DNA from: Lineolata rhizophorae
Taxonomy: Eukaryota; Ascomycota; Dothideomycetes; Lineolatales; Lineolataceae
NCBI GenBank assembly: GCA_010093515.1
Contig: MU001670.1
Location: 1,828,003 to 1,892,002, forward strand
DNA length: 64,000 nucleotides
Reading direction: 5' to 3'
Part shown: piece by piece, positions 1 to 64,000 of the stretch
Position numbering within the stretch: position 1 is the first letter of the stretch
How the letters are laid out: each line of letters begins with the position of its first letter
Program-made: the position numbers and the translations under genes
The notes under the pieces: model-generated
The model's input: the letters and a program-made list of their open reading frames with translations, nothing else
Told to the model about the DNA's origin: nothing
Database searches by the model: none

Positions 1-555
1 CGTCTTCTTTTCTAGGCTTTAGGGACAATTGAACGTCTTTCATATGCTCTGGTTTCCACGCCTTTCTCGTCTCTCTCTATGTCCCTGCGGACTCCCCACC
101 TTTCACTCAAAACTATGGCTTGGCTTTAGCCCGTTTTTCTTTCCGCGGCGGGCTGCATTGAGGTTTGGTCCGGAGGGTCTAGTGTAAGTTCTGCATCTTG
201 ATGAACTCAAATGAAGAATGTCAAAAAAAAAAAAGAAAAAAAATTTCGCGGAGTGACGGCTGATTCACACATCAAAGCAAACAGGGTATGTGTCTATAGC
301 GAAAGTGGACTCCGTGTGCTCAAACTTTGCCTGCCAGATCTATATATTGGAAGACCACCAAAGACGTTTGGCTTCGGCCGGAGGTATGAAACGACTTTGG
401 CTAATAAGCCACATGCAGCGAAATGCAGCAACTCCTGGGACGCCATTCTGAAGGCATGCAAAAGGCCCGTCTATAGAAGAAGACGGAACATGCAAAAACC
501 AAAACGATCCACAAACATGCCTGTGCAACCAACCCGTCCGATAGCCTAAACATGA
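1..555. other. Intergenic, no gene seen
   Basis: Left edge of the window up to the stop codon of the SLY41-like gene on the minus strand. It should include that gene's 3' UTR. It holds pyrimidine-rich stretches and an A-rich run near 220-243. The open frame at 211-549 has a Lys-rich, low-complexity start and no recognisable domain, so I do not call it. Confidence 0.6.
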
Positions 556-2273
556 CTATACATAAACTTCCTGCCTGTTATTCCCCTTCATGAGGTTGGT
601 ATCGCGCCATGTATCTTCCTGCTTAGTTCCAGGCGGCAACCACCCGCCGCCACCAGGTCCACCACCGCCACCAATACTGCTATTCATTCGAAGGAGACTT
701 GGACCATCTCCCCTCTTGTCGGACACGTACGGGGACGTAAAGCCGTTCGCAGGTGCCATGATCGGCTGTGGTGAGAGTGTTATGAGCGAAGCGGAACTGC
801 TTTTATTCACGTCCGTTGTGAGCGGAAGTAGAGTATCGCGATTGCTTGCTTGCAAGGCACGAGCTCTACGGTCCGCCTTGGCGGCGTCCGACGTGCGGTC
901 GTATAGGTACAAACCCACGAAGGTGAGAACGATGCCGGTGGCCTGGATATTGGTCATGGCATTGCCAAACCAAACAATAGCGAAACAGATAACGAAGACG
1001 CGTTTAATGAGCGAGGCGACCGAATAGGTGACGGGAGAAACCATGCTAAGTAGGATAAAGGCGACTAAGTTCTGCAAAAAGTGGAAGGATCCGTTGAAGA
1101 CGAACTCGAGTGCGAGCCGGCCGTGATCCAACGAGCCCGGCTTCTCCGTCAGTTCCACGGATGCGTCGTGCAGGAAATCAAAAAGTAGCGGGAAACCTTC
1201 CGACCACATCCAGAGCGGAAAGGTAAAGAGGAACGCGAGGCCGGACGAGTAACAAAGTAAATTGAGCTTGTCGGGTTTACGACTCCGTCCACCACTTTTC
1301 TCGGCTTCGGCGGCCTCATTGAAGAGTTTTTTGGAGACGATGTTTTGTGTGACGAAAAGAAGGGCGCTGGCTAACGCAGTCACAACCCCAATGAAGTTGG
1401 CTGAGAAATTGGCCGAGCATGCCATAACAACTCCAAGAGTGAGAGGCACCAGAGAGAGATAGGTGGCGACGGAGTAGTGAATACGCAAAAAGATGCGGTA
1501 TGCAAGTACAGTGAACAATGGGGAAAGGCCCTTGATCGTGTGGACAAGAGACACGGGGATTCGGGACATTGAATCGGAGCTGAGGATGTGGCCGCCAATT
1601 TGGAAAGCCGCGAGGGGTAGAGTTGTGAGGATAAGGTCGCGGGAGGGAGGGCGAATACCATTTTTGACGGCAGGTATATATGCGCGGATAATTGGATATC
1701 TACGGGAGAGCCACGCGAGGACTATACACCAAGAAGAGACGAAGCCAAATTGCACAATCGTGAGGGTTATGGGCTTCGGTAGGGCATTGAGGATGGCCTT
1801 AGACGAGGTGTTGGAAAGTATGGAGGTCGCATACCACAAAAGGCATAAGAGCTTGGGGGCCGATTAGCCATAGGAGGCGGATATGGCCATTTAAGTACTG
1901 GTAGAAGACATACAATGAGTTTCGGTGATAACGGCGCCTTCAAAGCATCTGCCAGCTCATGCGCGTTATCACTCACGCTCCCTTGTCGCGTCCTTATGTT
2001 GCGCCATGCCTCGCTGAGGCTCTTCTGACGGACATGCCGCGTTCCTCCGACTGGCCAACCATTACGCGTTTCTTTCCGCGGCTGCCACCTATCGTCTGCC
2101 TTCACACTGCCGTTTGCAAAGCTGGGAGCGCTCGGGTTCGGGCTAGTCGACCTCGAGGAAGTCCGTCCTTCGAAATATATTGAGAGCGGTTCGTGGTAGG
2201 CTGGGAACTGGGTCGTGCCTTGGGAAGATGACCGCGAAGGTGGCTCTGGGTGGGGAAAAGCTACCGAGGCCAT
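556..2273 (-). CDS. SLY41: SLY41-like triose-phosphate/nucleotide-sugar transporter family membrane protein
   Basis: Multi-spanning membrane protein of the TPT (drug/metabolite transporter) superfamily. The best family match is yeast Sly41, an ER/Golgi protein first found as a suppressor of Ypt1 loss; its substrate here is unknown. Exons on the minus strand are 2273-1914 and 1851-556; the 62 nt intron has a GTATGT donor and AAG acceptor, giving about 551 aa. Residues 1-115 are hydrophilic and Ser/Pro-rich, a likely cytosolic tail. Helices start at exon 2 (LLCLLWYATSILSNTSSKAI) and run to the TPT motif near VTYSVASLIKRVFVI; the C-tail is Gly/Pro-rich. An in-frame ATG at 2336 would add 21 residues; I chose 2273 because MASVAF opens the Ser/Pro-rich region. 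The family is clear, the exact orthology less so. Confidence 0.85.
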
Positions 2274-2856
2274 TGTATGCGGGGTGACGCGAGCTAGAGG
2301 GGTGATCTCAATCCATAGAGAATCTTTTAAAAACAAGCATCAAAGGTGTTGGCGTCTAATTCGGCGTTTGTAGTAGCTTACGCGCCCATCGTAGGGTGCC
2401 AGCTTAGGGAGCGCGAACGAAGGGATGACCACTATCGCGACGGAGGGAGAACGAGCAGTGGAATGGGTCTGTTTGGCCGGCAGAATATGCTTTACCCAAA
2501 CCGCACACAAATAGATCGCGCAATGCGCCTGTAAAAAGGGTACGCTGAATGTGGAGGTACGGCGGACGTCGCGAAGAGCCAGGGTGGTTTCTTCAAGTTT
2601 GGCGGTGCACGGCGCGGAAACAGCGCCAGCCGCGCAGCCCTAGCTCCTAGCACAAAACAGGTATCGATACGTAACATACATACCAAACGGCAAATTAAGC
2701 CGCCTCCATTAGTACGTGCTCCCGAAGCCCAAGTTTGCCTGCACGGCGCGCCGGTCTACCTGAAAGGTGGCGCATTCCTCTGTTTGTACGAGCCAAATCC
2801 GACGACACCCGACGCCTCTCGGACTCTCCAGCCAGTAATTTTCCTTCGCTACCGAT
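2274..2856. promoter_or_regulatory. Shared upstream region of two divergent genes
   Basis: 583 bp between the divergent start codons of the SLY41-like gene and the secreted hydrolase gene. No coding potential was seen. A TATATA stretch lies at about 2889-2894, inside the first exon of the hydrolase, and not at a promoter position. I see no specific operator. Confidence 0.4.
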
Positions 2857-5800
2857 ATGCCTGGGCTTTCCTTTCGCGTTCTCTCGTTATATATTTTCTT
2901 TCTGCTGCGCCCGCCCAATGCCGGCGCGCAGATGAATCAGCACGCTGTCCTAGGCCGAACAGGAGTGCCTTTCTCCTTTTCGCCAACATGGCAAATTCTC
3001 GGGCCCTTCCAGATCGGCACTCGAGGCATGCTTTTCCCATATACACTCTCCACGCCTCCGTGCGGGCATTAATAAATCTATTGCAGAGGCTCCTTGGGGC
3101 GCTGATCCTCTCGAGTATTATGGCGGCTTCCGGTCTCTCGACTTCGATGATGAGGCAGCCTTCCGTAGTTCGCTACCTTCGAATGGCCTGGTGTTCTGGT
3201 CAACTGTGGAAGTTGAGCTGTCAGATGTTGATAATGCTGGTGTTGCGGCGTTATTGACTGTGGCTTTTCCAGAGATTGACTGGAGCTTCCTTCAGACAGT
3301 CTACGGCTGGGCCGCAACCCAATTTCAGGCCTGGGCTCGGGGAGAAATCGTCCATGAAGGCCCCTCTGCTCTACCCGTAGTCCTCTTCAGCGATCGCATT
3401 ATCGAGTTTTGGGTAGATGGCAAGTCGTACTTCGGTGGTGACTTTTACGCCTACCGACGCGCTCCTGTTGTGCTGCATCTCGAGCCAGGGCGCCATAGAC
3501 TTGATGTCCGTCTAGTGCGCGATGTTAGGGCTATGGGCGGGATTGGCGAGCCTTCAATACAGGTCGAAATGCAATTGCAACCGGCTGCTGGGGGATTTGA
3601 ACTTGCAGAAGACGGCATATTGATGTCTGCTGCGGTTACTGGCAAACTGGTTAGCCCTTGGGCTTCCGTTTCAGTCCGGAACTCTGGTCTCAGTGACTTG
3701 GAGATTTTCGCTTTGGAAATCGCTAATGTACGTCCAACGCACTCTGAACCTTCCTCAAAATTGCTCATGCCTGCTTAGGGTTCTTCAGACCTCGTTCCGT
3801 TGCAAAATTTCCCAATATCTGTCAAATCTGGCCAGAGTCGTCCGTTAGCTTTTCAGTTCTCCTCTCTAGAGTTCAACACATCTAGCATCCAGATAGCTGT
3901 GAAGTACCGGCCGGCGCTTGATCATGATCCTATCTCCACTTATGTGGTATCCCAAAATATCACTCATAGTCGTTCTCTTTATAATCCTCATAAATTCACC
4001 TTCCTCCATCCTGGGGGCATCGTTTCTTATGCTATGATTAGGCCACCTTCCACGAATGCGAGTTGTGCCAGACCGGCCGACATGTTGCTTCCCATTCTTC
4101 TCCAGTTACACGGAGCTGGTGTCGAGGCTGAGAGCGACGCTGTAGCCCATGCCTTGGATTCCGTTCCAGATATATGTGCTTGGGTTGTGTTTCCTACTGG
4201 TGTGACAACTTGGAGTAGTGATGACTGGCGTAAGCAATCTCCTTCAAACGTTTATCGCATTTCACTGTCTGACTTTGGTCACAGATGCATGGGGATTTGC
4301 GGACGTAGAAGCGGCGATTGCCAGTCTCCATCTCTGGTTGCAGTCTACTGGCTGGCATGGAGTAGGTATAGATGTTGATAGATGGCTCGTGAGTGGACAT
4401 TCAAACGGAGGTTTGTCAATGTCCTTATCTAGGCAAACGGAGCTAGTGATCCTAAGCGCATCGATTTGCAGGTCAAGGTACTTGGTATACCTTAGCGCAC
4501 AGGCCTGATAAGGTCTTTGCGGCTGCCCCGGTTTCTGGTTACACTTCGATTCAGAGTAAGTCGCAAAAGGCGGTAGAATTAGCAATATTTTGGACTTACA
4601 GCGCGACAGACTACGTACCTTACAGTTTATGGCAACCTGCGGATCCCGCACGAACGGCAATTGTGTCTGCTGCCCTGAACAGTTATCGCCACGAAAAGCT
4701 AGCGGAAAATTACAAAGGAATCCCAGTTCTTCAGCAACACGGAGAAATGGACGAGAACGTTCCCGCTTTCCATTCGAGGCTAATGCGCAAAATTCTCTCT
4801 GAGACGGAGGCAAATTCCACCTACGTCGAGTTGTCCGGCCAGGGGCACTGGTTTGATGGAGTCATGACAACAGACCCTTTAAGACAGTTTTACAAAGATC
4901 AACTCCGTAACCACGAGAGCAGACCGCCTCTTCGAGAATTTTCTATTGTGGTCGGTAGCCCCGGCAATATGGGCTCAAAAGGCGGAGTTACCGTTGAGCA
5001 GCTGGACAATCCAGGCCAATACGGTAGAATCGACATAAAAATAAGCCAGCCTAGTTCGGACTGGTGTCTCTACGAAATGAATACTTCAAATGTCATCCAC
5101 CTTTCCGTGCGGCCCTGGCCCTGCTGGAATTTGCGATTAAAAATGAACGGAGCTTCGGTTCGAGGGGACGATCTAGCAGCCGCCCAAGGGGAAGTTGTGA
5201 GCCTTTGGCTTTCTGGTGATGGCATGTGGCAGGTGAGAGATTTCGCCTTGGTGCGTTTGCCTCCCTTCCCGATCTTGCTGACGCCGTTAAAGGCCTCCAG
5301 CGCGGTAGATGTCCCAGCTACGGTCGAGCGAAGACGCCGTCGACAACTTGGGCCATTAGATGCTATTCTTCGCTCAGAGGGCCCCTTCACAATCCGTTAC
5401 TTCGGATCTAACACGGCTAGCCTAGCACTCCAAATTTCGCGGAATTTTTTCCAATACTTCGGTGCAGATACCAACATTTCGCTGGGCTCTATTCCGGGGA
5501 ATGCTAGCAGCACTGGCAATGAAGTCGTCATCGCCGTAGGCGAGGCCCTGCCGCGCTCAGCATACTCCGAGTATCCCATCCAAGTCGCTGGTCCAAGGGC
5601 ATTGACCATCGTCGACCACGCCGGACAGCGCCGTCGATACGGTGGTGAGAGCGCTCTAGCTGCCGTGTTTCTGCGGCCTTTGGGCAACGAAAGGCTTGAG
5701 CTTGTGGTTTGGGGTGCCAGTGTGGAAGACGCCGCAAGAGCCGCCCGGCTGGTACCGACGTTGACAGGGATCGGGCAACCAGACTTTGTGCTTTTGGAAC

Positions 5801-5892
5801 GGAGCAGCTCATGGAAGGGACTAGACGGGGCAGTCGCAATGGGTTTCCTTGACCAGAAATGGTCTGTGTCCAAGACCTCGTTTGTCACGTAG
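2857..5892 (+). CDS. Secreted serine hydrolase, prolyl-oligopeptidase/esterase-like alpha/beta fold
   Basis: Predicted extracellular hydrolase of about 935 aa. Exons are 2857-3025, 3087-3727, 3779-4229, 4285-4410 and 4472-5892. The first intron uses a GC donor (G|GCATGC) with a normal CAG acceptor; GT alternatives leave an impossible 28 nt intron. The N-terminus MPGLSFRVLSLYIFFLLR reads as a signal peptide. The nucleophile elbow is GHSNGG (Ser460) and lies at an exon junction; the rest of the triad is probably Asp556 (HGEMDENVP) and His588 (GQGHWFDG). This is the order seen in S9-like/PHB-depolymerase-like fungal proteins that are often labelled peptidase S9. The N-terminal 300 residues look beta-rich, and a C-terminal part of about 330 residues follows the catalytic core. 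Peptidase versus carboxylesterase activity cannot be decided from sequence. Confidence 0.8.
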
Positions 5893-6810
5893 CGCTGGCC
5901 GGGCCGGTGGAGCGGCTGCGGTACAAGCATCGGGGGTTGAGGTAGTTGGCACGGTCTCATCTGTCGCCTAGAGGGAAGGCACCCGGATGAGAGGCCGTGA
6001 ATGTCTATCTGAAGAAGGAAGCAACAGTCAAAGAACGTTACTTCCTAGAATTCACGCTGGCGCCTGGAGCACGTGTTCGTCCAGGGTCCTTCCAAGCGAG
6101 CGGTCGATAGGGCTGCCCCGAAGTTTTGATTTTCCTTCTTGCCTCCCTTCTTCCTCTCACCCTTCTTACTCTTAACACCACCTCACACACAGTTCTTACC
6201 TTCCGTCTGTCCCTCTCACTCTGTCTTGACGCTTCTTTAAGCTCCTATCGCCACCGAGCCACTTTCACTTGGAAAAATTCCGCCGCAGCGCTTCTGCAAG
6301 AATCCGGTAGCCGCTCCTTTGCTGGTAAGTTGCGTTGAAAGCACGACCGTGTACACGGAGCGTCCACGTGTGGTACATCTGCGGTGGGTGCTTCCGCGTG
6401 CTCGGCGTCGCCGTATCTAGACCCAAGCGTCGTGCCTGATCGGACCACACTTGCCATGTCAGGTCCCTGCACCTGCATCCGCCCATAGCACGTCTTTGAT
6501 CTTCGACATATCCATCCCTCGTTGTACCTACCTCTCAAGCGCCCCACCTCCGTCACCTGTCCAACTCTTCGTCTTTCTTCTCTCTTCCCTTGCGTGTTTG
6601 TCTTCGTCACCTAAGTGGTGTAGTGCGTGTTATCTGAGCCAGCGACGTGAAGATCTATCTCGTCACTCCGCCATCCTCTCCGAGGCGTTGGCGACGATCT
6701 ATTCTGTCTCTCTCGCCTGGAGACAACGTCGTCTCTACCCTTGTTTTACGCATATTTGTCGCTCGTTTTCCAGACACGCAAACGTTCTGTCCTTGCAAAT
6801 ACTTCGCGAA
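5893..6810 (+). other. Intergenic and probable long 5' leader of the PUF gene
   Basis: From about 6120 the strand becomes very C/T-rich, typical of fungal 5' leaders, and continues to the PUF start at 6811. The leader contains several upstream ATGs, for example at 6455 opening MSGPCTCIRP-stop, so translation of the PUF gene may be tuned by uORFs. No protein-coding gene is seen here. Confidence 0.4.
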
Positions 6811-9643
6811 ATGGCGGCTAACGGCTCGCCGACACCTCGCAAACAGCTCCGCGGAAACATGTCGGCTCGTCAAGACGAGACCACCGGACCACCGTCACAT
6901 ATGCTTCGTGTTAATACTTCGGTAAGTCTGTTGCGGCCCATAGTTATCCTCTATCCTATTTATTCTCCCCCGAGCTACCCTTGTATGACGCTTAACTATC
7001 AACTTCGCGTTCGTACTCCGCTGCTTATTCTATGCGAGTATATTCCATTAACAGCCTTTTCAACAGAATCTGTTAAACACCAATCTGAGCAACATGAATC
7101 CCCCTCGCGCTTCTTCCTCGGAGCAGCACCATGCTCTTCCCTCACCGAATTCGCACGATGAGAATACGGTGGACGAACTTCTTGCCAAACTCAATGCTGC
7201 AAATCTGAGGATGAAAGAGCATACAGCAGCTTTGCCCGAGAAGCGCGATGCGATTGGCAACGATGCCCCCGCTGAGACTAATGGGCGTGTCTCACCCGAA
7301 TCCGAATTGCTTCACCTCAAGGAAGAGCTCAATCGTGCTAGGAGCCAGATTGCCGCCATGGGGCATGAACTTTCTCTCAACCGGGTCACCCATCGCACTC
7401 CGGATTCAGCTGCGGGCGTTGCTCAGACTAGAGGATTTCCTCAGGTTGCTAGTCTTCCATCAGCTGCGGGACCTGCACAGCCAACGGGCTCTACTGCTGA
7501 TAATGCAGGACCAATTGACCGCGCGGGATCATTGGTTGATATGCGGGCTCTCCAGGATGCTCTTAGCGTCTCTGTCAATCAGTCGAGCGGTCGCATCCAG
7601 CCCTCGACCCCACCAGTTGATCCGCGTGGGTTCGATGACGGTCAGTCAGATACGAGTGAGGGTTTTTGCAATGTTCCTCCTGGATTTAGTCGTCAGCAGA
7701 TGTTGTGGAATTCAACTCGTCCTGGGGTTCCCATCAGCTCCGGTCGGTTCGATCACCAGCCGCACGGCTTGTCTCAAGTGACTTCGGCCTGGCCTGTATC
7801 CTTGTCCGCGGCGGCGTCGGCTGCGATGCCCCAGTCGAGCTCTGCAAATGCTACTGCTATTCCATCCTACGAGCCGCTGCCGCGTTCGGGCGCTAATAAC
7901 TCAGGCCCCAACGACTACATCCCACATCTTCCATTTGACACGTGGCTTAGCCAGCGTACTAGGCCGGGCATGTACTCACCGCAGCTACCAAATTGGCACT
8001 CCTTCGGAAATGTCGCTGGTAGCATTGGCCCTAGCCCTCCCCAGACTCCTATGGATGTTATGAGTATGAGCAATTTCACTGGCTTTAGCGGTTCTTCGCG
8101 TTTCCCTTCGCGTGCTGCTAGCACTAGACTATCGCCAACCGCGGCCGAGTTTCACGCTTCGGGACCTTTGACGCCAAATTCTTGGGCTCGTCAGGTTTGT
8201 CGCCGCCCATACCAACGTGACACGAAAGAGCTGACAGCATGGAAGACTCCTGTTGAAGCGGCTCCCACCTACGTTCCACCCTCTGAACCGATGAACTATC
8301 GTCGCCTTCTCGATCGCAATATGAGCTGCAATTGGAAGTATATCGTCGACAAAATTGTCTGCAGCAACGACCAGCAAGCTTCACTGTTCCTTCAACAAAA
8401 ACTGAAAGGTGCCACTGCGGACCAGAAGTATGAGATCATCGAGGCGATCATTGAGAAGGCCTACGCACTTATGGTCAACCGCTTTGGAAACTTTCTCATT
8501 CAGCGTTGCTTCGAACATGGGACCCATGCGCAGATCATTGCGATTGCAAATGCCATTGTCGGTAACACGGTCAAGCTGAGCATGGATTCCTTCGGCTGCC
8601 ACGTTGTTCAGCGTGCCTTCGACGCGGTTCCAGAGGAGTACAAGGCGAAGATGGTGCATGAACTCCTTCGCCACATTCCAGAGACCGTCACTCATCGCTA
8701 TGCCTGCCACGTTTGGCAGAAGCTCTTCGAGCTTCGCTGGAGCGAATCTCCACCGCAGATCATGCGCCGTGTCAATGAAGCTTTGCAGGGCATGTGGCAT
8801 GAAGTTGCCCTCGGTGAGACTGGTAGTCTCGTGGTCCAGAATATCTTTGAGAATTGCTTGGAAGAGGATAAGGTATGTGCGCTTCAAACTCTTCTGTCGA
8901 TGTGAGACTAATCGTTTACTAGCGCCCTTGTATTCGCGAGGTCCTTGCTAGCATTGATGTCATTGCTCATGGGCAGTTCGGCAATTGGTGTATTCAGCAC
9001 ATCTGCGAGCATGGAGCACCAGCTGACCGTAGCCAAGCCATTGACCACATTTTGCGCAACGCTGTCGGCTATAGCATGGATCAATATGCTTCCAAAGTGA
9101 TTGAGAAGTGCCTCAAAATCGGTGGAAATGACTTCCTTGAGCGCTATCTTGATCGTATTTGTGAGGGCCATCCTGCCCGACCCCGCATTCCACTGATCGA
9201 CAGTAAGTGTCACATTAACTACCCATAAGATTGATCTGAGTACCAACAATGGTGTAGTTTCTGCGGATCAGTATGGCAACTACCTGATTCAGTACATTTT
9301 GCAGCATGCCGGTCCCCAGCATCGCGATCTCGTTGCTACGCACGTTCGGTGAGCAATTAACTATTCACTTAACATGACACTTATTGGCGTAGATTCGAAT
9401 GCTAACTACCGATCCAGCAAACATATGGTTTCGCTTCGCGGCTCAAAATATGGTTCCCGCGTCGCTCAACTCTGCACCAACCCGATGTCTGTGATCCGCC
9501 CTGGACCAGGCATGCATGGGTTGCCGATGGCGCGTGTCCATCATCACCATGCGCCTCACTCGAATAACGCTCATCACGCAGCTCCCCACCATGTAACGAA
9601 CCGTTCTGGCGCCTATGGGGCTGTCCCGCCTAGCTGGCGTTAA
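6811..9643 (+). CDS. Pumilio/PUF-family RNA-binding protein
   Basis: Sequence-specific 3' UTR-binding regulator of mRNA decay and translation, about 837 aa. Exons are 6811-6921, 7067-8872, 8923-9202, 9258-9348 and 9418-9643. The last intron holds a perfect TGCTAAC branch site, and all joins restore repeat motifs. The first 480 residues are low-complexity (Ser/Pro/Asn) with an early coiled-coil-like segment. The PUM-HD then shows repeats with RNA-reading triplets in ASLFLQ, GNFLIQ, GCHVVQ, ACHVWQ, GSLVVQ, GNWCIQ, ASKVIE and GNYLIQ, followed by an extra GSRVAQ unit. By the PUM code the NYxxQ, SKxxE and NWxxQ repeats should read U-G-U. The tail is His/Asn-rich. The clade is Pezizomycotina-type; I cannot equate it with a particular yeast Puf protein. 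Confidence 0.93.
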
Positions 9644-11226
9644 ACCCTTGTTTCCCTCCGCTTTCCAGGTCTCATCTGCCTGCTAGCAAAAGAGCACTCA
9701 ATATCAATGCTTCAAGGCTATTCGAGCGCGTCGATTTGTACTCTATATTGTCGACTCTCCTGATTTTGTCTTAGCCGGCTCTCCCTGCCTTTTTGCGACT
9801 TTTCTTGGCTTTTACACTGCAGCACGAGTCGACCTTCGATCATCATAAGTCATCGGACGATGGCTCAGTTCGACCGTTTACCAACATCCAGACTCCCTCT
9901 ACACTTTGTATCTGCCCGCCTCTGTACCCTGACATACCTAAATTTTCCTCTCTTTCCTAAGAATCACCTGTCAATTACACCCGCCTTCTCACTTCCCTAT
10001 TTCCTTTGTTCAGTTTGTCCCCTGCGGGGGGGGTTTTTTTTTTCTTTGCAAGGAAACGTCTTAACCAAAAAGAGAAAATACACCAAAAAAAAAGAAAGAA
10101 AAAGAAAAGAAAGAGGAAAAGAGGAAAAAAAAGAAAAGGAAAAAAAAGGAATGAAAACTCTACAAATTTGACAATAACGGAGATGGGTTCGGAAAATCAT
10201 GGCTCTAATATTTAGAACCCCTTCGACACTGGAAATATGGATAAATGGAGCATCGGGACACCGGAGAGCCGGCACATTGTCATCGGTTAACCAACATGGA
10301 AAAACAGTCGACATCAACGTTTCCATTTCTGCTGGCTTGCTCATTCTACAAAACTCTGTTGGCAGATCTTCCCTTTGCACATCGGACCCATCTGCTTCTA
10401 CCAGCTCAAAAGCCGTCTACTGCTTGCTCATCTTCTCCGCGATGGTCCTTTTGCCCAGAAAGGTCCTTTGCCCGTTTGGATTCCTTGGGATGTACAGAGA
10501 GGCAGCTTTCAACTCTGGCCTCTTTATTTCAACACGTGCCTATGGTTCTCGTGCCTCATGGACAACTTTTTGGCCAACCGAAGAGGACGACTGAAAAAAA
10601 AAAACACAACAAAGGTTCTGGAGAAAGGTGGCTTTTGGTGGTTAGATGTCCATCCTAGAAGGAATGATTAAGATCACGGAATGTTCACCGGCACAATCCA
10701 AGGAGTTTGAACTCCGTGCTGTCTAGCCGGCCACGTGGAACACCTTTTGCTTTCTTTCCTGGCCAGGTGGATGGTACCGGGTTGAGTTCTCTGATCTGAG
10801 TTCTCTTCTACCTGCTGTCTAGGAAATGCTTCTTCTTGCTTTGCACCCATAAAACTGGAGCACATGCTACTAGGAATAGGCAAATAAAAAACTGTGTTCT
10901 AGCTTCATGCATGCAACGTGACGAACGTGAGGTGTTGTACATACTCGTCGCGTCAGCTGGCTCCGCGATGGGACTCCGGCCAGTCACCTGCGTAGTACAT
11001 ATGTAGTAAGGGCGAGTGTGGCGTAGCGGTCGCGCGGGCCAATAAGCGGTGACCGCGACTCTAGGAGCGACAGGGGTGCCCGCGTGATAGCCGGACGCCA
11101 CCCGCATGCTCTCCACCAAGACTCGACCCCCGAAATTTGGTTGGTGCGGTCAAGTACGGGGGCTCTTTTGTCTCAGCACATGCCGCCCACGACTCTTTGC
11201 TCAGGCCTCTTATTACTCCTCCGATC
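9644..11226. other. Intergenic with purine-rich low-complexity tract
   Basis: 1.6 kb between the PUF and SEY1 genes. It should hold the PUF 3' UTR and the SEY1 promoter. A G-run/T-run junction near 10025-10042 is followed by a nearly pure A/G tract at about 10083-10150. Open frames at 10199-10671 lack domain signals and overlap in several frames, so none is called. Confidence 0.5.
10083..10150 (+). repeat. Poly-purine (A/G) tract
   Basis: About 68 nt of almost uninterrupted A and G, mostly A-runs with single G. It lies 0.44 kb after the PUF stop codon and could be in its 3' UTR or in a nucleosome-poor spacer. Confidence 0.8.
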
Positions 11227-14151
11227 ATGACAACTGCTTCGCCCGCCAACAGAAGCGGGCGGCGACCCAGCCTCAAGCCGAACCCTACCGCGCCCTCGAT
11301 CATGATGAACGGCCACTTTGCCTCGGTGGGCGATGGCCCCGCTTCAAGGGAGCAGTACCAGCATGGCATCCAAGTAATAGACGAGGATAAAAACTTCAAG
11401 TACGCCAACATCTTTGGATAATCATGACGATAGCCCGACGATAGATGCCGGATATTCTGACCTCCATAACCATACAGTCCCAACCTCTCAACTTACCTCA
11501 ACCTCGAGAGCGTCATCCCTGCTGGCTTCAACTATCACCTCATATCCGTCTTCGGCTCGCAGTCTACCGGCAAGTCGACGCTGCTCAATTTTCTCTTCGG
11601 CACCCACTTTGGCGTAATGTCAGAGCAGGAGCGTCGCCAGACGACCAAAGGGATATGGATGTCCAAAAACAAGCGCGCCGTAGCGAATGGAGCCATGGCG
11701 GATAACATACTGGTGATGGACGTAGAAGGTACCGATGGGCGGGAACGTGGCGAGGATCAGGACTTCGAGCGTAAAGCAGCCCTGTTTGCGCTCGCTACGA
11801 GCGAGGTGCTCATCGTAAATGTTTGGGAACACCAAGTTGGACTCTATCAAGGGGCCAACATGGGGCTGTTGAAGACGGTTTTTGAGGTGAACTTGCAACT
11901 GTTCTTGAAGGATCGGAAGTATGTTTGCTCTGGCTGTTCCGATACTGAAGCGAGATTTGCTAATGGAGTTATAGAACTACTACTCGTTCACTACTTTTCT
12001 TCGTCATCCGCGACCATTTGGCCACCCCTCTTGCAAACCTTCGCGCTACTCTGCTTCAAGATCTGTCGCGAATTTGGTCTACTCTTTCCAAGCCCCAGGG
12101 GCTTGAGAACTCGAAGATCGACGACTATTTTGACTTTGCATTTGCAGCACTTCCCCATAAGCTCCTTCAACCAGAAAAGTTTGAAGTGGAAGTCGAAAAG
12201 TTGGGTGGCCGGTTCCGAGAAGGTTATAAAGGCCCGAGAAAAGTTGGTCTGATTGAGGAAGAAAGCGCTCCTGTCTTCCTTCCAGAATATCACCGGCGTA
12301 TCCCTGCAGACGGATTTCCGCACTACGCGGAGGGTATTTGGGATCAGATTGTGAACAACAAGGACCTGGATCTGCCGACGCAGCAAGAGCTCCTGGCACA
12401 ATTCCGCTGTGACGAGATTTCTCGCGAAGTCATGGTCTCTTTCGATGAGGCAATTACTCCACAAGAGGAGAAGCAAGCCGAAGGCGTGCGAGCAGGCAAA
12501 CCTGCTGTGATACCTGAACTCGGCGAAGTGATGAACAAGGCGCGCTCGGACGTTGTTACGAACTTCGAAAGAGAGGCAAGCAGGTATCATAAAGGTGTCT
12601 ATACTCGGAAACGCGCCGAACTCGAGACCAGTGTTGATCTACGCCTCAAAGCACTCTTCCAAGGCCAAATCAGCGCCGTGCACAAATCTGGAGTTCACGA
12701 CTTCAGTGAGGCTGTCAGCACTGCCGTTAAAGCTGGACAGAAGCAGGGTGCTGCGTCGTATGATTTCGCTCAAATCGTTGAATCGGAGAAGAAAAAATCC
12801 CTTGCTCGATTTGAGAGCCAAGTTCAGGCGGCGATAGTAGAGAGCGCCCCGTGGAGCTCCTACCAGCAGGAGTTGAAGCTTTACCAAAAGGAGTTGGATA
12901 CTGTTAGCAGCCGCCTGCGCAAGGACGAAATGCGACGACTGGCAAACCGCGTGGAACGCTGGGTGCGTTCTCGGCTTGGAGAGTCCGTTGGCTTGGAATT
13001 CAATAGGATCGGCTCTGGCCGCAGTGGCTCTGGTGCACCTGCGGACGGAGAGAAGCCGGCAACGGAGAAAGATCTTTGGGACCGGATCTGGAACGTATTT
13101 ACAGAGACCGTCGCTCAAGCGGAGGCTAGGTTCACCGAGCGCGCGCGGAGTTTCGACGCCAGCCCTGACGAAGTGGAGGTGGGCTTATGGCGCTTAAGAC
13201 GGAAGTCATGGGTTGCGTTGAAGGACCAGATTGCAGAAGAGGTCATGGAAGGGAACTTGCTATTAAAGCTTAGGGAGAAGTATGTAGGTCCTTGGTATTG
13301 TGTTTTTGTCTCTGTGACTAACTATTTCACTAGTTTTGAGGATAAATTCCGCTACGATGCGACGGGAGTGCCGCGAATTTGGCGTCCCACAGACGATATT
13401 GAAGGAATATACACGACATCCCGGGAGAGCACTCTCAAGCTCCTCCCTCTTTTGTCACGTTTTAAATTGTCGCGTACCTCTGCGCCTCCACCTCTTGACG
13501 CATGGATTGGAAGTCCACCCTCCTCGGTCTCATCCGCAGACGAAGAGGACTTGGTTGCTATTGGAGGGGTCGACGAGGAAGAAGGAAAGAGCCTCGAGGA
13601 AGAAACGACAGTGCTATCAGATGCCAAACTTCAAGACTATGGCGTTCGCTTCAAGAAGATGGCGGATGGCGTGTACGTCGAGGCGAAGCGCAGCGCTATT
13701 GGTGCTGTGGCTCAAGTGCCGCTGTATTTTTACGGACTTTTACTTGCGTTGGGTTGGAACGAAATAGTGACTGGTGAGTACTAAGGTGTCAAAGAATTGA
13801 CGACTATGTTATAGTTTGCTAACTACTTACCTTTTAGTCCTTCGGAATCCGGTCTATTTCATCTTCCTCGTCTTCCTCGGCGTTGCCGCGTATGTTACTT
13901 ACACTCTGAACTTGTGGGGTCCAATGCTGCGCATGGCGAATGCGGCGTCTTCCCAAGCTGTCGAGATTGGCAAGGAGCGTCTTCGCGAGTTCTTGGAGTC
14001 GTCTGATACTGGTCGCCAGGCGATTTCTATGAGCGGTCATTCAGAAGGAGGCAGAAGTTCCTATAGGGACTCTGACCGAATCAATTTGGATACCCTCGAC
14101 AGCTCAGGAAAGAAACCAGCTCAGGGTAGCACTGACGACGATGAAATATGA
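11227..14151 (+). CDS. SEY1: SEY1/atlastin-type dynamin-like GTPase, ER membrane fusion
   Basis: GTP-driven fusion of ER tubules (RHD3/Sey1 family), about 890 aa. Exons are 11227-11399, 11478-11918, 11975-13279, 13334-13773 and 13838-14151. The G1 motif [12 protein letters not shown] appears only after the first splice; switch residues lie around RRQTTKGIW, and G3 is [11 protein letters not shown]. The long helical middle follows. Two C-terminal membrane helices ([17 protein letters not shown] and [20 protein letters not shown]) are separated by a short loop, as in the family. The fourth exon is preceded by a 54 nt stop-free intron that restores [11 protein letters not shown] when removed. 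The in-frame ATG at 11137 would lengthen the N-terminus and MMNGHFAS (11302) would shorten it; the choice of start is open. Confidence 0.95.
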
Positions 14152-14716
14152 TTCCATAGAGACTGCCTGCGTGGAGACAAGTAGGTTATAGCGGGACAGT
14201 TGGATTAACCGTGTCAGATGTATTGTACAGCGCGTGTACGGTTTTGGACAAATGGTTCTGGACGGGGTTGCACCTCTCATTTTGGGCTAGGCAGTTTGCC
14301 AAGCTCCTGGAGTCTGTATTTTAACGGTGCTATAATTAAAGGCCTCGAATACGATGCCATGGTGCAAACAATGGGCATCAGTCGACCTATTTTCAAATGC
14401 TCAAGCTTCGCCTAGACACCTGAGCGTGTACCCGGTAGGTGCCAAAGGTGGTGGTGTCTTACATAATTGTATCTCTCGGACCCGAATTAACCCGATACTT
14501 TGTCGGAGCCTCGCTCAAGCCTCACCTCACCGCAGACTTCCGTCAGCTCTACCTACCGGATAAACCGCCTTTACCTGCTTCATACGGCCTTTTTTCTCTT
14601 TATATTCAGCAAAACTATCTATTCATGGTGCGTACCTCCCAATTGACCCTACTCAGCGGCCAAAAGCGGCCCATTGACCTTCACGACGCAACTAACTTCG
14701 TGCTGGATCGTAGGCC
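14152..14716. other. Intergenic between SEY1 and QCR10
   Basis: 565 bp with the SEY1 3' UTR and the QCR10 promoter/leader. A frame open at 14439-14783 overlaps the QCR10 start in another frame and has no recognisable domain; I treat it as chance. Confidence 0.5.
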
Positions 14717-15200
14717 ATGCCTCGAGCTATCCTACGGCTACGGCCCACGACGTCTATGTTCTCGAACGCCAGGCCGCTTATGATGCGCCGCAGCTATACG
14801 GCCTACCAGTCACCCCACGGACCTAAATACAAGATTCAGCGCAACATTGACGGCATCACGCTCGGAAGCGCCCGCGCGTAGTACGTCTCTACCTCTCACC
14901 CTTTTCGTTCCGCGCGTACATGCACTAGTTTCAAGTTCTGCCGGGAAGGAAGATGGATTGGGCTATTTGGAGCGGGCAAATCTAGTCGCGATGGTTTATT
15001 TGTTGAAGGTGGCTCAGGCTAACTGATGTTCTCCGTCTCACAGCGGGCAAATCGCAGCCGGAATGGGAGGTGTCGTTGCCTTTTTCGCGCTATTTTTCTT
15101 CGCCGAGGTTCCCCGCGTGGCCAAGGACATTATGCAGAAGGTTCCAGTCATTGGACCTATGTTCGAAAAAGAGGTTCCGCCGGAGGATAACCCATTCTAA
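14717..15200 (+). CDS. QCR10: Cytochrome bc1 complex subunit 10 (QCR10)
   Basis: Small single-pass accessory subunit of mitochondrial complex III, 106 aa in this model. Exons are 14717-14880 and 15044-15200 with a 163 nt GTACGT/CAG intron. After the join the protein reads SYTAYQSPHGPKYKIQ, one hydrophobic helix (GMGGVVAFFALFFFAEVP), then KVPVIGPMFEK and PPEDNPF at the end. This matches the helix, the IPLLGP-like segment and the TPPEDKP end of yeast Qcr10. The first 25 residues (Arg-rich, no acidic residues) could be a presequence; start sites at 14780 or 14783 (MMRRSY) would skip it. A 12 bp sequence at the acceptor-exon boundary recurs inside the intron. Confidence 0.88.
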
Positions 15201-15541
15201 GCTTCTGCTTAATGAGTCGGATTCGGGTTAGTTGGGTGATTATGGGGGCAGTGTACCATAATAAGCGAGTTTGGGCTGTGTTCTACGTCTGTACAGCGCA
15301 AGTAGAGCGCAGCATTGTTCTGTTACAATATCCAGATAGACGATTGCAGTACATTCTGACCTTGAATGCGTTGAAGTCCGGGACCGTGCAGCATTTGTTG
15401 GGCTCACGCACCGGTATAATGCTGAAAGACTGTGTTTGGAGCTTATTCACCTAGAACCGGTAATGCGCACAGAACACGCTCTAGAGTATTTGTTCTAGTT
15501 TATGCACTAAAACATTCAAGAACAACTCCTCTACCAACTCG
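15201..15541. other. Convergent 3' ends of QCR10 and PUP2
   Basis: 341 bp between two stop codons on opposite strands. It should carry both 3' UTRs. No gene or repeat seen. Confidence 0.5.
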
Positions 15542-16560
15542 CTAGTTCGCCGGTAACCGTCCGACCACCTCAGCCATTTCTTCATCCGTGTAGATCCTGA
15601 AGCCTCTATCCGCGGTAACACTGGCCAGCTGCACATTCTTTGCGTCCAGCTTTTCCTCCATGACCTGCTTCAATGTCTTGAGTACCAAGATTTCAGCCTC
15701 AGACAGGGTCAATGATCTGTGGAACTCGTTCTGCAACTCGGCCTGAGCGCCTTCGGAGCCGGACCCTATAGCTTTTGCGTCGTAGCGGTAAAAGGTACCG
15801 GAAGGCTCGGCGTGGTACCTAAACATAATCAGTGAGCTGGGGAACCACCCGCACAGCACGCTTAAATTGATGCGCCAAAATTTAAGTAGAACGCGTCCAA
15901 GACTCACAGCGACGGGCCGTCCTCATCGTACCCCGCGATCAACAGCGCGACACCAAACGGCCTGCTCATGACGCTCTCTTCGCCATCAGCACCCTCGCCG
16001 AAGCGTAGAGCAAGGTCGCAGATGGCCTGGGTGCAACTCTCGACGCGCAGCGGCTCGTTGTAGTGAAAGGCGTGGTTCTGGCTCTCGACGCGGGCATGCT
16101 CGATCATGGAGCGCGCATCCGCCTGCAAGCCGCTCATGGCGCACCCAATGTGTCGGTCGATCTCGACAATCTTCTCAACCGACGAAGTCTCCAGTAGGGT
16201 CGACGTGACGCGCTTCTCGACGCCAAGGACTACGCCGTCGCCGGTTGCGACCTGAGGATCTGTAAGCTTTGCACCCCGGGTTTCCGGATCGAGCGACTCC
16301 GAGAAGAAGCGATGAACGGTTAGAACGTACTCCGATGGCGGTCGAACCGAGTTTTATGGCTTCGAGAGAATACTCGACCTGGAAAAGACGGCCTTCCGGC
16401 GAGAATGTGCTGCAGTGGTATTAGAAACGAGCCCAAGAACCAAGGCGGCAGCGCGCTCACTTGATGCCGCGATCTAGAAGCAGGAAGTATTAGCAAGCGC
16501 ACAAAGAAGGCTGTTGAAGAACAAAAGAAGCTTACCATATTCTGATCGAGCGATGAACAT
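15542..16560 (-). CDS. PUP2: 20S proteasome subunit alpha 5
   Basis: Alpha-ring subunit of the 20S core particle, 245 aa. Exons on the minus strand are 16560-16536, 16473-16461, 16409-16331, 16251-15908 and 15818-15542. The second exon is only 13 nt long; it completes the start [20 protein letters not shown], the alpha-type N-terminal signature. Further features are [28 protein letters not shown], the [16 protein letters not shown] block and [13 protein letters not shown]. Alpha subunits are not proteolytic; they gate the channel. It is divergent from HUS1, whose start is 308 bp away. Confidence 0.96.
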
Positions 16561-16868
16561 GCTGAAGACCGAGTCGGTGAGGGAAGCGGCACGGTGCGAT
16601 GGAAGGAGTAAGAGAACGGACGGTGTGAGGCGGTATACGAGAGAGGCTGGGAGGTATCGGGGGGGAGGGGTGTGAGGCCTCGGGAAAGGAGCTTGAGCGC
16701 GGTGTGTTTGGACGTGTGTTGAGCGGCAGGCAGTGACAGCTTCGCAAGCAGCGTCGCGCCGGGGTACCTGCGGCCTGACCTTCGCACTATGACAGATTAG
16801 GTAACTACCTCCAGGTCCCCCTGCGGCCCACCTCCCCACCATCCTCTTTCTACGCCGCCATTCCCACG
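16561..16868. promoter_or_regulatory. Bidirectional promoter PUP2/HUS1
   Basis: 308 bp between the two divergent start codons. It is GC-rich with no obvious TATA box. It must carry both promoters and 5' leaders. I did not find a clear PACE (GGTGGCAAA) proteasome element by eye. Confidence 0.5.
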
Positions 16869-18193
16869 ATGCGCTTCAAGGCGCAGATCCACAATGTATC
16901 TACCTTCTCCAGTGAGCTACTCGTGCGATATCTATCACAATATCTACAGCACATGTACTGAACAGTTCTCAGAATTTGCGGCGTCATTGGCTTCCTTGGG
17001 ACCCGTCGCGTGGGTTCGCCTGAGTGACAGTGACGTCCGCTTTACTGTGATTCCAGAGCAAGGGACCCAAGTATGGTCGTATGTACGAACCCATCGCTCC
17101 ATGAAACCTACCGCTGATGATCTTTTAGTGTGCTTGCCGTCGTGCGTTGTCCACATTAACCCCGCACTGCGAACGTCCTGTTTGCCTGACGTGCTTATAG
17201 GATACAGTCTTCGAGACGCACACAATCCAATCAGCCGCTGGGAATATCATCAATCTAGAGATACCCATAGCCCAACTTCATCGCGCCCTTAAATCCGCCC
17301 TCTCGGCCACCTCCGCCTCCATCCGCCTCACTAAGAAGGACGGTGTACCCATTCTCTGTCTCACTATCACCTCTTCCTCCCTCAGCACCAGCTCCTTCAA
17401 CCGCGACGCGGACGATGATGAAAACACGGGTGGAGGCAGTGGCCCGCACACACAGTCGTTTGACATGGCGACCGGAGGGCAGCATCGAGCGCGCGAAACT
17501 ATCGTTACGCAGGACATCCCCATTCGCGTTCTCAGCCCGGAAAGCGTCGAGGGGATCCACGAGCCACGATGCCGCGAGCCCGACGTGCACATCTACTTGC
17601 CAGACTTGCTGCAGGTTAAGAGCATCTCGGATCGCTTCACACGCATGGCGGCCGCCGTGCGGGGCGGCTCTGCAACGTCTGCAGCGTCATCAGGCCCGCG
17701 GCTCGAAATGGCGGCGAACATGCACGGATGTCTCAGACTGAGCATTCGCACAGACTCTATGAACGTTTCGAGTGTGTGGATAGGACTTTCACATCCGCAG
17801 CTGGACCCGGAGCTGTTAGAGGGCGGACTTGCAGAGCATCCATCGACGCGGATGAAGCAACTAGGTTCCGCAGACGGGACTAGTGAGGAGGGCTGGTCGA
17901 CTGTGAGGATAGATGGGAAGGACTGGGGCAAAGTAATGAGCGTGGGCAGATTAGGTGGTAGGGTCATTGCGTGTAAGTCCTCAAAGAGTACCACTAAGCG
18001 TTCAAGAGGCTACTGGTGTTCACTGACTGATCCAGGCTTCTGTGACGACCACGCATTAATTTTATATGTGTTTCTTAGTGGTGAGGATGAGCAGGAGTCG
18101 GTATTAACGGTAGGATAAAGACCCTATATTCAATTCACAGTTTGAGCATGCACTTACTCTTTTTAGTATTACATTAGTTCATATAGCGCCTGA
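16869..18193 (+). CDS. HUS1: Checkpoint clamp subunit HUS1 (9-1-1 complex)
   Basis: PCNA-like subunit of the Rad9-Rad1-Hus1 DNA damage clamp, 344 aa, nuclear. Six exons: 16869-16911, 16973-17078, 17129-17141, 17201-17972, 18036-18109 and 18167-18193. The third exon is 13 nt and encodes only S-VLAV; without it the frame breaks before DTVFETHTIQSAAG. The N-terminus MRFKAQIHNVSTFSKF and the end LTYYISSYSA (partly in a 27 nt last exon) are hallmarks of Hus1. The long middle exon has the two clamp domains with a Ser/Gly/Asp-rich insertion around DADDDENTGGG. It shares its promoter with PUP2. Confidence 0.93.
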
Positions 18194-21100
18194 ACTGGTG
18201 TCCCGAAATGGCTGTTAACGCCAGCGTACGAAATAACCGTAGTGTACGAACTACGGCTACTGTGTGGTTATATTTATTTATCTCTGTTGCAATGTGAGCT
18301 TTATCCTCGTTAAATATCCGATCTCCTAGATATAGGCCCGATATATCAAGTTTGACCGGATTCCTTAAAATTGCTGATAAGTTGGCGTATGTCGATCGGA
18401 AGCACTCGGTCCATATCTTGGCTTTCTCGATGAGAACCGTCTTTATTCAAACGTTCTGACTTCATTTCGTGGATTATCAACACTGGTATCACCAGCAGCC
18501 ATGACGCCTCCTCGTGACGTTTTAGCGATTCAACACACTTCCTCAACAATGGCATATGTTATGGGATCATTTCAGTCTTAAAGTATTGGGTCAGTCCGGT
18601 GCATTATTGCTTCTACTATATCCAGGAGATGCTTTACCTTTCTAAATATGGGCGTTGGTCCGAATTAGAATGAAACCGCAGTATCACAAGGCGGTCTTTA
18701 CGTCGCGGAGAATATCATCAAAAATAGCTAAGGCAGATGTGACGCGATACAAAATTTAAAGGCATTGCCTTCGCTGTAAAAAGAAACGGGCAATGCGCCA
18801 TGGTAACAGTGAGCTGTGCGCGGTGCTAAGGGGCTCAAGACAAGATCTGCGAAGGACTGACTGCTACCTGGTGCAGTAGTTTTCAGGATGAGGGAGGCCC
18901 CACGAATTCAGCCCCGATACTGCGCTATGCCCCGGATGGCTGCATTAGGCGAAGACCTGCCAGTGTGGGAGTGTCTGTGTGACTCGGCTGCAATTTCCAA
19001 TTGAAAACAACGAGGGGTGACTGGAACCCGTTGTCACAAGCATTGATAAGAACACTCAAAGCAAGATAGAATATTTCATTACGCATGTGAACGTTGCCGG
19101 GCATTGCCTGCAAGAATTCTGATACGAGAGCAGAGCGGTGGTCGTGCGAATTACTTGTGCTAAAGGGAGGAGCCCGACACATCGTCAATCGGATTGGAGC
19201 ATATTGTTGGACACACAAAATGGCTAAGCATGATTCACTAGTCTGAATGGTTTTGATCTCTGGAAAACCCAACGTCTAGAGATCCACTTGATGACTGGAA
19301 GGCGAAGAGTCTCGATGTTGTAGGCGGAGCAAAGCTGAACACAGCCATTGACGTTTGTCCAATGCTGCCTTGCGGCCATGCTGGCCCCAGTGGGAGTCCC
19401 AGTCACCAACAATGACTTGACCTGATGGGGGATACGAAAACTCATACTGGAAGCACAACATACACATGAAGGGCAGGACCGTGGATCTCGGCCATGGCGA
19501 CGGGAGTATGTAATACAGGGGATGATCGACATACTTACCCGCGTATCGGATATGCGGTGGAGCATCGCGCCAAGAATAGAAGGAAGCGTCCAATCGGCCT
19601 TGCGCCCGGCTAGGGAACGCGCCGTCCGATCACCGTCGCATTTTCGGCGGGGATACAAGAGAAAAAAGCCTCCTGATTCTGGACGGTTAGAAAAGTCCGG
19701 ATACCGCCGACCAAAGAGAAGGACGGTCGCCGACCCGAATGGTGTACTAGGACGGAGTACGCTCCCGTACAGGGAACCTGCCTGCCATATTACGGTGTAC
19801 AGTAGCACCGTAGCACCGCCTCGCAAGAGCGCAACCAACCCGCGGCTCAGCCCTATCGCGGTACGCTGGCCAATGAGTGCGAGCTTCGCGCTTACTATCG
19901 TGCCGAGGAACCCTGCTGCCGCCGTCGCCATTGGCCGGTCCCGCTTACGAGCGCATCGTCATTTCGGCATTCGCTGCTATTTCTGACCACCATTTCCTGG
20001 CGCTCTGGGTCATGGTGGTCTGTCTGGTTGGCGGGTGCTGGAGCTAAGCTCACGGACACAGCGGACACCAGCCTCAACCTTCGAAGCCACACCGAAGCCA
20101 CCTGAGGCAGGGCGTGGTGAGACATTTTGAGGAGGCTTGACCGCCCGGCGAACGGCTGCAGGGACGGCGTCTGCTGGGTCTCAGCGGTCCGCTCGGCTCC
20201 AAGCAGTGGCTAGAATGGCTAGTGCAGCGGCGTGCCACGGTAGAAATGGCGGTACGCCGGCGCGCAGGTCTGCGGCTCACCCGCGTGGGTCCCTGGTTCC
20301 TTCACCGCACAACGGCCACGATGGTACGTACCGTGTGCGGTTGCACTGTCGCTGCACCATCGCTACACTGTGTTTGCAGGCGGTCGCGCTTCCCTAGAAG
20401 TGGAGACATCTCCGCCCACCGTCGACATGACGTTGATTCTTTTTCTTTTTTTTTTTATGTGGTCATGGATGCGTGCAATAGAGGTTCAAGGGGGTCTCGA
20501 AGAAGAAGCTTTGGTACAGTAAGAGTCTTGATAGCCTTTGACGCCTCGGTCTGTAGGCTAGTAACAGAGGAAATTTTTCCCGGTTGGTGCTTTACAGGTC
20601 TAGAGCCACCAGCAATCAAGTTAGACTCATTTGGACTCATAAGGCTTGGCCTAAGCGTCCTGCGAAACAATTTCGGACCCTTCCATTGTGCGTGGGCTTT
20701 GTGAGTACGCGTGGCGCACTACTACGTAGACCTCTGATCGACACGCACCACCCCGCCGTTGCACCAAGCATGCAGCCTCGATCTCACCTCCATCTACGTT
20801 GCGATCGACAAAAGTCGTGGAGTGTGCCTTGTCAATCGTGCCGGATTGCGATCGGCGGACAATGGCGCCTGTCTCGGCCACTGAGGGTGGCCCTTTCAAA
20901 GAGGCCGCGATATACTATAGTTACTCGTCCAACGAGAATTCAGAAATTGTATTTGTCGGCCCCCGTTTTAAAGTGGGCTTCAGGTACCCTTGCGGAAGAT
21001 CGCCTTGCTTATACAAGCCCCCTCTGGGGGCCCCGGAACATGGTCCACTTGAGATATGCCAGCGCTCAAGCACACAAGGCTATATGCAGTCGCAAAAACA

Positions 21101-22904
21101 TGTGATGATAGTCGATCCCAATTGCGTGGTCTTACGCAAAGCGAAAAGCGATGGGGAGCTATTCAGTCGTGCATTCCCGCTCGACGAGCAGTGTTCGGGG
21201 CGCAAACGAAGGAGTCAGCAAGTCGCGGCGAAGCCGAACGACAAGAGGCGTTGGAGACCGCACGCGCTAGGAAGCAAAGAGAAGTCAGTGACGCTTTGCC
21301 CGCGTCGGGGCGCTCTTGTCGCAACGCTTGGGCGGAGTGGGCTACAGGTGATTGTGAGCAATAGCGCACAATGACGTCCACGAAAATGACGCACAAGAAA
21401 TCCGAGCGCCTGGCGTCGAGTTCTAGACTCGGTCGACAAGCGCCATGCGGAGCTGGAAGGGTACGAAGCGCATGGTGGATGCACGCATCAAGTCAGTCGT
21501 GATTAAGGTGTCCCGGGGGTGAGTAGACCCGTAGGCCAATCTCGAGAGCCGCTATTTCTGCGCGTTGGAGTCGCCTAAAGACTGACAAATCGCGCTCGAT
21601 GCGTGGATAAGGTAGGTCCTGGTGCAAGCAACCTCGGCGATTCGGTGCGGGGAAAGACGCGAAGGGCGCGCGCCCGGCGGACCTCTTCAATCCTGACCTC
21701 ACAGCCAACGAGAGCGGAGGATAGCATTTCCGCTTCGAGGGGGCGCACACAGGACTTGGCTCCGCCCACGTGTCGAGCTGCAGCAAAGGCGCAGAAGACG
21801 GCGCCAGGGGGTGTTGCCAGCGGGAGGGGTGCTCAGGCATCTGAGGCTCTCCCGCGAAGACGACGACGGAGACGGCGCCGCTCTTCGACCCGTGCGACAC
21901 TGTTCTGATCCCAAAGGAAGGGGCCCGGTTCCCGGGAGCGGGTACGGCGAGGACGGGAATGTCGCAACAGGAACCACGGCTCCGCCAAAGCTGAGGACCG
22001 CGTTTCATCGGGGCAGACTGGGCGAGGGACTCCGGACCCGCGTGTGGAGCGGAACGAGATGTCACGGTCCCACCGGCTCGTCGACGTCGAGACGGGGCAT
22101 GGGGGTCTAGGATCGCGTGCAGTGCCTTCCAGCGCAGTGCCTTCCAGCGCAGTGCCTTCCCAGCGCAAGTTTTGCCGCTACAAAAAAGGACATGTTTCCC
22201 GTTTGGGGCAGGTGCAACGGGCCTCTTGGCGAGCCTTGCGCACAGAGAGGGTCCCAAAAACAGAAACAGCCGGCCCCCATGTCCATCACGTCGCGCCCGG
22301 GGGGACGGCACCGGTGCCGGGCGCGCGGTGCCACCAAGCAGCCACCGCTCTGTGGCTGGAGCCCGCCGAGGCGACGAGACCACGGACCCTTTGTGCGGCG
22401 CACCCGCACGCGCGCTCCTCGTTCGTCCCGCCTTTTGCATCGCGTAGCTGCGCGGGCCCGTGGCAGTGTACTGTAGATTGCGCCCGCGCGCCCTCGGAGC
22501 CGCGGCGGGCCAGGCCGTGGACCACGCGAAACGGCGCAACGGTTGCGCCATCCACGGGGCCCGGAGGGACTGAGACTGACTGCGCGATCGCACGACGCGA
22601 GCTGGGGATCCCAGCGGCCAGGGTTGCTGCGGGCGGGAACGCGAGCGCGTGCGTCCGCCGGGCTACGAGCCTGCTGAACCCGGCCTGCTTCACACCCAGG
22701 CGTGGCCGATGCTGAGCTTAGCTCCCGTGAGGCTTGGGCTCATTGATGACTAGGTCGGAGCATTTGGGAGCCTGCGCAGGGGCCTGTGGCCCTACCCACC
22801 CCTGGCGCCACCGTCCCTGCCGTTGGGGCTCTGCCTTGAGGTGCGACGCTAGTGAGAGTGAGATAGCACCAGCCAGCAGTCAAATCGCCCTCTCTTCAGG
22901 CACC
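18194..22904. other. 4.7 kb gene desert upstream of the micropeptide unit
   Basis: I see no convincing protein gene between HUS1 and the TATA box at 22905. AT-rich sequence (18.2-19.3 kb) passes into mixed and then very GC-rich DNA (about 21.6-22.75 kb). In the GC-rich part frames are open on both strands over the same bases, as expected from stop-codon scarcity and not from coding. A short minus-strand frame at 18346-18555 reads like protein (LLRKCVESLKRHEEASWLLV) but is isolated and not recognised. The size and position fit a long regulatory region for the downstream unit, though this is inference. Confidence 0.45.
22121..22166 (+). repeat. Three tandem copies of a 15-16 bp unit
   Basis: AGTGCCTTCCAGCGC is repeated twice exactly and a third time with one extra C, followed by unrelated sequence. 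It lies about 0.75 kb upstream of the TATA box of the micropeptide unit. It may be a repeated factor-binding site or a simple minisatellite. Confidence 0.85.
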
Positions 22905-22911
22905 TATATAA
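22905..22911 (+). promoter_or_regulatory. TATA box of the micropeptide unit
   Basis: TATATAA in CCTATATAACG, directly after GC-rich DNA and directly before a long C/T-rich, AUG-free leader. Transcription would start some 30-80 nt downstream, about 22940-22990. A strong TATA box suggests a highly regulated gene. Confidence 0.6.
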
Positions 22912-23409
22912 CGACCTTTAGGGTTTCGCTCAAGGCAGACGTTCAGACCATCATCATCCACTCTCAGCACTGTTCACAAGACCACGCTTCCAACTACACT
23001 TCTCTCGCTTCCAATTCGTTCGAGCGTTTCCTTCTGTTTCCGCGCCGCGCACTTGTCTTTTATCCAGCTGCTTTCCCACACAACCACAATCCGCTTTCCG
23101 CAGCTAGGCACGCTTCAGTCACCAGGCATCGACCGAGTCATAAATTATTCGCGAGTATCGCCTTCTTTAATTTTTGCTCTCTCCGCCCTTCAGCTTTCAG
23201 TGTTCTTCAGGCTTTCCATTTCACCGGAAAGCGTTCGAGTCATCCTCTTTTCCTGTTCCGAGTCCGAATTTTCCTCTATTTTCTTACCGTTGTACTCTTC
23301 TCGGACTCCCTCTCCGTCAGCTTGATACTATATATCAAGCGTCTTCCTCTCGTCTCAATCAACCACTTTCACCGCACTCTACCTTTCTCTTCTTTGAGTT
23401 CAGTCAGCC

Positions 23410-23433
23410 ATGGGTCGCGGCGGCTACAACTAA
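23410..23433 (+). CDS. Micropeptide ORF 1, MGRGGYN
   Basis: Seven-codon ORF ending in TAA. It opens at the first ATG after the TATA box, more than 470 nt into the leader, in a strong context (CAGCCATGG). Codons are GGT CGC GGC GGC TAC AAC after the ATG. The peptide is small, basic and Gly/Tyr-rich with no signal sequence; a role is unknown. Recurrence of the same peptide with other codons downstream is the reason to call it coding. Confidence 0.6.
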   Translation: MGRGGYN

Positions 23434-23597
23434 AGCCCATCTTCTCTCACGCAAAGCTTTTGAAGCATCTCACAGAGAGAGCACTTGAACCTTCGACCAT
23501 TAACCACACATCGAGCCAACACCACTCGACTCCTGTTTCGAGAATTCCATCCACTCAACTCAACAACATCACACTACTCACCATCACCGTCTTCACC

Positions 23598-23621
23598 ATG
23601 GGCCGGGGCGGGTACAACTAA
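23598..23621 (+). CDS. Micropeptide ORF 2, MGRGGYN
   Basis: Second seven-codon ORF with the identical peptide, 164 nt after the stop of ORF 1, again in a good context (TTCACCATGG) and ending in TAA. Compared with ORF 1, three of six sense codons after the ATG differ (GGC/GGT, CGG/CGC, GGG/GGC), all silently. The flanking sequences of the two ORFs are not alike, so this is not a recent tandem duplication. Confidence 0.6.
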   Translation: MGRGGYN

Positions 23622-23705
23622 GTTGTATTCATTCCACACCGTCCTATTTTTATCCGCACAACCACATCTCGTGTCATCCAGACGATAACTATCGTCACCG
23701 TTCCG

Positions 23706-23732
23706 ATGCTCGGCCGCGGAGGTTACAGCTGA
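23706..23732 (+). CDS. Micropeptide ORF 3, MLGRGGYS
   Basis: Third ORF, eight codons plus TGA, 84 nt after ORF 2. It keeps GRGGY with codons GGC CGC GGA GGT TAC and varies at both ends (an extra Leu after Met, Ser for Asn). The start context (TTCCGATGC) is weaker than in ORFs 1 and 2, which would fit a last cistron reached by few ribosomes. Confidence 0.5.
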   Translation: MLGRGGYS

Positions 23733-24000
23733 TTCCCGGGTTGGATTTGGGCTGGACATATGGAGGCTTTCTGTTTTCTTCTCGTTTGTTGTTGTAATGC
23801 TTTGGAGGGAGGAATAGAGGCTCGCGGCCCTAGCGGCTTGCTGAGCTTCCCCAACCAGCTGGCATGGCGTTGGGTCGTTTGCCATTTTGAGCGTTCATTG
23901 CATAGCGTGGACTGGTTTCGTTTGCGTTCTCGTTTTGGTTTTCTTTCTCGCTTCGGCATTTATTCCTGTTTCTTAATGTTTTTCTCGTACTTTGTCCAGC

Positions 24001-24265
24001 GTTATTTGCATCTTCGTCGTCATTGGTTTACTTCCCTTCCATTCATTCTTTTACTTCGTCTTCACAACTCTTCCCCTTCAATTTATTCTCCTCTTCGCAC
24101 GATTTCTAATTCAACTTTTGCTTTCCAGCGTAGCATTTCAGGCGCTTGGGAGGGTCTAGATATTTATTTCGACAACATTTCCTACTATTCGCCTTCACTG
24201 AATTTTTGTCTCGTTTCGAATTTGGACTTTATTTTCCGACGCAGAACCTGTGGGGCGCAACTTTG
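24001..24265. other. Intergenic, probable 3' region of the micropeptide unit
   Basis: T-rich sequence between the micropeptide unit and the MSS1 stop codon. A frame from 23760 to 24296 (178 codons) spans it, but its product is rich in Phe, Ser, Leu and Arg as chance translation of T/C-rich DNA would be, and it runs into the MSS1 last exon on the other strand. I do not call it a gene. Confidence 0.4.
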
Positions 24266-26520
24266 TCAGTGCATGAAGTTAGAAATCCCGAAATAGCTAC
24301 TCGAGAGCCCGACAAACTGCCTTCCCAATTCCCATTTTTTTAAAAAAAAATTAAAAAAAAAAAGGAGGGCGAACGGGGAGAAGGGCGATACGAACTTTTC
24401 AAAAACCACCCCCAGCACCTCCTCCACATCTCCAGCCTCGCCCATACCAGTAATACGGGCTAGACAATCGGCCGCACCTCGCAGGCTCTCTGCCGCGAGC
24501 ACGATGTCGATGTCGGCGTCGACATCTCCGCATGCGAAGCCATCTTCATGCTCTCCGCCGACCGCGGTGAGAAAGTCGCGTAGGTGAGCCGAACAGTCCT
24601 CGAGGAGGAGTCGATGCCGCTCGGTGGCGCTCAGCGACTCCTGCCACACAGAAGGATCGGCCCCCGCTGTGTCACTGTCGGCGACATCTAGAACTAGGGG
24701 GCACGTGATATCTCTAAAAACCCCGACAAGACCCTGTAGAAATTGCTGGATGTTCCCTGCATCACATGTGCTCCGTCCGATTTCAGGTTCGCTAGCTGCC
24801 TTGCACGAGACGGTAAAGACTTTCTCCGGTGGGAGTGGCGATAGCACGTCCCCAATTTGCTTTTGCAGGTGTGCTTTGAAGGCCCGGATGCCCTCCGGGC
24901 CGCTAGGATAGTCTGGCACTAGATCCATCTTGTTAACAGCGACGACGACGTTCTGCTTCTCAACGATGCATCTACGTGCCGTCTCAGCCACTTCTGGGTC
25001 AATATCTAAGCGAATCTCGCCTGAAGATGCCTCTCGATGCAGGCACAAGACAACGATGACCACGTCAGATGCCAGGGCGCGTTGCTTGGCGCGCTTGATA
25101 CCCTCCTGCTCCACCTCGCCCACCATCGAATCAAGCACCCTGTCCAGGCCACGCACGTTCTGCCCAGATGCACCGGCCATAGGCGGCCCCGGCATCGTGT
25201 CCTGCACCCCCGCCTCAGCCTCCACCCGAGCTACCGCCCTCCGTAGCCCCGCCATATCACCCAGCTTACAGTACCACCCGCCGATGTCGATTCCCACTTC
25301 GACCACGTCTCTCGTGGTGCCGGCTTCCTTACTCACGATGGCTGCCTCGCGTCCCACGACGCGGTTGAGCAGCGAGCTCTTACCGACATTGGGCGCGCCC
25401 AGCAGCGCCACGCCGATACCGCTACGCAGCATCTCGCCCCGCACGGCGTTAGCCGCGTGCGCATCGACGGCGCGCCGCAGCGCGCGCACCTGGCCTGCGA
25501 CGGAGCCCGCCAGCTGCACAGGTGACTCGTCGAAGTGTTGGTCCTCAGCGAAGTCGATCAGTGCCTCAAGCTCCGCGCGGGCGCGCAGCAGTGCCGCGCG
25601 CCACGCCTCGTAGCGCGCCGCGAGCGCGCCCTGCCCGCCGATGCTACTCATACCGCGCGTTGCCACGCGGCGCTGCATCTCAGTCGAGGCGGCCAGCGTG
25701 TCGCCGAGCGCCTCGATCTGCGTCACGTCGAGGCGGCCGTGCGCGAAAGCACGCCGCGTAAACTCGCCAGGTTCGGCGTAGCGGATGCGATGCGCGGGAG
25801 TCGGCTGGGAGGTGCGGCAGCGCGGGATGGCGGACAGGACGGCTTTGACGACGGCAGGACCGCCGTGGACGTGTAGCTCGAGAACGTCTTCGCCGGTGAC
25901 TGTACGAGGCGAGGGGAGGAAGAGGACGAGAGCCGAGAAGTCGAGGATGCCATCCTTGCTGGGTGGTGACGAGGGCGGTGCAGAAGGGTCGTAGAGGGTG
26001 CGAAGGGCAGCATACCGGGCTTTGGGAAAGGGCTGGTAGGGACAGAGAGAGCGGTAGATCTTAGATGCGGAATTGTGTTCAGCGCTAGTCACAGGCGGGG
26101 AAGATACTGAATGCGTGCGGGTAAGGAAAGAAAAAGTGGGCTTGAGGGAAAGCGTACGTCGGCGCAGGCTGGGCCGGATATGCGAATGACGGCTATCGCG
26201 GCTCGGCCAGGGGCGGTAGAGAGAGCGTAGATGGTGGAGTCGGCGTCGCTCATAGCGTAGGTGCCGGCGCACCGCTGGGACGGCGAAGGCGCTCCTCTCC
26301 TGCGCGCATCATAGCGGCGGCCGCTAAGCAGCAACGGCACGAACCGCGCATGGCTCGAGGCGGCAGGCAATGCTCCGGCGGCTCGCAGGGGTACGCGGGA
26401 CGCAGAAAAGGCACGACGGGGCCTGTCGAGGCCCAGAACGCGGCAGCAAGGGCAGCACAGACGGGAGGAGGCGTACAAGAGGGTTTTGGACGCGTCCAGA
26501 GCGCGGCTCCGTAGGTCCAT
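24266..26520 (-). CDS. MSS1: Mitochondrial tRNA-modification GTPase MSS1 (MnmE/TrmE family)
   Basis: With Mto1 it installs the xm5U34 wobble modification on mitochondrial tRNAs. About 693 aa. Exons on the minus strand are 26520-26158, 26059-24392 and 24316-24266. Exon 1 has an Arg/Ser-rich presequence and then STIYALSTAPGRAAIAVIR, the TrmE N-domain; the formyl-THF region continues in exon 2 (GEDVLELHVHGG, YAEPGEFTRRAF). G motifs are GAPNVGKSS, TTRDVVE, DMAG and NKMD. The family ends in Cys-(Ile/Val)-Gly-Lys. Here the best model is FEKF plus a 75 nt in-frame intron plus FVGLSSS, so the invariant Cys reads Phe. If the weak GTATCG donor is not used, 25 hydrophobic residues lie in between. Confidence 0.85.
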
Positions 26521-26840
26521 GGGAGTCGAGCCTTCACGACACGTTCGATTTTAGCTGCTGGCCCGGTCGCCCAAAGCAGCGATGCAGCCGGGCGCTGGAT
26601 TGGATGGCTTCTGATCCTGCCGCGCGCCCGTGCCTCGGCGCCTCGATGCAAAAAAAGCCCAGACGGTGAGGGGAGAGAGGGTGGGAGCTGGCGCCCGAGG
26701 CCTTGCCCCTGGCCCCTCAGGCCCCGGATGCGGGTCTACCTTGACCCGGACCGAGGCCCTGGTCCGTCCTCGTCCTCCCACAAAAATTTCGCGGATGAAT
26801 TTCGTGGTTGGAGGCGGCGGCTCGCCAGAATCCACTCGCC
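26521..26840. promoter_or_regulatory. Bidirectional promoter MSS1/MAK16
   Basis: 320 bp between divergent start codons. GC-rich, no TATA box seen. No specific factor site recognised. Confidence 0.45.
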
Positions 26841-27948
26841 ATGGCCTCCGACGAGATCGTCTGGCAGGTCATCAACCAACAATTCTGTTCCTACAAGCTA
26901 AAGTATGTCAATCGCCGCCTATCGCGCTTCCGTCTACATAGGACCACCTCGAGCTAACCCCCCCCCTCCCCCTCGCCACCACTACCACAGAACCACCAAA
27001 GACCAGACTTTCTGCCGCAACGAATACAACGTTACAGGCCTCTGCGGCCGGCAAGCGTGCCCGCTCGCGAACTCGCGCTATGCGACCGTGCGCGCACACC
27101 CCGACACGGGCGCCCTGTACCTGTACATCAAAACGATCGAGCGCGCCCACACGCCCGCCAAGTGGTGGGAGCGCGTACGGCTCTCGCGCAACTACGCCAC
27201 GGCCCTGCAGCAGCTCGATGACCGTCTCGCCTACTGGCCCAAGTTCCTCGTCCACAAGTGCAAGCAGCGTCTCACCCGCCTGACCCAGGTCGCCATCCGC
27301 GCCAAGCGCCTCGCGCGGGAGGAGGACCGCCTTGGCGAGAGGCTGGTGCCGAAGCTCGCGCCAAAGGTGCGCCGCAGGGAGGCTACGAGGGAGCGCAAGG
27401 CTGAGGCGGCAGCTAAGGTTGAGAGGGCAATTGAGAGGGAGCTGGTCGAAAGGTTGAGGAGCGGCGCCTATGGCGACAGGCCGTTGAACGTGGAGGAGGC
27501 CGTTTGGAAGAAGGTGCTGAAAGGCCTGGAGCGCGAGGGCGACGGCATGCGGGATATGGATTTAGACGAGGGAATCGAGGAAGAGAAAGAGGAGGTAGAG
27601 GAAGAATGGGAGAAGGAAAATGGAGTTGGTGAGGTCGAGTACGTCAGCGACGTGGAGGAGTCGGACGACGAGGATGTCGCCGACTTGGAGGACTGGATCG
27701 GAGCAGAGAGTGACGAGGAGGGCGATGAGGAACCTGAAGACGACGAAGACGAAGAGACTGGGAAGCTGGACAAGGACATGGAAGATTCAACGGGCGAGCA
27801 GAAAAAGAGCCCGGCCACGCTCAAGAGGAAACGTCCCACCACGACGCGGCAGAACAAACCAAATAAGAAGGGAGGCAAAGGACCTAAGCGGAAGATCGAG
27901 TATGAGATTGAAAACGAACCGCCGGCGCGGCAAACTTTACTAGCGTAG
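26841..27948 (+). CDS. MAK16: Ribosome biogenesis protein MAK16
   Basis: Nucleolar factor of pre-60S (25S rRNA) assembly, 339 aa. Exons are 26841-26902 and 26991-27948; the 88 nt intron contains GAGCTAAC and separates MASDEIVWQVINQQFCSYKL from KTTKDQTFCRNEYNVTGLC. The conserved Cys residues (QQFCSYK, QTFCRNEYNVTGLCGRQACPL) probably bind the Fe-S cluster reported for the family. The ribosomal L28e-like N-domain is followed by a Lys/Arg helix (about 110-190) and a very acidic region (EEEKEEVEEEWEKE to EEPEDDEDEE), then a basic tail, as in yeast Mak16. Confidence 0.96.
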
Positions 27949-28346
27949 GAGTTTCCATCGGGCGTTTGTTGTTCGGAGATGTCTGAGTCGCATAAGGGCA
28001 ATGCCTCAGGGGTGTGATTTCAGGAATACACTGGGCAAGCTAAGTTTTCAGGCTGGAGAGCGAGGACATAGCATTGTAGACTTTAGTAGCTTAAGAATAC
28101 TCCCTTCGACATTACGAAGGTTTTATGAACGGCAGGTGCGTACTATTAGCTTTCAACCTGTAAGTTTTTCGCATATTTTATCGTTCGAATCCATGACCGG
28201 CAACACGACACGAGACCTCCCTACACATCACGATCGACTCACATACATTGTTCATATGAAAGTGAAAGATAACGGACTATGTACGATACAGTCCCTTCTC
28301 TCCGCTAAGTTACAACTCCGAAGAAATTTTAGCAATAGACTTCTAT
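27949..28346. other. Convergent 3' ends of MAK16 and the complex I subunit
   Basis: 398 bp between two stop codons, AT-richer than the genes. It should hold both 3' UTRs. No perfect UGUANAUA was found here on the minus strand; a TATGTACG (one mismatch) is present at about 28278. Confidence 0.5.
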
Positions 28347-30831
28347 CTACGCCGAAGCCGCTGCTTGAGGAGGCCCATAGTGTACTTGTGGATTAGGTTC
28401 GCCCGGTGCCAAGAAGTTGGTCTGCGGATTCTTCGCCGCCTTCGCCACTGAACAGCGCGCCATTGTCGGTGAACTACATTGTGCAGTCAGCACACAATCG
28501 TTACCAGAAAAATATCAGTATAGTAGAAGCGGGTAGATGTATACCTTCGTGATATTGAATCGGTGAAAAAGAAGTTCTCAATAATCCTCTTGAACGGCTC
28601 ACCAGTAACCTTGCTGCCTTTGTTCTGATCCACCAGCTGAACCTTGCTAAGCGCAGAGAGGCTGGCCGGCTCTACTACATCGTAGCGGCGAAGCGCCGGC
28701 GAGATTTCTTCCATGCGGTCCCGAAGAGCCTCCACGTCATCATATGGAAGCGGCGTACCAACATACTCGCTAACTGCACGAACAATCTTCCAGTCCTCGC
28801 GCGCCGCGCCGTAGAGGGAGGTGGCTGCGCGGCCCATCTGTACACGGCCTTCGGTGTTTACGAAAGTACCAGACTTCTCAGTGTAAGCAGCCCCAGGAAG
28901 CACTACGTCAGCAAATTGAGCACCGCGGTCGCCGTGGTGTCCTTGATAGATGACAAAGGCCGCCTTAGGAATATCGGCCTCGGTGATCTCATCTGCACCG
29001 AGCAGCCAGATCATCTTGGGGACAGTAGAAGCAGTCGTTGGCGAAGGAACAGTAAAACCAACCTCGTACGCCGCTGAGCGCGAGGCGGCCCTCTGGAGGA
29101 CGTTGTAACCATTCCATTCAGGGGTCAGGAAGTTGGCTTTGTTTTTCTCAACGAAAGACCCCACCGTCTCAAAAATGACCTTCGCGTCTGGATGCTCAAC
29201 AGCACCACTACCCACGACGATCATTGGCTTCTTGGCGGCAGCAAGCTTCTTGCCGAAAGTCCCGGCGAGAGCTTCTTTCAGGGCCCCAACATCGGACCCT
29301 AGCTTCTCGTACTCGAATGTACTCTCGAAATCCTCACCAACGAGGCCTATCTCGAGATCGGAACGGATCCACTGCTTCCGAATGCGGGCATTCAAGCTTG
29401 CAGCTTCGTGGCGAGGGTTGGTTCCAACAAGAAGAATAGCATCGGCTTCCTCGACGCCGTAGATCTTCGAGTTGAACGTATAATTGGCCCGAACGTCGAT
29501 TCCGTGGGCGACGGGCTCGCTACCCTGCGGTTGATCTAGCGCTAGGTTCTCCGAGCCAAGCTTATTGAGCAGGTCCTTCAAGGCAACTAGCGACTCGGTT
29601 TCCACGAGATGACCCACGATGGCCTTGAACTCATCTCCCTTAGGAACTATACGTTGATACGCGTTCCCAATTTCGACCAACGCTTGTTCCCATGTCGCCG
29701 GCTGGAAAGAGTCATTTTGCCGGATTAGCGGAACCGTGAGGCGCTGGGTGCTAAGTCCATCACAGGCGAATCGTGATTTGTCGTTGATCCACTCCTCGTT
29801 AATGTCATCATTCAGGCGTGGCAAAATCCTCAAAACCTGTAGCCCTCTCGCATCCACTCGAATATTAGAGCCGAGACCATCCATAACATCGACAGTCTCG
29901 GTATGGTATAGCTCCCAAGGTCTCGCCTTGAACGCATACGGTTTTGAGGTAAGCGCACCGACGGGACACAGGTCGATGACGTTGCCCGACATCTCCGAGT
30001 CCAAGGCAGTCTCGAGATACGTGCCGATCTGCATGTTGTTTCCTCGGCCAGACGAGCCTAGTTCCGGCGCACCGGCGATATCGTTCGCGAATCGTACGCA
30101 ACGTGTGCAGTGAATACATCGATTCATCGACGTCTGTCAATTGTTAGACTAATTGGAGTATGTTGGCGGTATATAATTGCCATACCTTAATCAGGGGGCC
30201 AATGTTCTTGTCCTCAACAGCACGCTTGCCGCCGAGCTCGTGGAACCGACCACGGTCTGCGCCGTACCGCATTGACTGATCTTGCAGGTCACATTCACCT
30301 CCTTGGTCACAAATGGGGCAGTCCAACGGATGATTGGATAACAGGAACTCCATGATACCCTCTCGAGCCTTATGGACGAGCGGTGAGTCCGTCTTGACGC
30401 TCATTCCCGGCTGTACAGGCCAGGCACACGATGCGACCGGCTTTGGGGCTCTTTCAACCTCCACTAGACACATGCGACAGTTACCAGCGATCATGAGCTT
30501 CTCGTGATAGCAGTATCGGGGGATAGTGAGGCCGGCCTTCTCGCAGGCCTGGATCAAGGCGGAACCGGCTGGAGAAGGGCATGGTTAGCAGCGTATTCGA
30601 GTCAGGGGTCAAAGGCAGCATTTGACTAACCTTCAATGGATACCTTCTTTCCGTCTGCAGCAGATGTCAGTAAAGCGTCGTCCGCAAAATTCGGTCGTGT
30701 CGGGCGAACGCACCTATGGTGAGCTCCACGTCGGCTGGCCTTTGCGGCGTCGCATAAAAGCACCGGACGGCATTGAGACACGACCGCTTCTTCGGCCGGC
30801 CCAGCGAGCGAGCCAGATGCTGCCGCAGCAT
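28347..30831 (-). CDS. nuo-78: NADH:ubiquinone oxidoreductase 78 kDa subunit, mitochondrial (NDUFS1/nuo-78)
   Basis: Largest complex I subunit, with three Fe-S clusters in the electron-input arm; 746 aa. Exons on the minus strand are 30831-30714, 30654-30631 (24 nt), 30568-30186, 30133-28545 and 28473-28347. The start [16 protein letters not shown] is a mitochondrial presequence. Exons 2-3 rebuild [26 protein letters not shown]. Cluster ligands are in [35 protein letters not shown] and [13 protein letters not shown]. The last exon supplies SSPTMARCS and NPQTNF, the conserved C-terminus, which is missed if the intron is read through. Length agrees with the Neurospora homologue (about 744). Confidence 0.96.
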
Positions 30832-33074
30832 TGTACAAGGCGACGAGCGACAACAGTGGGCGGCGGAATGCGTGGGACAACTGGAGTGGCGAGAGTGTTG
30901 GCGACGTTGATATCACCCGCTAGAGGTTGGCTCCCCCATCAGACGGGTGAGGAGCTCTCGGCTATGGCTACTGCGCCAAGCTTGCCAACGGCCATGCCGT
31001 AATGAGGTTGCGCGCGCTCCCATTGGTCCGTATCCATTTGCCTCCTCCGCCTCCTCTGCTACCACGACAAGCATTCAAAATTACTGTCATCACGGAAAAG
31101 GTATTATGAGTGCAGAAGGCGAAAGGCCCGGACACAATGACCTTGTATCTGCGATGCGCGTCTTGGATTTCAGAGCCGCCGCTAGACTTTGACCAGCAAG
31201 CCTCAAGAAGATGCTAAGCCGTTGCTCAGGGGCGCTAAAGTCTCTCAGTAATTTGTCCATCTGCCGAATCGATATCGAGTCCATAATAAATCAGTCAGGT
31301 GTGAACTGAAAGCAGGAATGTGAGTCAGAGTTCGACCAACGGTGCAAGCACAATTCTTCAAAGTACGAGTGGGCTTTGACATCAAGATACAGGAAACATT
31401 GCGCAGGACATGTCGTGATATCCTCCGAATTCCGCCTTTGGAACACTCCTGATTCCTACTCTAAAGCATGGCTACACATTGTTAGGGGATTCATCTATCT
31501 CATCAATCCTACATCCGGAGTGGGGGAATACCACTTAGAGAAGTGTAATCTGCTACTTTGAAAATGGCCGGAAAAGATTAAGGCGAAATTCACCTTTCCG
31601 CGTTTCGATGCAAGAGAGTGAGTTAGCCCTTCGGGCATCGTACTTCTCGATGGCACAAGCAATAAAATCCTCATAGCATTGAGGAAAGCTATCCTTCATT
31701 CCTAGCTTGACTCATTTGAGTGCCTCGTTTGTCTACTACGTATTCACCTAACAGAACGTTGGTTGAAAAGGCTAACAAAAATCGAAATGCTTCTAAGGCC
31801 TAGGCGAGCCGGGGGGGGCGCGGTCGTCAAATTAAAAGCAGCTCTGAGGAGGAAATTAGGATTATTATTATAGTCCTTGAAAATCCGCGGAAAGTTTGCA
31901 GCTTATGGAATCTGGAACATAAGATCGCAGCTCTACATGACCAGCAGAATAAGGAATCAAGCGGAGATTTATTTGTCATGTCGACTTACTTAGGCTTGGT
32001 ATCATATTTATGTGCAGTCTTTGAGAATGTTGACCCTAGGGCATGTGAACTAGCTGAGTTGGTAATGAACTGGCCGACATTCCTGAGGAGAACTGGCACC
32101 TATTTTACCGAGATTCTCTCATCGCAGCGCGATTTTTCCATCTGTCAAGAACGACTAAGAGGCCACCACTTATGTTTCCTGCTCTGTCATCATTATCTCT
32201 CCCTCCGTCCCTCGTCGCCGGCCACCCTAGAATGAACACGCACGATATCCGTGACATAGAATTGTTTCAGCGGGCTCTTCTGGCATGCGACCGTGCTGTT
32301 CGGAATGGCCACTATCGTACTTTGGCCTTACCTTGCCGGCAATGAGGTCTTAGCAGATAGAAATGATTCATTCCTTCTCCGAAATACCTTTGCATAAAAA
32401 AGGGGAAGGCTTGCCAAGTCGCACGAGTTCGGAAACGGGATGCGCTTAGCTTGGCAGGCTTCCACTTTAGGATTAGCTTCACCACGACATCACGTGGATA
32501 ATCGCTGCAGCTAGTTTTAAATTTTGAGGCGCACGAGCCCAAAACTTTCACTCTCCTTAACTCATTCACGGACATGATTTATTGTAGGAAGATTCGAGGG
32601 AGCCTCCGGGCCTGTCACCTCATTTTCCTCTACAACATGCTCCCAGAGCAACGACATCATAGCTGGAGTGCAGACAGGAGTGAAGCTCCCGTTGTCGGCT
32701 TTCCTTACCAACGATGCCACATGCTCGAATTCCAGCTCATGTCCCTCAAGCGCAAGTATCCTGAAAGCTAAGGCTTCAAGGTATTGCTTCGCTTAGGACG
32801 ATACTCCCTCGCAAGCAGTGAACAAGTACACGGATCATAGCCCTTCGCGCTTTTGACGACCAGCTTCTGCGCAGTCTCTACTGAAGATCTATCATGAAGC
32901 AAAACCACTACTAATTTCATAGTATGAATCATCAGGATATCATTATATCGTACACCGGACACCTCTACAAAATTATCCGCCTACAGGAACCATCTTCCCT
33001 TACACCTGTTGCGTCCTATGATACTCTGGTACATATGAAATAATACCAATGTTAGGCCATGGAGTTGTAGCACC
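30832..33074. other. 2.2 kb without an intact gene
   Basis: Begins with the promoter of the complex I gene and ends with the 3' UTR of SPC97. Composition is AT-richer and every frame is broken. Around 32570-32962 two adjacent minus-strand frames read protein-like (see the separate entry). Elsewhere only short frames without recognisable similarity occur. A run of eight G lies near 31810. Confidence 0.5.
32577..32962 (-). pseudogene. Possible decayed coding fragment, repeat-like helices
   Basis: Two consecutive minus-strand frames (32962-32768 and about 32771-32577, shifted relative to each other) translate into Leu/Val-rich helices such as TAQKLVVKSAKGYDP and FEHVASLVRKADNG followed by MMSLLWEHVVEEN. 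The periodic pattern resembles the helical repeats seen after NACHT domains in fungal proteins (TEEVVKAAA...VMTLLL), but identity is low. This could be a remnant of such a host gene or chance. Weak call. Confidence 0.2.
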
Positions 33075-35851
33075 TCACTCGTACATTGCATCCATCTGCC
33101 CTTGCGACCCAACGCTTGCCGTGCTCAACCGCGCACAAAGGCTTAAAAAGACGACCGTTTCCGTAGCTGCCAGATAATTAAGTGTGTCCAATAGGACTTT
33201 GAGGTGTCTTGTAAAATTATCCTCATACTTCTGAAGGACGTCTATGATCGTGTCGAGCTTGGAGGGGTCGTACTGCGTTGAAGTCGACTGGGATGCTGCA
33301 TTTGTGCCGCCATTTTCTGTAGCAAAATCCGGGTCTGCCGCTGCTAAATAGCGAGATAAGGACTTCGTATACTTAGTGAACATCGTGCAAGTGCTCAAAA
33401 TTTTAGAATTAATCTAAGAAAAATTAGCGTCTCGAATGCTTGGATATATTCGTTACGGTATCATTCATACCCGCAGCAGTTTGGAGTTTGTTAGCATGCA
33501 CTCTTTCAAGCACGATGCCAGAAAATCAACATGATCTTGCATCAGCTCATCCACCGTCCGCTTAACTGGTTTTGAATCCGACGTGCTGGGGCACTCCACA
33601 TCTCGTGTCTCATCAGAAATACTCAGGCGCGACATCAGCCCTTGCCAGTTGGGCTCGATGACTTCGGCTGTACAATAGTAGAGCAGTTGCTGGACGAAGA
33701 CTAGCATTCGTGCGCGAAGAGTCCAAGCTTTTCGTTTCCAGATCTCGATTTTCCGATTCGAACTGCGATGTCTCCAACTGAGAGACTTGCAATGATCTTT
33801 CCAGCTGTTCGTCAAGGACATCTCGAGATGTCGTAGCGAGAGCAAGTAGCGGAAAAGAAGTTGATACCGGGTAAGCGTGACACGACTAACGACAAGAGAG
33901 AGAGGAAATGGAACTGCATAGTCGAAAACCAATGCCTCGAAACCGCTGATATCCTTCTCATTGGTCACTGAAGAGGTTTGTGCGGCGGGTGTGAGGTAAT
34001 TCGTAATATTTCCTGTTGCAGCATCTTGATCCAATCCGGTCACATTGACAATCTTCATGAGCCAATTTGTCAGGCCGTCCTCGTTCATCACGATTTTCAC
34101 GTCCTCCTTATACGGAAATTCGGCCGCTACACTCCCAGATTGCCGAAGCACAATCTCCAGAAGGCTCTGCAGTCTGCTCACGTTGACGTTCTTCACTGGC
34201 TTTTGAAGTTCGTGGTCGCCCAATTCGAGGAAATACGAGAAGAAGTCTGACCGATCCAGGAAGAAGTAGTGCTTGAGAGAGCGCAGTCGTTCGGGAAGCT
34301 TCTCCTTCGTGAGGAGTAGATCAAGCAAAGTGCTATTCGCATACACGTATGCGCCATTCACATTCTCGAGGAACCTTGGGTCATCGAAGCTTGTCGGAAC
34401 ATCGGTCACAGCCTTGCTCACGTCGACCCCTCCGCATTCCCGTACGACGTTAAGGTACTTTCCCGCAAGTAATACCTTATCCTTGACGCCCTCCAGCTGA
34501 GGCGGTACGAGATTATCCCGGATAGTGTATCGTTTCTCCCAGTACTCATCTGTGTAGTCTTGATCTAGGCGCTCCCTCTTGATACTCTTTTGCTCTTTGA
34601 TTAGAAACTCCGCATGAGGATCTTTGATTCCTCCATGATGTAACCATTCGTTGAGCATGGTCATGTACGGACGGCTTGACTCACTCAGGAGGGTTGTTAG
34701 CAGCGTCCTAGCAGCTGGATCGCCGCTCATGGATGCTAGGCGTTTCGTTATTAGGCCCAGCACGTTGCCGCCTTTGCACATTTTTTTCCCTGGCACCCCC
34801 TGTGCAAAGTTTCCTCCCTCCTTCAAGGACTCGAGGATGTCTTCAAAATTATCAGTGTCGTCTAGAGAGTCGTCTGCATCATCTTCCAGAATAGAATTCG
34901 CTTTCAAGAGTTCCTGACCAAGATTATACAACTGGAAGAGCATGTGACTTGTAGTCTTGAGGTGAAGATTCAGTTGATGTAGGGTGAAAGTTGCGTTCGT
35001 CAGCATCTGATGTTCGAGCTGCCCAATGAGGATGAGATAATCCTTCAGAAGCTTCCGGACCGCTGCACAAAGTGCATGGTTGACTGCTCCAAACTCTTCC
35101 CGACTCTGAACCTCGACGAAAGCTTCCAATGCCATGTAATGAGAAGCCACTTTGAGCATAGAAGTGGTGAGATCTCGCAAGCTCGGATCCAAACCGTGGA
35201 GTATCTGGAAGCTCGGCCCGACCAGTTTATCTTTCTCTTCGTGCGGGTTGTAAGTCCGCGCGTATCGCACGTACTGGCCTTCAAACCCCATGAATACAAA
35301 CATGAGGTCTTCAACAATGACTGACTCTTGAGCTTTGAGGGAGAGCTTGCCAAGCGCAACCGGCTGAAGCGATTCGGGCGCATCTTGAGCGAGTGGCGGC
35401 ACTGAAACTCTAGAGGCCAAAGGCGCGGTCGTGTGAGGAATGATAGATGCGCACGGAGTCCACCGTTCTGAGACGACGATTAGAAGCAGGAACTAATATA
35501 CACTTCTAGTTCAAATGGCGACATACTCGGCTTCTCCTCCTCGGTCTTTTTGGTGGAAGCGGCTGGTGTCGCGGGTCGCGACGCCTTGTTGGCTTCCTTA
35601 GCCTTTCTGGAGTTTACCCTGCTCTCGTTGGATTGCGCAAGAGGATTGCGCGACCGCATAGCCATGGTCTCGCGAGACAGTGTGCTTGTTCTATCCGTGC
35701 GTCGCTCAGACACTCCGGCGGGCCTTCTGGGTGCTCTCTCTGAGTCTGGGGCGGAGGACGGCACCCGGGACCGCGGTGCGGCGCCTTGAGCAGGTCGGCG
35801 CTGATCGGTGCCAGGAGATGGCCTGGCATTCGAATAGGAGGACATTGCCAT
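33075..35851 (-). CDS. SPC97: Gamma-tubulin complex component 2 (SPC97/GCP2)
   Basis: Core subunit of the gamma-tubulin small complex that nucleates microtubules at spindle pole bodies; about 886 aa. Exons on the minus strand are 35851-35527, 35467-33471 and 33413-33075. Exon 1 is Ser/Arg/Pro-rich and disordered; its GTATGT donor lies upstream of the apparent end of the open frame. Exon 2 begins KRWTPCASIIPH and shows the GRIP1 region with EDLMFVFMGFEGQYVRYA, then LNEWLHHGGIKDPHAEFLI and EKRYTIRDNLVP. GRIP2 follows with LRSLKHYFFLDRSDFFSYFL and RLQSLLEIVLRQSG. The last exon completes the C-terminal helices (LSTCTMFTKYTKSL). Family assignment to GCP2 and not GCP3 rests on overall pattern. Confidence 0.93.
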
Positions 35852-36815
35852 GGGGCGCTGGCATAGGAAAAGGTAGGGGACGGCGTGGAGGTATCATGCA
35901 CTTGCGAGTTGTCGGGAACACAACGCGCTGTTTGACGCGTCGCGGGTGTGGCGATCCAACTTCGCCAAAAAAAAAAAAGTGCCAAGCCTCCCTTCTACCC
36001 GCAAACAGATACAGACTCACATGATGCTAGCGAGCACACGTCACAGCAACTACAGTATCACTAGAGGACGGCAGTCACTTCGAACTGGCGGAATTCTTTG
36101 CGATCCATTCAACCTCTCCGGCCATTCTATGGGAGCAAATGGGCCCATTTCTTGCTCATTGATATGTTCTTATAATGAAGAATGTACAACTGCTTACATA
36201 CAAAGGCCAGAACATCTGAACCACTAGTATCCTCCCATTTATCCCTCAAGAACAAATATCCCTTGCCCAAATATGACAATGAAAATTGAGACGCGAAGAA
36301 AGAGAAGAAGAACCTTGTCTTACAAAAGTACGCCACGACCGCAACGGATGACGCACCACTACAACCTCCGACAAGACGTGAAAAACTGTAGAAAAGAGAG
36401 TTTACGGCTTCTGAACACCGTATGGTAAAATGACGGCCCCAAAGTTGACAAAACCTAGTTAGGCTGGACAGGCGCTGGTGTAGGCTCCTTGCTATTCTTG
36501 CATCTTAGCCCCGACATGCGCGACACTATCGAGGGGAATGATCGTTGGCGCTACTGGAAGCAACGATGAGGATTCGGCCACTTGGTAAAGAATGAACAGG
36601 GCGGAAAACACACGGCCAAGCGGATATATGCAAACGCAATCCTAGCGAAACAAAATAGCGAATACTAACGCCGACCTGCGGAGACCCCATATGGGGCACA
36701 CTCGCGTGCTCGAATTACCTGGTTTCTGTAAAAAGGAGCTGGCTCCCCTCGTCGCAACGTCAATTAAGTCGGAACCTCATGCACTTCAGAAAGGGTATCC
36801 TCTCAAGAAACATCC
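35852..36815. other. Intergenic upstream of SPC97 and downstream of the 7TM gene
   Basis: 964 bp containing the SPC97 promoter and the 3' UTR of the seven-TM protein gene. It is AT-rich from about 36000, with a run of twelve A at about 35967-35978. No gene seen. Confidence 0.5.
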
Positions 36816-39288
36816 TCATATCCACCCTCCGTCAGGGCAGGACTCCTTCGATGGCTTCTTGACAGGCGGCGCCTGAGTTCGTTGTGGGGATGTTACACCT
36901 TCGTTAACCCGTCGAGGCGATAGAGGCAACCCTCCCGCTTGGCTCGGAGAAGACGGTAGTCCAACAGCAGACCGTTTCGGTGATGTCACTGGCCGTTGCG
37001 GCGACAGAACACCAACAGGATTCATTCGCAGTCCGCTGACATTGGCATCGAGGGGTGCTGGTTTTGCACCCGCTGGACCGCTCCCTGGGGTAGGTGGCAA
37101 CACTTTGTTCCGTGCATCGCGAAGGTATTTACCGCTGTTTTCAGAGTTCAGTGCAGGTTTTATGATCTGCGTTACTGTCTCCACTGGTACTGATTGCGGC
37201 AATGGGGTACTAGAGTCCCCAGGCACTGTCGAAGAACGAAGCCTTAGCTGCGTAGGGGAATGGGTCCGTGACTGCGACGGTGAGGACGGCTGTTGAATAG
37301 GCAGCCCTAGACTGTCTACACTGCTTGACTGGCTCGTCTCGGTTCGAACCAATACAGGTTTCGGCAACGCTGGTGGCGGAGGAGTCACGCTGCGCCTCAT
37401 ACCAGCGTGGTCCGCGATAGACGGTACGACCGATAACCGCAACCCGATTTGAACGGTTGCGCTGCTACCTTCACTACTGTCGCGACGATGGCGGCGTGCA
37501 GCAGAAAACATGGGTAGCGGCGGCTGAAGATGAAGCGAAGCTTCGTGTACATCCGTAACGGAGTGCATCGTGGTGTTCGATGTGCACGTGTCTCGCTGCG
37601 TCGCATAGTTCGGATGCAATATGCTGTCACCATTACACTGTTGGGTGCTCTCTGCTGAGGCTGGCGGTGCGGATGGTTGAACTTTCTTGTTCGAAGAAGG
37701 GGGTGTATAGATCGTGTTAGGAAGCCGCGGCATGTCATCCGCGCTTGGCGGAAATAAAGAGTAGCTGGATTTGCCCCTTTTGTGGCCAGGACTACTTGGA
37801 GGTGGTGTTTTTGGGGAAGCCATAGTAGCTGCTGCAGAGCTCTCCGCTTCAGGGCTTGGTGGCAGTGGCCACTCGCTTTCGGAAGCTTCTGGCGCTCTGC
37901 AAGGTGTTTTGCCCTTTGCCTGCGAAGGAACGGTGTTCTCCAATTCGTATGCGTCCTTCTCCAATGGTTGTTGGTAGTCAAAGTCGGCATCAGCAAGCTT
38001 CGCCTTTTCTGCAGCCCTGTTGAGGTTCTCTTGGCTACCGTTCATAAGTGCCATCGGGCCGCTGATGTTCATTTCGAGGTCGCTGGGTCCAAACAAGCGA
38101 ATGCGACGACGTGGAGCGTCCCAGGGTGCTTCGAGGGGCTTGAGGACCATCCGCCCAGCGTTGGCTCTAAGCAGTAGATGGATGAACGCCATGAATATCC
38201 CGAAGCTTGTTATTGCGATCTCAGCTAACCGAGACGTAGTAAGCTGAGCTTCAAAATCCCACACACGAGACTCTGCGTAGAAAGGAATGACAAATGCCTG
38301 AATAGAATAGATTAGCGAAGCCCAAGACAAACTAGGGAACTTGAAGTGCTCACAATCAGCAAAATTGCAAGTAGGAGGTAGTAGAACATTCGAGATGCAG
38401 CAATGCGTTCGTTGGGATCCACATTCACACTTCGAAGTAGTTGCAGCCCGATTACGGTCCCAAGGATGATGAACAGGAATTCGAGGATGCTGAGAATAAC
38501 CAGAACTAAGAAGGCATATTGGAATGGCCACCACGAAATTGAACCGAAACAGAATCTCCGCGACTTCTTAACCACGGTGGGAATCCACGTAAGCAGAAGC
38601 AAGATGGCGAGAACGATGATGCAAACTGGCGTGTTCCATTTTCCTCGAGGGGCGAATTTGACTTTCCCAAATGACCGAACAGCAGTTTCTACACCGAAGA
38701 CAAGAACCGTGTATCCAACAAGGAATATGGCTAGCCCAAGGGGTCAGTGAAGCCCAGAATTTGGTCATGGAAACGACAGGCACATACCTGGCATCACGAT
38801 TTGGACCGTCTCTGTACAGCCATCTACTATAATTGAATCGAGTGAAGATGCTTGGATTGGCACAAGAATGAGCTGCTGGATCACCACCGACACAGCTAGA
38901 ACAAGTGGAAACGTTTCGGCAGGGTGGACAGCAGAAAGTAGAGCGAATTTTCTAGCAGCCGTCAGTTTAAAAACGTTATTTCATCATCGCGGCTTTCCTA
39001 CCGTGGACGTAGATGGACTTGGAGTTTAGACACTTCCCAAGCATCATACAGTATCCGAAATAGTGTCGTCGCGGCTAAGAACAAGCTGAACGAACCCAGC
39101 CCTACGTGCATCGATCGAACCGTTTGCACTTTGCCCAGGACGAGGTTCTGGATGAGCATGTGTGTCTGGTTTGCTGCGAAACCCTGTTGTTGTGCGGAGA
39201 ACGAGAAGTTGCTCATCGCCGCTGTGTTATTGAACGAATGGTTGAACTCGTGCGCCCGGGCGACGATCTCTGATTGCCATTGCTCCAT
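36816..39288 (-). CDS. Seven-transmembrane receptor-like protein with long Ser/Pro-rich cytoplasmic tail
   Basis: About 769 aa. Exons on the minus strand are 39288-39002, 38951-38788, 38730-38354 and 38297-36816. The N-terminus MEQWQSEIVARAHEFNHSFN is extracellular in type and has several N-glycosylation sequons (NHS, NNT, NFS, NQT). Seven hydrophobic segments follow: near GLGSFSLFLAATTLF, FPLVLAVSVVIQQLILV, AIFLVGYTVLVFGV, VCIIVLAILLLLTWI, AFLVLVILSILEFLFIIL, YYLLLAILLIAFVIPFY and LAEIAITSFGIFMAFIHLLL. The remaining 450 residues are disordered and rich in Ser/Pro/Thr. This topology is that of a fungal GPCR, but I recognise no defined class (pheromone, cAMP-like, Pth11/CFEM). Helix count and signalling role are inference. 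Confidence 0.75.
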
Positions 39289-41432
39289 CTTGGGAGGGCA
39301 CCCGGGTGCCACCAAGTCCGTCGAAAGAAACCGAAATCGCTGAAATCCAGCAGCAGAAGGTTCAAAGGAATGTGCGTATTAACGAATTCATGAAGAAAAA
39401 AACATGAAGACGAGAGTTACACGCCCGCTCAATCGTCGTTCATCTGTTGTACAAAGGTGCGTGAGCCAGCAGCAAGCAAAGAGAATGAAAGAGTGAGGGC
39501 GTAGAGGCGGCCGACGCCCTAGAGTCGATAATGAGACGGCATAAGGTATATGACCCGAGCTTGGAAGCAGCGTGTCTCGAGCAGGAAGTTTCGTATGGGA
39601 GTCCTGCGCAAGCCGTCATTCCACGAACGGCGCTGGTGTGAACGGGGTGGGTTCTGGGCATGCGTGCGTGGGGTTGACTTGGCTATACTGGGGAAAGCTA
39701 AGAGGGACTGCAGTTTCAGCACATGGCAGGCCTACCCACCGGCACGCGGGCATTGCCCGCTGGGCCCTTGCAGCGGGTAAGGAGCGTCCCGGTAGGGTAT
39801 TCTTGGGGCGGCGCCACCGTCTCTGGAGCTTTGCTGCCAATTGCCGGGTTGGCAATGCTCCGGGTCAATCGAGCGGCCTTCATGCCGGGGGTGTCGTAGG
39901 GCTCCTGAAAGTGGCCCATGCTTCCGGTTACGATAAGTTTGCTTTCGAAGACTTCTCTGTCCGTCGGCCAAGTTACGGCGCAAGTTGGCGCAAACCCGCT
40001 GGCAAATTGTACGGGACAGTGGCCGCGGACGAACACGGAGAAGCACGCTCAACCCAAGCCGCGATGTCTCCCTCCCTCCTCCTGTGATGGCTCGAAGCCA
40101 CGAAGGCTCTCGTAAACGGCGCGAGCATTCGACCTCGTCACGTCCATCATTGCCAATCGAGTGCAAAACATGGCACGGGCGGGTGCGAAGCTGCAATGGC
40201 GTACGGGGCAGGTGCAGGGTGGACATCAGACAGAGTGCGGTTGAAGATTGTGGCAGAGTCTCGCTTCAGGGGTGGCTGAAACGCCAAAGGCCCGAAATTT
40301 CGGCCAAGCTTCTCCGTCCCGAACGATCCGAAACGCGAGTCAATGCTTGTGCGTTATGCATGAATCCTACTACGTAGGCCCTGGAGATCGCCTGGGCCAT
40401 TCCAGACCGTCGAGACAAGGTGCGCATCAAGGTGCGCCAAAGCGTTCTGCACCTTCGAGATCAGCGAGCCCGCTGTATATACTATATACGTAAATCATCT
40501 GCAGATGCTCTTCGTACCTTCGTACCTGCGTCGTACACTGCGTCGCCAAGCCTTGCTGTGAGAAGAGCAGGTGGGATGTTCCAGTGCCCAAGAATGCGGG
40601 CTTATTGCGGCTTTATATTAACGTGACACTCTCTGCACACGTAAGTACCAGCTGTCTTCCGCGAGCTTGTCTTTCTGCTCGTTCAAGGAGGCTCAGATTC
40701 AGCCCCTGGCGGCCGCAAGTAGGGCCATCTCTAGAGCGTTCCGTATCCAGTGATGAGCGGAAAAAAAGAATAAAATTAAAAGAAGTCCAAATGATAGTAC
40801 TCCGTACGTGCAGGCCAGTGTTTGGCTAGCAGCTCTACTACAAAACTTGAGGCCGAAACTCGGCCAACCGCCTCATTGGTGCGGCCAAGAAAGTCTATCC
40901 CGCGCTCACTAATTTTCTTACTAGATACCCTATCATCTTGCGAATACCGGCACAGCTGGGCAGCTCTTCATTCCCTTTTCTCTAGAGATTCCTCACCGTT
41001 CTCTACCAACCTTGGGTTGCAGAACCCCGAGCTAAAATAAAACAACGAGACAATTCCATTCTTTGACGATCATTTAAGGTCGGCTATTTTATGTCTCGCG
41101 AATTTTTGTTGATGGGAATTTGCCTCCGGAGTCATGGGATAAGGGGGCAGTGAACCACTTCCAACCCTAATAACCTTGCCTACCGGGCAGGCATTCATCA
41201 GCAACACTAGGTTCAATTATATACGTAGGAGTTGATTTGAAAGCGCAAGCGCAAGGTTCGAGGTAATGCCTTTTTGCCATTTGAGAAAAAATGAGGACGG
41301 CTTGTTGAGCAGCGCCTTAAAGGGTTGAATCGGGTGCAACATGAATAAAATAAACTTCTTGAGCGCGGGTATATCGACGACGCGCTGGAACTGCGTAAAG
41401 TAGCGAAACCACTTGCAAATCACGCCGTGGAT
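39289..41432. other. 2.1 kb intergenic, no gene seen
   Basis: Upstream of the 7TM gene and downstream of SER1. The 39.5-40.4 kb part is GC-rich with frames open on both strands over the same bases; none has a recognisable domain. From 40.4 kb the DNA is mixed and towards 41 kb AT-rich. It may be a long promoter of the 7TM gene. Confidence 0.5.
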
Positions 41433-42816
41433 TCACTGCCCCTGGGCAAAGTCTTCCAAATATCTCGCAAGCTTCTCCGCGCCTTCTGTAGATACGGCGT
41501 TGTCTGTTCAGCGAAAAGGGGACAGTCAGCTGAATATCATGCTTGTCTCCAAACAGAACAGCACACGCACAGTTGCTCGCTCGAATGCCACCAACACTTC
41601 GGTGCCCCTTCAAACCCAGCAGTCCTCGCTTTTCTGCTCCATCCAAGAAAGCGTTCTCCTTTTCTGCAGCCCCTCCTCCAACTCTGAAACAAATGTTCAT
41701 CCTGCTGCGCACAGTTTCGTGTGGCACCACTGTGTAGACCTGAGAGTATTTGTCCAGCACGCCGTAGATCAATTTAGCCTTTCTATCGGACACCTCTTGC
41801 TGGCCACTGATCTTCTTCACGCCGTATGATTGAACAAGCCCTTCCATGACTTGTCCAGCAATCCAAACATCGAAGATGGGGAGAGTGTTGTAGAGAGAGT
41901 TGTTTTTGGCAATGGTAGGCCAGTCCAAAACTACTGGCGCTACCGGCAGTCCCAGTTGGCGCAACAAAGACGTAGAAGCCATATTCGAAGCCGGCGGCAA
42001 TAAGGACTTCCTCACCACGGCAATTGTTATCCCCGTATTGCCCACATTCTTCTGCGCGCCACCAAATATGACGCCGAACTTACGAACATCCACACGCCGG
42101 CTAATGAAATTCGACGACATATCCGCAACAACAAGTGGCCCGTCATCCTCGCTGCCAGAAGGGGATTCCAGGCAGCTAGGAAAATGTGGGAATTCCACGC
42201 CGTCGACGGTTTCGTTGTCGCAATAGTAAACTAGTGCAGGCCCTCTTCCGGCCACCGTCGGAGTGAGAGTCCATTCGGATTCGTCTGGTATCTTGCCGAA
42301 CTTCCCGTCGTTCGATCTGCGAGCATCGAGCGCAACGTTGATGTGCTTCGCGCCGACAAGCCGCGCGGCTTCTTGGGAAGCTTTGAGAGACCAAGAACCG
42401 GTCACCAAATAGTCGAGCTTGAGCTCCTCGTCTACTTCCTTCTTCAGACGAGCAAAGACATTTTTCTCCAATTGCTCGCCAGCCGTGCCAGAGACAGCAA
42501 GCTCGGTCTCTGCCACTTTCCTCCGCCGTTCCACCCAATTGGCCACGATGTTGAATACTACTGCGCTGAACTCACCACTACCGCCGCTCTGCAGAAAGAG
42601 AATCTCGTAATTGTCGGGAACGTCTAGAAGCGTCGAAAGGCAGGCCCTGGTTCGTGCAAGGATCTCGTTCGCTTCGGCCGATCTGTGAGATATTTCGCAG
42701 AGACCGATGCCCTTATCCTTGTAGTTCAAAAGCGCCTTCGAGGCGGACTCTAGGACGCTCGTAGGCAAAGGAGCGGGCCCAGCCCCGAAGTAGTGGACGT
42801 CCCCTCTCGAAGGCAT
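41433..42816 (-). CDS. SER1: Phosphoserine aminotransferase
   Basis: PLP enzyme converting 3-phosphohydroxypyruvate and glutamate to phosphoserine and 2-oxoglutarate in cytosolic serine synthesis; 438 aa. Exons on the minus strand are 42816-41571 and 41503-41433. The start HYFGAGPAPLPTSVLE is the family signature. Further motifs are EISHRSAE, LFLQSGGSGEFSAVV, LVVADMSSNFISRRVDV and the PLP-lysine block FGVIFGGAQKNVG. The Arg-containing substrate motif is GLKGHRSVGGIRASNYNAV, whose last codons span the 67 nt intron; reading through the intron gives a false tail of about 80 residues. It is divergent from LYS4 over a 368 bp shared promoter. Confidence 0.96.
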
Positions 42817-43184
42817 TTCGCAGTGAGCTCCAATCGACTGTGGTGGGACGTAGAGTACACGAGACAGGCTCGGGAGGATGCACGCATTACATGGGGAAAG
42901 AGGCAGGTTCGAGGAGTCAAGGGAAGGACAAGGACAACGAACGAGTGACTAGAAACTGGGCAGATTCTCACGCCCCATTGCGGCATGGTTAGAGAGCGAG
43001 CCAATGGTGTCACCGCGCGGGTCATTGCGAAGCTTCCCGACATCGGCGCAGACCACCAGCCAACCACAGCATGACGATTTTGCTTAGTCACCTGCGCTCA
43101 GCTCCCATCGCCTCGTCGGGCTGGCCAAGGGCCTACCTATTTTTCCTCCTCCAGCTCGTCCCCCGTCCGCGGCCCGTTGTTGCA
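42817..43184. promoter_or_regulatory. Bidirectional promoter SER1/LYS4 with Gcn4/CpcA-like half-sites
   Basis: Both flanking genes make amino acids. By eye I find GAGTCA (42914-42919), TGACTA (42946-42951) and TTAGTCA (43084-43090). The general-control activator Gcn4/CpcA/CPC1 binds TGA(C/G)TCA; each of these matches five or six of the seven positions, none matches all seven. Starvation-induced co-regulation is inferred. Confidence 0.4.
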
Positions 43185-45759
43185 ATGCCCATGGCCCCGG
43201 CCCCGCGTGGCAATGCGCTCCTTTGCGGCGGATTAGCTCTGCCAGTGGTGCGTCGACACAGAGCGCGCGCGATCTAGCACGTGCTCCCCCGTTGGCAGAC
43301 GCGATGCTAACTGACCTCGCCGCCAGTCCAGGGCGCGCCCGGCCGTTGCACGGCAATCGTCGCCCCGGCTCGTCCCTCTTCCCCTGCACCGCGCCTTTTC
43401 TAGCAGCCGCTTCCGCGCCGCCGCTACGATAGACTCCGAGCCTACGCGCCCTTTCTACGATGCTAGCCACGCCGCCAACTTGGCCGCAAAGCCGACGCCT
43501 CCCGCCCCGCAGACCCTGACGGAGAAGATTGTGCAGAAGTATTCTGTAGGCCTTCCCGCAGGCAAGTTCGTCAATTCGGGCAACTATGTCACCCTTGCGC
43601 CTCATAGGTGCATGACTCACGACAACTCATGGCCTGTCGCCCTGAAGTTCATGTCCATTGGCGCCTCCAAGATCCACGACCCCCAGCAAATCGTAATGAC
43701 ACTCGATCATGACGTTCAGAACAAGAGCGAGTCAAATCTCAAGAAGTACCGGCAGATCGAAGAATTTGCGAAGAAGCAGAATGTGGACTTCTATCCTGCA
43801 GGGCGTGGCATTGGGCACCAAATCATGGTGGAAGAAGGTTATGCTTGGCCGGGTACGCTTGCCGTAGCATCTGACAGCCATAGCAACATGTACGGTGGCG
43901 TAGGGTGCCTTGGGACCCCCGTCGTCCGAACTGATGCTGCGAGCATTTGGGCCACCGGCCGCACGTGGTGGCAGGTGCCTCCGACTGCGAGAGTGAACCT
44001 TTTGGGTACGCTTCCTCCCGGAGTGACTGGCAAGGACGTAATAGTCGCCTTGTGTGGCCTTTTCAACAACGACGAGGTCCTCAACCACGCAATCGAGTTC
44101 GTAGGGGCACCGCAGACTCTTCAGTCCCTTTCGGTCGACGACCGGTTGGCTATTGCGAACATGACGACCGAATGGGGCGCTCTTTCTGGCCTTTTCCCTA
44201 TTGACTCGGTTCTCCAGGGATGGCTCCGCGCCAGGGCCACCGAGGCAGCCATGACGCAGTCATCGGAGCTCGGCTCAGCGCAAACTGCAAGCCGCTTCTC
44301 CCATGCAAGAATTGATGAGTTGTTTACCCAGCCGCTCGAAGCAGATCTCCGTGCTAGGTATTCTAAGGAGTTATATTTGGACCTATCAACTCTAGAACCG
44401 TATGTCTCAGGTCCAAACTCGGTCAAGATAGCCAATCCGCTTCGCGAGCTCGACATAAAGAATATAAAGCTCGATAAAGCGTACTTGGTGTCTTGTACCA
44501 ATTCACGCTCATCCGATATTGCAGCAGCGGCGAGAGTCTTCAAGAAGGCTGCTGAGACGAACGGTGGCAAAATTCCCAGTGTTCCTGATCACGTAAAATT
44601 TTATATCGCAGCTGCTTCGTCTAGTGAGCAAATCGCGGCTGAGGCGCAAGGAGATTGGCAAGCACTTCTTGCAGCTGGCGCGCAGCCCCTTCCTTCAGGA
44701 TGCGGACCCTGCATCGGACTCGGGACAGGCTTGCTTGAACCTGGAGAAGTCGGAATAAGTGCAAGCAACAGGAATTTCAAAGGCCGAATGGGCTCAACAA
44801 ACGCAAAAGCCTACCTCGCAAGTCCGGAGGTTGTGGCAGCAAGTGCACTACGAGGAAAGATTACCGGACCTGGCTGGTTTAAGAAAAATGACGACGTCGC
44901 GGAAGTCTCTAGGGGCACTGGCGACGGCGTTCCTGAATCTCGACGGCTTGTCTTCGTTGAAGATCTTCTGGAGCAGATCGTATCGGATGCTGACAACCTA
45001 GTTGAGCAAGGAGAAAAAGAATTTGGGGACACGCAATCCGTTTCTATCATACCAGTCAACCCTGACCAACGGATTTCAGGGTCCATTACGGAGATCCTTC
45101 CTGGATTCCCTGAGAAAATAACTGGGGAGATCGTTTTTTGCGATGCTGACAACATCAACACTGATGGTATATACCCCGGGAAATACACATATCAGGACGA
45201 TGTGACCCGTGACAAGATGTCAGAAGTGGTGATGGAGAACTATGATCCAAAATTCCCTGCTATCTCGAAAGCAGGGGATGTTTTGGTTTCGGGCTTTAAC
45301 TTTGGGTGCGGAAGTTCTCGAGAGCAGGCCGCTACAGCTATTCTCGCGAAGGGCATTCCTCTCGTCGTAGCGGGAAGCTTTGGAAACATCTTCAGCCGGA
45401 ATAGCATCAATAATGCACTTCTAGGGCTAGAAGTGCCGCAGTTGATCCAGAGGCTTCGGGACTCATTCTCTTCAACTCCGCCGCAGCGGTCCGGTTCGTC
45501 TATTGCAGAACCAGAGGAGAACAACCAATCGCTTGATTCACCACCGCCAACTTCAGTCGATCCTCCTCATATAAAGCCTTTAACTATTCGGACGGGCTGG
45601 ACGCTTGAGTGGGACGTGAAGCGGAGTCTGGTCAATATTATCGAGGGCTCAAGTGGGAAGACATGGAGTCAAAAAACAGCAGAAATGCCACCTAACGTCC
45701 AAGAGATCGTTGCCAATGGGGGTCTTGAGAATTGGGTCAAGAAAGAAATTACTAGATAA
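43185..45759 (+). CDS. LYS4: Homoaconitase, mitochondrial (lysine biosynthesis)
   Basis: [4Fe-4S] hydro-lyase that converts homoaconitate to homoisocitrate in the alpha-aminoadipate pathway; about 831 aa. Exons are 43185-43247 and 43327-45759. The long frame has no ATG before the conserved start of the protein, so a short first exon is needed: ATG 43185 ([10 protein letters not shown]), a GTGCGT donor, a GCTAAC branch site and a CAG acceptor, giving a presequence [14 protein letters not shown]. Aconitase motifs are [28 protein letters not shown], the cluster ligands SCTNSRSSD and CGPCIG, and the swivel motif [11 protein letters not shown]. The 100 residues before the end include a Ser/Pro insertion typical of homoaconitases and not of aconitase. 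Confidence 0.93.
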
Positions 45760-46024
45760 GAGCCGGGTGGCTCAATGTAACAATGTCTTGTGCCTTTAAA
45801 AGCAAATACTCCCAGGCCTTAGTGTTTTTGTATGTTTTCAAAAGATACTTCAAAACACATAAGGATATATCTCAATTTTTCAAGGGAACTTTGACGTGCA
45901 CACTAGGCGTTTCATGTCCATGGTCTGCTAAAATTAGACCTGCGATACCACTCCAAGGTTCGCTTTCAAGTATCTACGCATCTAATTGTACATAGTCTAC
46001 ACCCGATAGACGTAAAAATATTTA
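45760..46024. other. Convergent 3' ends of LYS4 and the CYC2-like gene
   Basis: 265 bp AT-rich spacer holding both 3' UTRs. It contains a perfect UGUACAUA on the LYS4 strand. Confidence 0.5.
45987..45994 (+). promoter_or_regulatory. PUF element UGUACAUA in the presumed LYS4 3' UTR
   Basis: Exact match to UGUANAUA, about 228 nt after the LYS4 stop. In yeast this element marks mRNAs of mitochondrial proteins for Puf3. LYS4 encodes a mitochondrial enzyme, so the position fits. Whether it lies within the transcript is not known. Confidence 0.4.
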
Positions 46025-47158
46025 TTACAGCTTCCAAACTTGCCACTCGTTTATGTTCAGTTCAGACAAGACACCTTCTATCGGGCCTTGTTGCTCCCCA
46101 CCGTGGGCCCATAACTTACGTCCAGCCCAATAAGCAATGAATCCTTCTGGACCTGAAACCAACAACAGCTTTTTACCCTGACTTCTTTCTGTCGTACATT
46201 TGGTAGAAGCATTCAGGCATTGTCTCACCACCGAAGGGGTTATGTAACTACCCTCCTCGTCAACAAAATAGTCCACCAGCAACGCACCTTCATCGCCACC
46301 GCGATTCCAGCCTGTTTTCAATGCCTCCAACTCAGCGACAATCGTGCCCCGCGGCGAGCCATTTCTAGTCTCCCTTTGCTCAACCCCGGCACCCTGCCCA
46401 CAATTCCGCCGGCTCCAAGGCCACCATCCTCTTCTGCCGGGGGTTTGTAAAATGCTATCGCTGACTCCGCCGGCACAATCCTCTCTCCTTCTATTTGCCC
46501 AAAGAATACGCACATTCGATCTTGTCTTTCCTTCAACTTGTCGTCGGCGGAGCATATCAGCAACTTGGAGCGCTGGGGAAATGCCGGTGCCTGCAGCTAA
46601 GAATATAACAGAATCAACTTCTTGTGGAAGGTAAAATTCCACGAAAGGACCGCGAACGTCGACAGGGGAACAAAGTGGCAGCATATGGAGATAATGCGAG
46701 AGCTCTCCGGACGGATAATGGCGTAGGAGGAGCCTGATAAATTGAGCATCGGCGTTCTTGTCTAATTCAGCCTTCGCAATAGGAACTTCGGGTGTGGAAC
46801 ACGTTGTTAGATTGACTTCATTAGACCCATTGGCGGTAGAGGCGGTCGGTAAAGGCGTGTAAGAGCGTGCAACCTGAAGCTGAGGTTGCCTTATCTGCAC
46901 GCTCCAAACCGCATCTTTGATTCGAGCTTGTAATGATTCTCGTCCGAAGGAACCGTCTGGAGCCCGCAATGTAAGGATGCTACTCGTGGCCGATACGGGC
47001 TCTCTCGATTGAAGAGTATACGCGGTGAAGGTGTGCGGATTCGGATACGAAGTCTCGACTGGCTCGCCGTAGCGAAAAGCGGCGCCAATTGCTACGCTGG
47101 CGCAGAAGACCAAAAGCGGACCTCGTGAGCGGCGCAGAACTGGTCGCAGTTTGGACAT
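46025..47158 (-). CDS. CYC2: CYC2-like mitochondrial FAD/NAD(P)H-dependent oxidoreductase
   Basis: Single-exon gene, 377 aa. The N-terminus MSKLRPVLRRSRGPLLVFCASVA carries basic residues and one membrane anchor, typical of inner-membrane insertion. The rest is a ferredoxin-NADP reductase-type module: an FAD-binding barrel with RLLLRHYPSGELSHYL, the nucleotide-binding motif VIFLAAGTGISPALQV, and the C-terminal KLLLVSGPEGFIAYWAG. In yeast Cyc2 is a mitochondrial flavoprotein that reduces haem for its attachment to cytochrome c. Other cytochrome b5 reductase-like enzymes share the fold, so the exact orthology is probable and not certain. A Gly/Arg/Trp-rich insertion (GRRGWWPWSRRN) sits in the NAD domain. 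Confidence 0.78.
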   Translation of the reverse strand: MSKLRPVLRRSRGPLLVFCASVAIGAAFRYGEPVETSYPNPHTFTAYTLQSREPVSATSSILTLRAPDGSFGRESLQARIKDAVWSVQIRQPQLQVARSYTPLPTASTANGSNEVNLTTCSTPEVPIAKAELDKNADAQFIRLLLRHYPSGELSHYLHMLPLCSPVDVRGPFVEFYLPQEVDSVIFLAAGTGISPALQVADMLRRRQVEGKTRSNVRILWANRRREDCAGGVSDSILQTPGRRGWWPWSRRNCGQGAGVEQRETRNGSPRGTIVAELEALKTGWNRGGDEGALLVDYFVDEEGSYITPSVVRQCLNASTKCTTERSQGKKLLLVSGPEGFIAYWAGRKLWAHGGEQQGPIEGVLSELNINEWQVWKL

Positions 47159-47714
47159 TGGATCGAAAGTCCAACGGCCCGCGGCGTCACCATATATGTG
47201 CGAACAAATACTTCATAAGACAAGGCATTTCTAAAGTAGGGTGCCTAGATAACGGATCTCACGGCCATTGAAGCAAATGCAGGCCCAATTTGAAGCAGGA
47301 TGTGTAAAACCGAGGGATGGTGTCCATCCAAAACTTCGGAAGTAGCGTCGTAATTTATTGGTAATAAACATCTAGTTAGCTGTAACGTATCACATCAATG
47401 GCTTACGTTCTAGGTCGTGACGTTCTACGGCATAGCGTAGTATTCGCTTAGAAGTTGGGATCAACACAAACTAACAGACCAGATATTATTGCTTAGATTC
47501 AGCTTTAGTTTAATATAGGAAATTCGAACACTTCGGTAGACTTCTAACTACAAATATTATGCGCACATGCATGACGGCGGCCACGAAGGGTTTAGCATTC
47601 ACCGAGGTGAATCTACACGAGGGGATTTAGACGATATACGTCTAGATCACAACAAGCATTGCTCTACATTCTATCTACACTCCAAGAACTTCAGGGCCTA
47701 GGTGAACAATTGCC
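47159..47714. other. Intergenic between CYC2-like and AIM32 genes
   Basis: 556 bp, AT-rich. It contains the promoter of the CYC2-like gene and the 3' UTR of AIM32, both on the minus strand. One perfect PUF element is listed separately. Confidence 0.5.
47672..47679 (-). promoter_or_regulatory. PUF element UGUAGAUA in the presumed AIM32 3' UTR
   Basis: Exact UGUANAUA on the minus strand (TATCTACA on plus), only about 36 nt after the AIM32 stop codon, so very probably within the mRNA. AIM32 is a mitochondrial protein. Confidence 0.45.
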
Positions 47715-48788
47715 TTACGGAACATCCTTTACAATACGACCAGAGCCGTCCAGCGCTCCTCGGAAATGTTCCTTGACAATTATACCAGACCTGAAGGAAT
47801 GTATTAATCCTTCAACATGCTCAGGACAAACTCGGCCGTACCATATCGACCAGCCGGCTAGAGGATTCCATTTCCAAGTGCGTGGAACGTAGATGATGAC
47901 ATTCCCCGCAAATTTGTGGCCGCCAATGTGACTGATCATACCTACCCTTGCCTTGGCGCGGCTATGAGACGCTGCAAGAGACGGCTGTTGCTTGGCGCTC
48001 TGCAGGTCGAACTGTGACTTTACTAGATTGCGTTGAAACGCCTCAGCAAGAATTGGACCAAGGATACCACAACGCATGTCACGTCCACCGTGACTGCAAA
48101 TGAGTATTACGACCTCATCCACAAGGACGGCACCGTTAGGACTAGGCACGTGCCGGCCAACATCCATCTCCAAGGAATATCTGTCGCTAGAAGAACCAGA
48201 ATTGATTGGCGAACCAGGCAGGAGATAGTCCTTCGCAAATTCCTCCGCAGAGACTAAATCCGTAGAAATTGCGGGTATATACTTGAAGTTGGGGAAAACG
48301 AAGGCTGAAATGGAACTATTCACTTCCTGCGATGTTTCTGGGATGAATGACGATGCCGACACGATAATTTGATGGTAAGGCTAAACAAGTCTCAAACAAA
48401 TGGTTAGCAGGTTTGGATGCGTGTGGCAGGCAAGTGCTCCGGTGGGTGTAGAGGCTAAGTCTGAGGATGTACGAACGTTATGAAATTTTCCTCCTCGGCT
48501 GATCAATCTTTTAAGTGCCCTCACGAATGCAAGATTTTCCTCATCTTCTATTCTGCTGGTCCAGTCTTTCTTCCCGGTGGCGATTACGACATGGCGGTCA
48601 TATGCGGCCATGGTGCCTGCCAATGGACTCTTATAGTCGATATCAAGCCCTTCGGGTATGCTCTGGTATTCGGAACATGGCGCAGGGCAAGACCCGAAAC
48701 AAACTCCATCCGAAAGGCTACGCGAAAAGGCGCGAAGAAAAGTAACCCGGCGGACCGGGGATCTCCACAGAGATGCGAGCCTTGACAT
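47715..48788 (-). CDS. AIM32: AIM32-like thioredoxin-fold [2Fe-2S] protein, mitochondrial
   Basis: Member of the sucrase/ferredoxin-like family; yeast Aim32 is a dual matrix/intermembrane-space redox protein. 325 aa. Exons on the minus strand are 48788-48477 and 48380-47715; the intron has an uncommon GTTCGT donor, a TGCTAAC branch site and a TTTAG acceptor. It removes a stretch that would stop the protein after FHN and joins it to PYHQIIVSASSF. The start MSRLASLWRSPVRRVTFLRAF is a presequence. Motifs are CPAPC in the N-half and GGRDMRCGILGP plus SHIGGHKFAGNVIIY in the C-half; the Cys and His residues are likely cluster ligands. Divergent from the MTQ1-like gene. Confidence 0.88.
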
Positions 48789-49121
48789 GAAGATGGTGGA
48801 TTAAATAAAAGTTGTGCCCACAAGACGCGGGGCTAGCCGCAACAGCGAAATCAGGGGACCGGGAGTCAGACAGTGCGAAGGGAGTACACGAGGGGTTTGT
48901 AAACCTCTGTGAAGTCAATCACGGGCACAGGAGGAAACTGTAAATAGGGTCTTACTGAAGGGACTCGGACTGGTAAGGCGCGGATCGCGGAGTTCGGCGC
49001 ATCCGGAAGCCGAACTCGGGGTCCTAAGCCGCGGCTTCGTCCTATCGCATAGCTACGAAGTATATACCTACTCTGCTCTCTCCTCGCCAAGTTATCTTCT
49101 GGTGATCGTCCACGCCTGCGC
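48789..49121. promoter_or_regulatory. Bidirectional promoter AIM32/MTQ1
   Basis: 333 bp between divergent start codons of two mitochondrial-protein genes. A TGTAAATA on the plus strand at about 48939 lies upstream of MTQ1 and is not in a 3' UTR, so I give it no weight as a PUF site. Confidence 0.4.
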
Positions 49122-50344
49122 ATGCCGCGTCTTACTCCTTCCTTTCTTCGCCGGGCTGAAAAAATCAACCCGCTTTTGCCACTACTGCTTCGCGCATGTA
49201 GAGACCTTCGATCGGCTCAAAACGAGCTTAGATGGCTGACCGAATACGCCCGTGGATGTAATTCAGGTGCTCATCCGCGATGGAAGCCCCTCCTCTTAGA
49301 TCTGTGCAAGCATCGATCGCAAGGTGTTCCACTACAGTACCTGCTGGGTTCGGAGTATTTTGGAGAACTGGAGATTCGTTGCGGCCCAGGGGTGCTTATT
49401 CCAAGGCAAAGGCCCTTCCAATACGATTGTTTGCTTCAATAAAAGAAAGAAAAGAGCAAAGGGGAACTAACGCACGCTATACCAGGCAAGAAACCGCTTC
49501 GTCGGTATCGTATTTAGCCAGTCGCCTACGCCAAGGCGATTTTGGTGACCTAAATCTAAATAGACTACGAGTCATCGACGTGTGCACCGGAACTGGTTGT
49601 ATTCCATTGCTACTTCACCGTCTACTCTCGCGGTGTTGCCATGACTCTTCCAGCCTTCGGCTGTTAGGGGTGGACGTATCGCCAATAGCGTTGCACTATG
49701 CTACTCTTAATCGACAGCTACTGCTAGATTCCTTGCTGGACGAATCGAGGACAATGGCCCCTTTGCGCTTGGATGGAATTATCTCCTCGCTGCTATCGAT
49801 GTCGTTCATCCAAGCAGATGTCCTTCCATCTTCTGTCCAATCGCAACGATCCACGATCCCGCAACTGCTACCTGCTCTTCGACACTTGGGGGAGCCGTCT
49901 TGGGATGTGTTGATTTCGAACCCACCCTATATATCTTCTCGAGCTTTTGCGACCACAACTTCACGTTCCGTTAGAAAGTTTGAACCACGAGTTGCTCTTG
50001 TTCCGTCCACTACGAATACTTGTTTTCGCTCTAAACCAGAACTGCGAGAGTATCTCCATCACGTGAACCAAGGCGTGGCAAAGCTAGAAGAGGGAGATCT
50101 TTTCTACCCTAGACTACTAGATCTAGCTGATGAAATGTCGGTCAAAGTTTGCCTTTTTGAAGTGGCTGATCTCTCCCAGGCGTCAAGGGTGTCGCTTCTA
50201 ATACGAAGTCGAGAAAAGTGGAAGAGTGTGGAAATGTGGCGGGATGAGCCAACATTACCACCAGATGGTGATGGACAGGAACCCAAAGGGTCATTTAGGG
50301 TGCTTGGCAGAGGTTGCGGACGATCTGTGGTGTGCTGGAGATGA
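49122..50344 (+). CDS. MTQ1: Mitochondrial peptide-release-factor glutamine methyltransferase (HemK/PrmC, MTQ1)
   Basis: SAM-dependent methylation of the GGQ glutamine of the mitochondrial release factor; 380 aa. Exons are 49122-49405 and 49486-50344. The intron uses a GC donor (CCAAG|GCAAAG): only this join restores GVLIPRQETA, the conserved motif before the SAM domain. The N-domain has PLQYLLGSEYFGELEIRCGPG. Motif I is VIDVCTGTGCIPLLL, the acidic SAM contact is GVDVSPIAL, and the catalytic motif is SNPPYISSRAF. Assignment to MTQ1 and not cytosolic MTQ2 rests on the HemK-type N-domain. Confidence 0.9.
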
Positions 50345-50658
50345 GGCAGCCTTCTGTAGCATTCATTTAAGCTGGACTCTTAATTGGCCAGTAATGAGAT
50401 GAAATTAGTGCTCGACAAGACCTTCTAGAGTTTAATAACGTCCATCATATTTATTTCTCTCTGATAGATGCATAAATCTAGTGGGATCGAATTTAAGCCG
50501 CTAAAATACAGGTTTATATACATCTCCCTATACCCCATCAACTATCCTCTACGCAACTCTCTCATGCCCCTCGGGCTCACATATACAATGTGTACCGGGT
50601 TCGCCACGACATCGATAATGTACATGCTCACCACATTCCCTATGCTGCTCCCGCGTCG
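50345..50658. other. Convergent 3' ends of MTQ1 and NAM2
   Basis: 314 bp, AT-rich, between two stop codons. Contains a perfect PUF element on the NAM2 strand. Confidence 0.5.
50515..50522 (-). promoter_or_regulatory. PUF element UGUAUAUA in the presumed NAM2 3' UTR
   Basis: Exact UGUANAUA on the minus strand (TATATACA on plus), about 137 nt after the NAM2 stop. The sequence is also TATA-like, so chance in AT-rich DNA is more likely than for the other two sites. Confidence 0.35.
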
Positions 50659-53600
50659 CTAACGTACAGTAGGCTTCGCAGTGACAAAATTTACAGTTTT
50701 GCCGCCCTTGGCTACGACAACTTTCTTCACTAAGCCAAACTTTTGAAGTCCCTTAGGCCCAAAATACTCCTTTGCTTCGTCTGTTTCCATGATCTGCTGT
50801 GTTGCCCATTGAATTAAGTCTACGGTGGATTCATTTTGGTTCAGATGACTTGGTGGGAATGGAATTCGAGCAACAAATCGAAGCTTTCCGTTTTGCTGAA
50901 CAGCGCAGATGTGGGTTCGAGAGGACAATTTCGATATAACACGTTCGTCTTCCCGAGGGAAGGAAGGCTTGATGCGTGACGTCGGTAAGCTGAAAATCCC
51001 GGTTGTCCTTGGCATTGGGTCGTCAAGATTCCGCGTTCTGGAAACACTGAAAACGGGTTGAGATTGTTGTGGGTTGCCAGTAGGTTTTGGCAAAAAAAGG
51101 TACTCCCAACATTCCTCTGCTAATGCGGGCACCGTAGGCCCCATTAGGCGGAGCAGTATTGTTGTTGATGCAAAGTATATGTGAGTGCGTACCGCCTTCT
51201 CGCCGAGTGCATCCCTAGTCTTGCCCGGGGATAGACTGGATATCTTAGCCGCGGATATGGCGTTCGTGAGCTTTATGAGATCCGAAACGAGAGTATTTAA
51301 GGAATACGTGTTTTCTAGCGCGTCGGTGACCGCCTTGATTGTGCTTTGTGCACTAAGCCATAAATCCGCCTCTGCATCCGTGAAGCCATCGACTTCGTAT
51401 TTGGAAATTGAGTGTTCAATGTCTAATACCTGCTCAGGAGCAGGTTCAAGTTCGTCGTTCCACATGGAGTTGCGAGCATTGTCGACAATCTTCCAGACCT
51501 TGCCAAACCATCTGTGCATTCCGACAATACGGCCTTCGTCCCATTCAAGTATTTCAGTGACGGGTGCCTGGAATAAAATATGAGCACGCGTGGCATCCGC
51601 ACCATATTTTTCGATACATTTAGTTGGATCAACGCCATTGTACTTGCTCTTGCTCATCTTTTCAAAGCTGACGTTTGGGGTCTCGCCTGTGGACTTGATT
51701 CGCGGGTTGTTAGGGTCCGTCAAATCGACCTCGTCAGGCCGGAAGAAACGGCCGGTAGAAGGATCGGAAAAGGTCCGCCCGTGAACCATACCTTGTGAGA
51801 TGAGTTTCACAAAGGGTTCACCGACAGGCTTAATGTCGCGTCCAGCCGGCCAAATGTTGGACGTCGCCATAAACCTTGATATGAAACGAGCGTAGAGCAA
51901 GTGCAGGATGGCGTGCTCTACACCACCAATATAGACGTCTACGGGCATAGTCGAGTCCGCCCTGTCTGGGGAAACCGGTTCAAGGGTGTTGTGTGGGTCC
52001 GCAAACCTGAACATATACCATGATGAACACATAAAAGTGTCCATAGTGTCGGTCTCACGTTTCGCCGGATTATGGCATTGGGGACATGGGACGTTCACCC
52101 AGTCCGAAATTTCGCCAAGTGGATTACCTTTTTTTTCCCGCAGCTGGTCCGGCTTCAGTTCAGGTAGCTTGACTGGGAGTTGGTCCGAAGGAACTAGAAC
52201 TGGCCCGCACGAATTGCAGTGAATGATGGGGATTGGTGTACCCCAGTATCTCTGCCTGCTTATAAGCCAATCGCGCAATCGAAATTGATCCTTCGGTTTC
52301 GCAGGGTAATCGCTCTTTGACAATGCATGGCATATCTCCTCAGCTGCCTTATCGGATTGGAGCCCTCTGAATCTTCTTGGCACAGCGCCAGTCAAGTAGC
52401 CTTTGAATAGAAATGGTGTAGTCTGGTCGCACCGGTAGTATACAGGTGCGCTTGCAGCAGCCTCTAGTGTAGGGGCTATTGTGTTCAAAACTGGAGCCCC
52501 TTCGCCCATATGCCTACGCCAAAAGGCATAATCGCGGCTGTTGTGAGCCGGAACTCCCATCACAGCGCCTTCGGCGTAATCGGATAACACATAAGGCGCC
52601 GCATAAACTGGAATAGCATTCCGGACTGACGGGTCCGTTTTAGTTGCGTCCATGTCCTTGAGAGGAGCTTCGGCCCAGACACCAGGGAGGCAGAATCCGG
52701 CCGTTGACTCTGGGGGAGAGTGAGAGTTGTCGTTGATGAAGCTCCTTAGCTCCACATTTGCCTTTGCTAGATTCTGGACCAATGGGTGCTTAAGAGAGAG
52801 AGCCAAGAACTGCGCTGCAAACAGAGTATCCAGCCTAGTTGTGAACACTTGGACTGTACTACGTGATTCTTGTAGGTGTCCATGACGTATGCTTGAAACA
52901 ATTTGGAAAGTTATCTCGTGACCTTTGGACTTTCCGAGCCAGTTCCGCTGCATGGAGGTGACCCGCTCAGGCCAGCGACCATTCTTCGCAAGTTGACCCA
53001 AACCCTGTAAAAGCGACTCCTGGTCGTGGGTTATTTTGAGAAACCATTGCTTGAGACGCCTCTTTTCCACTACAGCGCCAGATCTCCAAGACCGGCCTTC
53101 AGCATCGACCTGTTTGGCGTCAATGTTTATCCTATTGCGATTTTCAAAATGGATAGATTACCTGCTCATTAGCGAGGACGGTGTTATCTACAGGGTCGAA
53201 GTTTACAACTGCGGTCCCTTGATAGGCGAGGCCAGCTCGAAATAGAGCGGAGAAGATGTTTTGCGTATGCCTGTAAAAAGAAGAGTCACAAGTCATGAAT
53301 TCCTTCATGTAGCCACGGATTAGTCTGGCGATTCCGCAAATACTGTATTCTGCGTCGGCTATGTGCGACTCGGAGCAACGCAAACGGCCGATGTGGAATC
53401 ATCAGCTTACCCGAGACCAATCCCAACTGCCTCCCATCAACTTTAGCTGTTTGCGCATCTTGTCTATGTTCTCGCGAGTCCACTCGGCAGGGTCAACGCC
53501 ATGCTCAATGGCCGCGTTCTCCGCGGGCAGACCGAAAGCATCCCAGGCCATGGGGTGGATCACTTGGTAGCCTTGCAATCGAGCATATCTGGCGAGCACA

Positions 53601-53881
53601 TCGGCAATGGCATAGACGCGGAGGTGTCCGAGATGTAGTGAACCCGACGGGTAAGGGAACATTGGCAAGATGAAACGCTTCGGTAAGGTCGGATCGATTT
53701 CAACCGGGTTCGGGTTCGCTGCGCGCGAGGCTGCATCGGCATCGGCCCAGCGTTTTTGCCATTTAGCGTCGATGCGCTGGAAGTCAAGTCGAGTCGGCGC
53801 AGATGAGGCCTGCCGGCTCAAAGGCCGCGGCCGCTGAAGGCGAGGCCATTGCCGCACCGCGCCGAGGCGGGCGGCTATCAT
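50659..53881 (-). CDS. NAM2: Leucyl-tRNA synthetase, mitochondrial
   Basis: Charges mitochondrial tRNA-Leu; the yeast homologue also helps splice group I introns. 1020 aa. Exons on the minus strand are 53881-53411, 53302-53162 and 53109-50659. Exon 1 carries a presequence, the class I HIGH motif as [11 protein letters not shown] and GSWDWSR. Exon 2 gives [14 protein letters not shown] and [14 protein letters not shown], and exon 3 starts [14 protein letters not shown]. The CP1 editing domain includes [12 protein letters not shown] and [16 protein letters not shown]; the KMSKS loop is [13 protein letters not shown]. The anticodon-binding helices and a C-terminal extension follow. All joins restore conserved blocks. 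Confidence 0.96.
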
Positions 53882-54320
53882 CGCCCGCTATAGTGCAGCA
53901 GAAGCGACTCGCCACACAGAGGGGGTGTTGCGAAGGCTAAGAAGTAAAGACGTTCATACTCTTCACTAGGGAGGTATGTATGCAGTCGGACGTGGGCAGA
54001 CTACAACGTTGCCGATGGGCCCGAGCTTCCGCGTCGACACGTGAGAGACCGGTCGGCCTCGGCTTTGGTCCCCAAGTCTCCCGAACAAGTAGCTTTGACG
54101 AGGCGCACTAAGCCAAAGGCGTACTCATGGCAGTGTTCTTGCTGCCCCAAGCGTTCTGCAGGATCGACCACTGGCGACGTGAAGCCCCATCTTCCTGCCG
54201 CATCCCCATCGTCGCCCTCTCCCCCCCGACTCGCAAAGGCGTCTGCTCGCCGCTCATCATGGCTGTATCATGTCGTTTTGACAACCGATAGTTCACGAGC
54301 GCGATTCCTGACTCCTCACC
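53882..54320. promoter_or_regulatory. Shared upstream region of NAM2 and the permease gene
   Basis: 439 bp between divergent start codons. The last 250 bp before the permease start are C/T-rich in leader style. An overlapping frame from 54041 is not considered coding. Confidence 0.4.
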
Positions 54321-56226
54321 ATGTCGCACCAGGTGGCATATTCAGGCCTCCCACCCGCCCTTCCCCGAGACTCACTCGAACTCGCATCCCTTGCCTCGTC
54401 CTCTCATCCATCGCGGCGCAGTTCGGTCTCTAGTTCAGACTCGGGCACTCCTTCGTCGCGCAAGTTTTCCTTCGACAACCATGACCCGTTATCCGACTCG
54501 AACCCCGCCAGTCGCCCGGACAGACGCACACGCTCTTACTCCGTCTCCTCCGCCTTTGACTTCGCGTCCAATCTCTTCCCTCTCTCGTCCTCAGCTGCAG
54601 GCTACACGGCTCTGGGTGCCCCTGCTTCTGTCTCCCTTGATCCTACGCATGCTCTTAATGGAGGTTCTCTCGAGAAGCACAAGTCTCTGACGTACCTGAA
54701 TGGTCTCTCCCTTGTCGTCGGTCTAATCATCGGATCTGGCATCTTTTCTTCCCCAAGCCAGGTTAACAAGAATGCCGGATCACCGGGGGCATCATTGATC
54801 GTGTGGGCCGTTGCAGGCATCCTCGCCTGGACAGGCGCGGCGAGCTATGCAGAGCTTGGAGGAGCCATTCCTCTAAATGGTGGTGCCCAGGTTTACCTCT
54901 CTAAGATATTTGGCGAATGGGCGGGCTTTCTCTTTACCTGGTGCGCTGTATGCGTCCTAAAGCCAGGTTCCGCCGCAATCATTGCCATAATATTTGGCGA
55001 ATATGTTATGAGAGCCGTGGTTGGGCCGGACGCTATTGAAGTCAACCCGTGGCTTAGCAAAGGTGTCGCAATGGCGGGACTGGTTACGGTAACTTTTCTG
55101 AATTGTGTTTCGACCAAATTAGGCACCCGCTCTGCAGATTTCTTCATGTTTTTGAAATTTGTTGCCCTGATTGGAGTCACGGTGACTGGAATCGTCGTAG
55201 CTGTGACTGGCTTCTCATGGAAAGGGGATGCTAGTGAGGAGTGGAAGTCACACGGATGGTTTGACGACACGAACACGAACATATCTAATTGGGCTGTCGC
55301 ATTGTATGCAGGCCTGTGGGCGTTCGACGGATGGGATAATGTATGTGACATGTTACTTCATCTCCACTCCTAACCATGCTTGGCATTCGGCTGACCTACG
55401 CATCAAGGTCAACTATGTTACGGGAGAGTTCATAAATCCTTCTCGAGATCTTCCGAGGGTTATTCACACTTCACTTCCGATTGTGATTGTTGCGTACCTT
55501 TCGGCCAACGTATCTTATTTCTTGGTCCTTCCACTGGCAACTATCGAGTCGAGCAATACCGTGGCAGTTGCATTTGGAGCTACCGTCTTCGGGCCCGTTG
55601 GGTCTCTCGTGCTTGCGCTTATAGTTTCAGGCTCATGCTTCGGCGCCCTCAATGCTACTACTTTCACTTCTGGGCGTCTCGTCTATGCTGCAGGCAAGGA
55701 GGGTTATCTACCAGAGTTTTTCGGAAGGATCGGTGTCGCCGGCCTGGGCTCAACCAAGATCCATAGCCGATCGTCTCGGCCCGGGTCCGGGCGCCGGTGG
55801 CTTACGCGGTGCATCGCCGACGACGCAGGCGTCTTTTATACTCCCATCAATGCCATGGTCCTCAACGCTCTCCTCACGGCCGCGTACGTTGTCGTCGGGG
55901 AGTTCAAGACGCTCCTCACGTTCTATGGGGTTGCTGGATACACCTTTTACTTCTTCGCCGTGCTCGGGCTCATCGTCCTACGCGTTAAGGAGCCGCAACT
56001 TGAACGGCCGTACAAGACATGGATTACGACACCCATCATATTCTGCTGCGTCAGTTTGTTTTTGCTCTCTCGAGCGGTATTTGCGGAGCCGCTGCAGACG
56101 GTGATTGTTATTGCGTTCATGATTGCCGGTGTGCCAGTGTATAAATGGCGAGTTGCTGGCAGGAATACCAGCAAAGAGACCGAGGGGTCTGGATGGAAAT
56201 TCTGGAGAAGATGGGGTCGGAGATAA
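54321..56226 (+). CDS. Amino-acid permease, LAT/MUP-type (APC superfamily)
   Basis: Plasma-membrane amino-acid transporter of about 612 aa. Exons are 54321-55340 and 55408-56226; the 67 nt intron has GTATGT and AAG ends and separates FDGWDN from VNYVTGEFINPSRDLP, a block continuous in the family. The first 125 residues are Ser/Arg-rich and cytosolic. Helix 1 starts VVGLIIGSGIFSSPSQV, the substrate-binding GSGIF motif. Around 12 helices follow, ending in AFMIAGVPVYKW. The combination resembles yeast Mup1/Mup3 methionine permeases and fungal LATs; the substrate is unknown. A stretch rich in Ser/Arg/Gly (SRSSRPGSGRRWLTR) between helices 8 and 9 looks like a lineage-specific loop. Confidence 0.88.
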
Positions 56227-56999
56227 CAATGTACGTATGGGCCTTCGGTTGACGCACTGCCAGGTACGTCAGACCGTAGGTCGTGGCCGGCAAACGTGAC
56301 GTTAGTTGAATCGAGTCGTACATGGCTTGTAGTTCCCGAGAACCAAATAGCTGTTTCGATCGTCCATTGCTACTGTCGAAGTTCTGCATGGCACCTGTAC
56401 CTCGGTATTCATTGCAAGTTGGCTCTTGGCGGCCCTCCCTCGCCTCGGCTCTTTATCTACTAATACTAGGTACATGAGTAGTAGGTCAACCATTAGTAAC
56501 CACCTACCTGCCTGCCTGCCTGCCTGCCTGCCTGCCCGCCTGCCCGCCCTTATCGACGTAGGCATCTGCTATGTATGTACTGCTCTTATCACCTACATTT
56601 AGCGGGGGTATATAGGCGCGGAAGAAGTGGACGAAATGCCAACGTCTCGCCGAGAAGCGGCCAAGGCGCCGGTGATTGTGGCGCAGCGCTGGCCTAGCGG
56701 CTCGGCTACCAGATGCCGCCCGCTCATTCGCATACCGAGTAAGAAGGCACGCGACACTTCCTCTGGCCCCCCTGGTACTCCGTACCCGTGTGCCTCGTCC
56801 CTGCTGGCACCGCAAGTCTTCTTCCTACCAACCACGCGCTAATCCCGGCGGTGCGTCGCCGCGTGTAGCATCCTCTTGAACCCGATTTCCCGTCATACAT
56901 ACATATGTCCCTCCGCACTCAGCCACCTAAGCAACCCTCTCTTCTATTGCTGCTCCGACTCTTGTGCGCCACCTATGGTCGTCCTCCTTCATTGCCGCA
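56227..56999. other. Intergenic with CCTG microsatellite
   Basis: 773 bp downstream of the permease gene and upstream of the LicD gene. Contains the tetranucleotide repeat listed separately. No gene seen; frames on both strands are overlapping and short. Confidence 0.5.
56507..56548 (+). repeat. (CCTG)n microsatellite
   Basis: Seven consecutive CCTG units followed by CCCG, CCTG and CCCG variants. Likely length-polymorphic by slippage. Confidence 0.95.
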
Positions 57000-58171
57000 A
57001 TGAGATGCCGCCACAGTGCCCTCGCTCTCCTTCTCCTACAGCTGCTTGCGTTTGCGCTCGGCAGCCCAACACCAACCCGAGGTGACCGCCATCAGGCGGA
57101 GCGGCGTACACCGGAGGAGGCGCCCGAGCAGAACGATGGGAAGTATTTCCGTAAGCTGCTCGACCTCGCCCCTTTTGAAGCGATTTGCGGTTTTCGGGCT
57201 CAAAGGCTGACCGAGGCGCATCATGGAATGCAGACGAGCAGGGGTAAGAAGTCCTGCCTAAAAAATGCAGAGTCGACAAAGCAACTCGCGCTCACTGGCA
57301 GGCACGTTCTAGCGGTGGTGATGTCCTCAATCACTATGATCGCCGATTTTTCAAAGGGGTGGTGGTATACAGGGAGCGCAAACAAATACTCCACGATATG
57401 ATCACCGCGTATGCCCAATTCTTCACCGAGAAGAGATTGCAAACATGGATCGCCCATGGGACCCTTTTAGGCTGGTGGTGGAATGCAAAGGTAATAATCG
57501 ATCATCAACTCTCTTAGGCCACCGTTGTACGTCCGCTTGTGTCGACCTTAGTTAGCTAGTGCCAGAGAGTTATCTAACCAACATCGGTGCTCAGATCCTT
57601 CCATGGGACTGGGACATCGACACCCAAGTTTCGGACGCTACACTTAAATATATGGGCGCTCATCTTAACCACACGACCTATGTCTACAATTCCGACGATA
57701 AACACACGCGGCGGCGATACCTCCTAGATGTCAACCCATACTCGGTGGAGCGTGTAAGAGGCAATGGAAAGAACATAATCGATGCCCGTTGGATCGATGT
57801 TAGCAATGGTCTTTACATCGACATCACCGGGCTGAGCGACGTCGAACTAGAGCGCCCCGGGATCTTGAGCTGCAAGAACAATCATCACTATCGAGTCGAC
57901 GAGCTGTATCCCTTGCGACTGAGCTCTTACGAAGGCGTACAAATGTTGGTTCCGTATGCGTACGAGAGCATACTAGCGGACGAATACACCGATAAAGCGT
58001 TGACCGAGACGCATTTCGAGGGGTCAGTCTTTCCAAGTACGGGCCGGCATGAGGTATGAGCTAATAAGATGAGATAGCCACAACTGGGACGCGGATATTA
58101 AGGAATGGATCCAGAATCCAGAAGAGATACAAGACAGCGAGGAAGCTAAACTTCAAGCGGTATCGGACTAA
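57000..58171 (+). CDS. LicD-family phosphotransferase-like protein, secretory pathway
   Basis: Nucleotidyl/phospho-transferase fold protein of the LicD/fukutin/Mnn4 group, which moves phosphocholine-like or mannosyl-phosphate groups onto glycans; about 286 aa. Exons are 57000-57150, 57234-57243 (10 nt), 57313-57490, 57595-58022 and 58078-58171. The start MRCRHSALALLLLQLLAFAL is a signal peptide or anchor. The 10 nt exon turns GKYF into GKYFHEQGGGDVLNHYDRRFF, matching the KYFHEPG block usual in fungal homologues. The core motifs are LQTWIAHGTLLGWWWNAK and, across an intron, ILPWDWDIDTQVS (the metal-binding DxD). ARWIDVSNGLYIDITG follows. The short last exon adds HNWDADIKEWIQ. The acceptor sugar is unknown. 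Confidence 0.85.
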
Positions 58172-58928
58172 CAACTGGCTGCTGCTCTCAAACGCAGATG
58201 TACCATCACTTTTTGCGACTAGCGTGGCAGCTTATTTAGGCGTTGTTTTAATTAGCTAAGGGAGGGTTACACTTTCAACTTTGAAATATCAGCGTGGAGA
58301 GTTCGTAGCCTCCTGCTACTTGGAGAAGCCAGTTGCAATATGCTACTAGTATGTTGTGCTGTATGTATGTAGGTCATGCGTATGAAGATACTGAAGATAA
58401 CCTTTTTCATGAGGGTGCCCTCTTGCTTCATGATGCTCTATAGCCTTGCCTTTGGGAACCGGAAACCTGGAACAAACCCAAAATATTATCTAGCCATGTG
58501 CAGCACATCATGATGGCGCGGGAGAATTTATACCGAAGTCCTTCTACCGTAATACGGTATTCGCTGGCTACTGGTAGTAGAGTAGCTCGCTAGGGCGCGG
58601 CGGGTTCCCGTCCATGCAGCGCCGGCCGGCTACCTACTTCGTACTTCTTAGTCAGTCCTTCGTGGAGGACCTAGAAGCGCTCCGAATCACGACGAAACTA
58701 CCTAGACTTTTGTAAGCCGGATTATTGAGCTTCCAACGCGCCACGTCGTGTCGTCTTTCCTATCATGCACAATTTCATAAGCTTTATCTTCCATATGCTA
58801 CACCTCGTCGATACGTCTCCCAGCTAGCTACCCTACTCTACGAATATCTGCTTCTTTTACCTTCCAGCATCGCCACCAGTTCTGTACATTGCGCCGGTCC
58901 TCCCAGCACTGTCTGGAAACGTTTAAAC
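58172..58928. other. Intergenic between LicD and WLM genes
   Basis: 757 bp. Upstream in-frame codons before the WLM start at 58929 (back to 58725) lack an ATG of their own, so the ATG at 58929 is the first usable start in that frame. No gene, repeat or RNA seen. Confidence 0.5.
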
Positions 58929-60029
58929 ATGCAGTCTACACCGGAGAAAGCTCTTGAAATATCGGGCCAGGATAAACATGGTAGTGATAGCATGCCATCG
59001 GATATTAAGCGCACGACTAGCGACGACCTTGCCTTGACAATCATCTACCACGGAGCTCCAGTGACGCTGAGCTTACCTGCGAACGCCACTATCACCGATC
59101 TGTCCGATGCGGTATTTTCACGGCTCTCCGTTCCTCAATCAACCCAAAAATTCCTCGTTTCTCCCAAGCCGGGGCTGCTACGACCCCCTTTCAAGGACGG
59201 GTCTCTTCCAATATCTTCCCTCCTCTCTGCTAAGAAGATTACCCTGCTGGGTTCTACGACTTCGGAAATTTCTTCGCTGTCCGACTCCATAAGCAAAGCC
59301 GCACGACCGCGACAGCCCGGACCCACCAAGCCCGCCCAGCCCGCTCCCACCCGCAACTGGCGGCGCGCATCCGAGGAAGCGCAGTATACATTTCACACCC
59401 TCCGACCACTTCTGCACCTTCCGAACCCTGAACGCTCGCTCCGATTCCTCGAGCGTCTCCGCGATGATCCCGGCGTACGAGCTGCTATGCGCAGGCACAA
59501 GTTCAGCGTAGGGCTGCTGACAGAGATGAATCCTGCAGAGCACACAACGCAGGAGTCCCGCACGCTCGGGTTGAATCGAAATCGCGGAGAGGTTATTGAG
59601 CTACGGTTGCGGACGGACGCGTACGACGGTTACAGGGACTATCGAGTGATCAGGCTAACGCTCTGCCATGAGCTAGCACACAACGTTTGGGGCGAGCACG
59701 ACCGGAACTTCTGGGATTTGTGTAAACGGCTAGAGAAGGAAGTGGCAAGGGATGATTGGCGATCAGGTGGTCACGCCGTCGGCGACGAGGAGTTTTACAA
59801 TCCAAACGATGAAATCGGGGACCACGTAGACGGTGGTGGCTGGACCGGGGGCGAGTTTGTGTTGGGGCGGGCGGAGGGCTCTACTGGAAATACTGGAATA
59901 GAGCTGTCAAGACGCGATATCCTCGCACGTGCGGCTGAAGAAAGGGCCCGCAAAGCAAAGGACGTGAACAGCCACATGGACAGGGAGACTCGGTCAACTT
60001 CCGACGACGGGAATGATGCGAGATCATAA
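58929..60029 (+). CDS. Ubiquitin-like domain plus WLM metalloprotease (Wss1-type)
   Basis: Single-exon gene, 366 aa. Residues about 38-105 form a ubiquitin-like domain (LALTIIYHGAPVTLSLPAN, then PKPGLLRPPFKDGSLP). A Pro/Arg linker with PTKPAQPAPTRNW leads to the WLM domain. The zinc motif is HELAHNVWGEH (His247, Glu248, His251, His257), the gluzincin-like HExxHxxxxxH arrangement of Wss1/SPRTN-type DNA-protein crosslink proteases. GLNRNRGEVIELRLRT is the WLM signature before it. The tail is charged and lacks a clear VCP- or SUMO-binding motif by eye. The role in crosslink repair is inferred from family; UBL-WLM proteins form a separate branch from yeast Wss1. Confidence 0.87.
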   Translation: MQSTPEKALEISGQDKHGSDSMPSDIKRTTSDDLALTIIYHGAPVTLSLPANATITDLSDAVFSRLSVPQSTQKFLVSPKPGLLRPPFKDGSLPISSLLSAKKITLLGSTTSEISSLSDSISKAARPRQPGPTKPAQPAPTRNWRRASEEAQYTFHTLRPLLHLPNPERSLRFLERLRDDPGVRAAMRRHKFSVGLLTEMNPAEHTTQESRTLGLNRNRGEVIELRLRTDAYDGYRDYRVIRLTLCHELAHNVWGEHDRNFWDLCKRLEKEVARDDWRSGGHAVGDEEFYNPNDEIGDHVDGGGWTGGEFVLGRAEGSTGNTGIELSRRDILARAAEERARKAKDVNSHMDRETRSTSDDGNDARS

Positions 60030-60641
60030 GAAGTAGGATCTTCCTGAATTCTTATATCGAGGGGCAAGGCTACATGTCTTACGGAAGCGCTAGATCTTAA
60101 CGGAACTCAATAATACTTCGTCCCAGTGCTCGCGCCTCGTTCACTGCTCAAAGGACGCAGTTGCAGCTAAGTCAGCTGCTGCTTTCAGGTTCAAACACTA
60201 GCGCTGTCAAATGAGGCGGTCCCATCTAGCGGAATAACCTACAATTCTTCCATCGGTCCGAATTGTCCACCATCGGTTGTTTCACTTTGCGTCTTCGGCA
60301 AGGTATCGATGCATAATCTTTCAACAAGCAAAACTAAAAGTTGGTTTAGATGTGAAATTAGTACCTCGAAATCCATTTTAGCGTATTAGTATGTAACATT
60401 CATTGACTGTCCCTCGCCAGTCTCGATTTGAGAGACTGATAACGACAGGTCCAACAAAAGTTCATTTCGACTAGTTCAAATACGTGCTTAAATACGTGCT
60501 TGAGCTGTTGGTATAGACAGCATTCCAAATTCAGACTCTCAAAAGCATGCCAGGCAAAATTTCGAGAAGGATCGCTAATATCGCCGACTCAAGAGGACCA
60601 GTAGAAGCTCTACTGCAGCAAAGCCTCCTCGACCCTAGAAC
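60030..60641. other. Convergent 3' ends of the WLM and MARVEL genes
   Basis: 612 bp between stop codons on opposite strands. AT-rich, with a repeated ATACGTGCTTAAATACGTGCTT stretch near 60480-60501 (two copies of an 11 bp unit). No gene seen. Confidence 0.5.
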
Positions 60642-61305
60642 TTATGTGCCGGAATGTGGCGAGACTCTCATTTCGGGACTTGGTCCTTTCTCACCACCAG
60701 ACTTCCGGGTGCGCCATACATGCACAATCGCCATGATGGACGTTGCGGCGAAGACAAGCCTAAATGACAGCGCCATAGATCAGCCACCGGGATCGTCAAA
60801 GGGCTTTGCCACCCTTCCTTAAAATACAACTCCATCCACAGACGGAAATAAAACTCGACTTATTCGAAGCTACCAACTCACCATTCAAATGCAGCGAATA
60901 CGATCCCAGCTTTGGCAGCAGAGCATACGCTGCCGAAGCAGTCGCGATCGGTGAGGAAGACAGCGATGGCGATGAACCCGGCGAACCAGAAGAGCATTGT
61001 AAGGCATTCAACACCAAGAATTGCGAACTTATGAGCGGCGACGGGGAAACGCCATGGCGCGACGACGAGATATGCCAAGGCGAGGATCGTCCAGACGCTG
61101 CTGAAGATGAGGAAGTTCACTTCAGTGGGCGATATGCTACGCCATTGGAAGTTCCACCAGTCGGAAACTGACGAGAAACAAATTAGCACCAGGGAAGAGT
61201 TGCAGGATTGGTGCTAGCCGACATACCGAATGCGGAGAGTCCAAGAATGACGACGGCAAAGACAGCTTGCGCTATGCGCAACGGCAGGATGAAGTTGAAG
61301 GCCAT
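60642..61305 (-). CDS. MARVEL-domain four-helix membrane protein
   Basis: 160 aa protein. Exons on the minus strand are 61305-61227, 61167-60882 and 60759-60642. The start MAFNFILPLRIAQAVFAVVI opens helix 1, VSDWW is the first loop, and helices 2 and 3 are VNFLIFSSVWTILALAYLVV and FAILGVECLTMLFWFAGFIA. A lumenal loop with DRDCFGSVC has two Cys as in MARVEL proteins. Helix 4 spans the last intron: AGIVFAAFEW-LVFAATSIMAIVHVW, ending in a short basic/polar tail. A nearer acceptor would stop the protein six residues after FEW and remove helix 4, so I use the CATTTAG acceptor. Function is unknown; relatives act in membrane trafficking or at eisosomes (Nce102-like). Confidence 0.85.
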
Positions 61306-61740
61306 GGTAATTATCCAACTTGATCAACAAGGAGGCGCCAACGGGTGAGACCGACAACCTTGCGAAGGGAAGACGGGCGCAGAACCAGCTGCTTGTGCTT
61401 GGCGTGACTCGAGATATGGAAGAGAAGGAGGATCGGGAATGCGGGTATGTCAAGGGCACAAAGGCGCGCGGAGCGGAAGCATCGCGAATCCGGGCAAAGA
61501 GGACGAGCGCGTCTTGGGTTCTTTCATTCATATGGCGCCGGCGCATGACGAAGCTAAATACCCGTAGCAGGTTTCAGGGCCGGTGCAGGGGCCAACGCAA
61601 ACCCCAGAACCCTGCCTCGACTCTCTTGCGGGCGCCGATCGACGACAGAGGGCGGGGCACGCAACCCCCTCGCGCCACGTTCGGGTTTCAACTACAGTTG
61701 TAGGTAAGCGGCGGGCCGTGGCAATCGCAAGCCGTTGCAG

Positions 61741-61773
61741 TGTACGTAGTACATACTACGTAGTACGTAGTAC
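61741..61773. repeat. GTAGTAC tandem/palindromic stretch
   Basis: Overlapping GTACGTAGTAC units with a perfect 12 bp palindrome TACTACGTAGTA at 61754-61765. Could form a small cruciform; function unknown. Confidence 0.7.
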
Positions 61774-61831
61774 GCGGCTAGCACGTAGTTGCCCTAGATT
61801 GTCATGCGGTAGTGTGGCTGGGTTTTGGAAA

Positions 61832-61849
61832 GGGGGGGGGGGGGGGGGG
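61832..61849 (+). repeat. Homopolymer run of about 18 G
   Basis: Uninterrupted G-run, prone to quadruplex formation and to sequencing error in length. Confidence 0.85.
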
Positions 61850-62460
61850 CCGCCAGATAGGACCCTGCGGCCGCTGACGAAAGCCAATGAGATTTGCCGG
61901 GCGGAATTTTTCCGTCCAGCGGTACGTAATCGCCGCATCGTTGTCACGTGCTTTGGGGCGATCGGTGCGGCCCTGCCCGACACTGCGCACCTGATGTCGC
62001 GCGCGACAGGACGCGTCCGGCTTCAACTCCGGACGCGTGACCCCTCCACCCCCCAAGCCAGACGAGCTCAAATCATATTTCGCCTACGCTTAAGCACTAC
62101 TCGTGCCTGTATCTTTTTTCTTTTCTCTACCAAACCACCGACGGTCAACGTTACAATTTTCTTAGCAATCCCCCGGCACTCTTCGAGCCTCACCACCTCA
62201 ACACAATGGCTTTGTGCGGTTCTCTCTAGCCATGGCTCCAGCTACCGCTCAATCAGCCTGTCGCGCCTCTCTCGAGCTCGAGCTCAAGATTTCATACGAC
62301 TTTGTGTTCTACAAACACGAACTAATTAGGGTATATCAAGTCAGGCGGAAAAAGGTTCGATCGAGAGCGCAATCACGCCATGAACGAGTGCTCGCGTCGG
62401 TACTGAAAATCCGAACTTCCAGGCCCTCCGGGCCTATGGAGAAGGCCAAAGCCTTCCCTT

Positions 62461-62982
62461 TTATGTAAGCCACACTTCCATTTTGTCCAGACCGAGCAGG
62501 GTTAACTTCAAGTCAGGGATCTCCCAGCCGAACTTCGTAACGTGGTATATTCCCTTGCTCTTACCGATCCGGCTAGAGTGTGTCTCGAAGGGACCTAGAC
62601 CTACCGACGCACAGTGCAACGTTGTCCCGTCCGCGGAAACGAGAACGGTGGCATCTAGCGCCTTCCAGAAGAGCTGAGCGATTAGCGTAATTCTAAAGTC
62701 AGCTTCGCGCCCAATCTTCTTCTCACGTCGAAAGCAACTTACGCCGAAGCTGCGTGCGTTCTCTACGGCCGACACATGAATTTCAAGAACACTTACGCCC
62801 TACACACTTTTCTGGCTCATATCGGTCTCCAACACTGTTCTATGTTGAAGGAGATCAGCCTCTACTGCTGGTGCACTTAATAGCTCGCCCACTGCGATCA
62901 ACTTCCCAGCCATGACTTTACTCTCCTTAACTACAAACCTAGAGCGGCTTCGCTTGCCCGAGAATATTCTTGCTCCTTGCAA
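62461..62982 (-). other. Unrecognised protein-like frames, possible small spliced gene
   Basis: Two minus-strand frames look protein-like: 62982-62800 (MAGKLIAVGELLSAPAVEAD) and 62775-62461 (QLFWKALDATVLVSADGTTL, then GWEIPDLKLTLLGLDKMEV). Between them are GTAAGT sites at about 62795 and 62722, and a GCTGAC branch site before TTTAG near 62700, so introns are plausible. I could not build one continuous frame that keeps both pieces. No family recognised. Confidence 0.25.
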
Positions 62983-63218
62983 CTCTCTCCTTACAAACGG
63001 AACCTAAGGAGCTGGCCGAAAGGTTAGCACAGAGAATTCATCGCGATTGCTTTCCTTGGCTTGAGGCCGTGGGACAAACGAGAGGCAAAAAGTATGCCAC
63101 GTTCAACGTGCTTGAAATCCATCGTAGCAGTTTTCAGTGCGTCTCCGGAAAGATGGTCACCATTGAGGCGGCAAAGGCACTCATTTACCTCGAATTGAAA
63201 AGGCTACTGCATGCATGA
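62970..63218 (+). other. Unrecognised 82-codon frame
   Basis: Frame MLLATLSLQTEPKELAERLA to LIYLELKRLLHA with balanced amino-acid use and helix-like pattern; it could be an internal or terminal exon. Start is at the very edge of the minus-strand frames above. No domain recognised. Confidence 0.25.
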
Positions 63219-63499
63219 ACTCGGCGATTTCTTTAAGAAATGTTAATACTCCATTGAATAACAGGCTTTGCACAATACCAAATAGTCAAACTTTCAACAG
63301 GCAGGTCCATGTCGGACGCCTATCGGTTAGCATAATCGGAGTTAGTATTGGCACCCCTGATCACTATGTAACCTTTCACTGTGTAACATTTAGATAGCTA
63401 GGCACTTCCTCCCAATGTAGAGCTTTTCCAACGTGCGGTGATCCTATTCGCTCTACTTCACAGCACGCAGCCTCCCTTTGTTCGATGGTTAATTCTGCA

Positions 63500-63776
63500 A
63501 CAATAGGGTAGGGTTGATCCCATTAGGGTTTAGGTCGAGTCCCCCTTTAGGTTTAGCGTAACCATATTGGGGTATGGTGGGGTAGGATTTTAGGATTATA
63601 TAATAGAGGTAAGCCTCCTCTAAACATGGCTGTACTAGTGTCAAATGTACTACTAAAAAAGTTGGTAGTAGTAACGCTGATACCTAATTGAACCCCAATA
63701 CTAAAACCTAACAAAAATTTCGCCCTAATAGAGATCTAAAACCCGACCCAATAAACCCAACCCTACCATATTATGT
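63500..63776. mobile_element. Imperfect inverted repeat, MITE-like
   Basis: A G-rich left arm (about 63500-63597) and a C-rich right arm (about 63684-63776) are imperfect reverse complements: GGTAGGGTTG near the outer ends, ATTxGGGT, TTAGGTT(T)TAG and ATTGGGGT inside, in the same order. The central 90 bp are unique. No ORF. Size and structure fit a degenerate non-autonomous DNA element. Outer target-site duplication not established. Confidence 0.4.
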
Positions 63777-64000
63777 ACCGTAGTCTCATTAGTCATCAAA
63801 ATTACTGCTATAGGAGAGTAAGGCGCCACCACGCCTAAAACCTCTTTTTAGTAACCGCACGTGACTTCATTGCCCCTTTTTATGTATGTTAGTCTCCCCC
63901 CCCCTCTCTCTCTCTTAAAACACAGAAACACACACTTCACTTTCTATTCAAGTTCTCTTGCCTGCACACAAGCTCTCTTTGCTCTTTTCCTTCTTGTTCT
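63777..64000 (+). other. Right edge, leader-like sequence
   Basis: C/T-rich sequence with a CTCTCTCTCT run (about 63904-63915) and CACACA stretches, resembling the 5' leader of a gene that would start beyond the window on the plus strand. Confidence 0.35.

Follow-up and report, generated by a model that had tools for sequence, protein, structure and literature searches.

The closest described likeness to the locus presented here is found in the insect gene known as tarsal-less, polished-rice or mille-pattes, in which tandem tiny ORFs lie on one strand, are separated by short spacers and encode near-identical peptides. In Clogmia, tarsal-less encodes four repeated peptides of 10–29 aa that contain LDPTGXY, together with a 39-aa C-terminal peptide (PMC6124123). 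Its spacers measure 111, 126 and 334 nt, compared with 164 and 84 nt at our locus, whereas the repeated peptides are only 7–8 aa long here and share GRGGY, LDPTGXY being absent (PMC6124123). No tarsal-less-type C-terminal peptide with GREETSSCRRRR was seen by eye among the nine ATG ORFs of at least 20 aa located between positions 22500 and 24300. Since it lacks both the motif that defines the family and the final peptide, the locus is not a member of the tarsal-less family; that family belongs to another kingdom, and the likeness is one of architecture only. A first-pass annotation of this DNA had proposed tarsal-less as the nearest precedent, which is accurate with respect to the architecture but not with respect to membership, as neither LDPTGXY nor the C-terminal peptide is present.

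Three groups of described fungal systems share other observed or predicted traits with the locus: (i) the uORF clusters of GCN4 and cpc-1, which combine very short ORFs and a long leader with scanning and reinitiation (PMC5487733); (ii) polycistronic RNAs, such as Glarea IGG1/IGG6 and those of mushrooms, with several ORFs per RNA (PMC10352335, PMC4503453); and (iii) KEX2-processed repeat proteins, in which near-identical short peptides are repeated within one gene (PMC6339444). Each of these also differs from the case described here. In GCN4 and cpc-1 an ORF for a transcription factor lies downstream, whereas here there is no recognisable main ORF, and a convergent MnmE-type gene follows. The polycistronic ORFs of the mushrooms described in PMC4503453 average 256 and 277 aa, in contrast to the 7–8 aa found here. 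The KEX2 type consists of one secreted precursor that is cut by KEX2 (PMC6339444), while every peptide of our locus is framed by a start and a stop of its own and lacks dibasic sites.

At the level of the peptide itself, the comparison is with RGG motifs, although the RGG occurs here singly, in a free heptapeptide and without an RNA-binding domain. RNA-binding proteins of the RGG-motif type carry several RGG repeats per chain; such repeats are absent here, as each peptide contains one Arg, no Lys and one RGG. The string GRGGYN is found inside a listed PY-NLS of Hrp1 (PMC9311884, PMC8140498), and the likeness to the Hrp1 PY-NLS and to RGG motifs is possibly due to chance.

The three ORFs and their surroundings

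The 64-kb stretch of DNA that was analysed as a whole (hereafter the window) is fungal, to judge from the genes around the locus, and is taken to be from a filamentous ascomycete. The features of the locus and its neighbouring genes are the following:

22905–22911, + strand: TATATAA, putative TATA box, by string match
22935–23409, + strand: putative C/T-rich, G-poor leader without ATG, from composition and ATG positions, with a presumed transcript start
23410–23433, + strand: micropeptide ORF 1, MGRGGYN, read from the sequence and its translation
23434–23597, + strand: spacer 1, 164 nt, A/C-rich with 11% G, without ATG
23598–23621, + strand: micropeptide ORF 2, MGRGGYN, with three synonymous differences from ORF 1
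23622–23705, + strand: spacer 2, 84 nt, 13% G, without ATG
23706–23732, + strand: micropeptide ORF 3, MLGRGGYS, with a weak start context and a TGA stop
23733–24228, + strand: T-rich stretch as far as the convergent MSS1-like gene, putative 3′ region, from composition and the lack of a coding signal, with its limit placed by eye
24266–25678, − strand: MnmE-type GTPase (MSS1-like), by Pfam, converging on the locus from the right
26905–27948, + strand: MAK16, by Pfam and PDB sequence match
28487–30127, − strand: complex I 75–78 kDa subunit, by Pfam and PDB sequence match

The first-pass annotation had described three tandem ORFs on one strand encoding MGRGGYN, MGRGGYN and MLGRGGYS, two of them with a start in strong context, behind a TATA box and a long C/T-rich leader, and all of these elements were recovered. 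The three ORFs are present, and their starts are the only three ATGs of the + strand between 22747 and 23759. In ORFs 1 and 2 the context is strong, position −3 being a purine and position +4 a G, whereas in ORF 3, with C at both positions, it is weak. TATATAA is indeed found at 22905, ahead of the ORFs, although on its own it is weak evidence, as it is one of seven occurrences in the window, which are spread over both strands (three on +, four on −). The composition of the leader over 22935–23409 (A 0.18, C 0.34, G 0.15, T 0.33) agrees with the C/T-rich description. The + strand is without ATG between 22746 and 23410, the longest ATG-free gap of either strand; however, 24% of the leader shuffles were equally without ATG, and since this is non-significant given the composition (P 0.24), the ATG-free leader was dropped as evidence for selection. 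Downstream of ORF 3 the sequence is T-rich (T 0.35–0.43). Along the locus, these shifts in base composition are compatible with a leader, then spacers that are scanned, then a 3′ region.

Some further observations concern the flanking DNA. The G+C content climbs to 0.61–0.72 immediately before the peptide locus (21400–22999) and next falls to 0.48, where the strands show a strong C/T skew. A tandem repeat with a 15-nt unit (3.2 copies, 97% matches) occupies 22119–22167, upstream of the TATA string. About 4.8 kb (18119–22904) separate the peptide locus from a Hus1-matching ORF, and none of the eight ORFs tested in this interval has a Pfam match. On the other side, the MSS1-like gene has, as judged by eye, an apparent short last exon and a preceding intron whose 5′ site, GTTCGT, is unusual (24229–24400, − strand). 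Because this short last exon seems to lie past the intron, 24266 is probably not the end of the gene; its stop would be at about 24229, again by eye, if one 3′ intron is assumed.

Likeness among the three copies

The codon pattern GGN-MGN-GGN-GGN-TAY-ARY-TRA, searched with at most two mismatches, has three matches in the 64-kb window, which are the three ORFs only; in 100 shuffles the same pattern was matched 0.14 times on average and never more than once. Independently of this pattern, triples were defined as non-overlapping ATG ORFs of 5–20 codons, lying within 500 nt, with a common pentapeptide. The real window contains one such triple on the + strand and none on the − strand. In 1500 simulated 64-kb windows of matched local composition, searched on both strands, the pentapeptide criterion yielded 187 pair entries and no triple, and the tetrapeptide criterion yielded one triple; a smaller simulation of 150 windows gave 0.13 pairs with a common 5-mer per window. 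The 20,000 local simulations of 22905–23760 produced three pairs with a common pentapeptide and no triple, as well as one triple with a common tripeptide, both this simulation and that of whole windows being composition nulls and not real fungal intergenic DNA. A chance origin of the likeness among the three ORFs is very unlikely.

Counts in other genomes were used as a rough yardstick only, because prokaryote DNA differs from fungal DNA. The background pattern was ATG-Gly-(Arg/Ser)-Gly-Gly-Tyr-Asn-stop, in which Ser is included because AGY was allowed. It has three matches in the genomes of 84,980 prokaryote species (one genome each) and three in 2.9 million viral contigs; four of these six matches carry Ser instead of Arg, and a second match is absent from the stretch around every one of them (0/6). 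Among the viral and prokaryote contigs, pattern scans for stray fungal contigs revealed no fungal locus of this type. A second pattern scan of the viral contigs gave no matches, and a MAK16 search of the same contigs gave seven pattern matches, none of which was confirmed.

The way in which the copies differ bears on what has been kept. The three copies were aligned from the first common Gly codon to the stop, giving 21 columns, six of which are variable. Within the 15 nt encoding GRGGY, the variable positions are all four of the four-fold third positions (those of G, R, G and G), while the other 11 bases are constant (P 0.0007). Considered over the 21 columns, the six variable ones include all four four-fold sites (P 0.0025); the other two correspond to the change from Asn to Ser and to that from TAA to TGA, which is still a stop. 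The 60-nt flanks, on the other hand, resemble each other no better than shuffles in six out of six comparisons (lowest P 0.113). Recent tandem duplication was considered as a source of the copies and ruled out, the flanks being alike in none of these comparisons. Because the variation in GRGGY is limited to four-fold sites and the flanks are unrelated, the peptide was kept while neutral sites and flanks diverged. Selection acting on the peptide may reasonably be inferred, the test being small (three copies, six variable columns). The tandem micropeptide reading put forward in the first-pass annotation is supported as far as it says that the ORFs are kept at the peptide level, given the beyond-chance likeness, the four-fold variation, the unrelated flanks and the lack of rival ATGs or of a recognisable main ORF downstream.

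Two other explanations of the likeness have to be weighed against the same data. The first is that it arose by chance, or that the ORFs are a relic without present function. The peptides are short, there are only three copies, and the simulations show that 5-mer pairs arise randomly (the 187 entries in 1500 windows), as does one 4-mer triple; yet no 5-mer triple was obtained in either the 1500 windows or the 20,000 local simulations, and the four-fold-site pattern speaks against this explanation as well, which we judge distinctly unlikely. The second is that the repeated unit is a DNA or RNA element, such as a protein-binding site, rather than a peptide. At the nucleotide level the locus does contain a 26-nt direct repeat, in which identity to the first copy is 88% and 65% for the two later ones. 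However, the differences fall at third codon positions, the replacement of TAA by TGA preserves the stop, and every copy has its in-frame ATG. Moreover, the RNA folding of 23380–23760 is ordinary (z −1.06) and none of the Rfam families attains its gathering score anywhere in the window, so that a DNA or RNA element appears highly improbable.

Candidate main ORFs and longer products

The ORFs had initially been described as lying in a region with no other gene, and this agrees with our results as far as Pfam sees, since none of ten neighbouring ORFs has a match at E 0.1; at E 0.001, the ORF at 22746–23621 was likewise without a match. Three long ORFs, at 22746–23621 (+), 23760–24296 (+) and 23574–23885 (−), were evaluated as genes and rejected, having no Pfam match and negative codon log-odds.

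The second of these ORFs is relevant to the possibility that the micropeptide ORFs act in cis, through the nascent chain, termination or reinitiation, and in this uORF-like manner regulate either an ORF further downstream or the breakdown of the RNA that carries them. The sequence that holds the three ORFs is long and resembles a leader, short uORFs are familiar in fungi (PMC5487733), and the ATG ORF at 23760–24296 (+), which has 178 codons, starts 28 nt past ORF 3. Against its being the controlled ORF, it is without a Pfam match, it extends into the MSS1-like gene that converges on it, and it carries no coding signal, its frame scoring −6.016 and so not being the best of the three after ORF 3 (−6.002). 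Nor does 22905–24230 contain a strict 5′ splice site (GTRNGY), weaker splice sites being possible, of which the neighbouring MSS1-like gene appears, by eye, to use one. Because there is no Pfam domain, no strict intron signal and no credible main ORF between the TATA box and the MSS1-like gene, a uORF cluster is disfavoured, and we consider action in cis unlikely, though deserving of some weight.

Codon use was scored for 12 gene ORFs within the window, leaving out in each case the ORF being scored. In all 12 genes the true frame scored between −5.69 and −5.92 and was ahead of the next frame by 0.11–0.32 bits per codon. The frame of ORFs 2 and 3 scored −5.97 to −6.02 across the locus, below every one of these genes. 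Up to ORF 2 it is ahead by merely 0.004–0.044 bits per codon, and past ORF 3 it has no lead. In between, over 23622–23732, which includes ORF 3, it leads by 0.16 bits per codon, which equals the level of some genes but concerns 37 codons only.

This frame is also poor in stops. Between 22746 and 24240 on the + strand it has two, both of which end the peptides, whereas the other two frames have 14 and 16, and a minimum that low was reached in 0.5% of 3000 order-2 Markov simulations (P 0.005). The scarcity of stops speaks for a reading in which ORFs 2 and 3 are the ends of longer products of the same frame with a non-AUG start, with ORF 1 as a uORF, and cpc-1 of Pezizomycotina provides a precedent for such a start (PMC5487733). 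This explanation, a rival still worth considering, is nevertheless hardly probable: the codon scores are below those of all 12 genes and the lead before ORF 2 is minimal, Pfam finds nothing in 22746–23621, ORF 1 is in a different frame, and the open frame extends upstream past the TATA box. Since the open frame passes the TATA box and its codon use is not gene-like, we take the scarcity of stops, which the polycistronic model leaves unexplained, as probably a coincidence.

Proposed expression and significance

The reading that we favour, by a modest degree and on the basis of sequence features, is that of a compact polycistronic micropeptide gene that would be translated by reinitiation and whose peptides would act in trans. 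The RNA would start some tens of bases past the TATA box, and ribosomes would scan the ATG-free leader and make MGRGGYN at ORF 1. Scanning would resume over the G-poor spacer 1, with reinitiation 164 nt later giving the second MGRGGYN, and a partial third initiation at the weaker start, 84 nt further on, may give MLGRGGYS. Reinitiation after a short ORF has been described for uORF1 of Neurospora cpc-1 (PMC5487733), and for the IGG6 bicistrons of fungi it has been proposed on experimental grounds (PMC10352335).

Under the favoured polycistronic model, the presence of several ORFs would raise the dose of one peptide, Gly-Arg-Gly-Gly-Tyr-(Asn/Ser). This peptide would act in trans, probably by filling the binding pocket of a partner protein, and the repetition would then be a matter of dosage. 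Conceivable partners are an import receptor and an arginine methyltransferase, because GRGGYN sits in the Hrp1 import signal and resembles RGG motifs, but naming them is speculation by analogy. A free peptide of seven residues is expected to have a short life, which counts against the model.

The first-pass annotation knew of no described fungal gene with such an architecture, and our searches of one open-access full-text library, which covers part of the literature, agree with this: neither MGRGGYN nor GRGGY in combination with micropeptide gave a match. The shorter string MGRGGY, in the full-text excerpts in which it occurs, belongs to FUS or FUS-derived sequences. In a study of Fusarium lncRNAs, the short ORFs reported are of 49–227 aa (PMC6094484).

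Judging from the sequence, there is about an even chance that the locus represents a fungal family of polycistronic heptapeptide genes, which would encode some of the shortest genetically encoded regulatory peptides, would have originated independently of tarsal-less and would have been missed by gene finders. Such loci would escape gene finders because each ORF has only seven or eight codons. If true, this would mean that polycistronic micropeptide genes arose outside animals too, with peptides even shorter than the 10–29 aa repeats of Clogmia tarsal-less (PMC6124123), and that annotation discards a whole class of genes in fungal genomes.
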